Made by a program: the position numbers and the translations under genes. The notes under the pieces are model-generated. The model ran no database searches and was not told the origin of the DNA. It was given only the letters and a program-made list of their open reading frames with translations. This document shows, piece after piece, positions 1-64,000 of a stretch of 64,000 nt of DNA; position 1 is the stretch's first letter, and each line of letters opens with the position of its first letter. Source of the stretch: Gemmatimonadaceae bacterium (GTDB lineage: Bacteria; Gemmatimonadota; Gemmatimonadetes; Gemmatimonadales; Gemmatimonadaceae); assembly GCA_020852815.1 (NCBI GenBank), contig JADZAN010000002.1:432245-496244 (forward strand), given 5' to 3'.

Positions 1-51
1 TTTGGTCCGAAGGTGTCCGACGGCAGCAGCTACGAGGGGATCTGCTGGTAG
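1..51 (+). CDS. C-terminal tail of an upstream protein (partial)
   Basis: Sixteen codons are open from the left edge and end at TAG 49-51; the tail reads FGPKVSDGSSYEGICW. It is too short to assign to a family. The stop lies six bases before the ATG of the glycosyltransferase at 58, so the two genes would be co-transcribed if this frame is real. The alternative is untranslated leader. Confidence 0.3.
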   Translation, partial: FGPKVSDGSSYEGICW

Positions 52-57
52 GTGGCC

Positions 58-1218
58 ATGGCGCCTCCCCGCGACGCGTCGCGGATCCGCATCGTCTACT
101 GTCTCGATTCGTTCGATACCGGTGGGACGGAACTCAACGCGGTGCGAACCGTGGAGCAGATCGATCGCTCGCGCTTCGACGTGTCGTTCGTGGCGCTCTC
201 GGACCGCGGGGCGCTGGCTGCGCGCGTGCGCGAGGCCGGCATCCCCATCGAGGTGTTTCCCCTCAACGGATTCTTCTCCCTGCAGGCGCTGCGCAGCGGA
301 CGCGCGCTCGTGCGCTACCTGCGGCGCGAACGCGTGGACGTCCTCCACGCGCACGATATCTACTCCAACATCTTCGCCGTCATCTGCGCGCGCATTGCCG
401 GCGTCCCGATGGTGATCGCGTCGCGGCGATGGTGGTACGCCTCCAACCGGAAGGTGTACCTCATCCTCAATCGCTGGACCTATCGACTGGCGCATCGCGT
501 GCTGGCCAATGCCGAGGCGGTGGGGGCGCTGGTGGCGCGCGAAGGGATCGACCCCTCGCACATCGTCGTCGTGCCCAACTTCGTGGAGGACTACGCGTTC
601 GCAGCACCAGACGCGGCGGTGCTCACCGAGTGGCGGCGCGACCTGCGAATTGCACCTGACGACGAGACGATCGGCATTGTTGCCAACCTCTTCGCCGTGA
701 AGGACCACGACACGCTGCTGCGGGCGTTCCAGCGCGTGGTGACGGAGCGCCCGCACGCCCGCCTTGTCCTTGTCGGTGATGGGCCGGAGCGAGCGGCGTT
801 GGCACGGCTCGCGTCCGGACTCGGCGTGGCCGACCGGGTGAGCTTTGCCGGGCGCCGTCCCCAGAGCCCCACCATGCACTGGCTCTTTGACGTGAGCGTC
901 CTCTGCTCGCGGCACGAAGGCTTCCCGAATTCGGTGGTGGAAGCGATGGCGGCCGGACGCCCCGTGGTCGCCACGCGCGTGGGCGGCATCCCCGATGTCG
1001 TGGTGGACGGCGACACGGGATATCTCGTCCCGTCCGGCGATGTCGAGGCGCTCGCCGATCGGCTCCGTTTCGCCCTCGCCAACGCCGCCGAGCGCGCGCG
1101 ACTCGGGAGCGCGGGCGCCGCACGTGCGCGAAACGTCTTCCACTCCAAACGAGTGATGGCGACGCTGGAGCGGCTCTACGCTGACTTTCTGTCGCAGGGC
1201 GGGCGCCGACTGAACTGA
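58..1218 (+). CDS. GT4-family glycosyltransferase (GT-B fold)
   Basis: A retaining glycosyltransferase of 386 residues, expected to act at the cytoplasmic face of the membrane, moving a sugar from a nucleotide donor to a lipid-linked or glycan acceptor. The N-terminal Rossmann half starts RIRIVYCLDSFDTGGTELNA, with the GGTE acceptor loop usual in GT4. The C-terminal half has VLVGDGPERAAL and an E-x7-E motif, E287 and E295, in SRHEGFPNSVVEAMAAGRP, the nucleotide-sugar site. Length is normal for the family. ATG 58 is preferred over GTG 52, which directly follows an in-frame stop; TAGGTGG upstream is a weak ribosome site. Donor and acceptor cannot be told from sequence. It is the first of many transferases in the window and lies upstream of the secreted beta-helix genes. 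Confidence 0.9.
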   Translation: MAPPRDASRIRIVYCLDSFDTGGTELNAVRTVEQIDRSRFDVSFVALSDRGALAARVREAGIPIEVFPLNGFFSLQALRSGRALVRYLRRERVDVLHAHDIYSNIFAVICARIAGVPMVIASRRWWYASNRKVYLILNRWTYRLAHRVLANAEAVGALVAREGIDPSHIVVVPNFVEDYAFAAPDAAVLTEWRRDLRIAPDDETIGIVANLFAVKDHDTLLRAFQRVVTERPHARLVLVGDGPERAALARLASGLGVADRVSFAGRRPQSPTMHWLFDVSVLCSRHEGFPNSVVEAMAAGRPVVATRVGGIPDVVVDGDTGYLVPSGDVEALADRLRFALANAAERARLGSAGAARARNVFHSKRVMATLERLYADFLSQGGRRLN

Positions 1219-1532
1219 ACGTCGTTCATTCGCACTCGTGCGTCGTTCCCGCGGCGTTTGGTGTGATGCACGGCACAGTTCGCTGCGGCTGTCGCACACC
1301 GCCGCCCGGAACGATCGGTGTAGCTTCGCCACCACACGATTAGTGGCGAGACCGCGTCATTCGAAGGCGTCGTGGCGGTTTTCGACCCTATGCGTGTATC
1401 ATGTGACGGTTTCGCGCCGTATCCTGTCAGGCGCGCGGCTGCGCCGGGTGTCATCCACCGCGTTCGCGAGTGCCATCGATCCGTCGCGCCATGCTGATCG
1501 ACAGGAGCATCAGTCTCATTCCGCCTCATCTC
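1219..1532. other. Non-coding leader upstream of the first beta-helix lipoprotein
   Basis: These 314 bases contain no convincing gene. A 6-bp hairpin with a 10-base loop lies at 1327-1348 (CGCCAC / GTGGCG). I looked for the GEMM core (GACGCAAAGCC) found before the two sister genes and did not find it. No clear promoter stands out. Confidence 0.4.
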
Positions 1533-3914
1533 ATGCTGCACAGCTCCCGCACTGCGCGTGTAGCGCTCATCGGCGTCGTGTTGAGCGCCGTCGCGGCGTG
1601 CTCGGATGCGCCTCCGGCTCCGTCGCAGAGTGTCGTGCCTGCGCCCACCGTGAAGCAGGTCATCGTCGACATCGATTCCACCGTCATGACCGTGGGCGGA
1701 CGGGCGCGCGCGACGGCGCAACCGCTCGACGCGTCGGGCTTTCCCATCAGCGGCAAGACGGCCGCGTGGACGTCGGGGAACCCGGCGATTCTGACCATCG
1801 ACGACAGTGGGCGCGTCACGACCGTTGGCCCGGGGATCACGCGCGTTATCGCCACCATCGATGGCGTCCCGGGCGATCGCGACGTCGTCGTGCGTGCGCT
1901 CCCCACGGCAGCCCTGATCGTCGTCGCGATGGCGCGCCAGAACCTCAGGGTCGGGGACACGACCCGCGCGTCGGTGGCGCTCTTCGACTCCATCGGCACG
2001 CCGCTCGCCGCGCGCCCCGTCACCTGGTCGGTGGAGGGGAGCCCCACCGTGGCCACAGTCTCGCAGTCCGGGCTCGTCACCGCGATCGCTCCCGGCAGCG
2101 CGCAGTTGGTGGCGACGCTTGGGACGGTGCGTGGAGAGGTCGATTTCTCGGTGAGTGCGCTTCCGCCGGTCACCGCTGTGGTCGCCTCCGTCGCCGTCTC
2201 GATCCCGAAGTCCACCCTGCGCATCGGCGAGAACATGCAGGCGAGCGCCACGCCGCTCGACTCGGCCGGCGTTCCCCTCTCGGTGCGCCCCATCGCCTGG
2301 TCGCTCGTCTCGGGCACGGGCGTGGCGAGCGTATCGTCTGCCGGGCTGGTGACGGCCGTCGGGGCGGGCACGGCGCAGATCGCGGCGACCATCGATGGCG
2401 TGCGCGGCGTCGGGAACCTGAGCGTCATCGACACGACGACCATTCCGGGGCCGCCGCCGCCGCTGGTCGTTCCCGCGCTTCCCGATTCCTTCCCGATCGT
2501 CTTTCCGCAGGTGACCGGGCGGAGCATCGCGGTGCACGCGGGCGACAACCTCCAGGCCATCCTCGCCTCGGCACAGCGTGGCGATGAGATCGTCATCGAC
2601 GCCGGCGCGACATTTAGCGGTAACTTCACGCTCCCTGCCAAGGCGGGAACTGCTGCCACTGGTTGGGTCCTGATTCGATCGAGCAAGCTGGCGCAGTTGC
2701 CGCCGCAGGGCACGCGTGTCACCGCGGCGCATGCGTCGCTGATGCCCCGCATCAGCACACCCAACAACCAGCCGGCCATTGTCACGGCACTCTCGGCGAG
2801 CGGCTACTGGATTGCGGGCATCGAGTTCAGCACCAACCCCGCGACCTCGGTCGTCGCGAGCATCGTGGGACTGGGGAGTGCCGGTGCGGCGCAGAACGCG
2901 ATGAGCCTCGTCCCGTCGGACCTGGTGCTCGATCGCGTGTACGTGCATCCGCAGCCGACGCAGAATGTGCAACGCTGCGTGGAGCTGCACAGCGCGCGCG
3001 CCGCCGTGCTCGATTCATACCTGATGGACTGCCACGGCAAGGGATTCGACTCGCAGGCCATCGTTGGATGGAACGGACCCGGGCCGTACCGCATCGAGAA
3101 CAACACGCTGGCCGGCGCGGGCGAGAACATCATGTTCGGCGGTGCCGACCCGAAGGTCCCTGGCGTCATCTCCAGCGACATCATCATCCGCCGCAACTAC
3201 ATCTACACGCCTCCCAGCTGGAAGGGGGTGTGGACGAAGAAGAACATCTTCGAGTCCAAGGCATCGCAGCGCGTGCTGATCGAGGGCAACGTCCTCGAAG
3301 GGTCGTGGACCGACGCGCAGGTTGGCTACGCCTTCATCCTCAAGGTGGCCAACCAGAATGGCGGTTGCACCTGGTGCATCTCCAACGATATCACGATCCG
3401 CGACAACCTCATCCGGAATGTGGGGGGCGCCTTCGGGATCACGGGGAAGGACGGGGCGAACCCCATTGGCCAGCTGCTCAGTCGCCTGTTGATCGAGAAC
3501 AACTATGTCGACAGCGTGAACGTGGGGGTGTATACCGGTGTCGGACGCTTTGTCGACATCATGAACAACGCGCAGGACGTGATCATCCGCCGCAACACGA
3601 TGGTGGCGCCGGGCAACCTGGCGCAGTTCCTGGACCTGGCGACCATTCCCGCGGCGACCAACTTCACCTATGACCAGAACATCGTGTCGTACGGGACGTA
3701 CGGCTTGTTCTCGTCGAAGTACGGGAGTGGCGAGGCGTCGTTGCAGGGCTTCAACGGCAACGTATCGTTTGCCGGCAATGTCCTCATCGGCTCGCAGCGC
3801 AGCGGCTATCCGCGCGCACGATTCGCGCCCAGCCTGTCGGCGGCGATGCTGCTTGGCGGTGGCGCCGACAAGGGGCGCGTCGACGCAGCGACGCTGAACG
3901 TCGTCGTCCCGTAG
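1533..3914 (+). CDS. Lipoprotein with about three Ig-like (Big_2) domains and a C-terminal right-handed beta-helix
   Basis: A predicted exported surface protein of 793 residues. The start at ATG 1533 gives a clean lipoprotein signal, a hydrophobic stretch ending LSAVAAC; earlier GTG 1470 and ATG 1491 would add a polar extension. Residues about 35-310 hold three bacterial Ig-like repeats of about 90 residues with the typical VTWSVEGSPTVATVSQSGLV pattern. From about residue 330 a parallel beta-helix begins (GDNLQAILASAQRGDEIVID) and runs to the C-terminus. The helix keeps a CxxC (GGCTWCISND) and the block CHGKGFDSQAIVGWNGPGPY shared with both sister proteins. Similar helices occur in polysaccharide lyases and in adhesins; no catalytic set can be proven here. 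It is the first of three tandem paralogs and the only one without a visible riboswitch. Confidence 0.88.
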   Translation: MLHSSRTARVALIGVVLSAVAACSDAPPAPSQSVVPAPTVKQVIVDIDSTVMTVGGRARATAQPLDASGFPISGKTAAWTSGNPAILTIDDSGRVTTVGPGITRVIATIDGVPGDRDVVVRALPTAALIVVAMARQNLRVGDTTRASVALFDSIGTPLAARPVTWSVEGSPTVATVSQSGLVTAIAPGSAQLVATLGTVRGEVDFSVSALPPVTAVVASVAVSIPKSTLRIGENMQASATPLDSAGVPLSVRPIAWSLVSGTGVASVSSAGLVTAVGAGTAQIAATIDGVRGVGNLSVIDTTTIPGPPPPLVVPALPDSFPIVFPQVTGRSIAVHAGDNLQAILASAQRGDEIVIDAGATFSGNFTLPAKAGTAATGWVLIRSSKLAQLPPQGTRVTAAHASLMPRISTPNNQPAIVTALSASGYWIAGIEFSTNPATSVVASIVGLGSAGAAQNAMSLVPSDLVLDRVYVHPQPTQNVQRCVELHSARAAVLDSYLMDCHGKGFDSQAIVGWNGPGPYRIENNTLAGAGENIMFGGADPKVPGVISSDIIIRRNYIYTPPSWKGVWTKKNIFESKASQRVLIEGNVLEGSWTDAQVGYAFILKVANQNGGCTWCISNDITIRDNLIRNVGGAFGITGKDGANPIGQLLSRLLIENNYVDSVNVGVYTGVGRFVDIMNNAQDVIIRRNTMVAPGNLAQFLDLATIPAATNFTYDQNIVSYGTYGLFSSKYGSGEASLQGFNGNVSFAGNVLIGSQRSGYPRARFAPSLSAAMLLGGGADKGRVDAATLNVVVP

Positions 3915-3940
3915 CGCAGCACGTTCGTCGGTCGCAACCC

Positions 3941-4020
3941 GGCGCCTAACGGCATGTTTCGGCGCCTAACGGCGCCTGCGAACGCCTAACGGCGCCTGCA
4001 GACGCCTAACGGCGCATGCG
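3941..4020. repeat. Four tandem 20-bp units carrying CGCCTAACGGC
   Basis: CCTAAC recurs at exactly 20-bp spacing (3945, 3965, 3985, 4005). Each unit is a variant of GGCGCCTAACGGCGCCTGCG, whose core is a short inverted repeat, GGCGCC TAAC GGCGCC. The array lies in the gap after the first beta-helix gene and just before a strong hairpin. It is in neither coding nor riboswitch sequence. Possible roles are a protein-binding array, a terminator-like element, or simply expansion of a genome-wide motif. Confidence 0.85.
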
Positions 4021-4029
4021 TGCGTCGAG

Positions 4030-4062
4030 CGAGGCACCGGCTCCGTGGAGCGCGGTGCCTCG
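4030..4062. terminator. Strong hairpin downstream of the first beta-helix gene
   Basis: A perfect 10-bp outer stem (CGAGGCACCG 4030-4039 with CGGTGCCTCG 4053-4062) encloses a second short stem, GCTC/GAGC. Only a weak T-containing tail (TCTCGTT) follows, so it may be a terminator or a 3'-end stabiliser. It lies 115 bp after the stop at 3914. Confidence 0.5.
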
Positions 4063-4487
4063 TCTCGTTAGGATCGCGGACCGGGACGCCGCGCCTCGCG
4101 GTCAACGGTGGCCACACCTCCCGCAGGGCCGGCGCCATTGCCCGCAGCCGTGCCTGCCCGTTGCGTGACGTGGCGCACACTTCAGCGCCGCGCTGACGAT
4201 CATTCGTGACCGTTAGGCACGTCCGGACGTCTGTGTCGCGAATGCTGACACCCGCGACCCCAGCGTCGCCGGAACGGTTCTGTACAGTCGTTGTGTGTTA
4301 GGTCACATCGCGAGCGGGACTTCGGTCATAACAGCACGGATTCCCCCCTGAATAGCTTCCGCCCGCTTTCCGGCATCGTGATTCGCGTCTCACACGTTGC
4401 CCGCTGGGGCGGACGAAATGTCCGCCGCCCCGCGACCTCACCTATCACGACATCGGCAGGATCGCTTCACGCCGTCCTCGGCGCTGG
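4063..4487. other. Intergenic leader upstream of the first riboswitch
   Basis: No gene is supported here. The stretch contains three more GTTAGG motifs (4067, 4212, 4297). The sequence TTGTGTGTTA at 4291-4300 resembles TTGTGTTAAC at 7076-7085 ahead of the second riboswitch, so it may mark the promoter region of the riboswitch transcript. No clean -35/-10 pair can be assigned. Confidence 0.3.
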
Positions 4488-4580
4488 ACGCGACAAAGGC
4501 AAAACCGTCGAAAGACGGTGACGCAAAGCCACGAGGCTACTGTACGCGCGCGCGTACCACGCCAGTCGAGCCGCCGAACA
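4488..4580 (+). promoter_or_regulatory. GEMM-I-type cyclic-dinucleotide riboswitch (copy 1)
   Basis: The sequence follows the GEMM-I aptamer layout: AAAGGCAAAACC, then a stem closed by a GAAA tetraloop (CCGTC 4505-4509, GAAA 4510-4513, GACGG 4514-4518). Next come GACGCAAAGCC (4520-4530) with ACGAGGCTAC, a second hairpin (GTACGCG/CGCGTAC), and the 3' segment GCCAGTCGAGCCGCCGAAC (4561-4579). The 21-base core 4520-4540 is identical to copy 2 at 7230-7250. The aptamer ends about 25 bases before the ATG at 4605 and its ribosome site, so control of translation or early termination is possible. GEMM-I RNAs sense c-di-GMP, and a subclass senses 3',3'-cGAMP; I cannot tell which applies here. Confidence 0.85.
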
Positions 4581-4604
4581 CTCCATTCCTTCTCGAGAGG
4601 ACCC

Positions 4605-6731
4605 ATGAAGCACCGGAATTGGCGGCTCAGTGCCGGCACACCACTGTTCGCGCTCCTGATCGTTGCTGCCTGCTCGGAGCATGACCAAACCCTGGGCACC
4701 CGGGCGCTGTCGCCCGACGTGAGCAGGATCGTTACCCTGTCGGCGACGCAGACTGTCCTGCTGAACGACTCCGTCAACGTCACGTCGATCAGCAGCCTGG
4801 CGTCGATGTCGATGTCAGTCGGCGGTGTTACCACCTCATTCCCCGTCACTTGGAAGTCGACCGCGCCGTCCATCGCCTCGGTCAGCAGCAAGGGGATGGT
4901 GTTGGCCAAGGCAGTCGGGTCGGCGAAGATCATCGCCGCCTACAGCACGCTTGCCGACACCGTCCCCGTCTCCGTCGTGGCCTCCATCACGCCAGTGGCG
5001 AGTGTCACCATCACGGGGACCACCTCCTCCATCTCGCTGGCTGCGAGCACCCAGCTCACCGCCGTCCCGCGCGACTCCACCGGTGCCGTCGTTCCCGGCG
5101 CACGCATGTCGTGGTCCTCCGCCACGCCGGCCATCGCCGCGGTGACGTCGAGCGGGCTGGTGTCCGGGACCGGCGTCGGTAAAACGGTCGTCACCGTCAC
5201 GTCGGGAAGCGCCTCGGGCACGTACGCGATCTCCGTCGTCGCCGCGGCGCCGCCGCCGAGCCTTCCATCGGGGCCGATCGCGGCGCCCGCGCCGCCCGCG
5301 CTCTATCAGCCGACGTATCCCACGGTCACCGGAAAGACCTGGTTTGTCGCCAACGGCGGCAACCTGCAGTTTGCGCTCAATCAAGCGCAGCGTGGTGACG
5401 AAGTCGTGCTCGCCGCGGGCGCGACCTTCACCGGGAACTTCGTGCTCCCGGCCAAGTCGGGAACGGCGGCCAACGGCTGGGTCCTGGTGCGCTCCGACAA
5501 GTCGGGCGGCCTTCCCTCGACCGGGACGCGGGTGACGCCGGCCAACGCGCCGCTAATGCCGCGCCTGTACACGAAGACCGTCGCCCCGGTCCTGCAGACG
5601 GCCGCTGGGGCAAGCGGGTGGTGGATCAGCGGGATCGAGATGACCGTCGACCCCGCGCTGACGTACATCCACTACGGCCTGCTCCTTCTGGGCGACGGCT
5701 CCTCGGCGCAGAACTCGTTGGCCAGCGTCCCCACCGATCTCGTCATCGATCGCTCGTACATTCACGGGACGCCGCAGGGGCAGCTCGTGCGGTGCGTCGC
5801 GCTCAACTCGGCGCGCACGGCAATCCAGGACAGCTACGTGCAGGACTGCCACGTGAAGGGGTTCGATTCGCAGGCCATCGGCGGCTGGAACGGCCCAGGC
5901 CCGTATCGCATCGTGAACAACACGCTGGCCGGCGCGGGTGAGAACATCATGTTCGGCGGCGCCGATCCGGCCATCAAGAACCTCATCCCCAGCGACATCG
6001 AGATCCGCCGCAACTACATCTACACGCCGATCAGCTGGAAGGGGAAGTTCTCGAAGAAGAACCTCTTCGAGGTGAAGAACGGCCAGCGGATCCTGATCGA
6101 GGACAACGTCTTCGACGGGTCGTGGCAGGATGCCCAGACGGGTTTCGCCTTCATTCTCAAAGTCGCCAACCAGTCCGGGAAGTGCACGTGGTGCTTCTCC
6201 GGCGACATCACCATTCGCCGGAACATCATCCGCAACGCGGGCGCGGGCTTTGGTATCACGGGCAAGGACGGGTCGAACGCGATCGGTGGTCTCCTCAATC
6301 GCCTGCTTATCGAGCAGAACTACATGGAGGACATCAACGTCGGGCAGTACCTCGGCGAGGCACGGCTCATCAGCATCATGAACAATGTGCAGAACGTCAC
6401 CGTGCGACGTAACACGCTTATCTCGTCGGGGATGCTGATGCAGTACCTGAACAGCGGGACGCAACTGGCCGCGACCAACTTCGCGTTCCAGGACAACATC
6501 GTGACCTACGGGAAGTACGGCTTCTTCTCGTCCTGGTACGGCATCGGCCAGGGATCGATGTCGACCTTCCAGGGGACGAAGATCTTCCAGAACATCGACA
6601 TGATCGGCGCGACGAAGAGCGGATACCCGAACGGGAAGTTCTGGGGCTCGCTGTCAACGGCGCTTGCCTCGGGCAATGGCGTCTCCCCCTCGGCGGTCGC
6701 GTCGTCCACGCAGGGTGTGATCATCCCGTAA
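4605..6731 (+). CDS. Riboswitch-controlled lipoprotein with two Ig-like domains and a right-handed beta-helix
   Basis: A predicted exported lipoprotein of 708 residues, paralogous to the proteins at 1533 and 7311. ATG 4605 is fixed by GAGAGGA eight bases upstream and by a signal sequence ending LLIVAAC; the longer reading frame from 4518 would run through the riboswitch. Residues about 30-215 hold two Ig-like repeats. From about residue 250 the beta-helix starts (GGNLQFALNQAQRGDEVVLA) and runs to the end with asparagine-rich turns. It keeps the CxxC (GKCTWCFSGD) and CHVKGFDSQAIGGWNGPGPY. It has the shortest stalk of the three. The GEMM RNA directly upstream implies cyclic-dinucleotide control, usual for biofilm and matrix genes. 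Adhesin, matrix scaffold or polysaccharide-active enzyme are all possible. Confidence 0.9.
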   Translation: MKHRNWRLSAGTPLFALLIVAACSEHDQTLGTRALSPDVSRIVTLSATQTVLLNDSVNVTSISSLASMSMSVGGVTTSFPVTWKSTAPSIASVSSKGMVLAKAVGSAKIIAAYSTLADTVPVSVVASITPVASVTITGTTSSISLAASTQLTAVPRDSTGAVVPGARMSWSSATPAIAAVTSSGLVSGTGVGKTVVTVTSGSASGTYAISVVAAAPPPSLPSGPIAAPAPPALYQPTYPTVTGKTWFVANGGNLQFALNQAQRGDEVVLAAGATFTGNFVLPAKSGTAANGWVLVRSDKSGGLPSTGTRVTPANAPLMPRLYTKTVAPVLQTAAGASGWWISGIEMTVDPALTYIHYGLLLLGDGSSAQNSLASVPTDLVIDRSYIHGTPQGQLVRCVALNSARTAIQDSYVQDCHVKGFDSQAIGGWNGPGPYRIVNNTLAGAGENIMFGGADPAIKNLIPSDIEIRRNYIYTPISWKGKFSKKNLFEVKNGQRILIEDNVFDGSWQDAQTGFAFILKVANQSGKCTWCFSGDITIRRNIIRNAGAGFGITGKDGSNAIGGLLNRLLIEQNYMEDINVGQYLGEARLISIMNNVQNVTVRRNTLISSGMLMQYLNSGTQLAATNFAFQDNIVTYGKYGFFSSWYGIGQGSMSTFQGTKIFQNIDMIGATKSGYPNGKFWGSLSTALASGNGVSPSAVASSTQGVIIP

Positions 6732-6749
6732 CAGCTGCAATGCAGGGGA

Positions 6750-6807
6750 CCGACGCGCTGGCGTCGGTGATGTCGCGGGGGGCGTCCGTTCGGACGCCCC
6801 CCGCGAC
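6750..6807. terminator. Double hairpin terminator after the second beta-helix gene
   Basis: Two perfect hairpins follow each other. The first is CCGACGC-GCTG-GCGTCGG (6750-6767). The second has a 16-bp stem, GTCGCGGGGGGCGTCC (6772-6787) with GGACGCCCCCCGCGAC (6792-6807), closed by GTTC. No U-tract follows, but the stem strength and the position 18 to 76 bases after the stop make transcription termination the likely role. Confidence 0.7.
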
Positions 6808-7189
6808 GCGTTAGGCGCCCGCGGCAACCTCGCCCCTGTCCTCCTGCTGGTCGCCGGGCGCGCCTCGCCCGCTGAGGCCACGGCCGATGGCGTCTCGCCC
6901 GACGGCGTGTTGCCCGACGGCGCCGCAAGAGGTCCGGAAGTTCCGCACGCGCCCGACGTGACATGCCGCACACTCGGCGCGGCGCCCTCGCAATCTGCAA
7001 CGGCACGTGCGCCCCGCCGCGCTCGCTTTGGCGCGCATCACACGCTCCCACTGTGACGCACGTCGCCAACTGAACTTGTGTTAACTTCATATCTAGCAAT
7101 GACTTACGTGTTACCGGTCGTGCGCATGCCTCGTCCATATGGTGACGGGCGGACCGCAACCGGCATCCGCAGTCACGTGGGCCACCGAT
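6808..7189. other. Intergenic leader before the second riboswitch
   Basis: No gene is supported. An unusually AT-rich patch for this GC-rich window lies at 7073-7120 (TTGTGTTAACTTCATATCTA) and probably contains the promoter for the riboswitch transcript. It shares TTGTGT(G)TTA with the leader of the sister gene. Exact -35/-10 boxes are not clear. Confidence 0.35.
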
Positions 7190-7290
7190 GGTCGGGGCCG
7201 CGAGAAGGGCATACCCGGTGAAAGCCGGCGACGCAAAGCCACGAGGCTACAGCGCACCTAAACGCGCCATGCCAGTCGGGCTGCCGAACG
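7190..7290 (+). promoter_or_regulatory. GEMM-I-type cyclic-dinucleotide riboswitch (copy 2)
   Basis: This has the same architecture as copy 1: GAAGGGCATACC, a stem with GAAA tetraloop (CCGGT 7215-7219, GAAA 7220-7223, GCCGG 7224-7228), GACGCAAAGCC (7230-7240), ACGAGGCTAC, a P2 hairpin region, and GCCAGTCGGGCTGCCGAAC (7271-7289). The first stem differs in sequence from copy 1 but still pairs, which is covariation supporting a real RNA fold. The core is followed at nearly the same distance by the start codon (61 bases here, 65 in copy 1). GGAGGA at 7302-7307 is the ribosome site. The ligand, c-di-GMP or cGAMP, is not decided by inspection. Confidence 0.88.
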
Positions 7291-7310
7291 ATCACGAAGT
7301 TGGAGGACCC

Positions 7311-10300
7311 ATGGAACGCGGCAGTTCTTTCGTTAGGCTCGTCACGCTGGTCAGCACCACAATCCTCGCCGCCGCATGCTCGGGTTCCGATGCTGGCGGC
7401 GTTTCCACGCCCCCGGCACCGCCGGTCGATCGCATCGTGGTGGAAGTGTCGCCGCGGATCGACTCGATCCCGGTCGGGACATCCCGGTCCCTCTCGGTGA
7501 GTGTCACGAATGGCGCCGGCGTCGCGCGCAACGTCCCCGTCACCTGGACGTCGCTCTCTCCCGCCATCGCCACGGTCTCCAACGGGACCGTCACGGCGAT
7601 CGCGGCCGGCGACGCGCAAGTTGTCGTCACCGCGGGCGCCGCCGCCGACACGGCACGCCTCACGGTCTACGGCGCGCAACTGGCGCTGCAGCTCTCGCCT
7701 GGGGCGGTCGACGCCACGTTGGGTGACACCATCACCTTCGAGGCGACGATCGTCGACCAGGCCGGGACCGCCACGCGCGTCCAGGACATCACTTGGGCGC
7801 TCTCCGATTCCTCGGCGGCCGAGTTGATTGGCGCCGGAACCGTTGCCACGCGTGAATCGGGAACGCTCGCCGTGATGGCGACGGTCAACAGCCGGACGGC
7901 AACCGCCGCCGTCCAGGTCAGGTCGGCGACCGTCTCGTCCATCACCATCGTTCCCAGCAATCTCTCGTTGGCGGTCGGAACCAACGCCACGCTTGCCGCC
8001 GACCTCCGCGACAGCCGTGGGCGCTCCATCACCGGGCGTGCCATCACCTGGACGTCCTCGAACGCCTCGGTCGCCGTCGTCGAGAAGAGCGGCGCCGTCA
8101 GGGCCATCGCCGTCGGCGGCGCAATCATTACGGCCACCGCCGGGGGAAAGTCGGCCACGGCCGCCGTGAACGTCTACTCGGCCGGCGCCAGCTCCGTCAC
8201 GATCGCCCTTCCCAACGATTCGCTGGGCACTGGGCGCACGATGCAGGCGGTGGCGCAGCCGCTCGACGCCGAAGGCAACCTGCTCACCGGAAAGGTGGTC
8301 GCGTGGCAGTCGAGCAATCCCTCGGTCGCGACGATCAACAGCGCCGGCGTGATCACCGCGCTCGCCTCCGGGAAGACCAACATCGCCGTCATCTGCGACG
8401 GCAAGACGTCGACCGTGACGCTGACGACTGCCGTCCCCGTCGCAACGACCGTCACCGTGACGCCGCCGACGGCGACGCTCACGGTCGGCACCACGTCGCG
8501 CCTGACGGCCGACGTCCGCGACCAGTTCGACTTCAAGCTCAGCGGCGCCCCGGTCACCTGGTCGTCGGCCGCCGCGTCGATCGCCTCCGTTGCGACTGAC
8601 GGCACCGTGACCGCGAAGGTCACCGGCACGACGTCGATTCGCGCCACCAGCGGTGCCCTGAGCGCCACCTCCGCCGTGACGGTTCAGGGCGTCCCGGTGG
8701 CATCGGTGCACGTTTCGCCCGAAACACTCGCCATCGAGGAAGGCGACGTGGTGCAGTTGGTTGCCACCGCGTACGACGCGAGCGGCAACGTCCTGGACAA
8801 CCGTCCGGTGAGCTGGACCGCGTCGTCGGCGACGGTCACGGTGTCTGCCACCGGGAGCGTCAGCGGCGTCAAGGCCGGGACCGCGACCGTGACAGCGAAC
8901 ATCGAGGGGAAGACCGCGAAGTCGACCGTCACCGTCAGCACGCCGCAGCCGCCGGAGGTCGCCAAGGTCACGCTCACGCTGAACTCGAGCGCGCTGAGCG
9001 TCGGTCAGGTGACGAGTGCCGTGGCGCGCGTCTACGACGCCGAAGGAAACCTGCTCGCCGTCCCGGTGACCTACGTGAGCTCTGCGCCGAGCATCGCGAC
9101 GGTCGATGTCGACGGCACGGTATCGGCAGTGTCCGCCGGATCGGCGGCGATCACCGCCACCGCCGACGGGGTGAGCGGGCTGGCGAGCGTGGCGGTTTCC
9201 GCGCCGCAGGCGGCGCCGGTCGCGACCGTTGCACTCACGGCCCCGAGCACGACGCTCTTCGTTGGTGACTCCACCACGCTCAGCGTCACGCTCCTCGATG
9301 CCGCGCAGAATGTCCTGACGGGGCGCACCATCGCCTATGCGTCATCCAATGCACAGGTGGCGACGGTCTCCGCCTCCGGGTTGGTGCGCGGGGTTGGCGC
9401 CGGGAGTGCGAACATCAGCGCGACGAGCGGTTCGGCCAGCAAGTCGCTCACCTTCACCATTCGCACGGTGCCGACGGTACCGCCGACCGTGGCGGTGGTG
9501 ACGGTCACGCTCGCGCAGTCGGCGCTCGTAGTCGGTGGCGCGACGCAGGCAACCGCTGTGTTGACCGACTCCAGCGGCGCGCCGTTCTCCGGCACGGTGG
9601 CCTGGAGCTCGTCCAACACGGCGGTCGCCACGGTGTCCCAGAGTGGCTACGTGAGTGTGGTGGGTGTGGGGAGCGCCGTCATCTCGGCGTCGAGCGGCGG
9701 CAAGACCGGGAGCGCGACGCTGTCGGCGACCGCCCCGGCTGCCACCGTGAAGACAGTGACCGTGACATTGGCGTCGCCGAGCATTGTGGTCGGCACCAGC
9801 GCGCAGGTGACCGCGGTAGCCAGGGATTCCGCGGGGAATGTGCTGACCGGGAAGAGCGTGAGCTGGAGCTCCAGCGCCACGTCGGTGGCCTCGCTGGCCG
9901 CCAGCAACACGGGGACGAACACGGCGACCGCCGTTGCAGCTGGAACGTCGAAGCTGTCGGCGACGGTTGGCGGGGTGAGCGGCAACGCGACGCTGACGGT
10001 GACTGCACCGCCGGCAAACACCCCGCCGGCGTCCACGCCCGTCACCCTCCCGGCGCTCCCGACCATCCTGAACCCGGTGTACCCGAAGGTGACCGGGAAG
10101 CAGTGGGCGGTGCACGCGGGTGACAACCTGCAGTCGATCCTGAACCAGGCGCAACGCGGCGACGAGATCGTGATCGACGCGGGCGCCACCTTCACCGGCA
10201 ACTTCACGCTGCCGGTCAAGACCGGCTCGACCGCAGCGAACGGGTGGATCATCGTCCGTTCCAGCCAACAGTCGGCGCTCCCGCCGCAGGGGACGCGAGT

Positions 10301-11501
10301 CACGTCGCAGCAGGCGTCGCTGATGCCCAAGATCTTCTCGCCCAACACGATGACGGCGCTCACTGCCGGCGTGAACACGGGCGGGTGGTGGATCAGCGGC
10401 GTGGAGTTCAGCCTGGCGCCCACGGTGACGTCGGCGGCGGGGAGCATCGTCGCCATCGGCCTGGCCACGTCGGCGCAGAACTCGCTCTCGCTCGTCCCGA
10501 GCGACTTCGTCCTCGACCGTGTCTACATCCACGCACAACCGAACCAGAGCATCCAGCGTTGCCTCGAGCTGCACGCGGCGCGAGTCGCGGTGATGGACAG
10601 CTACCTGGTCGAGTGCCACGGGAAGGGCTTCGACTCGCAGGCGATCGTTGGATGGAACGGGACGGGTCCCTACAAGATCGTGAACAACACGCTGGCCGGT
10701 GCCGGCGAGAACGTGATGTTCGGCGGCGCCGACCCCAAGGTTCCGGGCGCGATCTCCAGCGACATCGAGATCCGGCGCAACTACATCTACACGCCCGCCA
10801 GCTGGAAGGGCGTGTGGACGAAGAAGAACATCTTCGAGACCAAGGCGTCGCAGCGCGTCCTGATCGAGGGGAACGTCTTCGAGGGCTCCTGGACCGATGC
10901 CCAGACCGGGTACGCCTTCGTCCTGAAGGTTGCCAACCAGAGCGGCGGGTGCACCTGGTGCATCTCGAACGACATCACCATCCGCAACAACATCGTTCGC
11001 AATGCCGGCGCCGGCGTCGGCATCACCGGGAAGGACGGCTCCAACACGATCGGTGGGCTGCTGAGCCGGCTGCTGATCGAGAACAACTACTTCGAGAACA
11101 TCAATACGGGGGCGTACACGGGTGCCGGGCGCATGATCGCCATCATGAACGATGCGCACGACGTCACGATCCGCAGCAACACGATGACCGCTCCCGGTGC
11201 GCTGTCACACTACCTCAACATTGCCACGCAATCGGCGGCGACCAACTTCGCCTTCCAGAACAATGTCATGACGCTGGGAACTTACGGGCTCTTCTCGTCG
11301 TGGTACGGCTCGGGTGAGACGCCGAACCTTGCGGCCTTCAGAGGCACCGTGGTGTTCCAGAAGTCGGTGCTGATCGGTGCGGCGCAGAAGAACTACCCGA
11401 ATGCCCAGTTCGTCTCGTCGCTCTCGGCGGCCCAGTCCACGGGGATCGGCGCCGACATGGCGGCGATCAATGCCGCCACGCAAGGGGTGGTGATCCCGTA
11501 G
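7311..11501 (+). CDS. Large riboswitch-controlled lipoprotein with about ten Ig-like domains and a right-handed beta-helix
   Basis: A predicted exported surface protein of 1396 residues. ATG 7311 has GGAGGA four bases before it and begins a lipoprotein signal ending TILAAAC. About ten Ig-like repeats of 85-90 residues, each with a VTW/VSW-S..P.VA.V...G.V pattern, fill residues 40-910 and would form a long stalk. The beta-helix begins near residue 935 (GDNLQSILNQAQRGDEIVID) and is closely similar to that of the protein at 1533, including GGCTWCISND and CHGKGFDSQAIVGWNGTGPY. Differing stalk length with a conserved head fits an adhesin or matrix protein displayed at different distances from the outer membrane. 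The GEMM RNA upstream implies cyclic-dinucleotide control. Confidence 0.92.
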   Translation: MERGSSFVRLVTLVSTTILAAACSGSDAGGVSTPPAPPVDRIVVEVSPRIDSIPVGTSRSLSVSVTNGAGVARNVPVTWTSLSPAIATVSNGTVTAIAAGDAQVVVTAGAAADTARLTVYGAQLALQLSPGAVDATLGDTITFEATIVDQAGTATRVQDITWALSDSSAAELIGAGTVATRESGTLAVMATVNSRTATAAVQVRSATVSSITIVPSNLSLAVGTNATLAADLRDSRGRSITGRAITWTSSNASVAVVEKSGAVRAIAVGGAIITATAGGKSATAAVNVYSAGASSVTIALPNDSLGTGRTMQAVAQPLDAEGNLLTGKVVAWQSSNPSVATINSAGVITALASGKTNIAVICDGKTSTVTLTTAVPVATTVTVTPPTATLTVGTTSRLTADVRDQFDFKLSGAPVTWSSAAASIASVATDGTVTAKVTGTTSIRATSGALSATSAVTVQGVPVASVHVSPETLAIEEGDVVQLVATAYDASGNVLDNRPVSWTASSATVTVSATGSVSGVKAGTATVTANIEGKTAKSTVTVSTPQPPEVAKVTLTLNSSALSVGQVTSAVARVYDAEGNLLAVPVTYVSSAPSIATVDVDGTVSAVSAGSAAITATADGVSGLASVAVSAPQAAPVATVALTAPSTTLFVGDSTTLSVTLLDAAQNVLTGRTIAYASSNAQVATVSASGLVRGVGAGSANISATSGSASKSLTFTIRTVPTVPPTVAVVTVTLAQSALVVGGATQATAVLTDSSGAPFSGTVAWSSSNTAVATVSQSGYVSVVGVGSAVISASSGGKTGSATLSATAPAATVKTVTVTLASPSIVVGTSAQVTAVARDSAGNVLTGKSVSWSSSATSVASLAASNTGTNTATAVAAGTSKLSATVGGVSGNATLTVTAPPANTPPASTPVTLPALPTILNPVYPKVTGKQWAVHAGDNLQSILNQAQRGDEIVIDAGATFTGNFTLPVKTGSTAANGWIIVRSSQQSALPPQGTRVTSQQASLMPKIFSPNTMTALTAGVNTGGWWISGVEFSLAPTVTSAAGSIVAIGLATSAQNSLSLVPSDFVLDRVYIHAQPNQSIQRCLELHAARVAVMDSYLVECHGKGFDSQAIVGWNGTGPYKIVNNTLAGAGENVMFGGADPKVPGAISSDIEIRRNYIYTPASWKGVWTKKNIFETKASQRVLIEGNVFEGSWTDAQTGYAFVLKVANQSGGCTWCISNDITIRNNIVRNAGAGVGITGKDGSNTIGGLLSRLLIENNYFENINTGAYTGAGRMIAIMNDAHDVTIRSNTMTAPGALSHYLNIATQSAATNFAFQNNVMTLGTYGLFSSWYGSGETPNLAAFRGTVVFQKSVLIGAAQKNYPNAQFVSSLSAAQSTGIGADMAAINAATQGVVIP

Positions 11502-11514
11502 CTCGGCGATCCAG

Positions 11515-11563
11515 CCACTGAAAAGCGGGCGGGGACCCCAGGTCCTCGCCCGCTCTTCAGTGG
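11515..11563. terminator. Long bidirectional terminator hairpin between convergent genes
   Basis: The arm CCACTGAAAAGCGGGCGGGG from 11515 pairs with the arm ending CTCTTCAGTGG at 11563; 22 of 23 positions pair (one A-C mismatch, one G-T) around a three-base loop CCA. The A-run of one arm and T's of the other serve both directions. It separates the plus-strand beta-helix gene from the minus-strand DUF362 gene. Confidence 0.85.
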
Positions 11564-11602
11564 TGGCCGCACCTCGCGGCGACGGCGCGCCTGCCGCGCC
11601 CC

Positions 11603-13012
11603 CTAACGAGTGGACGGTGCCGGCGCGACGGCGTCGAGCCAGCCAACGGGGTAGCGCATCGTCTCGACGCCCGCCGTCCGGGCTGGCAACTCGAGCGCGG
11701 CGACCGACTCGCCGGACTCGTCCAGCACCTCGACCTCGTCGGCGGCAAAGCCGGTCAGGGGCCAGTGGAAGCGGTCGAACGCGTGCGCAGCGATCGGGAT
11801 GCGCGCGGGATCGTAGCCGAGCAGGCGCGCGGCCACGAGGTCGACCGCCGCGGCGTTGTCGCCGCCGATCACCAATCCCATCGGCAGCGGCTCCGGGCGC
11901 AACGGTCCATTGGCGTGCCCGGCGGTGATGGCGTCGACGAGGTGCAGCACGCGCCGCTGCGGATCGTTGGCCACCGTACCGTCGGGACGACCGTACAGGA
12001 GCACGCGATTCAGGTCGAGGCAGGTGCGCCAGATGGTGTCGTTGCCGGACCAGGACCCCTCGATACCCAGCTCGTCACCACGCTCGTGCAGCACGCGCTC
12101 CAGGACGCGCGTGGGGAGCGACAACGCGCGCCGAACGCCCAGCGAGCGCGTCGTGTTCGCCTGGTCGTAGACATACTCCAGCGCGCGCTTCACCGCGTCG
12201 CTTCCGGGATAGCAGTCGCCCCCATCGGACGCACCACCGACGCGATGGTGGGGGAGATACTCCTTGTTCCCGTTGATCCCGATGAGGTTCTTGAGCGCGC
12301 AGGTGACGCCGGCCTTCTTGTGCGTCTTGAGCTTGGGGAGGTTGACGACGACATCGGCCTCGATGATGTCGCGCGCCACGAGATACTGGTGCCGCCCCGG
12401 CCCGTGCGTCCGCTCCATCTCGCCGGGGGGATACTGCGTGACGCGAAAGATCCCCGGGCGAGAGATGGGTTCGAGCAGGGATTCGCTCCCCAGGTCGTAG
12501 AGCACGAATCGATCAACCGAGAGCACCCCTTCGCGCTCCACACGAACGCCGTCCACAAACGACGCGTGCGTGCGGCGGTAGTCGCGAGGACCGCTGAAGC
12601 GAGGCTCGCGAGCCGCGAGCGTCGCCGCCCACTCGCCCAGCCCCGTCACCTCGAGGAGCGCATTGAAATCGCACTCCTGGATCGGCGCGTCGCCAAGAAC
12701 GACGGCGCCGGCGCCGCTGGCGAGGAGCTCCTCGACGACGACCCGGATCATCGCCGTGTGCGTCAGCAGCGGTTCGATGCCGCCGTCGCCGCGATTCGTG
12801 TGCAGGACGAGGTTGGGCTTCACCACGACGCGTGCTCCTGCGGGGAGGACGCGGGCAAAGGCCGGTGCGTCGGCCGAACCGCTCCATCCCAGCCGGGCGG
12901 CCACGCCGCGCACGGCGCGTTGCACCTCACGGATGTCATACGTTGGCCGCTCACCGGTGGCGTCCCGGTGTGCCGAGCGCCCCAGCGCCACCAGCGGTCG
13001 CCCCGTGGTCAT
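11603..13012 (-). CDS. DUF362-domain protein
   Basis: A protein of 469 residues. Residues about 50-400 match the DUF362 family by eye: ARVVVKPNLVLHTNRGDGGI, then a GAGAVVLGDAPIQECDF segment, then DVVVNLPKLKTHKKAGVTCA and LKNLIGINGNKEYLPHH. These segments are typical of this widespread family of unknown chemistry. Unlike some members I see no CxxCxxC ferredoxin cluster, so an electron-transfer role is not supported. The ATG at 13012 overlaps the stop of the CapK-like gene (ATGA), indicating translational coupling within a three-gene unit with the polymerase-like gene. A role in polysaccharide tailoring is inference from context only. Confidence 0.8.
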   Translation of the reverse strand: MTTGRPLVALGRSAHRDATGERPTYDIREVQRAVRGVAARLGWSGSADAPAFARVLPAGARVVVKPNLVLHTNRGDGGIEPLLTHTAMIRVVVEELLASGAGAVVLGDAPIQECDFNALLEVTGLGEWAATLAAREPRFSGPRDYRRTHASFVDGVRVEREGVLSVDRFVLYDLGSESLLEPISRPGIFRVTQYPPGEMERTHGPGRHQYLVARDIIEADVVVNLPKLKTHKKAGVTCALKNLIGINGNKEYLPHHRVGGASDGGDCYPGSDAVKRALEYVYDQANTTRSLGVRRALSLPTRVLERVLHERGDELGIEGSWSGNDTIWRTCLDLNRVLLYGRPDGTVANDPQRRVLHLVDAITAGHANGPLRPEPLPMGLVIGGDNAAAVDLVAARLLGYDPARIPIAAHAFDRFHWPLTGFAADEVEVLDESGESVAALELPARTAGVETMRYPVGWLDAVAPAPSTR

Positions 13013-14415
13013 GCCACGTGCTCGGGCGCAAGCTGCTTGTCCTGCTGCGCGCGGTTGGACTCCGGCGCGTGCGACAGGACGGGACGCCACTTGCTGGCCG
13101 AAGTGCGCGCGATGGCGTCGACGGTGGTAACGTGCATGGAGAGCCCCGGGAGGTTCTGCCGCAGCACCGCCACGATGCGCTCGCCGTGCGCCGCACCATA
13201 TCCCTCGGCCGGCACGACCTGGATCTCCACGCCGTAGTCGGCATCCTGGCGAATCTGGAACTCGCGCAATGGGAAATCCTTCATGAGATGGACGGCGCCG
13301 TGCCCGTCGAGCCAGCGACCGTCGGGATGGTACAGGCGGTCCACCTTGCGCCCGAGGATGTGCACCAGCCGCAACGCGCCCCCGTCCCGCCCTTCGCCAG
13401 CTGCAAAGCGCGCCACGTCGCCGATGCGGTAACGCAGCATCGGCATGGCATCCGCCTGGAGCTTGGTCACGAGGATCTCGGCGTCGTCACCGTCATCGGC
13501 AGGTTCCACCAGCACATTGGCCCAGTCGATGTCGAAGGCGAGGGAGACGCGCGGGTCGAGTTGCATCCCGATCAACCCGATCTCGCGGCTGCCGTATCGC
13601 TCGTGCACCGGGGCGGAGAACGCTTGCTCCACGCGCGCACGCTGCTGCGGCCACAGCTTCTCGGCACCGGTGACGATGCGCCGGGTTGGGTAGTGCGCCG
13701 TGAGCCCGTTGGCGAGGAGCGTGCTCGCCAATGCATCGAGCGCGCTGGCGTAGGCCACCAGGCACGTGGGCGCCTGGCGCTCCATCGAGGCGTGATACCT
13801 CAGCAGGAGGTCGGGCGAGAGACGGAAGCAGTCGTACCAGGTCTGCGCCGTCAGTACTTCGCGCAGCTGTTCGCGCCACTGGGTGCGCTCCCGCGCGTCG
13901 ATGTGATGTCCCCACAGGAAGGCGGTGCTCACCCAACGCGGGACACCCAATCGCTCCATGAAGTGCTCGATTCCGCTCAGCCGCCAGCCGCGCTCGCGCG
14001 GGCCGCTGAAGTATGCGAGCGGAACGCCCGTCGACCCTCCCGTACTGTCGCGGCGCCGAAGAGACGGCGCGACGCGCGGCGAGACCATCGCGTTGATGTT
14101 CGCGGCGACGTCGTCACGGTCGAGTGCCGGGAGTCGGGCGAAGTCGCGAAAGGAGAAATCGGCGCGCGGATCGAGCCCCGCCGCCGAGAGTCGGGCCCGG
14201 TAGAACGCCGAGTCCTCGGCCGCGCGTCGGACGATGTCACGCAGGCGTTGCAGCTGCCACGCGTGCTTCTGCTCGTCGCTCCACGACAGCGTGCGACGGC
14301 GAAACTGCAGCCCGTCGGCAAAGTGGCGCTCGCCCTCTCGCATCGAGGGGCGCAAGGACCGGACGGTATCGAGCGCCGCGATCACGCCTCGACTCACCAG
14401 CTCTCGTCCCGTCAT
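13009..14415 (-). CDS. CapK/PaaK-like adenylate-forming enzyme
   Basis: A member of the phenylacetate-CoA ligase-like (CapK) branch of adenylating enzymes, 468 residues, cytosolic. The ATP-binding loop STGGSTGVPL lies at residues 124-133, followed downstream by YGSREIGLIG and MPMLRYRIGDVARF, the motifs expected for adenylate formation and ribose contact. CapK proteins occur in capsule and exopolysaccharide loci and are thought to activate a carboxylic acid; the substrate is not readable here. ATG 14415, preceded by GAGGGGC, is preferred over GTG 14445. It ends overlapping the DUF362 start and lies 33 bp after the polymerase-like gene. Confidence 0.85.
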   Translation of the reverse strand: MTGRELVSRGVIAALDTVRSLRPSMREGERHFADGLQFRRRTLSWSDEQKHAWQLQRLRDIVRRAAEDSAFYRARLSAAGLDPRADFSFRDFARLPALDRDDVAANINAMVSPRVAPSLRRRDSTGGSTGVPLAYFSGPRERGWRLSGIEHFMERLGVPRWVSTAFLWGHHIDARERTQWREQLREVLTAQTWYDCFRLSPDLLLRYHASMERQAPTCLVAYASALDALASTLLANGLTAHYPTRRIVTGAEKLWPQQRARVEQAFSAPVHERYGSREIGLIGMQLDPRVSLAFDIDWANVLVEPADDGDDAEILVTKLQADAMPMLRYRIGDVARFAAGEGRDGGALRLVHILGRKVDRLYHPDGRWLDGHGAVHLMKDFPLREFQIRQDADYGVEIQVVPAEGYGAAHGERIVAVLRQNLPGLSMHVTTVDAIARTSASKWRPVLSHAPESNRAQQDKQLAPEHVA

Positions 14416-14448
14416 GCCCCTCGAATGCTGACCGGAATCAGGCACGCG

Positions 14449-15963
14449 CTACGCCCGCGCCGCGCGAATGCGCGGCCCCGCGCGCCCCTGCTCGTAGTCG
14501 TCGACCTCCTTCGTCGCCACCTGCGCGGCCGCGAGGATCAGGGCAAGGTGCGTGTAGGTGAACGTCACGTGCGCGAACGTCCCGAACATCCCGGCCAACC
14601 CAAAGCAGAGCAGCGCCAGAAGGAGCATCTTGAGTTGGTTGGCGTATTCCTCGGAGTAACTCCGCACGCGTCGCATTGCCGCGATGCCCGGCACGACCAC
14701 CGCGCCGATCATCGCAGTCCACAGGAAGAAGCCGAGATACCCCGTTTCGCCCAGGACCGTGAGATACGTGTTGTGCGCGTCGCGCGCGCCGCCGGCAATT
14801 CGCTTGAAGGCCTGACGTCGCGAGTAGAAGGCGTGGGCGTAGGGATACGAACCCCACCCCACACCAATGATCGGCCACTCCTCGTGCACCTGCCACGCGA
14901 CCTTCCAGATCTCGAACCGCTGCTCGGCTGAGCGCGAGTCGTTGGCTTCGGTCAGGTCGCCGGCTTCCGTTGCCGCCTTGAGGCTGCCCAGTCGCTCCCA
15001 CACGCCGCTGGGTGCGAAGACGCCGACCACGACCGCCACGGCGAGCAGGCTGAAGATCGTCTTGGCGCGCCCCTTCCCCTGTACCAGGAAGTACACGAGC
15101 ACCGTGGCGCCAATCGCCACGATTGCCCCGCGCGACTGCGTCATGAAGATGATCATCGGAATCGCCGCGATGCCGATGAGGGCGGCGTTGCGAATGAGCT
15201 TGAGCCGCTCGGTGTAGACGAGCGCCACGCACAGCCCCAGCGGGAGCATGAGGAGCGCCGCCATGTCGTTGGGGTTCTCGAAGGCGTGGTTCCACGCAAC
15301 GCGCCCCTGCGTGGCGGCGCGATACACAAACCAGTTGAAGATCCCGCCGCGCACCGGGAAGAGCGCGTACAGCGCGAGATAGTAGAAGAGGTAGAAGCGG
15401 ATGCGCGCCCGGTTCGTGAGCACGGCCAGCGACACGAGGGTGATGACAAACACCTTCACCATGTCCTCGAACGGCTTCCAATCCTTCTGGCCGAATGGCG
15501 ACGCCCGGAAGCCGATGGCGACGATGACGAGGAAGAGCGCCATCAGGACCATCGGAAGCGGGAACTTCCACTTCTCCGTCTTGCTGAAGGTGACCCCGAT
15601 GACGGCGGCGACGATGGCCACCTGCCCCAGGTTCACGAGGTACGACGTGACGACGAAGATGTAGAGGAGGAACGCGACGTAGCCGAGCGACCAGTCAACG
15701 CCCTGCCACGGCCACTTGAAGGCGTCCTCGATGCGCGGAAAGGCCCCGAACCAGCCGGCCGTTCCCCCAGCCTGCGCGGGGGTCGCCTCGCCTTGGCGCG
15801 AGCGCCACCGTCCGCGCCACGTCCCCGCCGCCGGCGGCACGGGAGACGGCTCAGGCGGTGAGGTAATCGGAGGGAGGGGGGGGAGGGCGTCACCCAGCGC
15901 CGGCGCCGCGTTGCCGCCGCGCCAGCGCGCCGATCTCCAGCCGCCCTCTGCCTGTGGTCTCAT
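14449..15963 (-). CDS. O-antigen ligase/polymerase-like membrane protein (Wzy_C family)
   Basis: A polytopic inner-membrane protein of 504 residues with about ten or more hydrophobic segments from residue 90 onward. Such proteins polymerise or ligate lipid-linked repeats at the periplasmic face. The large periplasmic loop carries IIGVGWGSYPYAHAF and DAHNTYLTVLGETGYLG (D395, H397, N398), the signature of the Wzy_C/RfaL family. The first ~85 residues are a proline- and arginine-rich cytoplasmic extension encoded partly by an 8-G tract (15876-15883). ATG 15963 is chosen over an upstream start that would overlap the divergent epimerase leader. It leads the minus-strand unit with the CapK-like and DUF362 genes. 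Polymerase and ligase cannot be separated by sequence. Confidence 0.85.
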   Translation of the reverse strand: MRPQAEGGWRSARWRGGNAAPALGDALPPLPPITSPPEPSPVPPAAGTWRGRWRSRQGEATPAQAGGTAGWFGAFPRIEDAFKWPWQGVDWSLGYVAFLLYIFVVTSYLVNLGQVAIVAAVIGVTFSKTEKWKFPLPMVLMALFLVIVAIGFRASPFGQKDWKPFEDMVKVFVITLVSLAVLTNRARIRFYLFYYLALYALFPVRGGIFNWFVYRAATQGRVAWNHAFENPNDMAALLMLPLGLCVALVYTERLKLIRNAALIGIAAIPMIIFMTQSRGAIVAIGATVLVYFLVQGKGRAKTIFSLLAVAVVVGVFAPSGVWERLGSLKAATEAGDLTEANDSRSAEQRFEIWKVAWQVHEEWPIIGVGWGSYPYAHAFYSRRQAFKRIAGGARDAHNTYLTVLGETGYLGFFLWTAMIGAVVVPGIAAMRRVRSYSEEYANQLKMLLLALLCFGLAGMFGTFAHVTFTYTHLALILAAAQVATKEVDDYEQGRAGPRIRAARA

Positions 15964-16178
15964 GACGACGTTCCAACTCCCTGAACCGCGTTTTGGGTCC
16001 TGTCTGAGGACGGTTGGCGTCCTCGACGTGCAACCCCTTCGCCCATGCAAGTTACGCGCACGCAGCGGTGCGGCACCCTTCTCGCGACTGGGGAGTACAC
16101 CGCACCCCGCTGATCGGTCATCTTGTCTTCACCCTGCGCGCCAGGGAGTCGGATACGCCGGGACCAAGACAAATCGAC

Positions 16179-17189
16179 GTGAAAACCATCCTCGTAACCG
16201 GCGCCGCCGGCTTCATCGGGTTCCACCTCGCCCAGCGGCTCCTCGCACGCGGCGACCGGGTCATTGGCCTCGACAACCTCAACGAGTACTACGACCCGGC
16301 CCTCAAGCACGCCCGGCTGGCCGTGCTGCGGAAGGAGCCCGACTTCGACTTCCGGCTGCTCGACCTGGCCGACGACGACGGGATGCGAGCCCTATTCGAC
16401 GGAGCCCGCTTCGACGCCGTCGCGCACCTGGCGGCCCAGGCCGGCGTGCGGTACTCGCTCCAGAACCCACACGCCTACGTGAAGAGCAACGTACAGGGGT
16501 TCCTCAACATCCTGGAGGGGTGCCGGCATCACGCCATCCCGCACCTGGTGTACGCCTCCACCAGCTCCGTGTACGGGGCCAGCACCGCCATGCCCTTCTC
16601 GGTCCACAAGGGCGCCGACCATCCGCTGACCATCTACGCCGCTACCAAGCGCGCCGACGAACTCATGGCGCACTCCTACGCGTCGCTGTTCGGCATTCCG
16701 TGCACCGGGCTGCGCTTCTTCACCGTGTACGGGCCCTATGGCCGGCCGGACATGGCGCTCTTCATCTTCCTCAAGGCGATGCTGGCCGGCGAGACGATCC
16801 CGGTCTTCAACCACGGGGAGATGCAGCGCGACTTCACCTATGTGGGCGACATCGTCGAGGGCTTCGTTCGCGCGATCGACCACCCGGCCACTCCTAACCC
16901 GCACTGGGACGGGGCCAATCCCGACCCCGCGACCTCGGCTGCGCCGTACCGGCTCTACAACATCGGTAACCAATTGCCCGTCCGCCTGCTCGACATGATT
17001 AGGCTGCTGGAGAAGCACTCGGGGGTGACGGCCCGGCTGGAGATGCTCCCGATGCAGCCCGGCGACGTCCCGGCCACCTGGGCCGACAGCTCGGACCTGG
17101 CGCGCGACCTGGGCTTTGCCCCGCAGACCTCGCTCGACGAGGGGGTGGGGCGCTTCGTGGCGTGGTATCGCGCCCACTACGCGGCCTAG
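16179..17189 (+). CDS. UDP-glucuronate 4-epimerase-like NAD-dependent epimerase
   Basis: An extended SDR enzyme of 336 residues that would interconvert UDP-glucuronate and UDP-galacturonate in the cytosol. The NAD-binding TGAAGFIG is at residues 7-14, and the catalytic pair is Y153 and K157 (YAATK). The segment [17 protein letters not shown] and the motif [19 protein letters not shown] are typical of the CapI/GAE branch. GTG 16179 is the best start; a TTG at 16014 would add a low-complexity extension overlapping the divergent promoter region. It stands alone, divergent from the polymerase-like gene and convergent with the sulfate block. It would supply uronic acid residues for the local polysaccharide. 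Confidence 0.87.
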
Positions 17190-17248
17190 TCAAGGAAAGC
17201 GGGCGCGCCACGTGAATGCGCCGGCGCCCTCGTGTCAGAACTGCTTCC

Positions 17249-17854
17249 TCAGAAATAGCCCTGCGCCGACAGTCGCTTGAGCAGCTCCTCTTCCTTGCTC
17301 GGCGCCGGCCGGTCGGAATCGCGGGGGATGATCCCGATCAGCTCCAGCGTGCTCAGCACCTTCCACGCGGCGTCGTCCACCGATTCACGGTCGGCGTGGA
17401 TGTGCACTTCGGGTTCGAGGGGCGCTTCATACGGCGCGTTGATCCCGGTGAATTCCTCGATCTCTCCGCGCCGCGCCTTCGCGTACATCCCGTCGATGTC
17501 GCGCGCTTCGGCGACTTCGACGGGGCACTCCACGTACACCTCGATGAAGTTCGTCGTGTTCTGCCGCACCTCGTCGCGCGTGGCGCGATAGGGTGATACC
17601 GCGGCGCAGATGGCGATGACGCCGTTGCGCGACAGGAGCTTGGCCACATAGCCAATGCGGCGCACGTTCTCCTCGCGATCCGCCCTGGAAAAGCCGAGCC
17701 CGCGGGACAGCGACTCGCGCACCTCCGACCCGTCGAGCAGCTCCGTGGCGAAGCCGCGCTCCAGGAGCTGGCGATACACGGCGTGCGCAATGGTCGACTT
17801 CCCCGATGAGGGGAGCCCGGTGAACCAGACCACGGCGCCGTAGTTCGCGGTCAT
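17249..17854 (-). CDS. cysC: Adenylylsulfate (APS) kinase
   Basis: Phosphorylates APS at the 3' hydroxyl to make PAPS, the donor for sulfotransferases. The protein has 201 residues, the usual length. The P-loop GLPSSGKST lies at residues 13-21, followed by LLDGSEVRESLSRGLGFSRA and the lid-region segment FIEVYVECPVEVAEARD, all standard for CysC. The start ATG 17854 lies seven bases after the stop of the transporter gene. It is a second, free-standing APS kinase in the same operon as a fused one (20252-21997), which is redundant unless they serve different fluxes. Confidence 0.93.
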   Translation of the reverse strand: MTANYGAVVWFTGLPSSGKSTIAHAVYRQLLERGFATELLDGSEVRESLSRGLGFSRADREENVRRIGYVAKLLSRNGVIAICAAVSPYRATRDEVRQNTTNFIEVYVECPVEVAEARDIDGMYAKARRGEIEEFTGINAPYEAPLEPEVHIHADRESVDDAAWKVLSTLELIGIIPRDSDRPAPSKEEELLKRLSAQGYF

Positions 17855-17861
17855 GTGCGCG

Positions 17862-19379
17862 TCACACCAATCCGAGGATGGGCCACCAGAGCCAGGCCAC
17901 GAGGAGAACGATCGCGATGGAGGCGACGGTCATGATTGCCCCCGCCTTCACGACGTCCATCATGCGAAGATAGCCGCTGGCGAAGACGATGGTGTTGGGC
18001 GCCGACGAGAAGGGGAGCGCGAAGTCCAGCCCGGCACCGATGGAAGTGGCGAGGGTGAGGGCCACGGGCGACGCTCCCAGCGTCTTGCCGAGCGAGAAGG
18101 CCAGGGGGAGCATGACCGCCACGGCCGCGGCGTTGCTCATGAACTCGGAGAGGATGAGCGAACCGACCAGGACCGCTCCCACGGCGAGCAGGGGAGGGAA
18201 CGATTGGTCGCCCACCATGCGCTCGACGATCCAGCGCGCGGCGCCGGTCCTGTCGATGACGGCGCCGAGGGCGATGGCACCGCCGTACATGAGGACGATG
18301 TTCCAGTAGATCCGGCGCTCCGCCTCCTCCCACTCGATGGCCCGCGTGGCAAAGAGCGCGGCGGCGCCAAGAAGGGCAATGACCGCAAGGTCGAAGCGGT
18401 CGCCAACCAGGATCCACGCCGCGATGGTGAGCGTCGCGATGGTCGCCACTTTCCACTGGCGAGCCTGCATGGGGCCAAGCTGCCGCACCTGCGCCTCGAG
18501 CATCACGCGCGCCGAGGTGAACGAGACCTCCTCCCGTGGAAATGTCCATCGCAGAATGAACGGGACGACGGCCACGCCAAGCACGATCATGGGGATGGCG
18601 GCGGCCACCCATTCGCCGAAGGAGATGGTGCGCCCGTACGACTCGCGCAGCATCCCCAGGGCGAGCGCGGCACGCGTGCTCCCGAGGAACGAGGCGTTGG
18701 AGCCGACCATTGCCCCCCACCCTAACGACAGGAAGAGCGTCTTGGCGTAGTTGCTGTGCAGCGGTCGCAGGCGCAACGCCTGCGCCACCTCGACGGCGAT
18801 GGGGAAGAGCATCGCCGACGTTGCCTGGTTAGGCATCCACATGGTGCCGAACGCCGCGGCGAGCATCATTCCCGTGGCAAAGGCGTAGGGCGACCGCTCG
18901 AAGTAGCGCAGGAAGAGGAGGGCGCTGCGCTTGCTGAGCCCACTGTCCACCATCGCCCCGCCGATAATGAAGACCCCGATGAGGAAGAAGACGGCGGAGT
19001 TGCCGAAGGCGGCGAATGCCTCGCTCGTCTTCATCGCCCCCGTGATGGCGAGGAGTGCGATGGAGAGCAGCCCCGTCACGCCGAAGGGGACGGCGTTGGT
19101 GACCCAGAGCGTCGTGCAGAGGAGAAAGATGGCGCACCCCGTTTTCCCCTGGGGAGTGAGACCGGCGGGGAGCGGGGCGAGGTAGATCCACAGCGAGACG
19201 GCGATGCCGATGACCAGAATCGCGCGCTGCCCGATCTCCTCCCACGAACGGCTCGGCGGCGGCGGCGGTGGCTCTGCGGGGAGTTGGCGCTCCTCCGGCC
19301 AGCGGAAGGCGGCCGGGCGGGGTGGGAGCGCTCCGCCCGAGGCGGCGGGGCGTTGGTGGTCCGGCGGGTGCGCTGTCAT
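17862..19379 (-). CDS. SLC13/DASS-family anion transporter, probably sulfate
   Basis: An inner-membrane carrier of 505 residues with about twelve hydrophobic segments after a 50-residue proline-rich cytoplasmic tail. DASS-type signatures are visible in two pseudo-repeats: GSNASFLGSTRAALALGM in the first half and EFMSNAAAVAVMLPLAFSLG in the second, with WMPNQATSAMLFPIA between. Family members import dicarboxylates, citrate or sulfate with sodium. The position between an APS kinase and PAPS-handling genes makes sulfate the likely substrate; this is inference from context. Seven bases separate it from cysC and six from the PHP gene, so it belongs to the same operon. Confidence 0.85.
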   Translation of the reverse strand: MTAHPPDHQRPAASGGALPPRPAAFRWPEERQLPAEPPPPPPSRSWEEIGQRAILVIGIAVSLWIYLAPLPAGLTPQGKTGCAIFLLCTTLWVTNAVPFGVTGLLSIALLAITGAMKTSEAFAAFGNSAVFFLIGVFIIGGAMVDSGLSKRSALLFLRYFERSPYAFATGMMLAAAFGTMWMPNQATSAMLFPIAVEVAQALRLRPLHSNYAKTLFLSLGWGAMVGSNASFLGSTRAALALGMLRESYGRTISFGEWVAAAIPMIVLGVAVVPFILRWTFPREEVSFTSARVMLEAQVRQLGPMQARQWKVATIATLTIAAWILVGDRFDLAVIALLGAAALFATRAIEWEEAERRIYWNIVLMYGGAIALGAVIDRTGAARWIVERMVGDQSFPPLLAVGAVLVGSLILSEFMSNAAAVAVMLPLAFSLGKTLGASPVALTLATSIGAGLDFALPFSSAPNTIVFASGYLRMMDVVKAGAIMTVASIAIVLLVAWLWWPILGLV

Positions 19380-19385
19380 GGCGCG

Positions 19386-20243
19386 TTAGCTGGCGAGCGC
19401 TGCGCCGCGCCGCGCAATGGCCACCTTGAGCGCCTCGACGTGCGAATAGGGGAGCTTGATGCGCCCCATCAGCCGCCCTTCGTTCACATCGCCGTGATCG
19501 TCCGAGCCGCCGGTCACGAGGAGCCGATGTCGCAGGGCGAGCGCAGCGAAGTGGGCGGTCTGCGCGCTGTCGTGCTGCGGATAGTGGACCTCGATCCCGT
19601 CGAGCCCCCAGGCGACGAACTGGGCGATCTCCGCGTCGGAGAGCCTGGTGCGCCCCGGGTGCGCGGCGACAGCCACGCCTCCCGCGGCGTGGATCGCGGC
19701 GATGGCCTCCTGGGGCGAGACCTTGACGCGCTGGACGTAGCAGCGCCCGCCGTCGAGGATGAGCTCAGGGGTGAAGGCCGACTTCACGTCCGGGACGATC
19801 CCCGCCTCCACCATGGCGCGCGCCACGTGCGGACGCCCGATGTTCTCGGTCCCCCCCGCGATCTCGACCACGCGGTCGAAGGAGACGGCGTAGCCGCATT
19901 CGTTGAGCTTCCGAACCATCCCCCACGCCCGCGCAAAGCGCCCGTCGCGCAGCGAGTGCAGCAAGTGGGAGAAGTCGGTGGCCCCGGGAGCGATGCCGAA
20001 GGCGAGCATGTCGACCTGTCGCTCGTTGCCATCGAGCGTGGAGATCTCGCAGGCCGGAATGAGCTCGATGCCTAACGCCTGAGCCGCCGCCAATCCCTCG
20101 GCGATTCCGCCCAGGGTGTCGTGGTCGGTGAGGGCGATCGCGGCAAAGCCCATGGCGTGGGCCCGCCGCACCACTTCCGACGGCGCATCGGAGCCGTCGG
20201 AAGCGGTGGAGTGCAGTTGCAGGTCGGCGTACCGGTCGTGCAT
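19386..20243 (-). CDS. PHP-domain phosphoesterase, likely 3',5'-nucleoside bisphosphate (pAp) phosphatase
   Basis: A metal-dependent hydrolase of 285 residues. The PHP metal ligands are all visible in order: DLQLHSTASDGS near the N-terminus, LTDHDT, PACEIST, GRPHVARAM, AAHPGR and GGSDDHG. Length and motif order match the YciV/RNase AM group, members of which remove the 3' phosphate of pAp. pAp is the by-product of PAPS-dependent sulfotransfer, and the gene lies between a sulfate transporter and a PAPS synthase, so pAp recycling in place of CysQ is the best-supported role. ATG 20243 is used; a GTG at 20255 overlapping the upstream stop is an alternative. General oligonucleotide 5' trimming is another known activity of the group. 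Confidence 0.85.
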   Translation of the reverse strand: MHDRYADLQLHSTASDGSDAPSEVVRRAHAMGFAAIALTDHDTLGGIAEGLAAAQALGIELIPACEISTLDGNERQVDMLAFGIAPGATDFSHLLHSLRDGRFARAWGMVRKLNECGYAVSFDRVVEIAGGTENIGRPHVARAMVEAGIVPDVKSAFTPELILDGGRCYVQRVKVSPQEAIAAIHAAGGVAVAAHPGRTRLSDAEIAQFVAWGLDGIEVHYPQHDSAQTAHFAALALRHRLLVTGGSDDHGDVNEGRLMGRIKLPYSHVEALKVAIARRGAALAS

Positions 20244-20251
20244 GGCGCCGC

Positions 20252-21997
20252 TCACGCCGGGGACTTGTACGCCTCGATGAGGATGCGCGCCAGCTCGGGG
20301 CGGGTGAACTCCGGGGGTGGAAGCTCGCCGGCGGTGAGCATCTCACGCACCTTGGTCCCGGAGAGGATGACGTGGTGCGTCTTGTCGTGCGGGCAGGTGC
20401 GCGTGGACGCCATGTTGCCGCAGGTGGCGCAGTAGAAGGTGTGCTCGAACTTGAACGGCGTGATGCCGAGTTCGTGGGCCGGGAACTTGTCGATCAGGAG
20501 CTGCGCGTCGTAGGAGCCGTAGTAGTTCCCCACGCCGGCGTGGTCGCGCCCGACGATGAAGTGCGTGCAGCCGTAGTTCTTGCGGGCAATGGCGTGCCAC
20601 ACCGCCTCGCGCGGGCCGGCGTAGCGCATCGCCGCCGGGAAGACCGAGAGCATCGCGCGGTTCTTCGGGTAGTAGTGCGCGAGGATCTCCTCGTAGGTCT
20701 TCATGCGCACATGGGCCGGGACGTCGTCCGACTTGGTGGCCCCAACGAGCGGATGCAGGAGCAGGCCGTCGACGATCTCCATCGCGACCTTCTGCAGGTA
20801 CTCGTGCGCGCGGTGCACGGGGTTGCGCGTCTGGAAGCCGACCACCGTCTTCCATCCCAATTCGTCGAAGCGCTGGCGCGTCTCGAGCGGCGTGAGGCGG
20901 TATTCGTTGAACAGCTCGTGCACCGGGCGGTTGATCACCTGCACCGGGCCGCCCAGCAGGACCTCTCCCTGCGCCATGAGGCGCGCCACGCCGGGATGCG
21001 CCGTCTCGGTGGTGCCAAAGCACTGCTGCGCCTCGCGCGCCTTGTCGTACTCGTAGATGTCGGTGACCTGCATGATCCCCATCAACTGCCCATTGGGATC
21101 GCGCAGGGCGATCTCCTCTCCGATGGCGATCGTGGCCGCCTGTTCCTTCGTGACGGCCTTGGTCACCGGGAGCGCCCAGACGAGGCCGTCCGACAGGCGC
21201 ATCGAGTCGACGACGGTGACGTAGTCGGCCTTGCGCATGAAGCCCACGAGCGGCGACAGCGCGCCGACGCCGATCATCTCCAGGTCGCTGGCCTCGCGAT
21301 CGTCGAGGTCGAAGTGCTTGAGCTCCCTGGCATGCTCGATGGCCTGCAGCCGCTTCTCCCCCTTGAGCTCGCGGTCGACGAGGATGCCGCCGTGAGGTGC
21401 AATGGGGCCGGGAACGCGCTTTCCCCGCTCGACGAGCCTGGCCGCCTCGGCACGGTCAGCCGCAACGCCGCCACCGAGATAGCCCTTCGCCTCGAGCATG
21501 CGCATGACCTTGAGCGCGCTCTCCTCGATCGATTCCTTGTCGGTGTCGAGGGTGAGTTCAGGGTTGGTGGGCTCCTCGTAGGGATCGTTGACCCCCGTGA
21601 AACCCTGGATCTCCCCGGCCATCGCCTTCTTGTACATCCCCTTCACGTCGCGCTCGACGAGGACTTCGAGTGGCGTGCGGACGTACACTTCACAGAAGTC
21701 GCCAATCTCGGTGCGCGCGTTGTCGCGCATGCGCGCGTAGGGCGAAATGAAGCACGAGAGGACAACCACGCCGTTGCGTGTGAGGACCTTCGACACGAAG
21801 GTCACGCGCTCGATGTTCTTGTCGCGATCCTCCTTGGAGAAGCCGAGATCACGGCAGAGAGTCTGACGCACGACGTCTCCGTCGAGGCGTTCCGACAGGA
21901 TGTGGCGCTCCTGCAACAGCTCGTGAACGCGGCGTGCGACTGTGGTCTTTCCAGACCCCGAGAGACCTGTAAACCAGACGGTGACTCCTCTGCTCAT
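20252..21997 (-). CDS. Bifunctional APS kinase / ATP sulfurylase (PAPS synthase)
   Basis: A cytosolic fusion of 581 residues that makes PAPS from sulfate and ATP in two steps. Residues 1-190 form an APS kinase with P-loop GLSGSGKT at 11-18 and RLDGDVVRQTLCRDLGFSKE. Residues about 200-575 form an ATP sulfurylase with QTRNPVHRAHEYL from residue 389, LLHPLVGATKSDD, VGRDHAGVGNYYG and SGTKVREML. A cysteine pair, TFYCATCGNMAS, with a further Cys nearby suggests a small zinc site as in some bacterial Sat proteins. ATG 21997 places the P-loop at the normal distance; the longer frame is leader. It is the first gene of the minus-strand sulfate block and ends overlapping the PHP start. Confidence 0.93.
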   Translation of the reverse strand: MSRGVTVWFTGLSGSGKTTVARRVHELLQERHILSERLDGDVVRQTLCRDLGFSKEDRDKNIERVTFVSKVLTRNGVVVLSCFISPYARMRDNARTEIGDFCEVYVRTPLEVLVERDVKGMYKKAMAGEIQGFTGVNDPYEEPTNPELTLDTDKESIEESALKVMRMLEAKGYLGGGVAADRAEAARLVERGKRVPGPIAPHGGILVDRELKGEKRLQAIEHARELKHFDLDDREASDLEMIGVGALSPLVGFMRKADYVTVVDSMRLSDGLVWALPVTKAVTKEQAATIAIGEEIALRDPNGQLMGIMQVTDIYEYDKAREAQQCFGTTETAHPGVARLMAQGEVLLGGPVQVINRPVHELFNEYRLTPLETRQRFDELGWKTVVGFQTRNPVHRAHEYLQKVAMEIVDGLLLHPLVGATKSDDVPAHVRMKTYEEILAHYYPKNRAMLSVFPAAMRYAGPREAVWHAIARKNYGCTHFIVGRDHAGVGNYYGSYDAQLLIDKFPAHELGITPFKFEHTFYCATCGNMASTRTCPHDKTHHVILSGTKVREMLTAGELPPPEFTRPELARILIEAYKSPA

Positions 21998-22257
21998 GAC
22001 GACCTTGCGTAGGTGTAAGGAATGACTTCCTGCATGCGATAGGGAGGCGCGAGAGCCAACGGCGCCTGTTGGACGTGACCACCTTGTCAACATACATCCC
22101 GGGCCTTGCGGGCCGGTGCCCCGATCTTGCAATAGCGTTGCCTGACCAAGTCGGCGTCTGGGTCGTCCCTTGCACGGCGTCTCCGTGCCTGTGCGCCCGC
22201 ACGCCGCTTCTCCCGACGGGCGGAGCGCCCTCCCCGCAACTCCGAGGACCAGCCAGC
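21998..22257. other. Divergent promoter region between the sulfate block and the 44-residue membrane peptide
   Basis: No gene is supported in these 260 bases. They must hold the start signals for the minus-strand PAPS operon and for the plus-strand small membrane protein and sulfatase-fold gene. I see no recognisable operator or riboswitch. Confidence 0.4.
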
Positions 22258-22392
22258 GTGTACATCGGACCCGACTCCCTGATGCCGATCGCCTCGGTTC
22301 TCGCGGCGATTGCCGGCTTCTTCCTCATGTTCTGGCGTCGCGTGGTCGGGGCCGTGAAGCTCGTGGCCAGCAAGTTCTCCTCGAAGCGCTGA
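22258..22392 (+). CDS. 44-residue single-span membrane protein
   Basis: GTG 22258 is preceded by GAGGA at 22243-22247 and opens a 44-codon frame. It reads as a short polar start (VYIGPDSLMP), one hydrophobic span (IASVLAAIAGFFLMFWRR) and a basic tail ending KFSSKR. The composition and positive-inside tail fit a real inner-membrane micropeptide rather than chance. It ends 33 bases before the sulfatase-fold gene and is probably co-transcribed. It could be an accessory subunit of that membrane enzyme; no function is known from sequence. Confidence 0.6.
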   Translation: MYIGPDSLMPIASVLAAIAGFFLMFWRRVVGAVKLVASKFSSKR

Positions 22393-22425
22393 TCCGCCTG
22401 GCGACGCCCCCGCCGGCGAGCGCCA

Positions 22426-24231
22426 ATGAGTGAACGGTTTCGCGCCTCCTCCCGCCCGTTCGTCGTCGCCGCCATCGCCGCGACGTGGGCCGGGGGACTT
22501 CACGCTGCGATCCTCGGCGCCAAGCACGCCGTGCTCGGACAATTCATCTGGTCCAGTCGCGACGTCATCTGGATGGCGCCGATTGGCTACTTCATCGTGT
22601 TCGCGGCGCTTGCCGTTCCGCTCGCTCTGGTGGCCCTCGTTCGCCCGAACTGGATCCCCGCGCGAGTCGTCACCTTCGCCTTTGCGGCGCTCGCGGCGTT
22701 TTCCGTCGGGTTGCTCTTCGGGCGCATTCACTGGCTGGCCTCACTCGCCCTCGCCGTCGGCGTCGCGTTTCGCCTGGCGCAGTGGGCCGGTGCGGAGAGT
22801 TCGCGTGGCGGACGGCGCGCGCTAAGCTGGGCGACCGCCGCGGTCGCCTTCCTCCTCCTCGGTGGCGCCCTGGCGCTGCGCGCGCGGCGTGCATCGCGCG
22901 ATGCGCGCGCGGTCGCCGGCGCCGAGCGCGCGAGCGACGAGTCACCCAACGTCCTCTACATCATCCTCGACACAGTGCGCGCCCGTTCGTTGAGCGCGTA
23001 CGGCGCGCGCGCGGCAACGACGCCGGAGTTGACCCGACTGGCGCAGGAAGGCGTGTTGTTCCGGCATGCCTTCGCCACGGCGCCATGGACGCTCCCATCG
23101 CACGCCACGCTGCTCACCGGTCGCGACGTGGCCGAGTTGAGTGCGGCGTGGCTCGTCCCGCTGGACGACTCGACACCAACGCTCGCCGAGGCGTTCTCCT
23201 CGAAGGGCTACGCGACCGCCGGCTTTGTCGCGAACCACTTCTACACTGGCTGGGAAATGGGGCTCGGTCGCGGCTTCGGCCGGTACGACGACTACCGCGT
23301 CTCGTTCAAGCAGATCCTGCTGAGTACGGCGTTGCTGCAGACGGGCATCGCCACTCGGCTCGCGGCAGCGCATAGTTGGGGTGCGCGCTGGCGGGCCCTG
23401 GCGTCGCTCGACGTCCCGCTGCATCCGTCGTTCTACAGCGATCGCAAGACCGCCCCCATGGTGGTGGACGAGTTCCTGCGGTGGCAGCGGGACGTTGGTG
23501 CTCGGCGCTTCATGGCATTCCTCAACTTCTACGATGCGCACGAGCCATACGATCCGCCCGCGGACATCGCGCAGCAGTTCGGCGACCCATCGGAGCCGTA
23601 CGTCCGGTACCAGGGGGCGATCGCGTGGATCGATCGGGAGGTCGGCCGACTGGCGCGCGAGCTCGCTGCGCGTGGGGTGCTCGACCGTACCGTCGTGGTG
23701 ATCACCTCCGACCATGGCGAGCAGTTCGGGGAACACGGGCTCAAGGGACACGGCAACTCGCTGTATCTCCCGCTCCTGCACGTCCCGCTCGTGATTCGCT
23801 ATCCGCGCGGCGTACCGGCGGAGACGGTCGTCGACACTCCCGTGTCGCTGCGCGACCTCCCCGCCACCGTGCTGGCCCTCGCCGGCCAGTCGTCAGGCGC
23901 AACGATCCCCGGCGTCTCGCTCGACGGATTGTGGAACGGACAGGGGGCACGCCCAAGCCCTATCCTCTCGGAGGTGCGGCAGGAGGGCGATCGCCTCCTC
24001 AACGGCGAGGGGCCGCTCGAGCGCGGCGACCTGCGCGGTGCCACGGGCGACTCGTTGCACTACATCCGAAATGGCGACGGCGTCGAGGAGCTCTATGACT
24101 TCCGCGCCGACACCGCGGAAGCGCACAACCTCACGGCGCGCGCGGGGAGCGACACGGCGGCGGCACTGCTGCGGCGGCGCGTGCAGGCGATGCCGCCGCA
24201 TCGTGGCGGGCGGCACTCGCAGCAACGCTAG
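22426..24231 (+). CDS. Membrane-anchored sulfatase-fold (alkaline phosphatase superfamily) enzyme with Thr at the nucleophile site
   Basis: A protein of 601 residues. About four or five hydrophobic segments fill residues 10-155, followed by a periplasmic hydrolase domain. Metal and catalytic motifs are PNVLYIILDTVRA (D182), APWTLPSHATLLTGR (T222) and TSDHGEQFGEHG (D429, H430). In true arylsulfatases the TLPSH position reads C/S-x-P-S-R and is converted to formylglycine. Here it is Thr, as in phosphoglycerol and phosphoethanolamine transferases such as LtaS and EptA. A phospho-transfer or phosphodiesterase activity is therefore as likely as sulfate ester hydrolysis. It sits beside the PAPS genes and has a paralog at 60675. 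Confidence 0.85.
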   Translation: MSERFRASSRPFVVAAIAATWAGGLHAAILGAKHAVLGQFIWSSRDVIWMAPIGYFIVFAALAVPLALVALVRPNWIPARVVTFAFAALAAFSVGLLFGRIHWLASLALAVGVAFRLAQWAGAESSRGGRRALSWATAAVAFLLLGGALALRARRASRDARAVAGAERASDESPNVLYIILDTVRARSLSAYGARAATTPELTRLAQEGVLFRHAFATAPWTLPSHATLLTGRDVAELSAAWLVPLDDSTPTLAEAFSSKGYATAGFVANHFYTGWEMGLGRGFGRYDDYRVSFKQILLSTALLQTGIATRLAAAHSWGARWRALASLDVPLHPSFYSDRKTAPMVVDEFLRWQRDVGARRFMAFLNFYDAHEPYDPPADIAQQFGDPSEPYVRYQGAIAWIDREVGRLARELAARGVLDRTVVVITSDHGEQFGEHGLKGHGNSLYLPLLHVPLVIRYPRGVPAETVVDTPVSLRDLPATVLALAGQSSGATIPGVSLDGLWNGQGARPSPILSEVRQEGDRLLNGEGPLERGDLRGATGDSLHYIRNGDGVEELYDFRADTAEAHNLTARAGSDTAAALLRRRVQAMPPHRGGRHSQQR

Positions 24232-24234
24232 CGA

Positions 24235-24969
24235 TTACTCGTCGTTCGTCTTGGTGTTGCGCGCCACCATGAGCATCTGCCCCGCGAATGGCTTGAAGGG
24301 CATGGAGAGGTACGTGCGCACGATGAGCGGGAGCATGGGCAGGTTGAGGCGCAGCGTCGACTTCATGTTCACCGGCATGAACTTCGGGAAGGCATCGCGA
24401 ATGGCGAAGCCGTAGGCCTCGAGGAAGTCGTACAGCGATGCGTCGGTGAAGATCTGGATGTGCGTGTAGTCGTCGAAGTACGTCGCCGAGCAGTACTTGA
24501 AGTTCGGCTGCATCAGGATCAGCAGCCCGTCCGGCTTGAGAATGCGCCGCATCTCGCGCAGCAGCATCAGCAGGTCGGGGCGATTGAGGTGCTCGAACAG
24601 GTTCGAGGCGAAGGCGACATCGAACATGGAGTCCTCGAAGAACTCCATGCTCGTCACCGACGAGACGTGCGTGTGCACGTCCGGCGCGGCGAAGCTCGGA
24701 AAGCGCGTGAACACGTCCACCGCGTGTTTCTCGCGCGCGCTGACATTGTTGACAAAATTGCAGTAGCCGGCGCCCAGGTCGAGCACGCGCGAATCGGGGG
24801 GGATGTACCGGTTCTGCAGCCACCGCACGACCTCGCGCCACACCAGGTCGCGCCGCGCATCGAAGCCGAAGCGCGTGCTGAAGTAGTTGTCGTACAGCTC
24901 GGTGACGGTTTCCCGCCTGGTCGCCGTGCTCCCCTCGTAGGGATCGCGATCCGAATTGAACTCAGTCAT
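24235..24969 (-). CDS. Class I SAM-dependent methyltransferase
   Basis: A cytosolic methyltransferase of 244 residues. Motif I is VLDLGAGYCNFVNNV, followed by DVFTRFPSFAAPDVHTHVSS, the DVAFASNLFEHLNRP motif (motif II region) and LRRMRRIL-like segment EMRRILKPDGLLILMQPN. This pattern fits Methyltransf_11/23-type enzymes common in polysaccharide clusters. The substrate is unknown. Its ATG overlaps the stop of the membrane protein upstream (ATGA at 24966-24969), so the two are translationally coupled; it converges with the sulfatase-fold gene three bases away. Confidence 0.87.
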   Translation of the reverse strand: MTEFNSDRDPYEGSTATRRETVTELYDNYFSTRFGFDARRDLVWREVVRWLQNRYIPPDSRVLDLGAGYCNFVNNVSAREKHAVDVFTRFPSFAAPDVHTHVSSVTSMEFFEDSMFDVAFASNLFEHLNRPDLLMLLREMRRILKPDGLLILMQPNFKYCSATYFDDYTHIQIFTDASLYDFLEAYGFAIRDAFPKFMPVNMKSTLRLNLPMLPLIVRTYLSMPFKPFAGQMLMVARNTKTNDE

Positions 24970-26867
24970 CGACCGAACAGCGTGGATTTGGGAAGGCGAT
25001 ACACGCGGGCTATACCGCCCGCGCCGGGACGAATGCCCCGATGCCGCCCGAGGGCGACTGAGTCCAGCACGTACAGCGCCCCGGCCTCATTCTCCTTGGC
25101 AAGGAACCCGCCAGCAGGGGGCGGATCGCCGGGGCGCAGGAGCACGTACGCCGGGGCGACCGTGCTGTCCCGGTGGTTCGCATAGTAGTTCCACGCAAGG
25201 GGTGAGCCGCCGTACGACTTTTCCGGGACCGCCGGGTTGGCCGGCGGCGGAAAGAGCGCCACGAGCAACTCACTGCGCTTGAAGACGAGCGGATCGCCGG
25301 CGCGATACCCCCCGGTTCGGTCCTCCAGCGCCATCCCCACCTCCCGCGTCCCAAGCCAGGGGGTGGTCGTCGGCGGAAGGGAGGCGACGATGGCGATCAG
25401 CGCGCCGGCGACGATCGCTCCCCTGAACCACCACGACCGGGGCGCTGCGCGCCAGCACACCGCCAGCGGGAGGATCATCGCCGGCGCGAAGAAGTGCACG
25501 GCGAATCGCTGCTGCGTGTAGAAGAAAACGAAGACGGCCGCCGACAGGAGGGAGAGGGCACGCGCCAACTGGTTCTGTCTCCACCAGGCCAGCAGCATCA
25601 CGGCGGGGACGATGCCGCTGGGAAGGACGACGTACGCGACGCGCTTCACCTCGCGCCACTGCAGGGCGAGCAACCGTTTGGCGAGCGAGCCGGTGGCGTG
25701 CTCGGTCCCCGGTGGCGCCGCACCAAGCGCCGACATCAGCCCCGGAACGACCTTCTCCGCCGCGATGCACGCCAGGAGCGAGGCGACGATGATCGCCCCC
25801 TCGCGAATGCGCAGCGGGCGGAGGGCGAGCAGCATCGCCACGAGCCAGAAGCCGGCGAAGAGGAGCCCGGCGGGCGAGGTCGCGTACAGGAGCGCGACGA
25901 AGAAGGCCATCCACCTCCCCTCACCCCGAATCGTCGCCCCGATGAGGCCGAGCCCCATCGCGACGGTGAGCGTCACGGCGACGCCGGGGAGGGCGATGTC
26001 GGCGTGATAGGCCTCGTAGGATGCGTCGAAGGCCATCACGGTCGTGTAGGCGGCCAGGCCGCCCCAGAGGAGCCAGCGGTCCGCCTTCGGGGCATCGGGG
26101 GGGCGCTTGAGAAGCGCCGCCAGCCCGGCATACGTCGCCCCCAGCATGAGGATGAAGGGGAGACGAGCCCCCCCCTCCGTCTCACCAAAGAGGCGGACGA
26201 ACCACGAGATCGGGTACGAGGGGAGAAAGGTCTTGAGCCCCGGATACGTCGACATCCCTCCCGCGGCCGGCGAGAAGAACGGCGAGGCGGAATACAGCAT
26301 CCGGCGCGCGGCTTCGAACGAGTGCGCGCCGTCGCCGTTCAGGCTCTCCCACAGGAACTTGGGGGCCAGGACTGCCACCAGGGCCGCCGGCATGACGAGC
26401 AGCGAAAGGGCCACGGCCTTGTCGCCGGAGTCCCACGGCATCTCGGCGTCGCGCCGCCCCGCCGCGAGTGCAACGACGAAGACGACCGCCGAGAGGGCGA
26501 CGACGACCAGTGCAAATCCTCGCCCCTGCAACGTGGCGCCAAGGATCGACTGCACCGCGGTGGCGGCCACGCTCACGAGGACGATCGACACCGCAATGCC
26601 GCGCAACACCCAGTCGCCGACATTGTTGGCCGCGCGCAACGCCTGGACGGTGAGGAGCCCCGGCGTGAGGAAGAGGACGCAGGCGCTCACCGCGACAACC
26701 GGGAAGAGCAGGTACAGCCGAAGGGCTTCGCCGGGAATCCAGTAGGGGTGCGCGGAGCCCCCCAGGCGCCAGAGCGCGGCGGCGCTCTCGACGACATCCG
26801 TTCCCAGCAGCGCGGGGAGCGCCAGCGCGAACAGAAGCGCCGACGTGGCAGGGAGTGATCGCCTCAC
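24966..26867 (-). CDS. Polytopic membrane protein, possible GT-C glycosyltransferase
   Basis: A membrane protein of about 633 residues with at least ten hydrophobic segments and a hydrophilic C-terminal domain of about 130 residues. The region ESLNGDGAHSFEAARRMLYS after the first six segments has an acidic pair of the kind found in the first periplasmic loop of GT-C transferases, but no signature is decisive. The start is uncertain: GTG 26867 is used, TTG 26888 is possible. Coupling to a methyltransferase suggests that the two modify the same glycan or lipid carrier. The sequence contains an 8-C tract at 26168-26175. Confidence 0.72.
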   Translation of the reverse strand: MRRSLPATSALLFALALPALLGTDVVESAAALWRLGGSAHPYWIPGEALRLYLLFPVVAVSACVLFLTPGLLTVQALRAANNVGDWVLRGIAVSIVLVSVAATAVQSILGATLQGRGFALVVVALSAVVFVVALAAGRRDAEMPWDSGDKAVALSLLVMPAALVAVLAPKFLWESLNGDGAHSFEAARRMLYSASPFFSPAAGGMSTYPGLKTFLPSYPISWFVRLFGETEGGARLPFILMLGATYAGLAALLKRPPDAPKADRWLLWGGLAAYTTVMAFDASYEAYHADIALPGVAVTLTVAMGLGLIGATIRGEGRWMAFFVALLYATSPAGLLFAGFWLVAMLLALRPLRIREGAIIVASLLACIAAEKVVPGLMSALGAAPPGTEHATGSLAKRLLALQWREVKRVAYVVLPSGIVPAVMLLAWWRQNQLARALSLLSAAVFVFFYTQQRFAVHFFAPAMILPLAVCWRAAPRSWWFRGAIVAGALIAIVASLPPTTTPWLGTREVGMALEDRTGGYRAGDPLVFKRSELLVALFPPPANPAVPEKSYGGSPLAWNYYANHRDSTVAPAYVLLRPGDPPPAGGFLAKENEAGALYVLDSVALGRHRGIRPGAGGIARVYRLPKSTLFGR

Positions 26868-27121
26868 GTGGTCACCGCGTCGCCGCAAGGCGATGGGCTA
26901 AAGAAGTGGAGACGGTCGATCGGGGCGTCCATGTAGGCGAGGGTGCCTGGCGGCGACTTGGGAGCGGTCGTGGCGACGGTTGGCCGATGGGCGGGGAGCA
27001 AGAAGGAAGCCGATGGGGCTGGCGCGGGCGCTCGTCCCGGAAGACAATGCGTGCTCGCGCTCGCCTCTCTTCCCCTGCGCGCACCCCCAATCGCCCTACG
27101 CGTCGATCCGCGACCGCCCTC

Positions 27122-28135
27122 ATGCCCAACGAGACTCACACGGAAGCACTGCTGGCGGGAAGGCGGCGCCGGAGCGTCGTCATCGGCGCAACGGGCTTCA
27201 TTGGCGGATGGGTGGCGCGCGCTCTGGCGTCGCGAGGTGATGCGCTGCTGCTCGTTGCGCGAGACCTCGAGGCGCTGAGACGCCAGTGGCCGGGCGCCGT
27301 TCTCTCTCCCGAGGCGCCGGGCGAGCGCGCCGTCGCACCGACGGTGAGCGTTGCGGCTGGAGACGCGCGCACCATTGACTCGATGGAACGCCATCTGCTG
27401 GCGTTTGGGGGAGACACGATCTTCAACCTCGTCGGCTACGGCGTGGACCGCGCCGAGCGGGACGAGGGGCTGGCGATGGCGATCAATCGCGACTTTCCCG
27501 TTGCGCTCGCCGAACTCGCGGGCTCGTGGGGCGCGTGCCTCGTGCACGCTGGTTCCGCGCTCGAGTACGGGACCGCGCACGGCGACCTGCGCGAGGACAC
27601 CGTGCCGATGGCGACCACACGCTACGGCATCACGAAGCTGGCGGGGACCGAGGGGGTGCGCGCCGTTGCCCTTCGGCGCGCGAGCCGGGCGGTGACGGCG
27701 CGCCTTTTCACCGTCTACGGGGCGGGGGAACATGCGGGGCGCCTCCTCCCGTCGATCGTCGACCTTGGGGCCGGCGATGCGCCGATTCCTCTCTCGGCGG
27801 GGACGCAGCGGCGCGACTTCACCTACGTGGCCGACGTGGTGGAAGGGTTGTTGCGGCTGGCGGACGCGCACCCGGAGCCCGGCGAGCCGGTCAATCTCTG
27901 CACGGGACGGCTTCACACGGTCCGCGAATTCGCCGAGGCGGCGGCCGACGCGCTGGGCATCGCGCGCGCACGCCTGGCGTTCGGCGCGATTCCCACGCGC
28001 CCCGAGGAGATGGCGCACGACGCCGTGTCGATCGCCCGGCTGCAACGGCTCACCGGGTGGCATCCCGATCCATCGCTCGACGCGGGAGTGCGGCGCGCGG
28101 TGGCCGCGTTGCGCGCCGCCGCACCGTTCGCGTAA
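27122..28135 (+). CDS. NAD-dependent epimerase/dehydratase (extended SDR)
   Basis: A cytosolic nucleotide-sugar enzyme of 337 residues. The cofactor motif is GATGFIGG near residue 23, the active-site pair is in RYGITKLAG (YxxxK), and the substrate region reads ARLFTVYGAGEHAGRLLPS and RDFTYVADVVEGLLR, as in GalE/WcaG-like epimerases. ATG 27122 gives the normal N-terminus; the longer frame upstream is arginine-rich and overlaps the divergent gene. Which sugar it acts on cannot be told. It stands between two minus-strand operons, converging on the metallophosphoesterase gene. Confidence 0.85.
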   Translation: MPNETHTEALLAGRRRRSVVIGATGFIGGWVARALASRGDALLLVARDLEALRRQWPGAVLSPEAPGERAVAPTVSVAAGDARTIDSMERHLLAFGGDTIFNLVGYGVDRAERDEGLAMAINRDFPVALAELAGSWGACLVHAGSALEYGTAHGDLREDTVPMATTRYGITKLAGTEGVRAVALRRASRAVTARLFTVYGAGEHAGRLLPSIVDLGAGDAPIPLSAGTQRRDFTYVADVVEGLLRLADAHPEPGEPVNLCTGRLHTVREFAEAAADALGIARARLAFGAIPTRPEEMAHDAVSIARLQRLTGWHPDPSLDAGVRRAVAALRAAAPFA

Positions 28136-28158
28136 CGCGCGACGCGCGCCAGGCCCGC

Positions 28159-29412
28159 CTAACGCGCGCGGCGACCCCGCCGCCCGACGACGAATCCGGC
28201 GACGAAGCAGGCGACGAGCAGCGCGCCAACCGCTGCCAGCCTCTTGCGCCCGACGACGGTGAGTAGCCATCGCCCCAGCGGCAGTGGCGTCGGCGGCGCG
28301 TTGATGAACTTCCACGTCTGCGGCGTGAACTGCGCGGTCGACGACTCGGCGATGGTGTGGACCTTCACGTCGACCGATGGGCCGTCGACGCGCACCTGCA
28401 GGAAGTTGTCGAACTGCGAGGAGAGCAGGCGGCTCGACATCATCCCGTGCTGGATCTCCTTCGTGACCGAGTCCTCCAGCGAGGTCTGGAAGTAGCGCAC
28501 GCCGTCACGCGTGAGGTGCGAGAACTTCATCGGCCCGTAGTCACCCGAGAAGAGCGCGTCGACATGCCCCTTCGCCAGCAGCGGGTGCACGTCACGCCAC
28601 CACGGTCCATCCTCATCCTGCCACCAGAACAGGTGGTGCATGATGACGAACGTGTGTGCAAAGCCCGGCTTGACGAGTTCGGTTGCGAGCCAGTCCTTCT
28701 GCGCCGGCTCGAGATCGGGAGGGCGGACAAACGGATTCTTGCGTGTGTCGCCGTCGGCCGGGATCCAGGGGCTGGCGAGGAGGATCAATCGCGAGTCACC
28801 GATGGCAACCGACTGCGGAAGGATGCCGTACCGCTCGCGATAGATGTCGCGCGTCGGGATGTCGTTGATGTCGTGGTTGCCGGGGGCGCGGTACACCGGG
28901 ACGCCCAGCGTGGCGAGCGCCGAGTCGACATATTCCCACTCGCGTCGCACGGTGGCGTACCCGGCAACGCGCTTGTCGGTCTCGCCCCACACGACATCGC
29001 CCGTGAGGACCAGGAAGTCCGGGCGCAGCTGGCGGATGGCCTGCACCACTTCCGGCAACTTGGAGTTGGGGCCCGTGGCGTCGCCGCGCAGGTGCCCGAT
29101 GACGACGAACGAGTACGGCGCCCCCGCGGCGATCCGCGGTGGAGCCGGCGGGCCTCCCGTGAGCCCTGAGGGGCGCTCGCCGAACGCCGACGACAGGGGA
29201 AGCGTGGGCAGTGATGACGCCGTCGGTTGCGACGACGCCGTCGGCTGTGACGACGCCGTCACCTGTGATCCTGGCGGCGACTGGGCGATTGCCGCCGCGG
29301 CGGCCACGCCAATCGACATCGTCAGCAGCAATGCGCCCGTCGCCAGGCGACGCCGCGCGCCCCCACTCGTTCGAGGCGCGCGCGCTGCGGGCATGTGCGG
29401 TGGTGCAGACAT
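28159..29412 (-). CDS. Exported metallophosphoesterase with C-terminal membrane anchor
   Basis: A calcineurin-like phosphoesterase of 417 residues. An N-terminal signal or anchor (TGALLLTMSIGVAAAAAIA) is followed by a low-complexity linker with three near-identical TASSQP units. The catalytic domain has FLVLTGDVVWGE, YRAPGNHDIND, FVIMHHLFWW and DALFSGDYG, although the last lacks the usual GHxH. A hydrophobic segment near the C-terminus (AVGALLVACFVAGFVVG) ends in arginines. It would act on the outer face of the inner membrane. The ATG directly abuts the stop of the CotH-like gene, making it the last gene of the VTC/DUF4956/CotH module; reversal of a phosphorylation made by that module is a reasonable but unproven idea. 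Confidence 0.85.
   Translation of the reverse strand: MSAPPHMPAARAPRTSGGARRRLATGALLLTMSIGVAAAAAIAQSPPGSQVTASSQPTASSQPTASSLPTLPLSSAFGERPSGLTGGPPAPPRIAAGAPYSFVVIGHLRGDATGPNSKLPEVVQAIRQLRPDFLVLTGDVVWGETDKRVAGYATVRREWEYVDSALATLGVPVYRAPGNHDINDIPTRDIYRERYGILPQSVAIGDSRLILLASPWIPADGDTRKNPFVRPPDLEPAQKDWLATELVKPGFAHTFVIMHHLFWWQDEDGPWWRDVHPLLAKGHVDALFSGDYGPMKFSHLTRDGVRYFQTSLEDSVTKEIQHGMMSSRLLSSQFDNFLQVRVDGPSVDVKVHTIAESSTAQFTPQTWKFINAPPTPLPLGRWLLTVVGRKRLAAVGALLVACFVAGFVVGRRGRRAR
29217..29270. repeat. Three tandem 18-bp units in the phosphoesterase linker
   Basis: GACGACGCCGTCGG repeats three times at 18-bp spacing and encodes (on the minus strand) the TASSQP-type linker between signal and catalytic domain. 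Unit number could vary between strains by slippage without shifting the frame. Confidence 0.75.
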
Positions 29413-32400
29413 CTATCTGGACGGCCGTGGAGTCGGGCGCGGTGGCGTGGTGGGCGAGGCCGGGATCACGCGGTAGCCGCGCAGGTTGAGGCGCGCGCCG
29501 CGCGGGATGGTGAGCCCCGAGTTCGGATCGACCTCCGTGAGCCCCGGGACGGGCGCGAGGTCGAGCGCCACACCACGGTAGGTGCCCGGCGGGAGTGCGA
29601 CGGTCACGAAGTGCGCGGTGGCGGGATCGCTTCCGAGCGTAAAGTCGCGCTGCACGTCCGCGGTCGCCCCATCGCCGTGCACGATGGCGCGCGACGATCC
29701 GGCGTCGCGCCCCGCCAACTCGAGCACCAGCGAGCCGCCCGCCGGCAGCGACCATCTCACGGCGCGGGCGGCGCGTCCCGCATGTCGCGAGACTTCGAGC
29801 ACCAGCGCGTCGCGACGCTTCTCGAGGCGTGTCATCCCGCCGCTCGCCACCCATCCACCCGATACGTCGGCAAAGTCGTCGGTGAAGCTCTGGACGTCGA
29901 CGGGTGAGGTGGGCGCCACCTCGCGCCACCCAGCCACCAGCCCCGGGCTTGCGCCTGGCGGCACGGCGATCCCCTCCATGCGGTACAGCCACGCAAGGTC
30001 CGAGGGCTCTACCACCACCGCCGACCCCGCCGAGTCGAGCCCCGCCACGCCGGCAAGCGTGAGGCGCGAGAACTCGTCGCGCACGCGCGGCGTCCGGTTA
30101 CCGCTGAAGATCGTTTGTGCCACCGTCGCCCAGCCTCCGCCGCCGTAACGCCAGTTCTTCCGGCGCTCGCGCAACCCCGTCTTGTTGTCCACCACGCGGT
30201 TGTGCAGCAGGATCGGGTCGGAGCGGTCCTTCACCTCGATCCCGATGTTGCACTTGAAGATGTCGTTGTTGAAGACGAATGGCGTGCTCGCCTCGCCAAT
30301 GGAAATCCCCTTGTCGCCCGAGCCGCTGACGCGGTTGCCGATGATGCGCGGCGTCGATGTCATGAGGTCGATGCCGTCACCACCGGCGTCGACGATCGTG
30401 TTGTCGATGAGCTCACCGCTGGCGATGTCGAGGTCGATCGCGTCGGAGTTGCCGCGGATGACGGAGGAGTGGCGCAGGTAGAAGCGCGTGTGCAGGGCGT
30501 GGAAGGTGTCGTCGCTCCGCAGGTTGTCGCGGAAGATCGAGTGCTCCACCACCACGCCGTCGGCGCGGTGGATGTTGAACATGCCGATGTACTCCACGCG
30601 GTTGACGATCGCGCCGCCCCCCTGCGCCACCTCGACAAACTGGAAGATGCTGCTGTCCGCGCCATGCCCCTGGATGGAGAAGGTCCCCCACGGCACGCCC
30701 TCGGTGAGCGGCAGGACGCGGATCGGGCGCTCACGGGTGCCCAGCGCGAGCACGCGACCATAGGAGACGAGCGACTGGTCGGGCGCGAGGCGGATGGTCG
30801 TGCCGGGTTCGATCACCAGCGTGTCCTTGGCGGCGATCACGAGCGTCTGCTCGAGGCGCACGTCGCCAGCGAGGCGATGGACCGATCCGCGCGACTCGGC
30901 GAAGCGCCACGGGTGCCACCCGGTCCCCTCACGCACCGCGCCCCCCGCCTCCCACGACACGCCAGCCGCCGGCGCCCCCGTGACACGGTTGGTGAGGCGC
31001 GGGGCGAGCGTTGTGGCTGACGGCAGCCCCGTGACGAACAGGCGGTACGGGACGTGCCCGCGACGGATCTCGGGGCCGGTCGCGTCCCATCCCGAGTAGA
31101 GCACGACCGGTGTCGCCAGTTGCAACTGCGCGGCACCGCCCGCGTCGCGCGTCACCGACGTGGCCACCGCGGGGTCCGCCTCGTCGAGCACGCCGTTGAG
31201 GTTGCGATCCAGCCGTACGGTGACCGCCCCCGCGGGCGCCGCGGTGGTCGTGAAGCCCTGCAGCTCCGCACCAACCCAGCCGCGCGTTTCCAGGTCGACG
31301 ATCGTCACCCCCGCGGCCGGCGTGGCGTTGATGGCCACGGTGTCGTCCGACAGCCGCTGGCGAAGCAGCCGCGCATTCCGGCGGATCAATGCCATCGCCT
31401 CGTCGCCCGTCCCCACGTCGGGAATCAGGGCGCCTCGCAGGCGATCGTAGGCCAGGTAATTCGCGTAGCGATGCTCGACGCCGCGCACGATGGAGTCGAG
31501 CCGCGCGAGGAAGGCGTCGTCCTTGAGGCGCGAGGCAAGGTCGGCCACCGCCGAGTCGACCACGAACGGGTCGCGCATCATCGCCTGGTACCACGGGTTC
31601 ACCGGCTGCTGCGGGACAGCCAGGTCCATGAGCCGCGTATCCCACGGAATGGGATGCAGCAGCTGTGTGGACGGGTCCTCGTAGATGAGCTGGTTGTGGA
31701 CCGCGTCGTCGTGGTACGGGTCGCCGGCAAGCAACAGGTAGGAGAGCAGGCGCGCGAACTCGCCGCGGTACACACGCCGCATCAGGCGCTCATGGTCGGC
31801 AAATGTCGTCCCGGCAATGTCCTGCAGCAGGAGGCGGAGCTGACCCGTCCCCGCCGAGGTCACGCGGTCGTTGGCCGACGCGCGATCCCACGGGACGAGG
31901 TTCTCGAACAGGTTGCGGTTCTGCCCCTTGTAGTAGGAACCGCGCTCCGCCGCGTCGCCGCGGAAGATGTTCCCGGGCATGCGGTCGAAGGGGCGCAGGA
32001 ACGACTCGTCCACGACCTCGACGAACCGGAACGTGCCGTAGAAGCGGTTGTTCAGGTACACGGCGACGATGTCGGTGGACGGCGCCAGGAGCCCGTACTC
32101 CTGCGACATGCGGTTGGCGAGGAACGAGGGGACGACATCCTTCCCCGACAAGCCAAACTGGCGAAAGCGCTTGAAGAAGTCGTCGCGCGGCGTGCGCACC
32201 GTCATGGACCGCTTCTCGGTGAGCCAGTGCACGCTGTTGTCGCCGCGCTTGCGCACCCGCACCTTGATGGCCGACTTGCCGTACTTGAGGTCGGCGTCGA
32301 GCCAGGCGCCCCACTCGTTCTCGCGATCGATCTCCATCGAGTCCCAGCGCACCGCGGGAAGGCTGAGCTGGACGATGCCCGGCGCCGTGTCCTCGGGGGA

Positions 32401-32694
32401 CAGCGACTCCCGCAGCTGCAACCCGCGCGGGAGCGAGCGCACGCCGTCGACGCGCGCGCTGAACAGCGACTGGATCGACCGCGCCTTCGAGAAGTAGTCG
32501 TCGTACTCCCGCGCATGCGCGTAGTCGCGCGCCGCCGCCCCGTACAGGAACGTCAGCGCCGCCAGCGGGAGCATCGAGACGAGGAGGGCATCGCGGAAGC
32601 GCAGCCCGGCCCAGAGGCGCTGCAGCACGTTTGGTCTGCCGCGCTCCGTGACGGCCGCAGCGGGAGCACCGGCGCTGGTGCGCGGCGTCGTCAT
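29413..32694 (-). CDS. CotH-like kinase-family protein fused to a right-handed beta-helix
   Basis: A predicted membrane-anchored extracytoplasmic protein of 1093 residues. One hydrophobic span lies near residues 38-56 (LLVSMLPLAALTFLYGAAA). Residues about 130-450 resemble CotH: VAVYLNNRFYGTFRFVEVVD, then LHPIPWDTRLMD, the family's core segments, with a long charged insertion. The second half (about 600-900) is a parallel beta-helix with many asparagine turns (DAIDLDIASGELIDNTIVDA), and a beta-rich domain closes the protein. CotH-family members are atypical protein kinases known from spore coats, but homologs are widespread and mostly unstudied. It overlaps the TPR gene (ATGA at 32691-32694) and follows the DUF4956 and VTC genes. 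The beta-helix fusion is unusual. Confidence 0.82.
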   Translation of the reverse strand: MTTPRTSAGAPAAAVTERGRPNVLQRLWAGLRFRDALLVSMLPLAALTFLYGAAARDYAHAREYDDYFSKARSIQSLFSARVDGVRSLPRGLQLRESLSPEDTAPGIVQLSLPAVRWDSMEIDRENEWGAWLDADLKYGKSAIKVRVRKRGDNSVHWLTEKRSMTVRTPRDDFFKRFRQFGLSGKDVVPSFLANRMSQEYGLLAPSTDIVAVYLNNRFYGTFRFVEVVDESFLRPFDRMPGNIFRGDAAERGSYYKGQNRNLFENLVPWDRASANDRVTSAGTGQLRLLLQDIAGTTFADHERLMRRVYRGEFARLLSYLLLAGDPYHDDAVHNQLIYEDPSTQLLHPIPWDTRLMDLAVPQQPVNPWYQAMMRDPFVVDSAVADLASRLKDDAFLARLDSIVRGVEHRYANYLAYDRLRGALIPDVGTGDEAMALIRRNARLLRQRLSDDTVAINATPAAGVTIVDLETRGWVGAELQGFTTTAAPAGAVTVRLDRNLNGVLDEADPAVATSVTRDAGGAAQLQLATPVVLYSGWDATGPEIRRGHVPYRLFVTGLPSATTLAPRLTNRVTGAPAAGVSWEAGGAVREGTGWHPWRFAESRGSVHRLAGDVRLEQTLVIAAKDTLVIEPGTTIRLAPDQSLVSYGRVLALGTRERPIRVLPLTEGVPWGTFSIQGHGADSSIFQFVEVAQGGGAIVNRVEYIGMFNIHRADGVVVEHSIFRDNLRSDDTFHALHTRFYLRHSSVIRGNSDAIDLDIASGELIDNTIVDAGGDGIDLMTSTPRIIGNRVSGSGDKGISIGEASTPFVFNNDIFKCNIGIEVKDRSDPILLHNRVVDNKTGLRERRKNWRYGGGGWATVAQTIFSGNRTPRVRDEFSRLTLAGVAGLDSAGSAVVVEPSDLAWLYRMEGIAVPPGASPGLVAGWREVAPTSPVDVQSFTDDFADVSGGWVASGGMTRLEKRRDALVLEVSRHAGRAARAVRWSLPAGGSLVLELAGRDAGSSRAIVHGDGATADVQRDFTLGSDPATAHFVTVALPPGTYRGVALDLAPVPGLTEVDPNSGLTIPRGARLNLRGYRVIPASPTTPPRPTPRPSR

Positions 32695-33857
32695 GGCGCG
32701 TCTCCCCTGACGCCGGGTGGAAGCCAGCGAACCTGCGCATAGAGCCGGTCGGCGTCGGCGGCGTCGACAAAGGTCGCGGTCAGCAGGCGCGCATGCGCCA
32801 GCGCGTCCCACCGCAGCAGGTTGCGGTAGCTCTTGCGCACCATGGCCCACGTCCCCTGGTCGGCGGGCTTGAACAACCGCAGGCGCAGCTGCACGCGCGC
32901 AATCGGCGCACCCACGCCGGGCACGGGAACGACCAGCGCCGACGTGGTGTCCTTGGGAAGCCAGGCGATGGTGTCGCGCGCCATGTCAGCGGCGCGAAGC
33001 GTGGACAGGTCGAGGGGCACCCGCGCACGCCCCGCGGCGTCGCCGGCGCGCAAGGCCGTGACCACCGCCGCCGAGTCGAGCGCTACCGCGAACCCCCCGG
33101 TGCGAACGTGCAGCTCGCCAGCCGGGGCCGGCTGCGTGAAGGCGAACTCCACGTCGTGCGCCTCCCCGTCGGTGGGCACAAGGACGGTGACGCTGGAATC
33201 GCCTAACGCGACCGTCACGCGCTGCGGGAAGTAGCTGCCAAGGTACGCCTCCCACGCCGTCACCACGGGCTCGAACTCGCCGCGGTCCATGTAGTACGAC
33301 ATATAGCCGCGCACCGATGGCAGGTGCGCCGGGAACTTGCGCAGGGCGGCGGCGTAGCCGTCCTTCGCCTCCTCGGCCATGGCCCAACCGCTCAGCAGCC
33401 GCTGCGCAGCCTGGGCGTAACCCACGTGGTTCTGGAAGTTCAGCGAGTCGAAGGCGACCAGCCGCTCCCACGTGCGCATCGCGGCGCCGCTCTTTCCCGC
33501 CTTCTCGTGGCTCAGGGCGAGAATGCGCAGCAGGTACTCGCGTTCCCGGTCGCGGGCAAAGCGATTGGAGCGCGCCGGGTAGATGCCGTCGAGTCGCTCG
33601 AGATACGCCGCGGCCCCCGCGAAGTCACCGCGCTGGTAGAGCGCCACCCCGTCGCCCAGCCGCTCGTTCCATCGCCATTCGTAGCGATCGACGGCGCGCC
33701 CCAGCAGCGTGAGCACGGCCTGGCGCGCCGGCCGCACCAGCGTGATGAGGCAGAGCAGCGCCGTGCCCGCCAGCCACAACGCCGCGAGCCGCCGCTCGTG
33801 GCGGCGGAAGGCGGCGACCAGCGTTGGCGCCTGGACCGGCTCGCTCCGCACCGTCAT
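32691..33857 (-). CDS. Membrane-anchored TPR-like protein
   Basis: A protein of 388 residues. A single N-terminal span (LAALWLAGTALLCLITLV) is followed by helical repeats in about residues 65-200 (LGDGVALYQRGDFAGAAAYL, ALSHEKAGKSGAAMRTWERL), which look like tetratricopeptide repeats. The last ~180 residues are beta-rich with no recognised domain. It probably sits outside the inner membrane as a scaffold. Its start overlaps the DUF4956 stop and its stop overlaps the CotH start, so the three are made together. No enzymatic motif is present. Confidence 0.75.
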   Translation of the reverse strand: MTVRSEPVQAPTLVAAFRRHERRLAALWLAGTALLCLITLVRPARQAVLTLLGRAVDRYEWRWNERLGDGVALYQRGDFAGAAAYLERLDGIYPARSNRFARDREREYLLRILALSHEKAGKSGAAMRTWERLVAFDSLNFQNHVGYAQAAQRLLSGWAMAEEAKDGYAAALRKFPAHLPSVRGYMSYYMDRGEFEPVVTAWEAYLGSYFPQRVTVALGDSSVTVLVPTDGEAHDVEFAFTQPAPAGELHVRTGGFAVALDSAAVVTALRAGDAAGRARVPLDLSTLRAADMARDTIAWLPKDTTSALVVPVPGVGAPIARVQLRLRLFKPADQGTWAMVRKSYRNLLRWDALAHARLLTATFVDAADADRLYAQVRWLPPGVRGDAP

Positions 33858-34543
33858 CAGACGTCGATGTTCTCCCGCCCAGTCAGGAGGGCGACCTGAG
33901 CGCCGTTGGTGAGCCGGCGCAGCTCATCCACGAAGGCCGCGTCCGCCGTTCCCGGCTTGAACTCGACCGAGTACACCAGCTCAACCAGGCTCCCGTCGCG
34001 CAGCGTCTCCACGCTCAGCAGCGAGTACTCGCGCAGCGATCGGTAGAACAGCTCGCTGAAGGCGTTGGCGTAGTCGAGCGACGCCGGCACGTGGACCTTG
34101 AGCAGCTGCTCGCGACGCGTCGAGCTCCCGATGCCGAAGCGCGCCATGGCGTAGGCCGCGCCGCAGGCAAAGAAGGTGTAGACCACCGCCGTCGTGTAGA
34201 AACCGGTCCCCACCGCCATGCCGATTGCCATCGCCATGAAGATGAAGGCGACGTCTCGCGAATCCTTGACGGGGTTGCGGAAGCGGATGATCGAGAGCGC
34301 CCCTACCAGCGTGAACGCCCGCGCGATGTTGCTCCCGATGATCAGCATGATCACCGACACGGTGACGCCCAGCAGCACCATGGCGTGCACGAGCGACACC
34401 GAGTAGGAGAGGCCGCGGTGCGACTGGCGATAGAAATACGCCAGCATCAGGCAGAGCACGAAGCTCAGGCCGAGCGCCACGAAGACTTCGATGAGGCCGA
34501 AGGTGTTGCCCGATGGGGCGCCCTGGCGAAGGAACTCGTCCAC
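33857..34543 (-). CDS. DUF4956 membrane protein
   Basis: An inner-membrane protein of 228 residues. Four hydrophobic segments (about residues 17-37, 52-72, 98-112, 114-133) precede a soluble C-terminal domain of about 90 residues. The loop TLVGALSIIRFRNPVKDSRD between spans is the hallmark of DUF4956. GTG 34543 with GGAG upstream is the natural start; the longer frame runs out of frame with any family similarity. DUF4956 genes often sit next to VTC-domain and CotH genes, and here they do. Function is unknown; a channel or scaffold working with the VTC protein is an inference from that association. Confidence 0.85.
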   Translation of the reverse strand: MDEFLRQGAPSGNTFGLIEVFVALGLSFVLCLMLAYFYRQSHRGLSYSVSLVHAMVLLGVTVSVIMLIIGSNIARAFTLVGALSIIRFRNPVKDSRDVAFIFMAMAIGMAVGTGFYTTAVVYTFFACGAAYAMARFGIGSSTRREQLLKVHVPASLDYANAFSELFYRSLREYSLLSVETLRDGSLVELVYSVEFKPGTADAAFVDELRRLTNGAQVALLTGRENIDV

Positions 34544-34575
34544 TGTCGTTCTCCGGATGTGGGGTCTGGGCTGCG

Positions 34576-35343
34576 TCAGGTATTCGCGCCGCCAAAGTAG
34601 TGCTTGTCGACGGCCGTGCAGTACTTGGACATGCGCACCACCTGCAGTCCGCGCTCGCAGATTGCCTTGGTGAGCCAGATGGGGGCGCGATGGTCGTACT
34701 TGATCTCGAGGACGGTCACGCGCGGGTCGATCACCGACCGCCCTTCCTCGAAGGGGCGCACGAGCGAGAAGTCGCGGGGATGGTAGAGGATGCGACCGTC
34801 GAACGTGATGCGCAGCTCGGGGTCGAAACGGCCAAACAGGGCGCGCCGGCGATAGCGGATCGCCATCCGAGGCTCGAGGCGCAGTCGCTGGACCATCAGC
34901 GCCACCTCGGTCGCCACCTCGTCGCCTTGCACCTGCGACCAGTCCACGCGCACATCGCCCTCGCCAAACACCGCCTGCACCCGTTCCACCGGCCACTGGA
35001 TGCGCCGCTTGTGCAGCGTGCGGTCCTCACGACCCTTGATCTCGAGAAAGACGTCCGGGGCGTTGCCATACCGGCGAAAGCGCAGCTTCCGGCGGAACTT
35101 CACTCCCTCGATCTTCTCCCAGAACAGCGCCAGGTCGGGGGTATCCCAGTACACCGAGCTGATGGAGTACCCCCACTCCGGCGAATGCGGGTCGGGGCGC
35201 GTGTATGGCGCCAGGTCCGCCATCAGCCCCGGGACGTCCTTCGTCGCCACGAGGTATTTGACCTCGTACCGGTTCATCGTCTGGTGCAACGCCCCCGCCT
35301 TCACTCCGTCGCCGCGCGGGGCGCCTGGTGCGGTTGTCGCCAT
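34576..35343 (-). CDS. VTC-domain protein (triphosphate-tunnel fold, polyphosphate polymerase-like)
   Basis: A cytosolic domain protein of 255 residues. Tunnel residues typical of VTC are visible: NRYEVKYLV (E27, K29), FRRKLRFRRYG (83-92), LEIKGR (E101, K103), KRRIQW, AIRYRRRALFG, LRITFDGR, VLEIKY (E213, K215) and the terminal MSKY (K240). Eukaryotic VTC4 and related bacterial proteins make polyphosphate from ATP. Whether this one is catalytic is not proven, but the basic and acidic sets look complete. No membrane segment is present, so DUF4956 next door may provide membrane attachment. It lies 32 bases before the DUF4956 start. Confidence 0.87.
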   Translation of the reverse strand: MATTAPGAPRGDGVKAGALHQTMNRYEVKYLVATKDVPGLMADLAPYTRPDPHSPEWGYSISSVYWDTPDLALFWEKIEGVKFRRKLRFRRYGNAPDVFLEIKGREDRTLHKRRIQWPVERVQAVFGEGDVRVDWSQVQGDEVATEVALMVQRLRLEPRMAIRYRRRALFGRFDPELRITFDGRILYHPRDFSLVRPFEEGRSVIDPRVTVLEIKYDHRAPIWLTKAICERGLQVVRMSKYCTAVDKHYFGGANT

Positions 35344-35432
35344 GACAGTGCGCAAGGAATACTCTGAGAAACGGGGCGAGGCGTTAGGCGTGCCGCCCCG
35401 TCGACAAGCAAGACCGATGCCGCCGCCTGTCG

Positions 35433-37037
35433 TCAGGCCGGCTGCGCCGCCTCCGCTCCGCGAGCCCTGCGGGGCAGGGGGACGAGCCAGATGGCCGCCA
35501 CCAGCAGCGCCGCCAGGACAAACAGGGGGGTGGCGGTAAGACGACCGTCCCCCCACGGGAGGTACTGCGTCGTCATCTTGGACAGCGTGGTCACCACCGG
35601 GAGCGACACGCCGTCGCGCAGCACGCTCTCGATAGCCTGCACGACCCCCGCCTGGCTCCGCGTCATGGCCAGCGCCCAGTCGACGGCGAAGCCGGCAAGG
35701 AGCGCCACTGCCGAAACGGCGCGCGGCACCAGGCGCAGCACGTCGGCCGTGAGGAGAAAGAGGAAGGGGATCACCGGCATCAGGTAGCGGATCCCCGTCA
35801 CCCACTGCAGGCGCGTGTACTGCACCGCGCTGAAGAAGACGACGAAGGCCAGCGACATGGCAAGGCAGACGAGCGCCTCGCGCAGTGGCAGGAGTGTGGC
35901 GCGCCTGGCGTGATAGTACGGCCACGCCAGCGCGAGGAGCAGGAGCGGCGCAGAGGTGAACAGTCCGTAGCGCGGCTCGGCGAGGAGCATCCAGAGGAGG
36001 TCGGGCTGCGGTCCGCCGACCCCCTTGTAGCCCACCTCGATCCACGTGACGGGGGCCATCCAGTTCTGCGGCGGGAGGATGAAGTTCCCGAACGCGGCCC
36101 ACTGGTAGTACCAGAGCACCAGGATGGGCCCCAGCGCGCCGAGCGTGTACACCGCGCCGGCGGGGATCACCGCGCGCGCGCCACGATCGTCCCACGCCAG
36201 CCAGAGTGCGTACACGCCGAGCAGCCCGGTGGCCAGCGCGCCGCTGTAGTCGTTGAGGAAGCACGTCCCGCCCATGAGCCCGGCACCGAAGAGGCGGGCG
36301 TTCCACCCCCAACGACTCGTCGCGCGCCGGAGCGGATCCCACAGCACCGCGAAGCCCAGGAGGGCGAAGATCCCGATCGCCAGGTTCTGGTTCAGGTACG
36401 CGGTGCGAAAGAGGACGGGGGTGCAGAAGGCGTAGGCGAGCGAGAGCCACGTCGCCGATCGTTCGCGGATCCCCATCCCCAGCAGGAGTCGCAGGACTAT
36501 CACGACACTAAACGCCGAGAGCGGTGCCATGCACAGGACCTGCGTGATGAGCCCGATGAGACCGAAGCGCAGGTCGACGCCGAGTGCGCGCGCGCGCTGG
36601 TAGAACGCGATGCGCATCTGGCGGGGGTCGCGGTAGGCGGCGGTGTCGGCGCCGCTCGCCTTGCGCCTGGCGAGGTCACGCTCGACCACGCGGTCCACCA
36701 CCGGCTTGAGCAGGAGGTACGGCACCGCGGCGATCATCGAGATGCCGGGGTTCGCGCCATGGTGGACCCCGCCGTGCGGCGCCTCGGGCGGGTTCCTGAA
36801 GATGTCCGGGTGCATCCCGTAGTACTTCCCCAGGTCGAAGGAGCGGTCGTCGACCATGCTGGTGACGAGGAAGTGCTCGCGGACGAAGTCGGTGGCGAAG
36901 TGCAGCGAGAAGAGGACCCAGCAGGTGAAGAAGACGCGCCACTGCAGCGCGCGCGACGGGCGGCCGCGCGATGGACGGCCGCGCAACGGGACGGCGCGCG
37001 ACTCGGCGCCGGCCGTCGCGTCAGTCCTCGACGACAT
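35433..37037 (-). CDS. Polytopic membrane protein, possible GT39-like glycosyltransferase
   Basis: A membrane protein of 534 residues with about ten hydrophobic segments. The first long loop contains DDRSFDLGKYYGMHPDIFRN and GANPGISMIAAVPYLLL, a position where GT-C transferases carry acidic catalytic residues, but no family signature is decisive. An arginine-rich cytoplasmic N-terminus has a duplicated RGRPSR unit. ATG 37037 lies within the last codons of the UGM-like gene (17-bp overlap). After it comes an 89-bp gap, the longest inside this operon, so the VTC module may have its own start signal there. Confidence 0.75.
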   Translation of the reverse strand: MSSRTDATAGAESRAVPLRGRPSRGRPSRALQWRVFFTCWVLFSLHFATDFVREHFLVTSMVDDRSFDLGKYYGMHPDIFRNPPEAPHGGVHHGANPGISMIAAVPYLLLKPVVDRVVERDLARRKASGADTAAYRDPRQMRIAFYQRARALGVDLRFGLIGLITQVLCMAPLSAFSVVIVLRLLLGMGIRERSATWLSLAYAFCTPVLFRTAYLNQNLAIGIFALLGFAVLWDPLRRATSRWGWNARLFGAGLMGGTCFLNDYSGALATGLLGVYALWLAWDDRGARAVIPAGAVYTLGALGPILVLWYYQWAAFGNFILPPQNWMAPVTWIEVGYKGVGGPQPDLLWMLLAEPRYGLFTSAPLLLLALAWPYYHARRATLLPLREALVCLAMSLAFVVFFSAVQYTRLQWVTGIRYLMPVIPFLFLLTADVLRLVPRAVSAVALLAGFAVDWALAMTRSQAGVVQAIESVLRDGVSLPVVTTLSKMTTQYLPWGDGRLTATPLFVLAALLVAAIWLVPLPRRARGAEAAQPA

Positions 37038-38463
37038 GCGTCTCGAACTCCCTGCGCCAGGCGCGCCAGGCTACCGTATCGAATCCGTCGGGGCGCAGGC
37101 ACTCGGCGGCCGCATAGCCCATGCGCAGGGCGTGATGCGTGTTGTCGTGTGCAAAGAGTCCCTGGCGCCCGAAGGTGAGGAAGCGAGGGAGCGAGTCGGC
37201 CCAGCGGTCGAGTGCGCCAAAGTGCGTCTCGTATCCGGTGAGGTAGATCGGGTAGGCCTGGCGCAGGCGGCGGGTGAAGACGGCGATCGGCGGCCGCGCC
37301 AGCGGCAGCCCGACCGTCCCGAGGTCGGCGGCCACCAGCTCGCCTAACGACGCATCGTCCATCTGCCACACGTCGTCGTCTGCCTCGCACGGCAACTCGG
37401 CGCACAGCACCGTCCTCCCCGTGGGCGGCACGGCATCGCGGTAGTTCTTCGGTTCCGAGAGTCGCGTGATGCGCACCGCCGACTCGGGGAGGTAGTGCGC
37501 GTCGTACTCCGTGAACTGCTCCACGTCGAGCTGCAGGTAGACCAGGATCATCGCCCGGTACCGGATCGACGCGGCGGCCGCCGGGACCGACGCGGGGATC
37601 TCCCCCTGGTACGCCCGCGCCACCGCCGTGATCGGGATGGTCGACCAGAGGTAGTCGGCTTGCAGCTGCTCGGTCCCGCGGTCGTCGCGGGCGAGCACCG
37701 TCCAGGGGGCGCGCTCGGTGGCGGGCGGGATCACCTGCTCCACACGGTGCTGGTAGCGGACCGATGCCCCGCTCGCGGCGGCAGCGGTTGCGTAGGCCTC
37801 GCAGATCTGCCCGAACCCCTGGCGCGGATAGTAGAACTTCCCCGTCATGGGTTGCCTGAGTCCGGGGAGCGCCCCGAAGACCTTCCGCATCAACCCGCCG
37901 AACGACGAGGCCTTCACGCGGCGGCGCGCCTGCACGGACGACAGTTGCTCGGGATCGAGCCCCCAGATCTTGCGCGCATACGGGAAATAGAAGTCGCGAC
38001 AGATCGTCGGGCCTAACGAGTTCCAGAGCACGCCGGCAAAGTGGTCGGCTGGCGCTCCCGTCAGGTGCAAAGCCTTGCGCGCCATGTCGACGCTGGACGA
38101 GATCGCGAAGCCCTTGTCGAGGCGGAGCAGGAGGTCGGCGGGCTTGAGCGGGAAGTGGATCCACCGCCCGCGCAGGCGGATGCGCCCGTGCCGCGGGCGC
38201 ACCAGCAGGTCCTCACCCACCAGCGCCTTGATGTCGGCGAGGATGTCGGGGTCGCTCGCCGGGTGCAGGCGGTGCGACCCGAAGTCGAGGCGCTGGCCGC
38301 CAAAGTCGAAGCTCCCCGCGTTCCCCCCGGGAACGGCATGCTGCTCCAGCACGGTCGCCGAGCCTCGCCCCTGGCGTTGCAGCTGTAGCGCCGCCCCCAG
38401 CCCGGCGGGGCCGGCGCCGAGGATCAGGACGCGCGGGGCGGTCACCGGGCGAGTGTCAGGCAT
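37021..38463 (-). CDS. UDP-galactopyranose-mutase-like FAD protein
   Basis: A flavoprotein of 480 residues. The FAD-binding motif VLILGAGPAGLGAAL is at about residues 12-26, followed by EQHAVPGGNAGSF and FGSHRLHPASDPD. RQGFGQICEAYA and a C-terminal flavin-contact region (LFAHDNTHHALRMGYAAAE) complete the pattern of the UGM/protoporphyrinogen-oxidase-like amine oxidase group. True UGMs convert UDP-galactopyranose to the furanose; many relatives in polysaccharide loci have no known substrate. ATG 38463 overlaps the stop of the LPG-synthase-like gene. A second member lies at 51498. Confidence 0.82.
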   Translation of the reverse strand: MPDTRPVTAPRVLILGAGPAGLGAALQLQRQGRGSATVLEQHAVPGGNAGSFDFGGQRLDFGSHRLHPASDPDILADIKALVGEDLLVRPRHGRIRLRGRWIHFPLKPADLLLRLDKGFAISSSVDMARKALHLTGAPADHFAGVLWNSLGPTICRDFYFPYARKIWGLDPEQLSSVQARRRVKASSFGGLMRKVFGALPGLRQPMTGKFYYPRQGFGQICEAYATAAAASGASVRYQHRVEQVIPPATERAPWTVLARDDRGTEQLQADYLWSTIPITAVARAYQGEIPASVPAAAASIRYRAMILVYLQLDVEQFTEYDAHYLPESAVRITRLSEPKNYRDAVPPTGRTVLCAELPCEADDDVWQMDDASLGELVAADLGTVGLPLARPPIAVFTRRLRQAYPIYLTGYETHFGALDRWADSLPRFLTFGRQGLFAHDNTHHALRMGYAAAECLRPDGFDTVAWRAWRREFETHVVED

Positions 38464-39418
38464 TGGTGGGAGAGATCTCTGCGTTCGCGGCCACCGAGTC
38501 GGAACCGCCATTGGACGGGCGCAGCATCACCCACGTGGCCCCGCCAATCAGCCCGCCGCCAATGAGCACCGTTTGCCAGATGAGCGAGGCGGCCACTCCA
38601 GTCGCCATCGGGACCCCAAAGGGGAGCAGCAGGGCACCGAGCGATGCCTCTCGCACCGCCAGCCCCCCCAGCGAGATGGGGAGGAGTCCCGCCACCTTGG
38701 CCGCCGGCCAGGCGATGAGCCAGACCGAGAGGTCGACCCCGATCCCGATGGAGCGCCCGAGCGCCACGTTGAGCAGGACGAAGCCTCCCTGGATGACGAG
38801 CGACAGCGCGAGCGCCGTGGCCAGCGCCGACGGCGTCTTCCATGAGTGTCGTAGCGCCACGAGCAGGCGCCCGATGGGGCGGCGGAACTTCTTCGGCCAT
38901 CGCGCGAGCGGGCGCTGCAGGACAAAGGGGAGCCCGGCCATCGCGAGGACCGCACCCACGACGACCACGACGGTAATCACCTGCCCCCACAGCCCCGGGA
39001 GCTGGTCGGTCGACAGGAGGAGCCCCAGCGCGAGGAGGATCCCCAGCGCCAGGATGTCGGAGAGGCGATCGGTCACCCCGCCTAACGTCACGGCCGCCGG
39101 GTTGCGCGTGATGCGGGACGCCATCGTCAGGCGCAAGATGTCGCCGCCAACGATCGTGGGCAGGCACAGGTTGGTGAACAGCCCCGCACCGTAGCACATG
39201 ATCGCGTCGCGGAAGCCCAGGCGCGCCCGTCCGGCGTTCACCACCGTGCGCCACTTCACCACGCCAAGCAGGTGCCCTCCCACGAAGCCGGCCAGGAGCC
39301 CCAGCCAGGTGCGCAGCGAGAGGCGACGAAACGCCTCCTCGAGCTGTGACCACGGCAGGATCCAGAAGAGAAGCGCGAGGAGCCCGACGCTGACGATGGC
39401 CTTGGTCCGCCCCGTCAT
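38456..39418 (-). CDS. Lysylphosphatidylglycerol-synthase-TM-type membrane protein (UPF0104)
   Basis: An inner-membrane protein of 320 residues with about eight hydrophobic segments. The blocks NLCLPTIVGGDILRLTMASR and GLLPISLGGLAVREASLG are the conserved family landmarks. In MprF this domain flips aminoacylated lipids; free-standing copies are common beside DPM-like GT2 enzymes in glycan clusters and may handle lipid-linked sugars. Here it is directly coupled (ATGA at 39415-39418) to a DPM-like GT2, which supports that idea. No aminoacyl-transferase domain is attached. Confidence 0.87.
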   Translation of the reverse strand: MTGRTKAIVSVGLLALLFWILPWSQLEEAFRRLSLRTWLGLLAGFVGGHLLGVVKWRTVVNAGRARLGFRDAIMCYGAGLFTNLCLPTIVGGDILRLTMASRITRNPAAVTLGGVTDRLSDILALGILLALGLLLSTDQLPGLWGQVITVVVVVGAVLAMAGLPFVLQRPLARWPKKFRRPIGRLLVALRHSWKTPSALATALALSLVIQGGFVLLNVALGRSIGIGVDLSVWLIAWPAAKVAGLLPISLGGLAVREASLGALLLPFGVPMATGVAASLIWQTVLIGGGLIGGATWVMLRPSNGGSDSVAANAEISPTNA

Positions 39419-40395
39419 CGCTTCTGCGACATGCGCTGGTTCTGGTCCGCGAGGAGCCCCACCGCCCAGACCAGCATTGCCCCCAGGAACGCGAGGACCG
39501 CGCTCTCCGAGAGATTGTCCTTGTAGATGTCGTAGGCCAGCTTGCCCAGCCCCGCCACGAACATCGCCGCCCCCACGGGCAGGAAGACCTTGAGCGGGTT
39601 GAAGTAGACGATCGTGCGCACGATCAGCAGCGTGAAGTCGTACGCATGGCGCGCCCTGATTTTCGAGTTGCCGAGCCGCGCCGCGTAGTCGATCGGGACA
39701 TACTCCATCGCGTGCCCGTTGCAGGCACACGAGAGCGTGATGGTCGTCGTGAACGAGAAGCCCTGCGGAAGGAGGAACTCGTACTTCTCCACCAGCTTCT
39801 TGCGCATGAGGCGCAATCCCGAGTTGATGTCGACCAGGTCGCGCTCTGCCAGGTAGCTCGCCAGCTTCTTGAGGAACCACTTGGCCGGACGGCGCTCCCA
39901 CGGAATGCTCACCTCGGCACCCACCCGTGCGCCGACCACCATGTCGTTGGCCTCGGCGCGCGCCAGGATCCCCGGGATCGCCGCGACCGGATACGTCCCA
40001 TCGGCGTCGGTGATGAGGATCCAGTCGTACTGCGCGTGACGGATCCCGAGCTTGAGCGCCGCGCCGTACCCCTGGTTGCGCACCCGGCGCAGCACGCGCG
40101 CCGACGTCGTGGCCGCGTTCTGCGACGTGTCGTCCTTCGAGCCGTCGTCGACGACGATGATCTCGTAGGTCCACCCGGTGTCCTTCATCACCTCGTCGAC
40201 GTCGCGTATCTGCTGCGCGACGTGCGGCCCCTCGTTGTACGCCGGGATCACGACCGAGACCTGGCGCGCGGCGGCGGGGAACGAGGTGTCGACGATCTCG
40301 ACCACGGATCCGTGTGCCCCGACCGTCGCGGTGGGGCTCGGCGACGGCGGCCGATGCGTGGGACTGGTGGTTTCCTGCAAGGCGTGATCAGGCAC
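39415..40395 (-). CDS. GT2 glycosyltransferase, dolichyl-phosphate-mannose-synthase-like
   Basis: A membrane-attached transferase of 326 residues that would load a sugar onto a polyprenyl phosphate. The GT-A domain has VSVVIPAYNEGPHVAQQI, EIIVVDDGSKDDT and the metal-binding DADGTYP, then a conserved INSGLRLMRKKLVEKYEFLL segment. Two C-terminal hydrophobic segments anchor it. GTG 40395 overlaps the stop of the GT39-like gene. The product, a lipid-linked sugar, is the substrate class used by GT39 enzymes such as its upstream neighbour. Confidence 0.88.
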   Translation of the reverse strand: MPDHALQETTSPTHRPPSPSPTATVGAHGSVVEIVDTSFPAAARQVSVVIPAYNEGPHVAQQIRDVDEVMKDTGWTYEIIVVDDGSKDDTSQNAATTSARVLRRVRNQGYGAALKLGIRHAQYDWILITDADGTYPVAAIPGILARAEANDMVVGARVGAEVSIPWERRPAKWFLKKLASYLAERDLVDINSGLRLMRKKLVEKYEFLLPQGFSFTTTITLSCACNGHAMEYVPIDYAARLGNSKIRARHAYDFTLLIVRTIVYFNPLKVFLPVGAAMFVAGLGKLAYDIYKDNLSESAVLAFLGAMLVWAVGLLADQNQRMSQKR

Positions 40396-42130
40396 GTGAC
40401 TTGTTCCGCACGAGAACGACGATGTCTCCACCGCCCACACTCCCCGAAAAGACGGCCGCCGTGTCATAGCGGCCGCGCAGCCAGTCGGCCACGTCGGGTT
40501 GGCGCGCCTCGAACAGCACCGGGAAGGTGACGACCACCCAGGTGCGCGCGTGCGCGGCCTCCACTTGCTGCAATTCGTCCAGCCGGTCCAGCGAATCGGC
40601 GGCGACGCCGAGGTACTTGCGGATCGGTTCATCCGTCACGCCTAACGTGACGACCGCGTCCCGCTCCCCCCGCGACGAGCGCAGGAAGTTGGCGGCCGCA
40701 ACGAAATCCTGCTTGGGCCCCCACGCGCGTGGCACGGTGAGCGCGCTGGCCACCACCACGAGCGACGCCCCCACGGCCGCCATCCGGCGGGCCGTGGGCG
40801 CGTCCCATCGCCACACCTTCGCACCGATCCACTCCACCAATGCAAAGCCGCCACGCATGCCCAGCATCACGGCAAAGCCGGCGGCAAAGAAGAAGAAGCG
40901 TGGCCACAGGTTGTGCCGCGTGGCCATCATCACCCCGATCGTCGTGACCATCGGCATGACGATCAGGGCCAGCAGCAACCGCTGGTCCCGCAGGTACGAC
41001 CAAACCCCGGCAGCCAGAACGCCCGCGGCGAGTACGACCGCCACCACACCCCCCGGGATCCCGGCCGCGAGTCGCGCCACCATCTCGGTCACGAACCAGA
41101 GCGGATTCTTCCATGCGATGGACGCGGGAGCACGCCCTGGCGCCACGGGAACGGTCGGCGCGGCATGGAGGATCACGTCCGGGAGCTGCGGCAGGACGGG
41201 GGCGTACAGCAGGATGGAGCAGAGCCCGGCAAGCGCGATCGCCCCCAGGGCGGGGACCACCACGTCGCGCGTCGCGGCGCCGCGTTCCAGTCCCAGCATC
41301 CTCGGCGCCGCGAGCGCGCCGAGGAGGATGACGGCGTGCCCCAGGGCGATCAGCGCCCCGGTAAGGTGGACCCACGTGGCCAGTCCCATGCTGATGGCGT
41401 ACACCCACGCCCAGCGTCGCACGCTCCCCTCGCGGCGCACCAGTCGCCACAGCGCGAGCGTGGCGACGAGCGAGAGGGCGAGCAGCCCGGTGTAGCCGCG
41501 CGCGTTCTGCGAGAACCAGACATGGTGCATCGAGGCGGCGAGGAGCGCGGCCCCCAGGAAAGCCTCCGCGCGCGACGCCACGCGCCGGGCCAGCACATAC
41601 AAGGCGGCAACGCTCGCCACCCCCAGCAGCACGGCCGGCAGCCGCAACGCGCTCGGCGAGTCGCCGAACACCGCAATCGACATTTGGGCCAGGAGGGTGT
41701 ACAGCGGGTGCTGGTTCTGCGAGTCGTACACCACGAACGTCTCCACCATCGGGCGGCGGACATACGTGAGCAGCGTCGAGATCTCGTCGATCCAGAGGCC
41801 GCCATCGAGTCGCACCAGGCGCAGCGCGAGCGCCACGATGAGGAGCCCGCCGAGTGCCAGTCGCTCCGCACGTGGCCATGGCGCCTCGTCGCGCGCGGTT
41901 TGCGGGTGGCGTTCGCCGTCGCGCGCGCACAGTCGGTCGAGCACGACCGCTCCCACGCCGAACAGCAGCAGCGCTCCCTTGAGCACCCAGGCGCCGAGTT
42001 GCAGCTGCTGGGGGGTTGGTTCCGGCGCCAGGCCGGCCAGTGTCGTCGGGGAGACGAGCGCGAGGAGCGTTGCGGCTGCGAGCACCCACCAGCCGGCCGA
42101 CAGTCGCCGCGGCGCCGGGGTGAGCGTCAC
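40388..42130 (-). CDS. GT39/ArnT-like membrane glycosyltransferase
   Basis: A polytopic protein of 580 residues, probably using a polyprenyl-phosphate sugar to glycosylate a periplasmic acceptor. The first periplasmic loop contains RLDGGLWIDEISTLLTYV; the Asp-Glu pair matches the catalytic acidic residues of the GT39 family. The QNQHPLYTLLAQ segment (the H-P-P-like element) follows, then about ten more hydrophobic segments and a 150-residue soluble C-terminal region. GTG 42130 overlaps the stop of the dehydratase gene (GTGA). Acceptor unknown. Confidence 0.85.
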   Translation of the reverse strand: MTLTPAPRRLSAGWWVLAAATLLALVSPTTLAGLAPEPTPQQLQLGAWVLKGALLLFGVGAVVLDRLCARDGERHPQTARDEAPWPRAERLALGGLLIVALALRLVRLDGGLWIDEISTLLTYVRRPMVETFVVYDSQNQHPLYTLLAQMSIAVFGDSPSALRLPAVLLGVASVAALYVLARRVASRAEAFLGAALLAASMHHVWFSQNARGYTGLLALSLVATLALWRLVRREGSVRRWAWVYAISMGLATWVHLTGALIALGHAVILLGALAAPRMLGLERGAATRDVVVPALGAIALAGLCSILLYAPVLPQLPDVILHAAPTVPVAPGRAPASIAWKNPLWFVTEMVARLAAGIPGGVVAVVLAAGVLAAGVWSYLRDQRLLLALIVMPMVTTIGVMMATRHNLWPRFFFFAAGFAVMLGMRGGFALVEWIGAKVWRWDAPTARRMAAVGASLVVVASALTVPRAWGPKQDFVAAANFLRSSRGERDAVVTLGVTDEPIRKYLGVAADSLDRLDELQQVEAAHARTWVVVTFPVLFEARQPDVADWLRGRYDTAAVFSGSVGGGDIVVLVRNKSRA

Positions 42131-43110
42131 GACTCGCGACGCTCGACGTAGTCGCCGTACCAGGCGACCGTCTCGCGCAGCGCCGCGTCCAGCGTCCAGT
42201 GCGGCGCCCACTGCATGCGCGCGCGCGCCTTGGCGCAGTCCAGGTACTGGCGCGAGATCTCGTTGGTGGCCTGGTTCAGGATCGTCAGCGGCAAGTCCTC
42301 GCGCCCCATCACGCGCAGGATCTCCCCCGCCATCTGCGTGACCGAGAGCGGCGTCTCCGTCCCGAAGTTGAAGGCCTCGCCGATGAAACCCTCCTCCGGG
42401 ACGCGCTCGGCCAGCTGCAGGTACGCCTCCACCGCGTCGCGCACGAAGAAGTAGTCGCGCACGAACGTCCCGTCGCTGCGAATCACCGGCGACTCGCCCT
42501 TGAGCGCGGCGCGGATCGTCCCGGGCACCAGGCGGTTCCAGTTGAGGTCACCGCCGCCGTACAGGTTGCCGCACCGCGTCACCGCCACGGGAAGGCGGTA
42601 CGAGTGGAAGTACGACAGCGTGATGAGGTCGGCGCACGACTTGGAGACGTCGTACGGGAAGCGCCCGATGAGCGGCGCATCCTCGGTGTAGGGCAGGGTG
42701 GGGTGCTCGCCGTACGCCTTGTCGCTCGACGCCACCACGATGCGCTGCACGCGCCCCGCCAGCTGCCGCGCCGCCTCGAGCAGGACCCACGTCCCCTTGA
42801 TGTTCGCCTCGAACGTGGACAGCGGCGAGCGCGACGCCGTTCCAACGATCGTCTGCGCCCCGAGGTGAAAGACGGAATCGACCTCGTACTCGTTGAGGGC
42901 GCGCAACACCGTCTCGTAGTCCTCGAGCTCGCCGCGCACCACGCGGCACTTGCCGAGCGTTCCTGACGTCACCGCCTCGCTGTCGGCCACCCAGTCGCGC
43001 ACCAGGCACACCACCGACGCCCTGCGACGCAGCAGCTCGCTCACCAGGTGCGAGCCCAGCAACCCCGTGGCTCCGGTCACCAGCACACGGCGCTCGTTCC
43101 AGAAAGTCAT
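42127..43110 (-). CDS. rfbG: CDP-glucose 4,6-dehydratase-like SDR enzyme
   Basis: A nucleotide-sugar dehydratase of 327 residues. It carries TGATGLLGSHL from residue 12, SSDKAYG, YDVSKSCAD (YxxxK) and the loop TRCGNLYGGGDLNWNRLVPG. These fit CDP-glucose or related 4,6-dehydratases; the gene next to it encodes the matching cytidylyltransferase, so CDP-glucose is the expected substrate. It is somewhat shorter than classical RfbG. The ATG overlaps the RfbF stop (ATGA at 43107-43110). The product would be CDP-4-keto-6-deoxyglucose, the entry point to dideoxy and branched sugars. A RfbH-type 3-dehydrase is not seen in the window. Confidence 0.85.
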   Translation of the reverse strand: MTFWNERRVLVTGATGLLGSHLVSELLRRRASVVCLVRDWVADSEAVTSGTLGKCRVVRGELEDYETVLRALNEYEVDSVFHLGAQTIVGTASRSPLSTFEANIKGTWVLLEAARQLAGRVQRIVVASSDKAYGEHPTLPYTEDAPLIGRFPYDVSKSCADLITLSYFHSYRLPVAVTRCGNLYGGGDLNWNRLVPGTIRAALKGESPVIRSDGTFVRDYFFVRDAVEAYLQLAERVPEEGFIGEAFNFGTETPLSVTQMAGEILRVMGREDLPLTILNQATNEISRQYLDCAKARARMQWAPHWTLDAALRETVAWYGDYVERRES

Positions 43111-43877
43111 GTCCAGTTCTTCCAGGGCGCCTGTCCGCTCGCCCACAGTGATTCCAGCAGGTCGCGCTCCCGCACGGTATCCATCGGCTGGAAGAAGCCC
43201 CCGTGCTTGAACGCCATGAGCTGACCGTCCTCGGCGAGCCGCTCCAGCGGTTCGCGTTCGAGCACCGTCTCGTCGTCCACCAGGTAGTCCAGGACCCTCG
43301 GCTCGAGGACAAAGAAGCCGCCGTTGATCCACCCGCCCTCGGCCTGCGGCTTCTCCGTGAAGGCATGCACCCGGTCGCCGTCGAGCGAGAGCCCGCCAAA
43401 GCGCGCCGGCGGACGCACCGCCGTCACTGTTGCCAGTTTGCCATGCGACTGGTGAAAGGCCAGGAGCTGGCGCACGTCGACGTTGGACAAACCGTCGCCG
43501 TATGTGCAGAAGAAGCGCTCGCCGTCCAGGAAACGGTGCAGGCGCTTGAGTCGCCCGCCGGTCATCGTCTCCAGCCCCGTGTCGACCAACCCGACCTTCC
43601 AGTCCAGGCGCGATCCGTTCACGACGTCGACGGACCCGTTCGAGAGGTCGACGAAGAAGTCGCTCTCGCGCAGCGCGAAGTCGCGGAAGTACTGCTTGAT
43701 GAACTCGCCCTTGTAGCCGCACGCCACCAGGAAGTCCTTGTGTCCTGCTGCGGCGAAGTAGTGCATCAGGTGCCAGAGGATCGGGCGCCCCCCGATCTCC
43801 ACCATCGGCTTGGGACGCGCCGTCGTCTCCTCGGACAGCCGCGTCCCCTTGCCACCGGCCAGAATCACGACGCGCAT
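43107..43877 (-). CDS. rfbF: Glucose-1-phosphate cytidylyltransferase
   Basis: A cytosolic nucleotidyltransferase of 256 residues making CDP-glucose. It starts MRVVILAGGKGTRLSEETTA and continues RPKPMVEIGGRPILWHLMHY, the activation and sugar-binding signatures of RfbF. TYGDGLSNVDV supplies the metal-binding Asp, and FEKPQ-type FTEKPQAEGGWINGGFFV is also present. Length is normal. Four bases separate it from the methyltransferase gene upstream and its stop overlaps the dehydratase start. Confidence 0.93.
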   Translation of the reverse strand: MRVVILAGGKGTRLSEETTARPKPMVEIGGRPILWHLMHYFAAAGHKDFLVACGYKGEFIKQYFRDFALRESDFFVDLSNGSVDVVNGSRLDWKVGLVDTGLETMTGGRLKRLHRFLDGERFFCTYGDGLSNVDVRQLLAFHQSHGKLATVTAVRPPARFGGLSLDGDRVHAFTEKPQAEGGWINGGFFVLEPRVLDYLVDDETVLEREPLERLAEDGQLMAFKHGGFFQPMDTVRERDLLESLWASGQAPWKNWT

Positions 43878-43881
43878 GGGG

Positions 43882-45189
43882 CTAGGCGATCCGGGGAGAG
43901 GGAATGGGGATGATGAAGCGCCCGCCGCGGTCGCGATACGCCTGCTGCTGCTCCATGATCTCGTCGGCGAAGTTCCAGGCGAGGATCAGGACGAAGTCGG
44001 GGGCGCGATCGAGGAGCGTCTTCACGTCCAGCACCGGAATATGCATTCCCGGCGTGTACGTCCCCACCTTGAGCGGGTTGCGGTCGACGGTGTACGGGAC
44101 GAGCGTCGGGTCGATGCCGCAGTAGTTCAGCATCGTGTTTCCCTTCGCCGGCGCGCCGTACCCGGCCACCACCTTGCCGCGACCGTGCAGCTCCTCCAGC
44201 ATCAGGCGCAACGAGCGGCGATGCTCCGCGGCGCGACGGGCAAACTCCTCCCACGCTGCCAGCGTCGACAGTCCGTTCGCCGCCTCGGTCGCCATCATCT
44301 CGCGCGCGCGCGCGCCGTGCGCCGGCTGCTTGCGCATCCACACCCGAATCGTCCCGCCGTGCACCTCACGCTCCTGCACGTCGTCCACCGCCAGCCCCAC
44401 GCGCTGCGCCAGGTGGGCCAGCGCGGTGACGGAGAAGTAGCACAGGTGCTCGTGGTAGATCGTGTCGTACTCGCAGTTGAGCAGCATCTCGCGCGCGTAC
44501 GGCACCTCGACGATGACCGCGCCGTCGTCGGCGATGAGCGCTGCCGCCCCGCGCAGGAAGCCCTGCGTGTCGTCCACGTGCGCCAGCACGTTGTTGCCAA
44601 TCACGGCGCGCGCGGCGCCATGCGTCGATCGCAACTCGTGGCCCGCTCCCTCGTCGAAGAAGCGGTTCACCGTCGGAATCCCCCGCGACGCCGCCAGGGC
44701 GGCGATGTTGCGCGCCGGCTCGACGCCGAGGATGCGCCCGCCAAACTCCTTGAAGCACCCCAGCAGCGACCCGTCGTTGCTCGCGACCTCCACCACCAGG
44801 TCGCCGGGTCCCAGCGTCAGGCGGTCGCGCACGGTGCGCGCATACTCCTGATTGTGCAACGCCATGGTCGACGACGTCCCCGTGACGTAGATGTACTCGC
44901 CAAACAGGACCTCGGGGTCGATCACGTCGGCCAGCTGGACCAGCGAGCACGTCGTGCAGAAGTACAGCTCGAGCGGGAACCGGCTCTCATGCCGCGCGTC
45001 GTCGCTCGAGCGCAGGAAGGCGTTGGCGAGCGGCTGATTCCCGAGTTGCAGGACGCGGTGCAGCGTTGCCTGCGTGCAGGCTCGGCAGGTGGTGCGCAGG
45101 TGGTGTACGCTCGTGCCGCGGCCGTCCGTTGCCTGCCAGCGCGATGTGCCTTGCTCCGGCGTCGAGGTCCTGGGGGACGGTGCGCTCAT
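43882..45189 (-). CDS. Nucleotide-sugar C-methyltransferase (TylCIII/NovU type)
   Basis: A SAM-dependent enzyme of 435 residues. The N-terminal zinc-binding region has CRAC and YFCTTCSLVQL, the central domain has EVASNDGSLLGCFKEFG (SAM site) and YHEHLCYFSV, and the C-terminal domain has VAGYGAPAKGNTMLNYCG and FIIPIPSPRI. This three-domain layout is that of sugar 3-C-methyltransferases. With RfbF and RfbG it suggests a C-branched deoxysugar. ATG 45189 is preceded by AGGGAG. It is the first gene of the thirteen-gene minus-strand run that continues to 28159. Confidence 0.88.
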   Translation of the reverse strand: MSAPSPRTSTPEQGTSRWQATDGRGTSVHHLRTTCRACTQATLHRVLQLGNQPLANAFLRSSDDARHESRFPLELYFCTTCSLVQLADVIDPEVLFGEYIYVTGTSSTMALHNQEYARTVRDRLTLGPGDLVVEVASNDGSLLGCFKEFGGRILGVEPARNIAALAASRGIPTVNRFFDEGAGHELRSTHGAARAVIGNNVLAHVDDTQGFLRGAAALIADDGAVIVEVPYAREMLLNCEYDTIYHEHLCYFSVTALAHLAQRVGLAVDDVQEREVHGGTIRVWMRKQPAHGARAREMMATEAANGLSTLAAWEEFARRAAEHRRSLRLMLEELHGRGKVVAGYGAPAKGNTMLNYCGIDPTLVPYTVDRNPLKVGTYTPGMHIPVLDVKTLLDRAPDFVLILAWNFADEIMEQQQAYRDRGGRFIIPIPSPRIA

Positions 45190-45875
45190 GCTCCCTTGCT
45201 CGCATGGCGGTGGGTGCACCGCCGTCCAATGAGTTGGCGCCCCGAGGCGCTCGACGAGGTGCGGCGAGGCATCGGTGTCGCGAGGGGTGAGCAGGACATT
45301 TCGGGGCAGGGGGAGCGGTGGAAACGGGGGGAGCAGAAAGAGCGACTGGAGCTACGCGCCAGCGCCTGGCGCCTTCGACTTTCCATTGTTGGATTTCGGT
45401 GGGTACCGATGTCAGCAAGGCCGGTGCCGGAAATGGTGGGTCTCACGTTCCCGAATGCGCCTCACCGTCGAGGGAGTCGCCCGATGCGTTCAGGGACGGC
45501 CCGGTGGAAGTTGCCGTAAACAATCTGTGTGTGGCGCGCCCGCGACATCGAACGGCGCCCGACGGCTCGCCGATCACTTGCTCCGGATCGCGCGGCGCCG
45601 CGCGAAGTGCGAGTCAGCGCGCGCCTGGCGCATCAATAGGATGTGTGGCTCGCCGCCCCCTCCCGCCCCACCTGCCCCGGCCGTTCCCGCCCCCGGCGAC
45701 AGGGCGGCCCGGATTTCGCCATGCATCCGTTCGCCACCCGTCGATCGTGACGGCTTCCCTACCTTGGCCGGGCATTTGCTCTTCCGGGGTGGTCAACCAC
45801 GACACGCATGGTTCTGGCGACCGCGGTACGCTCGCACGAGACAGCGTCGGAACGCACCACAAGGAGATCGGACTG
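45190..45875. other. Divergent intergenic region of 686 bp
   Basis: It separates the long minus-strand operon (start 45189) from the long plus-strand set (start 45876), so it should contain both promoters. Open frames across it are arginine- and proline-rich and resemble no family; I do not call a gene. AAGGAG at 45861-45866 is the ribosome site of the plus-strand GT2. I see no riboswitch core or clear promoter boxes. Confidence 0.5.
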
Positions 45876-46673
45876 ATGGCGGTCTACCAGATTGAGGAGG
45901 TCAGCGGCTGGGACCCGAGGATCATGGTCGATGTCGTGATTCCAGTGTTGAACGAGGCCCACGTTCTCGGGAAGAGCGTTGCGACCGTGCGGCAGTTCCT
46001 CTCCAAGGCGCTCCCCTGTCGCTGGCGGGTGATCGTCGTCGACAACGGCTCCACCGACGGAACCGACCGGGTCGCGAAGGAACTCGCGGCGCAGTACGAC
46101 GACGTACGCTTCCTCCAACTCCCGCAACGCGGCCGCGGGCGCGCGCTGCGCCAGGCCTGGAGCCAGAGCGACGCGGACGTGATGTGCTATACCGACGTCG
46201 ACCTCTCGACCGAGTTGGCTGCACTCCCCAAGATGGTGCACTCGATTGTCGTCGACGGCTTCGACCTGGCTACCGGCTCGCGCCTCCTTCCGCAGTCGCG
46301 CACCACTCGCTCGGTCAAGCGCGAGTTCATCTCACGCTCGTACAACCTCTTCATCAAGGCAGTCCTCTGGACCTCGTTCTCGGATGCGCAGTGCGGCTTC
46401 AAGGCCATTTCGCGCGCCGCGATGGCCGACCTGATCCCGCAGGTGCATGATCAAGCCTGGTTCTTCGACACCGAGCTCCTGGTGCTGGCGGAGAAGAAGG
46501 GATACCAGATCGCTGACATCCCGGTGGAATGGATCGAGGACGACGACAGCCGCGTGAAGATCGTGAAGACTGCGTGGGACGACATCAAGGGCGTCTTCCG
46601 CATTCGCCTCAAGCTCTGGCGCGACCTGCTGTCGCCGAGCGCCGCTCCCGCGCGGGCGCTCAAGCGCCCCTGA
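45876..46673 (+). CDS. GT2 glycosyltransferase (dolichyl-phosphate glucosyltransferase-like)
   Basis: A transferase of 265 residues without C-terminal membrane spans. It carries VDVVIPVLNEAHVLGKSV, VIVVDNGSTDGTDRVA, YTDVDLSTELAALP (metal-binding D-x-D) and SDAQCGFKAISRAAM, which match polyprenyl-phosphate sugar synthases of the DPM/DPG type. ATG 45876 follows AAGGAG with nine-base spacing; the longer frame upstream is not coding. It opens the plus-strand gene set, 40 bases before the SDR fusion gene. It probably makes a lipid-linked sugar for a GT-C enzyme. Confidence 0.88.
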   Translation: MAVYQIEEVSGWDPRIMVDVVIPVLNEAHVLGKSVATVRQFLSKALPCRWRVIVVDNGSTDGTDRVAKELAAQYDDVRFLQLPQRGRGRALRQAWSQSDADVMCYTDVDLSTELAALPKMVHSIVVDGFDLATGSRLLPQSRTTRSVKREFISRSYNLFIKAVLWTSFSDAQCGFKAISRAAMADLIPQVHDQAWFFDTELLVLAEKKGYQIADIPVEWIEDDDSRVKIVKTAWDDIKGVFRIRLKLWRDLLSPSAAPARALKRP

Positions 46674-46713
46674 GCCGCAGCGCCTCACGGCAGTCCTCAC
46701 TCCTGGTCTGGCC

Positions 46714-48126
46714 ATGAAGGCTGGCTCCTTTCCGCCGGTCGTCCTCACGGGGGCGACCGGCTTTCTCGGTCAACGCGTGTTGCACCTCCTGGCGCAGCGC
46801 GGCGCACCATCGGTGCGGGTCGTGGCCCGTCGCGCCACGGCGCTGGCGCGCGGACCGCAGTGGCGTCCTGGCTGGACTGCCGTTGACTGCGACCTCGCGG
46901 CTTCCCCGCTTCCCGACGACGTCGTCACGGCGGGGAGCGTCGTCCTGCACCTGGCGGCCGCCACCGGCAAGGCCACCCCCGAGGCCATGCGAGCGGTCAA
47001 CGTCGAGGGGACGCGCCGAGTCGTCGACGCGGCGCGCGCCGGCGGGGCAGCTCACCTCATCTTCGTCTCGTCGATCGCGGCCTCGTTTCGCGACCAGCGG
47101 TGGTACCACTACGCGCACGCCAAGCTCGAAGCCGAATCGATCGTTGCTTCGAGCGGCGTCCCCTGCTCGATCGTTCGCCCCACGATGATCTTCGGCGATG
47201 GGTCGCCGATCCAGGCGGCGCTCACCGGGCTGGCGAACGGCGGTGCCCCCATCGTGCTGGGAAGCGGCGAGGTGCTCGTCCAGCCCATCCACGTCGACGA
47301 CCTCGCTGCCTTCCTGGTCGCCCTCGCCGGCGACGATCCCTCCGGCACGACGCCGATGGAAGTTGGCGGCGGAGAGCGCCTGACGATGCGCGCGCTGCTC
47401 GCACGCGTGCGAGCCGCGTCTGGCCTAAAGCCCCGAAGCCCCGTGGGCGTTCCGCTCGCCCTCCTTCGAGCGATGCTTGGCGCCGCCGAGCGAGTTGTCG
47501 GAACCGCGCTCCCGATCACGGCCGGACAGCTGGCGTCGTTCGTGAACGATTCGGCGGCGGTGCCCAACCCGCTGGTAGCCCGCTTGCTTCCCGCGCCACG
47601 CGGCGTCGATGCAATGCTCGTGGCGGAAGCCGGTGCGCCGCCTCTCGCCGGCCACTCGTCAGGCGCCGCCGAGCGCGCCGATCCGGCGGCGCTGGCGCAC
47701 GAGTTCTCCGTCTTTGCGCGCTACCTCGGCACCGTGTCGGTCGATGAACGGCTGGCCGCTGCATACGTGCGGGCGCACCAGTCGCTCCCGCCAGGCGCAA
47801 GCGATGGGCTCGACGCGTGGTTGTTCCAGTGGGGGCGCAGTGGAACGGTTGCCTGTACGCTGTCCGACTGCTACGCGCGGCGCGTGCGCCCGTTCGGCCT
47901 GTTGCGGCGCAAGCTCGTGCTGGCGCTCGCGGTGCTCGAGTCCATGCCCGCGACGCACGCACGTTACGACACCGCGCGTCATGCCTCGGCCACGGCGTCG
48001 TGGCTCGCCCTCGTGGCGTTAGGGGTGCGCTGGGTGGCGTGCACGGTCGCCGCCGTCGTCGTGCTCCTCCCCGTGCACTTCCTCCTCTCGCTGCGCGGAG
48101 CGCGCGCGTCGACCGGCCATGGCTGA
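46714..48126 (+). CDS. SDR epimerase fused to a C-terminal membrane domain
   Basis: A two-part protein of 470 residues. Residues 1-300 are an NAD(P)-dependent SDR with TGATGFLGQRVLHLL, VHLAAATGK-like VLHLAAATGKATPEAM, VSSIAAS and the active-site YAHAK. Residues about 325-470 form a second domain with a helical region (YLGTVSVDERLAAAYVRAHQ) and a terminal hydrophobic segment (WVACTVAAVVVLLPVHFLLS). I do not recognise the C-terminal domain. The gene overlaps the GMC oxidoreductase by eight bases, so the two probably act in succession on one substrate, perhaps membrane-bound. Confidence 0.75.
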   Translation: MKAGSFPPVVLTGATGFLGQRVLHLLAQRGAPSVRVVARRATALARGPQWRPGWTAVDCDLAASPLPDDVVTAGSVVLHLAAATGKATPEAMRAVNVEGTRRVVDAARAGGAAHLIFVSSIAASFRDQRWYHYAHAKLEAESIVASSGVPCSIVRPTMIFGDGSPIQAALTGLANGGAPIVLGSGEVLVQPIHVDDLAAFLVALAGDDPSGTTPMEVGGGERLTMRALLARVRAASGLKPRSPVGVPLALLRAMLGAAERVVGTALPITAGQLASFVNDSAAVPNPLVARLLPAPRGVDAMLVAEAGAPPLAGHSSGAAERADPAALAHEFSVFARYLGTVSVDERLAAAYVRAHQSLPPGASDGLDAWLFQWGRSGTVACTLSDCYARRVRPFGLLRRKLVLALAVLESMPATHARYDTARHASATASWLALVALGVRWVACTVAAVVVLLPVHFLLSLRGARASTGHG

Positions 48127-49723
48127 ATTCCTGGTGGTTGGTTCCGGCGCCACCGGTGTGCACTTCGCGCAGACGATGCTCGAGCGCGGTCACGATGTCA
48201 CGCTGCTCGACGTGGGATTCGAGCGCCCGGAGCCTCCGCACCCCGACTCGGCGTTCATGGCGCTCAAGGACGCGTTGGACGACGACGGCGCGTACTTCCT
48301 CGGCCCACGTGGCGAGGCGGTGGTGTATCCCTCAGCGCATGCCAAGCCGTACGGTTTCCCCCCAAGCAAGGAATACGTCTTTCGTCGCCCGGCCGGCGAG
48401 GGCGTGGTCGAGCGGGGATTCCACCCCATGCTGTCGTACGCACGCGGTGGACTGGCCGAGGCGTGGACCGGTGGTTCGTATGAACTGCGGGACGAGGAAT
48501 TCGTGGACTTCCCGTTCCGTGCGGGCGACATGCGGCCGCACTACGCCACCGTTGCGCGACGCATCGGCGTGACCGCCGCCCCCGACGACCTCCAGCGTTT
48601 CTCGCCACTCACGGCACCGTACCTGCCACCGCTCGAGCCCGACGCACACTCGGCCTGGATCGCCGCTCGTTATGCGCAGCGTCGCGAGCGTGTCAACGCG
48701 CTCGGCGTCCACCTCGGGCGCTCGCGCGTGGCCGTGCTGTCGCGCGATCACGGGTCGCGACGCGCCTGCGGAGAGTTAGGGCGATGCCTGTGGGGGTGCC
48801 CGCGGGGGGCGCTGTACCGCCCCAGCCTCACGCTCGCCGACCTCCAGCAACATGCGCGCTTTGTGTACCGGCCCGGCGTGCAGGTGCGGCGCGTCCTCGT
48901 TGCGGCCGACGGTCGCGCCGCAGGCGTCGTCGCCATGCCGCTGGGTGGCGGCAGCGAGTTCGAGGTGCGCGCCGACCGTGTCATCCTCGCCGCCGGTGCG
49001 CTGGCCACGTCGCTCATCTACCTGGAAACTCGCCTTGCTCGCGGCGAGACCGACCCGTCACTCGCCGGGTTGATGGACAACCGTCACGTGATGGTCCCGT
49101 TCGTCAACCTCGCGCGCCTGGGGGCCAAGGTGGAGCTGGATTCCTACCAGTTCCACATGCTCGCCATGGCGATCGACACGGGCGACTGGCGGCACGACGT
49201 GCACGGCCAGGTGACGGCGCTCAAGGCGGCCGCGGTGCACCCCATTGTCGCGCCGCTCCCGTTCGACCTCGCAACGTCGCGTCGCGTCTTCCAGCGCATG
49301 CGCGCAGCGCTCGGGGTGGCGAACATCTGGCTGGCGGATACGAGGCGTGACGTGAATCGGGCGCGCATCCAGCAGCGCGACGCCGCCCCTCCGCAACTCG
49401 TGCTGGAGTACGGCGACGATTCGAGCGACCTCCCGGCGACCGAGCGCGCCATCGCTACCACGCGGCGAGCGCTCGGCGCTCTTGGCTGCATCGCCCCCCG
49501 CGGCATGGTGCAGGTGCTCGAGCGCGGGTCGAGCGTGCATTACGCGGGGACGATTCCCATGACCCATCTGGAGCAGGAGCATACCTGCCGCCCCGATGGC
49601 GAGGTGCGAGGGCTCCCCGGATTGCACGTCGTGGATGGGGCGGGCTTCCCCTGGTTGCCGGCCAAGAACATCACCTTCTCGCTCATGGCGAACGCCGTGC
49701 GGATCGCCGAGCTGCTCGCCTGA
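48119..49723 (+). CDS. GMC-family FAD oxidoreductase
   Basis: A flavoprotein of 534 residues. It starts with the FAD motif EFLVVGSGATGVHFA, has a CLWGCPRGALYRPS cysteine-containing segment and VILAAGALATSLIYLETR in the middle, and ends with the GMC C-terminal block HYAGTIPMTHLEQEHTC and LHVVDGAGFPWLPAKNITF. GMC enzymes oxidise alcohols; the His/Asn pair expected in the active site can be placed at H(YAG) and N(ITF). The substrate is unknown; translational coupling to the SDR fusion suggests an oxidation and reduction pair, for example epimerising a sugar on a lipid carrier. Confidence 0.83.
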   Translation: MAEFLVVGSGATGVHFAQTMLERGHDVTLLDVGFERPEPPHPDSAFMALKDALDDDGAYFLGPRGEAVVYPSAHAKPYGFPPSKEYVFRRPAGEGVVERGFHPMLSYARGGLAEAWTGGSYELRDEEFVDFPFRAGDMRPHYATVARRIGVTAAPDDLQRFSPLTAPYLPPLEPDAHSAWIAARYAQRRERVNALGVHLGRSRVAVLSRDHGSRRACGELGRCLWGCPRGALYRPSLTLADLQQHARFVYRPGVQVRRVLVAADGRAAGVVAMPLGGGSEFEVRADRVILAAGALATSLIYLETRLARGETDPSLAGLMDNRHVMVPFVNLARLGAKVELDSYQFHMLAMAIDTGDWRHDVHGQVTALKAAAVHPIVAPLPFDLATSRRVFQRMRAALGVANIWLADTRRDVNRARIQQRDAAPPQLVLEYGDDSSDLPATERAIATTRRALGALGCIAPRGMVQVLERGSSVHYAGTIPMTHLEQEHTCRPDGEVRGLPGLHVVDGAGFPWLPAKNITFSLMANAVRIAELLA

Positions 49724-50065
49724 CGGCACGGATGGGGCCGGCATTTCTCGCCGCCGCGTGGCAGAGGTCCAACATGATGCAAAGGCTTGTGGCGATACCT
49801 CCACATCGGCGGGCGGATCGGTTCCCGAATCAACGGGCCTCCGCGACGCGTCGAGATCTTCTAAGGTGTTGTATCACAATGGGTTGGTTGGTTCACTCCC
49901 GCGCCGGTTCCCACGAGGCTGCTCCGGCAGCACCCTTGCACCAGCAAACAGGCAGCTGATCGCTTCCTGATCGGCCAGGTACGACGGGATTCGCTCGCTC
50001 CCCTCAATGCGAGCACCCTCGCTGGATGGAGTCCATCTGTGGAACGCGTCGCCGAAGGGGCCGGA
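49724..50065. other. Intergenic region before the half-length GT2 gene
   Basis: No gene is supported in these 342 bases. An AT-richer patch (CTAAGGTGTTGTATCACAAT, around 49862) may hold a promoter. AAGGGG just before ATG 50066 is a plausible ribosome site. No repeats or riboswitch core were seen. Confidence 0.35.
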
Positions 50066-50599
50066 ATGGAGCGAGTCGAGTCGGGCAGTCGCCGCGTGCC
50101 CGGTGCATCACTCTCCGTGGTGCTTCTGTCCGACGGAGATGCCTCGGCGCTGGAGCGCGCCCTGACGTGCATTGCATCGCCGTGCCGCCGCCTTTCCGCC
50201 GAGATCCTCGTGGTTCGCGTGGACTGTCCCGACCAGAAACGCACGCTCGATGCGGCCTATCCCGGGGTTCACTTCATCGATGTGGACGCCAGCTCGACGC
50301 TCTCGGAGCGGCGTGAACTTGGGATCAGCCGAGCCTCGGGCGACATCGTTGCGGTGAAGATCGACGGAGAGGTGGGTGATTCGTCGTGGCTCCGTCCCTT
50401 CGAGCGCGTGGTGGTGACGAGCGACGACGCACCGATGCTTGATCGCGATGCGACGCCGGCCCCTGTTCGAGCAGACGATTCCGCGGAACGCAAGCGCTCG
50501 CGGACCGGACGCCCTGCCGTCCCCGCGGCGGCGCGCCGCGACCGACCGATGTCCACGACTGCCGCCGACGCACTCCTGGCGCACGTTCGCGAGATGTAG
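50066..50599 (+). CDS. Half-length GT2-like protein
   Basis: A protein of 177 residues matching only the nucleotide-binding half of a GT-A transferase: LSVVLLSDGDASALERALTC, SAEILVVRVDCPDQ and GDIVAVKIDGEV at the place of the D-x-D. The remaining residues are a basic, low-complexity tail. No membrane segment or acceptor domain follows. ATG 50066 has AAGGGG upstream; GTG 50039 is an alternative. It abuts a fuller relative at 50600 with no gap. It may be a remnant of a duplicated transferase or a partner subunit. No frameshift was seen that would restore a full-length protein. Confidence 0.6.
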   Translation: MERVESGSRRVPGASLSVVLLSDGDASALERALTCIASPCRRLSAEILVVRVDCPDQKRTLDAAYPGVHFIDVDASSTLSERRELGISRASGDIVAVKIDGEVGDSSWLRPFERVVVTSDDAPMLDRDATPAPVRADDSAERKRSRTGRPAVPAAARRDRPMSTTAADALLAHVREM

Positions 50600-51496
50600 G
50601 TGCCCGCGGCCGAGCTGTCGGTCGTCGTCCCCGCTGTCAACGAGATCGAGATCATCCTCGAATCGCTCGAAGCCCTCGAGCGCGAGCGTTCGCAGGTCGT
50701 CCTCGAGATCCTGCTCGTCAATCGACTGGGAGCCCCGGTTCGCGACGCTGTCTTGCGTGCCTTCCCGCACACTCGCGTCCTGGACGTTCCCGGCACGACC
50801 TCCATTCCCCAGATGCGAGCGCTTGCGTTCGGCGAGGCAACTGCGCCGTCGGTGGCCGTCATCGAGGACCACGTCATCGTCTTCCCGGGGTGGGCCCGTG
50901 CGCTCCTCGAAGCGCAGGGAGAGCTGACACCTGTGGTGGGGGGGGGGTTGGAGAACGGCGCCACCTCGACGCTGGTCGACTGGGCGGCATTCCTCTGCGA
51001 GTACAGCGCCTGTATGCCTCCGCTTCCCGCGGGTCCCTCGCGGTGGCTCCCGGGAAACAACATCGTCTACCCTCGAGCGTTGCTCGAGCGCTATCGGTCG
51101 GTCGTGGCGTCGGGGGGGTGGGAGAATCGCCTGCATGAAGCGATGCGGCGGGACGGCATCCCGCTCACGCTGCGTCCGGAGATCGTGGTGAAGCACAAAA
51201 TGCACTTCACGGTTGGGTCGTACGCGTCGCAGCGGTATCTGTACTCCCGCTCGTACGCGGGAATCCGGGATGAAGGCGCGACCCTTGCAAGGAGGGTTGT
51301 ACTTGCAGCGTCGGCATTCGCCCTGCCACCCGTGCTGCTCTGGCGCATCGTGTCCGGAGTGCTACGGAAGGGGCGACACGTCGGGCAGCTCGTGAAGTCG
51401 TTGCCACTCCTCACGTACTTCGTCGTCGCTTGGGCGGCGGGAGAAGCGGTCGGGACGCTGGCCGGGGCAGGGGACTCTCTCTCAAAGGTGCGATAG
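50600..51496 (+). CDS. GT2-like glycosyltransferase with a 10-G tract
   Basis: A protein of 298 residues. It has AELSVVVPAVNEIEIILESL, then VAVIEDHVIVFPGWARALLE, where E-D-H stands in place of D-x-D. VVGGGLENG, LPGNNIVYPRALLERY and GGWENRLHEAMRRDG follow, and then a C-terminal hydrophobic region. The paralog at 62768 shares EDH, VGGG and WEN..H. Codons for V113-G114-G115-G116 lie in a run of ten G (50938-50947), and a seven-G run follows at 51112-51118; slippage in the first would truncate the enzyme. GTG 50600 directly follows the preceding stop. Donor and acceptor are unknown. Confidence 0.8.
   Translation: MPAAELSVVVPAVNEIEIILESLEALERERSQVVLEILLVNRLGAPVRDAVLRAFPHTRVLDVPGTTSIPQMRALAFGEATAPSVAVIEDHVIVFPGWARALLEAQGELTPVVGGGLENGATSTLVDWAAFLCEYSACMPPLPAGPSRWLPGNNIVYPRALLERYRSVVASGGWENRLHEAMRRDGIPLTLRPEIVVKHKMHFTVGSYASQRYLYSRSYAGIRDEGATLARRVVLAASAFALPPVLLWRIVSGVLRKGRHVGQLVKSLPLLTYFVVAWAAGEAVGTLAGAGDSLSKVR
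50938..50947. repeat. Homopolymeric tract of ten G inside a glycosyltransferase gene
   Basis: The run encodes G114-G116, conserved as VGGG in the paralog at 62768, where mixed glycine codons are used. It is the longest homopolymer I noticed in the window and lies about 40% into the gene, so gain or loss of one base would truncate the protein. Confidence 0.85.
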
Positions 51497-51497
51497 C

Positions 51498-53018
51498 TTG
51501 AGCGGGACAGCAGACAGTACACCACGTCGCGTAGCGCAGCTTAAGCACGGGGATCGTGTCGTCGTCATTGGCGGCGGCCCGGCCGGGCTCACGGCCGCGT
51601 ACCTGCTGGCGAAGGATGGCGTCGCGGTAACGGTGCTGGAGTCGGATGACATCGTCGGCGGCATCTCGCGCACGGCGCGCTACAACGGCTATCGCTTCGA
51701 CATCGGGGGACACCGGTTCTTCACGAAGATTGCGCCGGTCGAGGAGCTCTGGAAGGAGATCCTGGGATCGGAGTTCATCTCCGTGCCGCGCCTCTCGCGC
51801 ATTCACTACATCGGCAAGTACTTCGACTATCCGCTCAAGGCGAAGAATGCGTTGTTCGGCCTTGGGATCTGGGAGACGGTTCGCTGCGTGGCCAGCTACG
51901 TGAAGTGGCATTTCCAGCCCTATCCCGTCGAGGAGAACCTGGAACAGTGGGTCACCAACCGCTTCGGGAAGCGGTTGTTCGAGATCTTCTTCAAGACCTA
52001 CACAGAGAAAGTCTGGGGCATTCCCTGTCACGAGATTCGCGCGGAGTGGGCGGCACAGCGTATCCAGGGGCTGTCGCTGGCCAAGGCGATCCTCAACGCG
52101 GCTTCGCTCCAGCGTCGCGGTGAATCGATCAAGACGCTCATCAACGAGTTCCAGTACCCGCGCTTTGGCCCGGGGCAGATGTGGGAGACCGCAGCCCAGC
52201 GCATCGAGGAGATGGGCGGGCAGGTCCTGATGAAGCACGAGGTGACGGCGCTCGAGATGAAGGACGGCGAGGTGGTCGCCATTCGCGCCCAGTCGCCGGT
52301 GGGGGAGCGCCGCATCGAGGCGCAGCACTTCATCAGCACGATGCCCATCAAGCACCTCGTGCGCTCGTTCGACCCGCGGCCGCCCGCCGACATCATGCAC
52401 GGGGGCGATGGCCTCAACTATCGCGATTTCCTCACCGTCGCGGTGATGGTGGACCAGGAGGACCTGTTCCCGGACAACTGGATCTACATCCATACACCGG
52501 GGGTCAAGGTCGGCCGCATCCAGAACTTCAACAACTGGAGCAAGGCGATGGTGCCGCGCCCGGGGACGACCTGCCTCGGGCTCGAGTACTTCTGCTTCGA
52601 GGGCGACGGGCTCTGGACCTCGAAGGACGAGGATCTCATCGACCTTGCGCGCCAGGAGCTGGGACAGCTCGGGCTCGCCGACCCGTCGAAGATCTTCGAC
52701 GGCTGCGTGGTGCGGCAGCAGAAGGCGTATCCCGTCTACGACTCGGTCTATGCCGATCACCTCAAGACGGTGCGCACGTACATCGACGCCATCCCCAACC
52801 TGCACACCGTCGGGCGCAATGGCATGCACAAGTACAACAACGCCGATCACTCGATGCTCACGGCGATGATGGCGATTGCCAACATGCGCGGTGCGCAGCA
52901 CGATGTGTGGGCGGTCAACACGGACTACGAGTACCACGAGGAGCAGAAGCTCGAGCCCGATGTCTCGAAGGGGGCACCTCCCGCGTCGGCGCCGATGCCT
53001 CGCGCCGGCGTCGCGTGA
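51498..53018 (+). CDS. NAD(P)/FAD-dependent oxidoreductase, UGM-like
   Basis: A flavoprotein of 506 residues. DRVVVIGGGPAGLTAAYLLA binds FAD, and ESDDIVGGISRTARYNGYRF with IGGHRFF resembles UDP-galactopyranose mutase and related amine-oxidase-fold enzymes. A C-terminal flavin motif lies in HKYNNADHSMLTAMMAIANM. The family is frequent in polysaccharide loci, and for most members the substrate is not known. The only upstream start is TTG 51498, one base after the preceding stop; a later start cannot be excluded. It is a distant paralog of 37021. The next gene begins eight bases after its stop. Confidence 0.83.
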   Translation: MSGTADSTPRRVAQLKHGDRVVVIGGGPAGLTAAYLLAKDGVAVTVLESDDIVGGISRTARYNGYRFDIGGHRFFTKIAPVEELWKEILGSEFISVPRLSRIHYIGKYFDYPLKAKNALFGLGIWETVRCVASYVKWHFQPYPVEENLEQWVTNRFGKRLFEIFFKTYTEKVWGIPCHEIRAEWAAQRIQGLSLAKAILNAASLQRRGESIKTLINEFQYPRFGPGQMWETAAQRIEEMGGQVLMKHEVTALEMKDGEVVAIRAQSPVGERRIEAQHFISTMPIKHLVRSFDPRPPADIMHGGDGLNYRDFLTVAVMVDQEDLFPDNWIYIHTPGVKVGRIQNFNNWSKAMVPRPGTTCLGLEYFCFEGDGLWTSKDEDLIDLARQELGQLGLADPSKIFDGCVVRQQKAYPVYDSVYADHLKTVRTYIDAIPNLHTVGRNGMHKYNNADHSMLTAMMAIANMRGAQHDVWAVNTDYEYHEEQKLEPDVSKGAPPASAPMPRAGVA

Positions 53019-53025
53019 ACGCGAG

Positions 53026-54198
53026 GTGCGGATCGGGGTCGATGCCACGTGCTGGGCCAACGCGCGCGGGTACGGACGGTTCGCGCGCGAGCTGATGCAA
53101 GCCATGGTCACACTGGCGCCGCAGCATCGATTCGTTTGTGTGGGCGACCGGCGGGCGTTCGACGCCTTCCCGCTCGACGCGCCGAACGTGGAGCGCGTGG
53201 AAGTCGCGCTCGATGCGTCGCCGACGCTGGCCGCGGCGGCCGATGGTGCGCGCAGCGTGGCCGACATGCTGCGGCTCACGCGCGCGGTGCGCGCGGCGCG
53301 GCCCGACGTGTTCTTCTCCCCCTCGGTCTACACCTACTTCCCGCTCCCGCCGGGCCTGCGCGCCGTGGTGACGATCCACGACGCCATCGCCGAGCGATTC
53401 CCGCACCTCACGCTCCCCACGGCGCGCGCGCGCCTGTTCTGGAAGCTCAAGGTGAAGCTGGCCATCGCCCAGAGCCGGCTGGTCCTCACGGTGTCGGACT
53501 ACGCCCGCCGCGACCTCGAGCGCGTCCTCGGGATCGCGCCGTCGCGCCTGCGCGTGGCGGTGGAGGCGCCGGCGGGGGCGTATCACCCCGTTGCGCCTGA
53601 CGAGAGCCGTGCCGCGGCGCGCGAGGCAGGGGTGCCTGACGAGTCGGGGTGGTTCACCTACGTGGGGGGCTTCAACCCGCACAAGCGGCTCGACCTCATT
53701 CTGCGCGCGCATGCCGCGCTGGCGCGCGAGCTCGAGCATCCGCCGCACCTCCTGCTGGTGGGGACGCTCACGGGCGACGTCTTTCATGGCGAGTCCGGGA
53801 GGTTGCGGGGGATCGTGGCCGAGTGCGGGACGGAGGCGCTGGTGCACTGGACCGGCTTCGTCCCCGATGAGCGCCTCCGGCAGCTGCACGCCGGGGCCAT
53901 CGCGGCGCTCCTCCCGTCGGAGTGCGAGGGGTTCGGGCTGCCGGCCGTCGAGGCGGCGGCGTGCGGCGCCCCCGTCATTGCCACTACGGAGAGTCCGCTC
54001 CCCGAGCTGCTGGCGGGGGGAGGGATCTTTGTCGCGCCGGGCGACCTGGCGGCGCTCACCGTCGCGATGCGACGCCTGGCCACCGACCGCGCCCTGCGCG
54101 ACTCGTTAGGGGCGGCGGCGCTGGCGCAGACGCGGCGCCTGACCTGGGAGTCGGGGGCGCGTGCCGCACTCGGCGCCCTGGAGGAGGCGGCCGCGTGA
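53026..54198 (+). CDS. GT4-family glycosyltransferase
   Basis: A GT-B transferase of 390 residues. It starts VRIGVDATCWANARGYGRFA, has VVTIHDAIAERFPH in the acceptor half, then FTYVGGFNPHKRLDLILRAH and an E-x7-E motif in PSECEGFGLPAVEAAACGAP with TTESPLPELLAGGG. This matches mannosyl- or rhamnosyl-type GT4 enzymes. GTG 53026 is set by the position of the first beta strand. Its stop overlaps the next start (GTGA). Donor not determined. Confidence 0.9.
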   Translation: MRIGVDATCWANARGYGRFARELMQAMVTLAPQHRFVCVGDRRAFDAFPLDAPNVERVEVALDASPTLAAAADGARSVADMLRLTRAVRAARPDVFFSPSVYTYFPLPPGLRAVVTIHDAIAERFPHLTLPTARARLFWKLKVKLAIAQSRLVLTVSDYARRDLERVLGIAPSRLRVAVEAPAGAYHPVAPDESRAAAREAGVPDESGWFTYVGGFNPHKRLDLILRAHAALARELEHPPHLLLVGTLTGDVFHGESGRLRGIVAECGTEALVHWTGFVPDERLRQLHAGAIAALLPSECEGFGLPAVEAAACGAPVIATTESPLPELLAGGGIFVAPGDLAALTVAMRRLATDRALRDSLGAAALAQTRRLTWESGARAALGALEEAAA

Positions 54199-55472
54199 GC
54201 GCGCTTCGATTCCTCATGCTCACCACGTTCTACCCGCCCTACAACTTCGGAGGGGACGGGATCGGGATCCAGCGCCTGTCGCGCGGACTCGTGAAGCGTG
54301 GGCATCATGTGACCGTGGTGCACGACGCCGACGCCTACAACCTGCTGCGCGCCACGCCGGAGCCCGTCGCGCCGCTGCGCGACGACGACGAAGGGGTCGA
54401 GGTCATCCGGCTCAAGTCGTCCGTCCCCTTGCTGTCGGCGGTGCTCACGCAGCAGCTGGGGCGCCCGGTGGTGAATGGCGGGCGGCTCGCGCGCATCGTG
54501 GGCGACGGGCGGTTCGACGTCGTGAACTTCCACAACATCTCGCTGCTTGGCGGCCCCGGCGTGCTGCAATACGGGGGCGATGCCGTGACGCTGTACATGG
54601 CGCATGAGCATTGGCTCGTTTGTCCCATGCACGTCCTCTGGCGCCACAATCGCGAGCTGTGCACGGGGCGCGAGTGCGTGCGGTGCACGCTGGCCTATGG
54701 CCGCCCGCCGCAGTTCTGGCGCGGCACCGGCTACCTCGAACGAGAGTTGGAGCGCGTCGACGCCATCATCGCGATGAGCGAGTTCTCGCGGCGCAAGCAT
54801 GCCGAGTTCGGCTTCGCGCGCGAGATGGAGGTCCTGCCGTACTTTCTCCCCGATCCCGAACAGGAGGAGGCCCCGCGCCCGGCGGGGGCGGCGCCGCACG
54901 ACCGGCCGTACTTCTTCTTTGTCGGGCGGCTCGAGATCATCAAGGGATTGCAGGACGTGATCCCCGTCTTCCGTCGCTTTCCCGACGCCGACCTGCTCAT
55001 TGCCGGCGACGGGAACTACATGGCGACGCTGCGCGAGCTCGCGGACGGGATGCCTAACGTGAAGTTCCTCGGGCGGGTCGCGCCCGAGGCACTGCGCCAG
55101 TACTATCAACACGCGCTCGCCCTCGTCGTCCCGTCGCTCTGCTTCGAGACGTTCGGCATCGTCCTCATCGAGTCGTTCCGCCAGGGGACGCCGGTCATCG
55201 CCCGCCGCCTGGGGCCATTCCCGGAGATCGTCGAGCGCTCGGGAGGGGGCGAGCTGTTCGAGTCGCAGGACGAGTTGCTGGGCGCCATGCGCCGCCTGCA
55301 GCAGGACGCGTCGTATCGCGCGCAACGCTCGCGCGCCGGCTATCGCGCCTACGCCGAGCACTGGTCGGAGCGCGTGGTGATTCCGCAGTATCTCGACATC
55401 GTCCGGCGCGCGGCCGCGCGCCGGACCAACCGCCGCGTCCTGGACGCGTTAGCACAGCTGGAGGTCGTGTGA
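54195..55472 (+). CDS. GT4-family glycosyltransferase
   Basis: A GT-B transferase of 425 residues. The N-terminal half has FLMLTTFYPPYNFGGDGIGI and a cysteine-containing insertion (CPMHVLWRHNRELCTGRECV with CTLAYG) that resembles a small metal site seen in some GT4 enzymes. The C-terminal half has FFFVGRLEIIKGLQDVIPVF and PSLCFETFGIVLIESFRQGT, containing the E-x7-E. GTG 54195 overlaps the previous stop, and its own stop overlaps the epimerase start. It belongs to a five-gene translationally coupled run with the neighbouring GT4, SDR, CE4 and GT2 genes. Confidence 0.9.
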   Translation: MSALRFLMLTTFYPPYNFGGDGIGIQRLSRGLVKRGHHVTVVHDADAYNLLRATPEPVAPLRDDDEGVEVIRLKSSVPLLSAVLTQQLGRPVVNGGRLARIVGDGRFDVVNFHNISLLGGPGVLQYGGDAVTLYMAHEHWLVCPMHVLWRHNRELCTGRECVRCTLAYGRPPQFWRGTGYLERELERVDAIIAMSEFSRRKHAEFGFAREMEVLPYFLPDPEQEEAPRPAGAAPHDRPYFFFVGRLEIIKGLQDVIPVFRRFPDADLLIAGDGNYMATLRELADGMPNVKFLGRVAPEALRQYYQHALALVVPSLCFETFGIVLIESFRQGTPVIARRLGPFPEIVERSGGGELFESQDELLGAMRRLQQDASYRAQRSRAGYRAYAEHWSERVVIPQYLDIVRRAAARRTNRRVLDALAQLEVV

Positions 55473-56473
55473 AGGTCCTCATCACCGGTGGGTGCGGGTT
55501 CATCGGTTCCCATCTCGCGGAACGCCTCCTCGATCGCGGCGACCGGGTGCAGGTGCTGGACGACCTGTCCACCGGCAGCATGGACAACATCGAGCACCTC
55601 ATCGCGCGTCCCGGCTTTGCCTATCGCATCGGCTCAGCGCTCGATGTCCCGCTCGTCGCCGAACTCGTCGACGGCGCCGACATCACCGTGCACCTGGCGG
55701 CCGCCGTCGGCGTCAAGCTGATCGTCGAGAAGCCGGTGCACACGATCGAGACCAACGTGCGCGCCACCGAGGTGGTCCTGGGAGCGGCGTCGCGAAAGCG
55801 GAAGCTCGTCGTCGTCGCCTCCACGTCGGAGGTCTATGGCAAGTCGACCTCGTTCCCCTTCCGCGAAGACCAGGACCTGCAACTCGGCCCCACGACGCAT
55901 TCGCGCTGGGCCTATGCCTGTTCCAAGGCGCTCGACGAATGGCTCGCACTGGCCTACCTGCGCGAGAAGGGCGTCCCCGTCATCGTGACGCGCTTCTTCA
56001 ACACGGTGGGGCCGCGCCAGACAGGGCAGTACGGAATGGTGCTCCCCAGCTTCGCCGCCCAGGCGCTGCGTAATGAACCCATCACGGTGTACGGCTCCGG
56101 CGATCAGTCGCGCTGCTTTGGCCATGTGAACGACGCGGTGGAGGCGCTGCTACGCCTCATCGCCTCGCCTTCTGCCATCGGCGAGGTCTTCAACGTCGGA
56201 GCCACGCAGGAGATCTCGATCCGCGCCCTGGCCGAGCAGGTGCGCGACGCGGCCGGTTCCCGCTCCGAGATCCGGCTCGTTCCCTATGGCGAGGCGTACG
56301 CCGCCGGCTTCGAGGACATGATGCGGCGCGTGCCCGACGTCACAAAGCTGGAGCGCGTGACCGGCTTTCGTCCGAGCACGTCTCTTGAAGTGATCATCCG
56401 TGACGTCGTTGCCGACCAGCGCGCGCGCCTTTCGGCGTACACGCCGGCTCGCCCGGGCGTCGGGGCATCCTGA
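55469..56473 (+). CDS. NAD-dependent epimerase/dehydratase (UDP-glucuronate decarboxylase or GalE-like)
   Basis: An SDR enzyme of 334 residues: ITGGCGFIGSHLAERLLDRG, DDLSTGSMDNIEHL, ASTSEVYGKST, YACSKALDEWLA (YxxxK), TRFFNTVGPRQTGQYGMVLP and CFGHVNDAVEALLRL. The STSEVYG-to-SDCFGHV-type pattern is shared by UDP-xylose synthases and UDP-glucose epimerases; I cannot decide between them. GTG 55469 overlaps the preceding stop. It probably supplies a sugar to the adjacent transferases. Confidence 0.87.
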   Translation: MKVLITGGCGFIGSHLAERLLDRGDRVQVLDDLSTGSMDNIEHLIARPGFAYRIGSALDVPLVAELVDGADITVHLAAAVGVKLIVEKPVHTIETNVRATEVVLGAASRKRKLVVVASTSEVYGKSTSFPFREDQDLQLGPTTHSRWAYACSKALDEWLALAYLREKGVPVIVTRFFNTVGPRQTGQYGMVLPSFAAQALRNEPITVYGSGDQSRCFGHVNDAVEALLRLIASPSAIGEVFNVGATQEISIRALAEQVRDAAGSRSEIRLVPYGEAYAAGFEDMMRRVPDVTKLERVTGFRPSTSLEVIIRDVVADQRARLSAYTPARPGVGAS

Positions 56474-56486
56474 CCATCCTGACCTG

Positions 56487-57236
56487 ATGCGCGCCATCCT
56501 CACGTATCACTCGATCGACCCGAGTGGCTCCCCGATCTCGGTGAGCCCCGCGGCCTTTCGCGCGCACGTGCGGTGGCTGGCCTCTGGTGCGGTGCGCGTA
56601 CTCCCGCTGGAACAACTCGTGGCGACCGACGACAGCGATGACGCGGTGGCCATCTCGTTCGATGACGGCTTCGAGAACTTCGCGACCGAAGGGGCGGCTT
56701 TGCTCGCCGAGCACGGGCTCCCATCGACGGTGTTCGTCGTCTCGGAGCACGCCGGGGGGACAAATGCGTGGGGCGGGAGCGATGCGCCCGGGATCCCGAC
56801 ACTCCCGCTCATGTCCTGGTCCACCCTCGCACGGGTGGCTCGCAACGGAGTCACGCTCGGCGCGCATACGCGCCGGCATCGTGACCTGACGCGCGCGCGT
56901 GGGGCGGCGCTGGAGGATGAGGTGGCCGGGTGCGTGGAGCGCATCGCCGCCGAAACCGGAAAGCGCCCCACCACATTCGCCTATCCGTACGGCGCGGTGG
57001 ATGACACCTCCGCCTCGGTGGTGCGCGACGTCTTTGCGCTTGCCTGCACGACTGAATTGCGCGCGCTCCACCCGCACGACGATCGCGCGCTCCTTCCGAG
57101 ACTCGACATGTATTACTTCCGCGACCCCGGGCAGCTCGAGGCCTGGGGGACGGCTGCCTTTCGCGGGCGCTTGTGGTTGCGTGCGCAGGCGCGTCGCGTG
57201 CGCCGACTGGTGCAGGGTGCAGGGAGGGCCGCATGA
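56487..57236 (+). CDS. Polysaccharide deacetylase (CE4/NodB-like)
   Basis: A metal-dependent deacetylase of 249 residues. CE4 motifs are visible: AISFDDGFEN (the Asp pair), GAHTRRHRDLTRA (His-x3-His-type metal ligands), and FAYPYGAVDD. A short N-terminal strand ILTYHSID is typical. No signal peptide is visible from ATG 56487, so it may act on a cytoplasmic lipid-linked sugar, as in some glycan pathways, or the export signal is non-classical. It starts 13 bases after the epimerase and overlaps the GT2 that follows. Confidence 0.87.
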   Translation: MRAILTYHSIDPSGSPISVSPAAFRAHVRWLASGAVRVLPLEQLVATDDSDDAVAISFDDGFENFATEGAALLAEHGLPSTVFVVSEHAGGTNAWGGSDAPGIPTLPLMSWSTLARVARNGVTLGAHTRRHRDLTRARGAALEDEVAGCVERIAAETGKRPTTFAYPYGAVDDTSASVVRDVFALACTTELRALHPHDDRALLPRLDMYYFRDPGQLEAWGTAAFRGRLWLRAQARRVRRLVQGAGRAA

Positions 57237-58351
57237 GTGGCCACCAGCCCTTCGTCTCCGTCGTCATGCCGGCGCACCGCGCCTCGCACCTCCTGCCGCG
57301 TGTCCTCGACGCGCTGACGGCGAGCGACTATCCCCGGGAACAGTGGGAGCTGATCGTCGTCGACGATGCCAGCGGTGACGACACGCCGAGCGTGGCGGCT
57401 CGTTATGCGGACACCGTCGTCAAGATCCCGGGGCGTCCGCACGGGCCGGCGTACGCGCGCAACCGCGGCTTCGAGGTCTCGCGCGGCGAGATCGTGATGT
57501 TCTTCGACTCCGACGTGGTGGTGCACCCCGATACCGTGCGCCGCCTTGTCGAAGTGCTGCATGCTGCGCCCGACGTTGGCGCCGTCTTCGGGTCGTACGA
57601 CCTGGTGCCCGCGGCCGAGGGATTCGTCTCGCAATACCGGAATCTGTTGCACCACTACGTGCACCAGCGCAATGCCGGCGACGCGGAGACGTTCTGGGCG
57701 GGGGCGGGCGCGGTGCGCCGTTCGGTGTTCGACGAGGCTGGGATGTACGATGAGTGGCATTTCGCTCGCCCGCAGATCGAGGACATCGAGCTGGGTGGCC
57801 GCATTCGCCGCCTGGGGCTGCGCATCCTGCTCGAGCCGACGATCCAGGTCACCCACCTCAAGCATTGGACGTTCGGCGGCGTCGTGCGAACGGATCTGCG
57901 CGACCGCGGTATACCGTGGGCGCGGCTGCTGGCGCACCAGAAGACGGTGCTCTCGACCGGGGCCCTGAGCCTTCGCTGGACGGAGAAGGTCTCCACCGCC
58001 CTCATCTGGTTAGGCCTGCTGGGGCTGCTGCTGGCGGCGTGGGAGCGCTCGGCGCTCATCGCGGGGATTGCACTGCTTGGCCCGCTCGCGGTCCTGATCA
58101 TCAACCACGACCTGTTCGGCTTCTTCCTGCGCTCGCGCGGTCCGATCTTCGCCCTGCGCGTGATCCCGATGCACCTCCTGTACTACATTTTGAACGGGAT
58201 CTCGTTCGTGGTCGGCCTCTTCCTGCACCAGATGGTGGGGCCGCCGCTTCCGAACCCCACCGTCCAGGCATACGCCGAGATCGGTGTCCAGCGCTGGCCC
58301 CCTGTTCCAACCAGGCATCGTAACAGCTCGTGGACACGAGACGCCGAGTAA
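57233..58351 (+). CDS. GT2 glycosyltransferase with C-terminal membrane segments
   Basis: An inner-membrane transferase of 372 residues. It carries VSVVMPAHRASHLLPRVLDA, LIVVDDASGDDTPSVA, IVMFFDSDVVVHPDTV (D-x-D), an E-D-I-E-L-G motif in RPQIEDIELGGRIRRLG, and then three or four hydrophobic segments from residue about 255. AGGGAGGG precedes ATG 57233, which overlaps the deacetylase stop. The coupling suggests it may extend a glycan containing a deacetylated amino sugar. Confidence 0.9.
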   Translation: MSGHQPFVSVVMPAHRASHLLPRVLDALTASDYPREQWELIVVDDASGDDTPSVAARYADTVVKIPGRPHGPAYARNRGFEVSRGEIVMFFDSDVVVHPDTVRRLVEVLHAAPDVGAVFGSYDLVPAAEGFVSQYRNLLHHYVHQRNAGDAETFWAGAGAVRRSVFDEAGMYDEWHFARPQIEDIELGGRIRRLGLRILLEPTIQVTHLKHWTFGGVVRTDLRDRGIPWARLLAHQKTVLSTGALSLRWTEKVSTALIWLGLLGLLLAAWERSALIAGIALLGPLAVLIINHDLFGFFLRSRGPIFALRVIPMHLLYYILNGISFVVGLFLHQMVGPPLPNPTVQAYAEIGVQRWPPVPTRHRNSSWTRDAE

Positions 58352-58374
58352 TAGTCAGGACTCGCGAGGAGCCC

Positions 58375-58797
58375 ATGCCGATCAACAGCGGCGAGCGGAA
58401 GACACACCTGCAAGTCGTGGCCGCGCAGTCGGCGCGCACCACCGCGGAGGAGCGACTCCTTCCGGCGTTGGAGCTCGCCTTTGCGCCGCTGCACAAGGCA
58501 GCATTCGGTGTCGCGACCGGTGTCGCGGGGGCACTCGGGATGATGCTGGTCACCGTGTACGTGCTCGTGGTCCCGCGCGCGCAGGACTTTCCGCTCGAGC
58601 TCATGGCGACCTACTTCTCCGGCTATGAGGTGAGCTGGACGGGGGCGCTGATTGGCGGCGCGTGGGGCTTCCTCGTCGGATTCGTCTCCGGATGGTTTGT
58701 CGCCTTCTGCCGCAACATGGCGCTGGCGGTGACGGCGTTCTCGATCCGCACGCGCGCGGAGCTCGACCAGACGCGCGAGTTCCTGGACCACATCTAG
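58375..58797 (+). CDS. Small membrane protein with two spans (paralog of next gene)
   Basis: A protein of 140 residues with two hydrophobic segments (GVAGALGMMLVTVYVLVVPR and WGFLVGFVSGWFVAFCRN) around a short loop, TYFSGYEVSWTGALIGGA. A similar loop, VFFPGYSVSYVGSLIGFV, occurs in the next gene, so the pair arose by duplication. ATG 58375 has GAGGA upstream. Function unknown; the position at the end of the transferase run suggests a membrane accessory role. Confidence 0.75.
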   Translation: MPINSGERKTHLQVVAAQSARTTAEERLLPALELAFAPLHKAAFGVATGVAGALGMMLVTVYVLVVPRAQDFPLELMATYFSGYEVSWTGALIGGAWGFLVGFVSGWFVAFCRNMALAVTAFSIRTRAELDQTREFLDHI

Positions 58798-58828
58798 GCT
58801 CTTCTCGTCCTCCCCAGCCCAATCCACT

Positions 58829-59131
58829 GTGCCGACAACGGCTACCACTCCGGAGCAGGACGTCCAGCGCTCGGTCATTGCCCTGAATGCGCGTGCGTGG
58901 GGGATCGCCTTCGGGCTCGTCCTTGGCGGCGGGTTGTTCTTCGCCACGCTCTTTCTCGTGGTGCGCGGCGGGCAGAACCCGGGACAGCACCTCAGCCTGC
59001 TCTCGGTGTTCTTCCCGGGCTACAGCGTCTCCTACGTCGGGTCGCTGATCGGTTTCGTGTACGCCTTCGTGCTGGGCTATGCGCTGGGGCGCGTCATTGG
59101 CCTGGTCTACAACCGGATTGCATTCCGCTGA
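58829..59131 (+). CDS. Small membrane protein with two spans (paralog of previous gene)
   Basis: A protein of 100 residues: two hydrophobic segments (AFGLVLGGGLFFATLFLVV and GFVYAFVLGYALGRVIGLV) around FFPGYSVSYVGSLIG, matching the preceding gene. The start GTG 58829 lacks a clear ribosome site and may depend on coupling to the upstream gene 31 bases away. It converges on the flippase gene. No function is known. Confidence 0.72.
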   Translation: MPTTATTPEQDVQRSVIALNARAWGIAFGLVLGGGLFFATLFLVVRGGQNPGQHLSLLSVFFPGYSVSYVGSLIGFVYAFVLGYALGRVIGLVYNRIAFR

Positions 59132-59204
59132 CCGCCCTCGCACGGCGCTACACTCGCGCCCGCCGCGACGTCATGCCTCAACCGGCGCGAACGCCACCCC
59201 AGCG

Positions 59205-60644
59205 TCATACCACCAGCTGCACGCCGTGACCGCGTCCCACGCGCAGCCCTCCGACGAGGGCGAGCGCGAGCGCGTAGGCAGCTCCTCCCGCGGGGACGGC
59301 GAGCCATGGCGATGACGTCGGCAGCACGCTGAGCACGGCGACCATTGCCAGCGACGCCACCACCGGTCGCCAGGCGCGCACCATGGGCGGCAGCGGGAAA
59401 CCGAGCCGGCGAGCGAAGGTCACGGCGAGCACGCCGCGCACCCCCTCGGTGAGGACCGTGGCCAGCGCGGCCCCCATCATCCCCAGCGAGGGGACGAGCA
59501 GGATGTTGAGGACGACGCTCGCGGCGGCCGACACCCAAACAGTGTGCAGCAAGAGGTCCTCGCGCCGGCGCGCCATCAACGCGACAACCGAGACATCGCG
59601 CACGACGGAAACCACCATCGAGCCCAGGAGCACGGCGAGGACCGGTCCCGCCGAGGCGAACGGTGCGCCGAACATGGTGACCATCAGCGGCCGCGCCAGC
59701 GCCGAGCCGCCAGCCGCAATGGGGAGCGCCAGGGCGAAGACCTTCCCGTATGATGCGAGGTACAGCGCCCGCTCCCGCTCCGGCGCCGACGCCAGCCGCG
59801 TCAGCGAGGGGAGGAGGCTCATGGAGTACGTGACGCCAAGGTTGAGGATGAAGCTGATCGCCGTATAGGCCGCCGCGTACAGCCCCACCAGCTCGGCGTT
59901 GTGATACAGTCGGATGAAGAAGACGTCGACGTTGAACACCACCAGCCCCAGCACCGTGCTCCCCACCAGCGGCAACGCCCGTCGCAGGAGCCGGCGCACC
60001 TCCGAGCCTGCCCACCCCATCCCGAAGCGAAGGCCGACGGTGCGCAGGAGCCACGCGAAGCCGACGCATGCCAACGTGTCGCCCGCCAGCTGCGCCAGCG
60101 GCATCCGGTGCGCGTCGGCCACGCCATGCACCGTGAGCAGGACGATGACGAGCGCCAGCAGTTCGCCCGCCGCCCGAACGACGGCAACCGGGGCCGCGCG
60201 CTGGTACCCGATCAGCACCCAGCGCGTCCCGAGGGCGAGCGGAATGAGCGTCAGGCTGTAGAGCGCCACCATCCCGCCCTCGGGCGACGGAAGCACGGCC
60301 CATGCACCCATCCCAAACAACCCGATGCAGGCAATGGCGAGCGACAGCCGAAGCGTGAGGATCGACGGGACCGTGACGGGGAGTCGCTCCGGGTTGGCGG
60401 CGACTTCGTGCACGCCGAGGCCGAAGTCGATCCCGGCGTCGACGATGCGCGACAGGTACAGCACCGCCGCGGTCGCGAACGCCACCACGCCGAACCCCTC
60501 GGCCCCGAGCACACGTGTGGCGTATGCCGTCACCGCAAAGGCGAACAGGCGCGCCGCTGCCTCGCCTGCCCCCAGTGACAGGAACGACCGCGACACCGAC
60601 TGGTGCGCGTCGTGCCCCTGGGGCGTTGGCGTCACGTCAGGCAC
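59205..60644 (-). CDS. Wzx-like polysaccharide flippase (MOP superfamily)
   Basis: An inner-membrane protein of 479 residues with about fourteen hydrophobic segments, no large soluble domain, and the N-terminal SRSFLSLGAGEAAARLFAFA with ATRVLGAEGFGVVAFATA typical of oligosaccharide flippases. It would move lipid-linked repeat units to the periplasmic face for the polymerase-like protein at 14449. GTG 60644 starts 30 bases after the sulfatase-fold gene, so the two form an operon. Direction of transport and substrate are inferred from the family. Confidence 0.88.
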   Translation of the reverse strand: MPDVTPTPQGHDAHQSVSRSFLSLGAGEAAARLFAFAVTAYATRVLGAEGFGVVAFATAAVLYLSRIVDAGIDFGLGVHEVAANPERLPVTVPSILTLRLSLAIACIGLFGMGAWAVLPSPEGGMVALYSLTLIPLALGTRWVLIGYQRAAPVAVVRAAGELLALVIVLLTVHGVADAHRMPLAQLAGDTLACVGFAWLLRTVGLRFGMGWAGSEVRRLLRRALPLVGSTVLGLVVFNVDVFFIRLYHNAELVGLYAAAYTAISFILNLGVTYSMSLLPSLTRLASAPERERALYLASYGKVFALALPIAAGGSALARPLMVTMFGAPFASAGPVLAVLLGSMVVSVVRDVSVVALMARRREDLLLHTVWVSAAASVVLNILLVPSLGMMGAALATVLTEGVRGVLAVTFARRLGFPLPPMVRAWRPVVASLAMVAVLSVLPTSSPWLAVPAGGAAYALALALVGGLRVGRGHGVQLVV

Positions 60645-60674
60645 GGTCGCTTCCGCGTGAGAGTGCGTGCCGGC

Positions 60675-62543
60675 TCACCGGCGCCTGGCGGGAAAGATCG
60701 AGTCGCTGAGCGCGCGCAGGCGCAACCGCGCCTCCGCCCACTCCGACCGTCTCGATAGGTCCTCATGCTGCCACGGGTCGCGTGCCCCGTCGTACAGTTC
60801 CTCGGCGTCGTTGCCGAAGTTGCGGATGTACTGCGCCGTGCCGGCCACCACGCCACCCAGGTTGCCCACCGAGACCGGGTATCGCTCGGGTTGCCGTTGC
60901 ACCTCACGGACGCCGAGGAAGATGGAATCCTGCACCGTGGAGTCACGCCACACCGCCTGGAGCGAGCGACCGGGAAAGGTCGTCGCCGGGCGGAAGGGGA
61001 GGAGGTCCATGATGGTCGCCGGGATCGAGCGCGCCGAGACCGGCGATGGCACGCGCACCCCTTCGGGGACGCGCCCCGGAGCGAGCACGATCAGCGGGAC
61101 GTGCACACTCGGTGCGTACAGCGAGTTGCCATGGTCCCAGAGCCTGTGCTCGAAGAACTCCTCGCCGTGGTCGGCGGTGATGACGACGATGGTCCGGCGC
61201 AGCTCCCCGCTCGATTCGAGTTCGCGAAGCAGCGCCCCCAGCTGGTCGTCGAGGTATGCGATCGCGCCGTCGTAGGCATCGATCGCGCCCTGGACCTGCG
61301 CCGGCGTCGGGTTCGGGACCTGTCCGTTCTCCTTGCGATAGCGCGTGTTGAGCGGGGTGCCCGGCGTCTGGAACTTCGCCGCCCATGCACCTGGCGGGAA
61401 GTACGGCCGGTGCGCGTCGTAGTAGTTGAGGAAGGCGAAGTATGGACGCGTGGTGTCGCGCGCGGCCCAGGCGCGAAAGGCGTGCGTGATGTCCGGGGCC
61501 GTGCGTCGCCCGAGGTTGTCGTGGTTCCCGATCACGCGCCGCAGGACCTCGATGCGCGCGAGGGCGCGCCACAGCGACGAACTGCGCAAGAGCTGCGAGG
61601 CATTGAGCGTGTAGTCCTCGAAGTGCCCGAACCCGCGATCGAGCCCGACCTCTGCCGACGTGTAGTCGGTGTTGGCCACGAATCCCCCCGTGCGATAGCC
61701 GGCGCGCGACAGCACTTCCGCCAGCGTCGCGTCGCGGGCATCCAGCGGGACCATCCAGTCGGTCGACAGTTCGTGCATCCAGCGACCGGTCATCATCGAG
61801 GCGTGGCTCGGCAGCGTCCAGGGCGCCGTGGAGTACGCCTGCTCGAAGACCACGCCGCGCTTGCCCCATGCCGCGAGTTGGGGTGTGGTCTCGCGCTCGT
61901 ATCCGTACAGGCTCATCGAGATCGCGCGCACCGTGTCGAGGACGAGGAGCAGCACGTTAGGCGCCCCTTCCGGTGCCGTGTCGCCCACCGACCGTTGCTC
62001 GCGCCGCACGTCGCGCCAGACGAAGAGCGCGCCAGCGATCACCAGCAGCCCGCTCGTGGCAAGCGCTGCGCGTCGAATGCCGCGGCGCCCAGCGTTGCCG
62101 GGATGGCTCCAGCGGCGCGTCACCACCGTCGCGATGCCGGCGCTGAGGATCAGCGCCGCCAGGCGCTGGATCTGCGGAAAGGTGTACAGCGCCCCGAACG
62201 TGCCGAGAAAGGTGCACGACCACAGCGTCGCGGCCCAGGCGAGTTGCGGCTGACGGATGAGGCGGGAGAGCACCAGGATGCCGATCGCCACCGGGACGAA
62301 CAATGCGACCGTGGCCAACGGCGCCGTCCATGGTGTGTGGTGCCCGATGAAGACGATGGGCTCGACCCACAGGCGACGCGCCTCGAGCGACAGGACGTCC
62401 AGCACCCCCGCCACGATCCCGCCAGCCACGGACAGCGACAACACGTCGATGGCATCGCCCCCTCCTCGCACCGGGCCCCCCCTCGCGCCGTCGGATGGAG
62501 TGGAGAACGCGATGTGGTCGATCGACGGGTCGGCAGGGGGCAT
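60675..62543 (-). CDS. Membrane-anchored sulfatase-fold enzyme, paralog of 22426, with Thr at the nucleophile site
   Basis: A protein of 622 residues. Four or five hydrophobic segments fill residues 30-165, followed by an alkaline-phosphatase-superfamily domain with NVLLLVLDTVRAISMSLYGY, APWTLPSHASMMTGR (T243) and ITADHGEEFFEHRLWDHGN. As in the paralog, Thr occupies the position that is Cys or Ser in formylglycine sulfatases. Start ATG 62543 is the best of several; the ribosome site is weak. It is co-directional with the flippase gene. Sulfate ester hydrolysis, phosphodiester hydrolysis and phospho-head-group transfer are all possible. Confidence 0.84.
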   Translation of the reverse strand: MPPADPSIDHIAFSTPSDGARGGPVRGGGDAIDVLSLSVAGGIVAGVLDVLSLEARRLWVEPIVFIGHHTPWTAPLATVALFVPVAIGILVLSRLIRQPQLAWAATLWSCTFLGTFGALYTFPQIQRLAALILSAGIATVVTRRWSHPGNAGRRGIRRAALATSGLLVIAGALFVWRDVRREQRSVGDTAPEGAPNVLLLVLDTVRAISMSLYGYERETTPQLAAWGKRGVVFEQAYSTAPWTLPSHASMMTGRWMHELSTDWMVPLDARDATLAEVLSRAGYRTGGFVANTDYTSAEVGLDRGFGHFEDYTLNASQLLRSSSLWRALARIEVLRRVIGNHDNLGRRTAPDITHAFRAWAARDTTRPYFAFLNYYDAHRPYFPPGAWAAKFQTPGTPLNTRYRKENGQVPNPTPAQVQGAIDAYDGAIAYLDDQLGALLRELESSGELRRTIVVITADHGEEFFEHRLWDHGNSLYAPSVHVPLIVLAPGRVPEGVRVPSPVSARSIPATIMDLLPFRPATTFPGRSLQAVWRDSTVQDSIFLGVREVQRQPERYPVSVGNLGGVVAGTAQYIRNFGNDAEELYDGARDPWQHEDLSRRSEWAEARLRLRALSDSIFPARRR

Positions 62544-62767
62544 CGCGGGGGCGCGTGGGGTCGGGGAGGAGGCCGTGGTGCAACTCGAACAACGGCATTG
62601 CCCTTCGCGAGGGCGCCCGGCAACGCTCGTGCTCACGTGCGTCGGCAGGCAAGTTAAGCGCCAAGCGATGCCGTACGACTACCTTCCACCTCCGCCCGAA
62701 GGCACGGCGCGCCCGACCCTCCGCCCCCCTCGTGAGCCTCACTCCATCGGAAGGACTCGATCGCACC

Positions 62768-63670
62768 GTGCGCCCCTCCGTCGTCGTCGCGTCGGCGGGG
62801 CCCCTCGAGCGCCTGTGGCGTGCCGTGGCCGCGCTCGAGCCAGAACTTTCCCGCACCGGCGCCCAGCTCGTGATCGCGCGCTCGGCCCCCGCGGACGAGG
62901 AGCGAGTGGTGCGTGAACGGTTGCCGCAGGCAACAGTCGTCTGGGCACAACCAGGGGCGGGGATTCCGCGGCTGCGCGGGCTTGGGCTCGCGGCGGCACT
63001 CGGCGATCCGGTCGCGATCACCGAGGACCACCTGGTGGCGGGTGAGCGCTGGCTCCAACAGCTATTCGCCCCACTGGGAAGCGGCGTCGACATCGTTGGC
63101 GGGGGAATGCAGAACCGGGCGGGGAGCGGCGCGGTGGCCTGGGCGGCCTACCTCTCCGACTACGGCTTCTACAGCTACGCGCGCCCCGCCATCGCGGCGG
63201 CCGTTCCCCTGCTCACCATGGCCAACCTGGCCTATCGCCGGCGCGACGTCCCGCGCATTGCCGTGTGGTGCAGTCAGGGAGCGTGGGAGAACGTGGTTCA
63301 CGATCGCCTTGCCGCGGAGGGGCGAACGCTCGCCTTTGCCCCGGAGGCGCGCGTCATCCACGATCACGCCTACCGCTTCGCCGACTTCATTCGGAATCGC
63401 TACGACCACGGCTGGGACTACGCCCGGGCGCGCCTCACCGAGAACCCTCGGCGCTCGCGCCTCCCGCTGGTCGCCATGACCCCCTTTCTCCCCCTCCTCC
63501 TCCTCACCCGCATTGGCCGTGCGGCCGCCGGTGAGGATCGGGGGGCGTTTCTGCGGGCCCTCCCGCTCACCCTCGCCTTTCTCTACGCCTGGTCTGCAGG
63601 CGAGGCGATGGGGTACCTGGCGGGGCCCGTTCGCAGCGGCGAGGAGTTGGGGCGCGTCGTCGACGAGTGA
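62768..63670 (+). CDS. GT2-like glycosyltransferase (paralog of 50600)
   Basis: A protein of about 300 residues. VRPSVVVASAGPLERLWRAV begins the GT-A fold, VAITEDHLVAGERWLQQLF has E-D-H in place of D-x-D, then VDIVGGGMQNRAGSGAVAWA, SQGAWENVVHDRLAAEG and VIHDHAYRFADF. One or two hydrophobic segments lie near the C-terminus. The N-terminus is uncertain: GTG 62768, 13 bases after GGAAGG, is used, and GTG 62732 is an alternative. It shares EDH, VGGG and WEN..H with the protein at 50600. Donor unknown. Confidence 0.72.
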   Translation: MRPSVVVASAGPLERLWRAVAALEPELSRTGAQLVIARSAPADEERVVRERLPQATVVWAQPGAGIPRLRGLGLAAALGDPVAITEDHLVAGERWLQQLFAPLGSGVDIVGGGMQNRAGSGAVAWAAYLSDYGFYSYARPAIAAAVPLLTMANLAYRRRDVPRIAVWCSQGAWENVVHDRLAAEGRTLAFAPEARVIHDHAYRFADFIRNRYDHGWDYARARLTENPRRSRLPLVAMTPFLPLLLLTRIGRAAAGEDRGAFLRALPLTLAFLYAWSAGEAMGYLAGPVRSGEELGRVVDE

Positions 63671-63795
63671 CTCCGGCCGCTTTCTGCCGTCAAGAAAGGG
63701 GACCCAAGGCACATGGATTGCACGGGTAGGCCAATCACGAGTTGCCGAGGCGAATCTCCCCCGTCGGCTCCTCCCCCCACTTCCCGAGACGCGGC

Positions 63796-64000
63796 ATGAA
63801 CCCGATTTCCCGACTGGCGAGACACGCGCGACTGACGAGCTACTCCTATCGCGATCTCCCGTCGCCGCCGTTCCTGGTCCTGTTCATCAACAGTATTTGC
63901 AACATGAAGTGCGAACACTGTTTCTACTGGACCAGCCTGAACAAGCGCGACGACATGTCGGCGGAGGAGATCTTCGCGCTGTCGGATTCGCTCGGCCACA
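63796..64000 (+). CDS. Radical SAM protein (N-terminal part, cut by the window edge)
   Basis: ATG 63796 opens a frame that stays open to the right edge, 68 codons. Residues about 26-46 read [20 protein letters not shown], with the CxxxCxxC motif that binds the 4Fe-4S cluster of radical SAM enzymes, followed by [18 protein letters not shown], usual in SPASM-type members. The rest lies outside the window, so the reaction cannot be named. It follows the GT2-like gene by 125 bases. Confidence 0.8.

Follow-up and report, generated by a model that had tools for sequence, protein, structure and literature searches.

The window, a 64,000-nt stretch of DNA from a Gemmatimonadaceae bacterium, carries two GEMM-I aptamers, each lying shortly upstream of a gene for a large lipoprotein. 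The reading that we favor, with slightly better than even confidence, is that both aptamers bind cyclic di-GMP (c-di-GMP) and that they likely repress translation through an anti-Shine-Dalgarno (anti-SD) hairpin located upstream of the aptamer. The expression platform thus appears to be placed 5' of the aptamer, a position that the earlier note on this DNA, made from the sequence alone, had overlooked.

Two GEMM-I aptamers precede paralogous lipoprotein genes

The GEMM-I hallmarks claimed in the earlier note (a stem with a GAAA loop, GACGCAAAGCC, ACGAGGCTAC, and the 3' segment) were all present in both copies, and the first stem (P2) did differ between the copies and still pair in each. The leaders had also been said to stop shortly before a ribosome-binding site and a lipoprotein start; an SD sequence, an ATG (4605 and 7311), and a lipoprotein-type signal were found behind both, with aptamer-to-ATG distances of 25 nt (copy 1) and 22 nt (copy 2). 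An Rfam scan of the whole window assigned copy 2 to RF01051 (c-di-GMP-I; 74.7 bits, E = 8.1e-13) and labeled copy 1 RF03167 (c-di-GMP-I-GGC; 64.3 bits against a cut-off of 59, E = 7e-13). In a search of the bacterium's own genome with RF01051, copy 1 reached 72.6 bits, more than its RF03167 score, so that the covariance search proposed in the earlier note was significant in both regions, at an RF01051 cut-off of 35 bits. Copy 1 is listed as RF03167 because clan competition by E value picked that label, and its likeness to that family consists in a score above the family cut-off; the RF03167 consensus is GACGCGAA, the G of which we take to be the defining base of the family, whereas copy 1 has GACGCAAA, in the style of c-di-GMP-I (Rfam alignment). 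The suffix GGC refers to ligand-contact bases. No third RF01051 match was found in the 5.4-Mb genome, in which 150 of 156 first-look candidates were scored. The window copies resemble the c-di-GMP-I riboswitch in aptamer sequence, fold, and specificity G, and their targets are exported proteins, which fits the name GEMM, standing for environment, membranes, and motility.

TABLE 1 Features of the two leaders and their target genes (window coordinates)
Feature	Position	Strand	Details
Third tandem paralogue	1533..3914	+	Lipobox, Big_2, beta-helix region 59% identical; start predicted from translation (scanned from 1545)
Conserved 12-nt box CGGCAGGATCGC, promoter element or RNA strand	4454..4465	+	Upstream of copy 1
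Extended hairpin P0, copy 1, 13 pairs	4462..4493	+	3' arm holds aptamer 5' strand GCGA (4490-4493); anti-SD GUCCUC at 4474-4479
GEMM-I aptamer, copy 1	4489..4579	+	G 4498, specificity base; A 4525, intercalating; C 4574, ligand pairing
Shine-Dalgarno GAGAGGA, gene 1	4595..4601	+	Read from the sequence
Lipoprotein 1, 708 aa	4605..6731	+	Lipobox VAAC, two Big_2 stretches, right-handed beta-helix (about 242-700)
Hairpin P0, copy 2, 11 pairs/anti-SD region	7176..7202	+	3' arm includes aptamer 5' end
GEMM-I aptamer, copy 2	7198..7288	+	G 7208, specificity base; A 7235; C 7284
Shine-Dalgarno GGAGG, gene 2	7302..7306	+	Read from the sequence
Lipoprotein 2, 1,396 aa	7311..11501	+	Nine Big_2 stretches; C-terminal part paralogous to gene 1 beta-helix

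The two lipoproteins encoded behind the aptamers are 53% identical over 636 residues, and their genes stand among polysaccharide and sulfation genes. The earlier note had tied cyclic-dinucleotide signaling to a family of large surface proteins. This tie is predicted for the two genes preceded by c-di-GMP-type aptamers and not for the third tandem paralogue, before which no Rfam match at an E value of ≤1 was found in positions 1200 to 1650; the family therefore seems to be only partly under the predicted switch. Between 17249 and 24231 the window encodes two APS kinases, one of them as a fusion with ATP-sulfurylase, along with a symporter of the sulfate/citrate type and a sulfatase, on account of which the locus looks like one for sulfated-polysaccharide synthesis. 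Fold relatives of target protein 1 are the RbmB polysaccharide lyase, the AlgE epimerase, and PL6 lyases (14 to 16% identity), from which it differs in having Ig domains and a lipoprotein signal attached. A search for relatives of protein 1 in named genomes found none.

The predicted ligand is c-di-GMP

Both copies have the RF01051 base pattern, namely, a G directly 5' of P2, an A after P2, and a C before the 3' strand of P1; the first of these positions we take to be nucleotide 20 of Vc2. Base roles were set by junction position after PMC6274999, in the available part of which J1/2 ends just 5' of P2 and the cGAMP riboswitch has A14 there. The cGAMP riboswitches of Geobacter (GEMM-Ib) share the aptamer architecture of the window copies and the one described in the available part of PMC6456294 has an A at nucleotide 20; changing this A to G (A20G) switches its selectivity to c-di-GMP. 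Both window copies have G at this base, so the comparison of ligand-contact positions, for which the earlier note had left c-di-GMP and cGAMP open, came out as c-di-GMP type. The available text of PMC6456294 also describes cGAMP-making Hypr enzymes as having Ser at the GGDEF specificity residue. The bacterium's own genome gave 23 GGDEF matches, 17 of which had a readable motif (16 domains), all with Asp and none with Ser; six were unreadable. Because of the G in both copies and the lack of Ser-type enzymes among the readable domains, c-di-GMP is the ligand predicted from sequence.

Related leaders share the layout

RF01051 was present in 39 of 60 relatives and in 110 of 158 family genomes, two sets that partly overlap. 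A first set of 112 sites (the two window sites and 110 others listed) was classified, two rows being reclassified by hand, into 56 window-type sites (all with G at the specificity base), 20 a-type sites (19 with A), and 36 others (13 with A). The second set consisted of 60 fetched sites plus 18 from family-genome loci (17 of 22 loci parsed), all of them the best matches of a longer list, so that strong matches are favored; 75 of these 78 were window type, and after three without a start were dropped, 72 sites from 42 genomes were used. This set includes one duplicate row (G158, 9582), and the leader of G167 also occurs in identical form in the first set.

The median spacing from aptamer to start was 23 nt in both sets (n = 56 and n = 72), with 52/56 and 62/72 sites at 15 to 34 nt. 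A lipobox followed the start at 49/56 and 60/72 window-type sites, compared with 18/160 other ORFs on the first-set loci, and Big_2 was found in 34 of the 51 first-set target proteins scanned (out of 56). Gemmatimonadota would thus gain a predicted c-di-GMP regulon of Ig-stalk lipoproteins, one of them with a beta-helix resembling matrix lyases and epimerases.

Sequences upstream of the aptamer show excess predicted pairing with the leader's own SD

Since the spacers of 25 and 22 nt contain no U tract, a terminator-type platform does not fit, and no intrinsic terminator could be read from the sequence between either aptamer and its start. For the pairing test, each leader region was paired with its own SD-AUG and compared with the SD-AUG of other leaders (5,000 permutations). 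The region from −34 to −9 upstream of the aptamer gave a duplex of −12.11 with its own SD-AUG against −11.0 for permuted partners (z = −3.18, 2/5,000; n = 56), and the preference persisted with one site per genome (z = −3.12, 6/5,000; n = 25). None of six control regions paired preferentially with its own SD-AUG in the full first set; in the one-per-genome set, one control, the aptamer 3' end, stood at z = −1.95. The windows had been settled on the first set after other trials (for example, −35 to +4, with z = −3.87), and therefore only the second set is unbiased. There, with the windows fixed, the 72 sites from further genomes gave z = −3.02 (9/5,000), again with an own-SD-AUG preference in none of the six control regions.

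The strongest signal was the extension of P1 (z = −4.54, n = 72; z = −3.84, n = 24), and the two arms of P0 also paired mutually (z = −2.83 and −2.91, respectively). These results held upon removal of the duplicate row (n = 71), with z = −2.95 for the anti-SD, −4.31 for the P1 extension, and −2.86 for the P0 arms. In the strict nonredundant part of the second set (24 sites, <72% identical to everything else), the anti-SD pairing was weak (z = −1.38, 429/5,000). With a narrow window on the 5' arm, the signal was z = −1.66 (n = 56) and did not stand out from that of the 3' arm (−1.76) or of one control (−1.38); among 23 very strictly chosen sites it was z = −0.71. As a separate observation, early coding sequence (+3 to +28 and +30 to +55) showed the opposite tendency, its pairing being weaker with the SD-AUG of the same leader than with those of other leaders (z = +2.7 and +3.3 for the two regions in the first set; z = +2.6 to +3.8 over both full sets), as if such pairing were avoided.

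Neither P0 hairpin of the window is exceptionally stable by itself: the 40-nt stretch 4454-4493 of copy 1 folds at −17.1 kcal/mol (z = −1.38 versus shuffles), and the hairpin of copy 2 has z = −1.10. P0 of copy 1 includes UGGA (4485-4488), which can alternatively pair with UCCA (4582-4585) outside P1. In copy 2, positions 7176-7189 can pair with the SD and AUG (7299-7313) in a duplex of −21.1 kcal/mol. The modeled cost of exposing the SD rose from 2.3 to 4.7 kcal/mol under the aptamer constraint in copy 1, where the SD pairs in the model mainly with local sequence and not with the anti-SD; in copy 2 it was 8.1 kcal/mol with or without the constraint.

Modeling across leaders points to repression

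When the aptamer and P1 were enforced, modeled pairing of the SD with upstream sequence increased from 0.27 to 0.51 in the first set (50/56 sites usable) and from 0.25 to 0.51 in the second (60/72). It likewise increased in controls with swapped flanks (from 0.11-0.20 to 0.32-0.36), and much of the rise is therefore due to geometry. Unpaired SD was reduced at the same time (P = 0.002 in the first set and P = 0.01 in the second), a drop clearer in the native leaders than in the five controls (P = 0.18, 0.03, 0.06, 0.63, and 0.86). The excess of own-pair duplexes supports an upstream anti-SD, whose ligand-dependent pairing with the SD is a modeled one. The start lies ≤11 nt behind the aptamer at 11 sites, and in seven of these, all of one genus (g5), a CCUC next to the aptamer 5' end can pair with the SD GAGG next to the 3' end; such pairing would make the SD part of the extended P1, in keeping with repression and a classic OFF layout.

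Given an upstream platform, the OFF direction is moderately supported by these models. In the proposed mechanism, P0 would hold the anti-SD together with the aptamer 5' strand when ligand is absent, leaving the SD free (ON). Upon binding of c-di-GMP, P1 and its extension would form, P0 would lose its outer part, and the released anti-SD would capture the SD, with the closed aptamer enclosed between the two strands (OFF). The targets, putative surface proteins that bind or process polysaccharide, would then be produced at low c-di-GMP.

The known RF01051 examples compared here differ from the predicted design. In the available parts of the respective papers, Cd1 and pilM have a downstream terminator or antiterminator (PMC9262584), and Vc1 has neither a terminator nor an anti-SD between aptamer and gene, its mechanism, like that of Vc2, being called unclear by the authors (PMC4744006); the window leaders, in contrast, have a predicted 5' platform acting on the SD. 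The Vc1 transcript begins at the aptamer, and the upstream-platform answer therefore does not extend to it. If true, an expression platform that lies 5' of the aptamer and acts on an SD on its 3' side would be an unusual design and would bear on where GEMM-I platforms hide, and the hundred-odd natural variants make the design directly testable. Among the matches listed for open-access searches on Gemmatimonadota with riboswitch or c-di-GMP, and on platform topics, no title dealt with such Gemmatimonadota riboswitches or with such a platform.

Alternative readings of the leaders

Of the alternatives, sensing of 3',3'-cGAMP, or of both dinucleotides, by the window aptamers is very improbable: they do belong to the same riboswitch class, and A-type aptamers exist in relatives, but the specificity base and the readable GGDEF domains of the own genome both speak against it. 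A c-di-GMP ON switch, in which the bound aptamer would keep P0 beside P1 with the anti-SD captured and the SD open, and in which the anti-SD or a local hairpin would mask the SD of the unbound RNA, has precedent in Vc1, a GEMM-I switch that activates (PMC4744006, available part). The core of P0 without its outer pairs is compatible with the aptamer, and a hairpin of the 3' flank with the SD is possible in several leaders (z = −1.88, n = 56; z = −2.09, n = 23). However, the aptamer 5' strand of each window copy is taken up by the outer part of P0, SD accessibility falls when P1 is enforced, and the seven short-spaced sites fit repression, so that we regard an ON switch as unlikely.

Slightly less probable still is that the upstream region is a promoter, serving another regulatory route, and that the SD pairing is a by-product of composition. 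This reading draws on the box CGGCANGATCGC, which would then be a sigma-factor element: conserved at a similar distance, it occurs ≤60 nt upstream of the aptamer, with at least nine of 12 positions matching CGGCAGGATCGC, at 32/56 and 34/72 window-type sites, compared with 0/56 and 1/72 in a control region. Either promoter function or pairing, as an RNA strand, with the ends of the aptamer could account for the box. A helix between the box and the aptamer 5' strand, proposed by RNAalifold, found no general support (permutation z = +0.92; a count at 48 variant sites gave 18, with an expectation of 17.4), which fits the promoter reading; on the other side, six GUGA sites from two genera all had the matching complement. 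Against the promoter reading, a composition effect would be expected in the control regions too, yet it is absent from both full sets, and copy 2, in which the best box match (9/12, 52 nt away) is likely due to chance, still has a strong anti-SD duplex. Both elements could also be real, with the box as promoter and P0 as platform. As a genome-wide motif, the box was discarded: 22 exact matches (against one for the reversed control) included none with riboswitch context besides copy 1, and each of the 22 fell within an open frame of some extent, such frames being common in GC-rich DNA.

A-type aptamers and serine-type GGDEF domains in relatives

Eleven of the 20 a-type aptamers are followed by a strict terminator, the 5' arm of which is the aptamer's own 3' strand, an arrangement that fits ligand-induced read-through. 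In four tandem leaders, three in genome G053 (contigs C246, C176, and C1; L048, L052, and L063) and one in G051 (C17; L038), an a-type aptamer precedes a window-type one; the second, G-type aptamer carries the box and P0, and one lipoprotein gene lies downstream. In two of these four leaders, the a-type, cGAMP-like aptamer also passes the strict terminator test. Table 2 of PMC9481103, as far as the available part of that paper goes, lists no pair that combines a cGAMP-type with a c-di-GMP-type aptamer.

A Ser-type GGDEF domain from G051 served as query in 30 genomes, and the specificity residue was read from the best match in each. It was Ser in five (G036, G044, G051, G053, and G037), Asn in four (G040, G042, G052, and G056), Asp in 20, and unreadable in one. 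The Ser-type domains (L318 to L322) retain the GGDEF motif and are 56 to 100% identical to the query, and their sequences suggest cGAMP synthesis in these relatives. Asn-type GGDEF was also seen in one further domain each of G036, G051, and G053.

Tentatively, and with clearly less confidence than in the c-di-GMP switch of the window, these data could be read as a two-messenger network in Gemmatimonadota, in which c-di-GMP aptamers with an upstream anti-SD would repress translation, cGAMP aptamers with a terminator would switch transcription on, and the four tandem leaders of the two relatives would act as a "cGAMP AND NOT c-di-GMP" gate fed by the relatives' own serine-type GGDEF enzymes. A-bearing a-type aptamers occur in nine genomes, of which four had a Ser-type and three an Asn-type best match, and two had neither. 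Against such a network stand G037 (Ser) and G042 (Asn), which lack an RF01051 match, and the 13 other A-bearing sites, whose 11 genomes include none with Ser (nine with Asp, G052 with Asn, and G012 unreadable).

Two smaller groups of elements were noted among the relatives. Four A-type elements (L109, L111, L114, and L121, in G057, G038, G048, and G059) precede genes whose 104-aa products resemble one another at the N terminus; in three cases, 9 nt separate the aptamer from the ATG. Three weaker GEMM-I-like elements (L117, L126, and L127, in G023, G029, and G004) have a 3' end that merges with the SD (GGGGAGG, GGGAGG), which seems to place the SD directly in P1.
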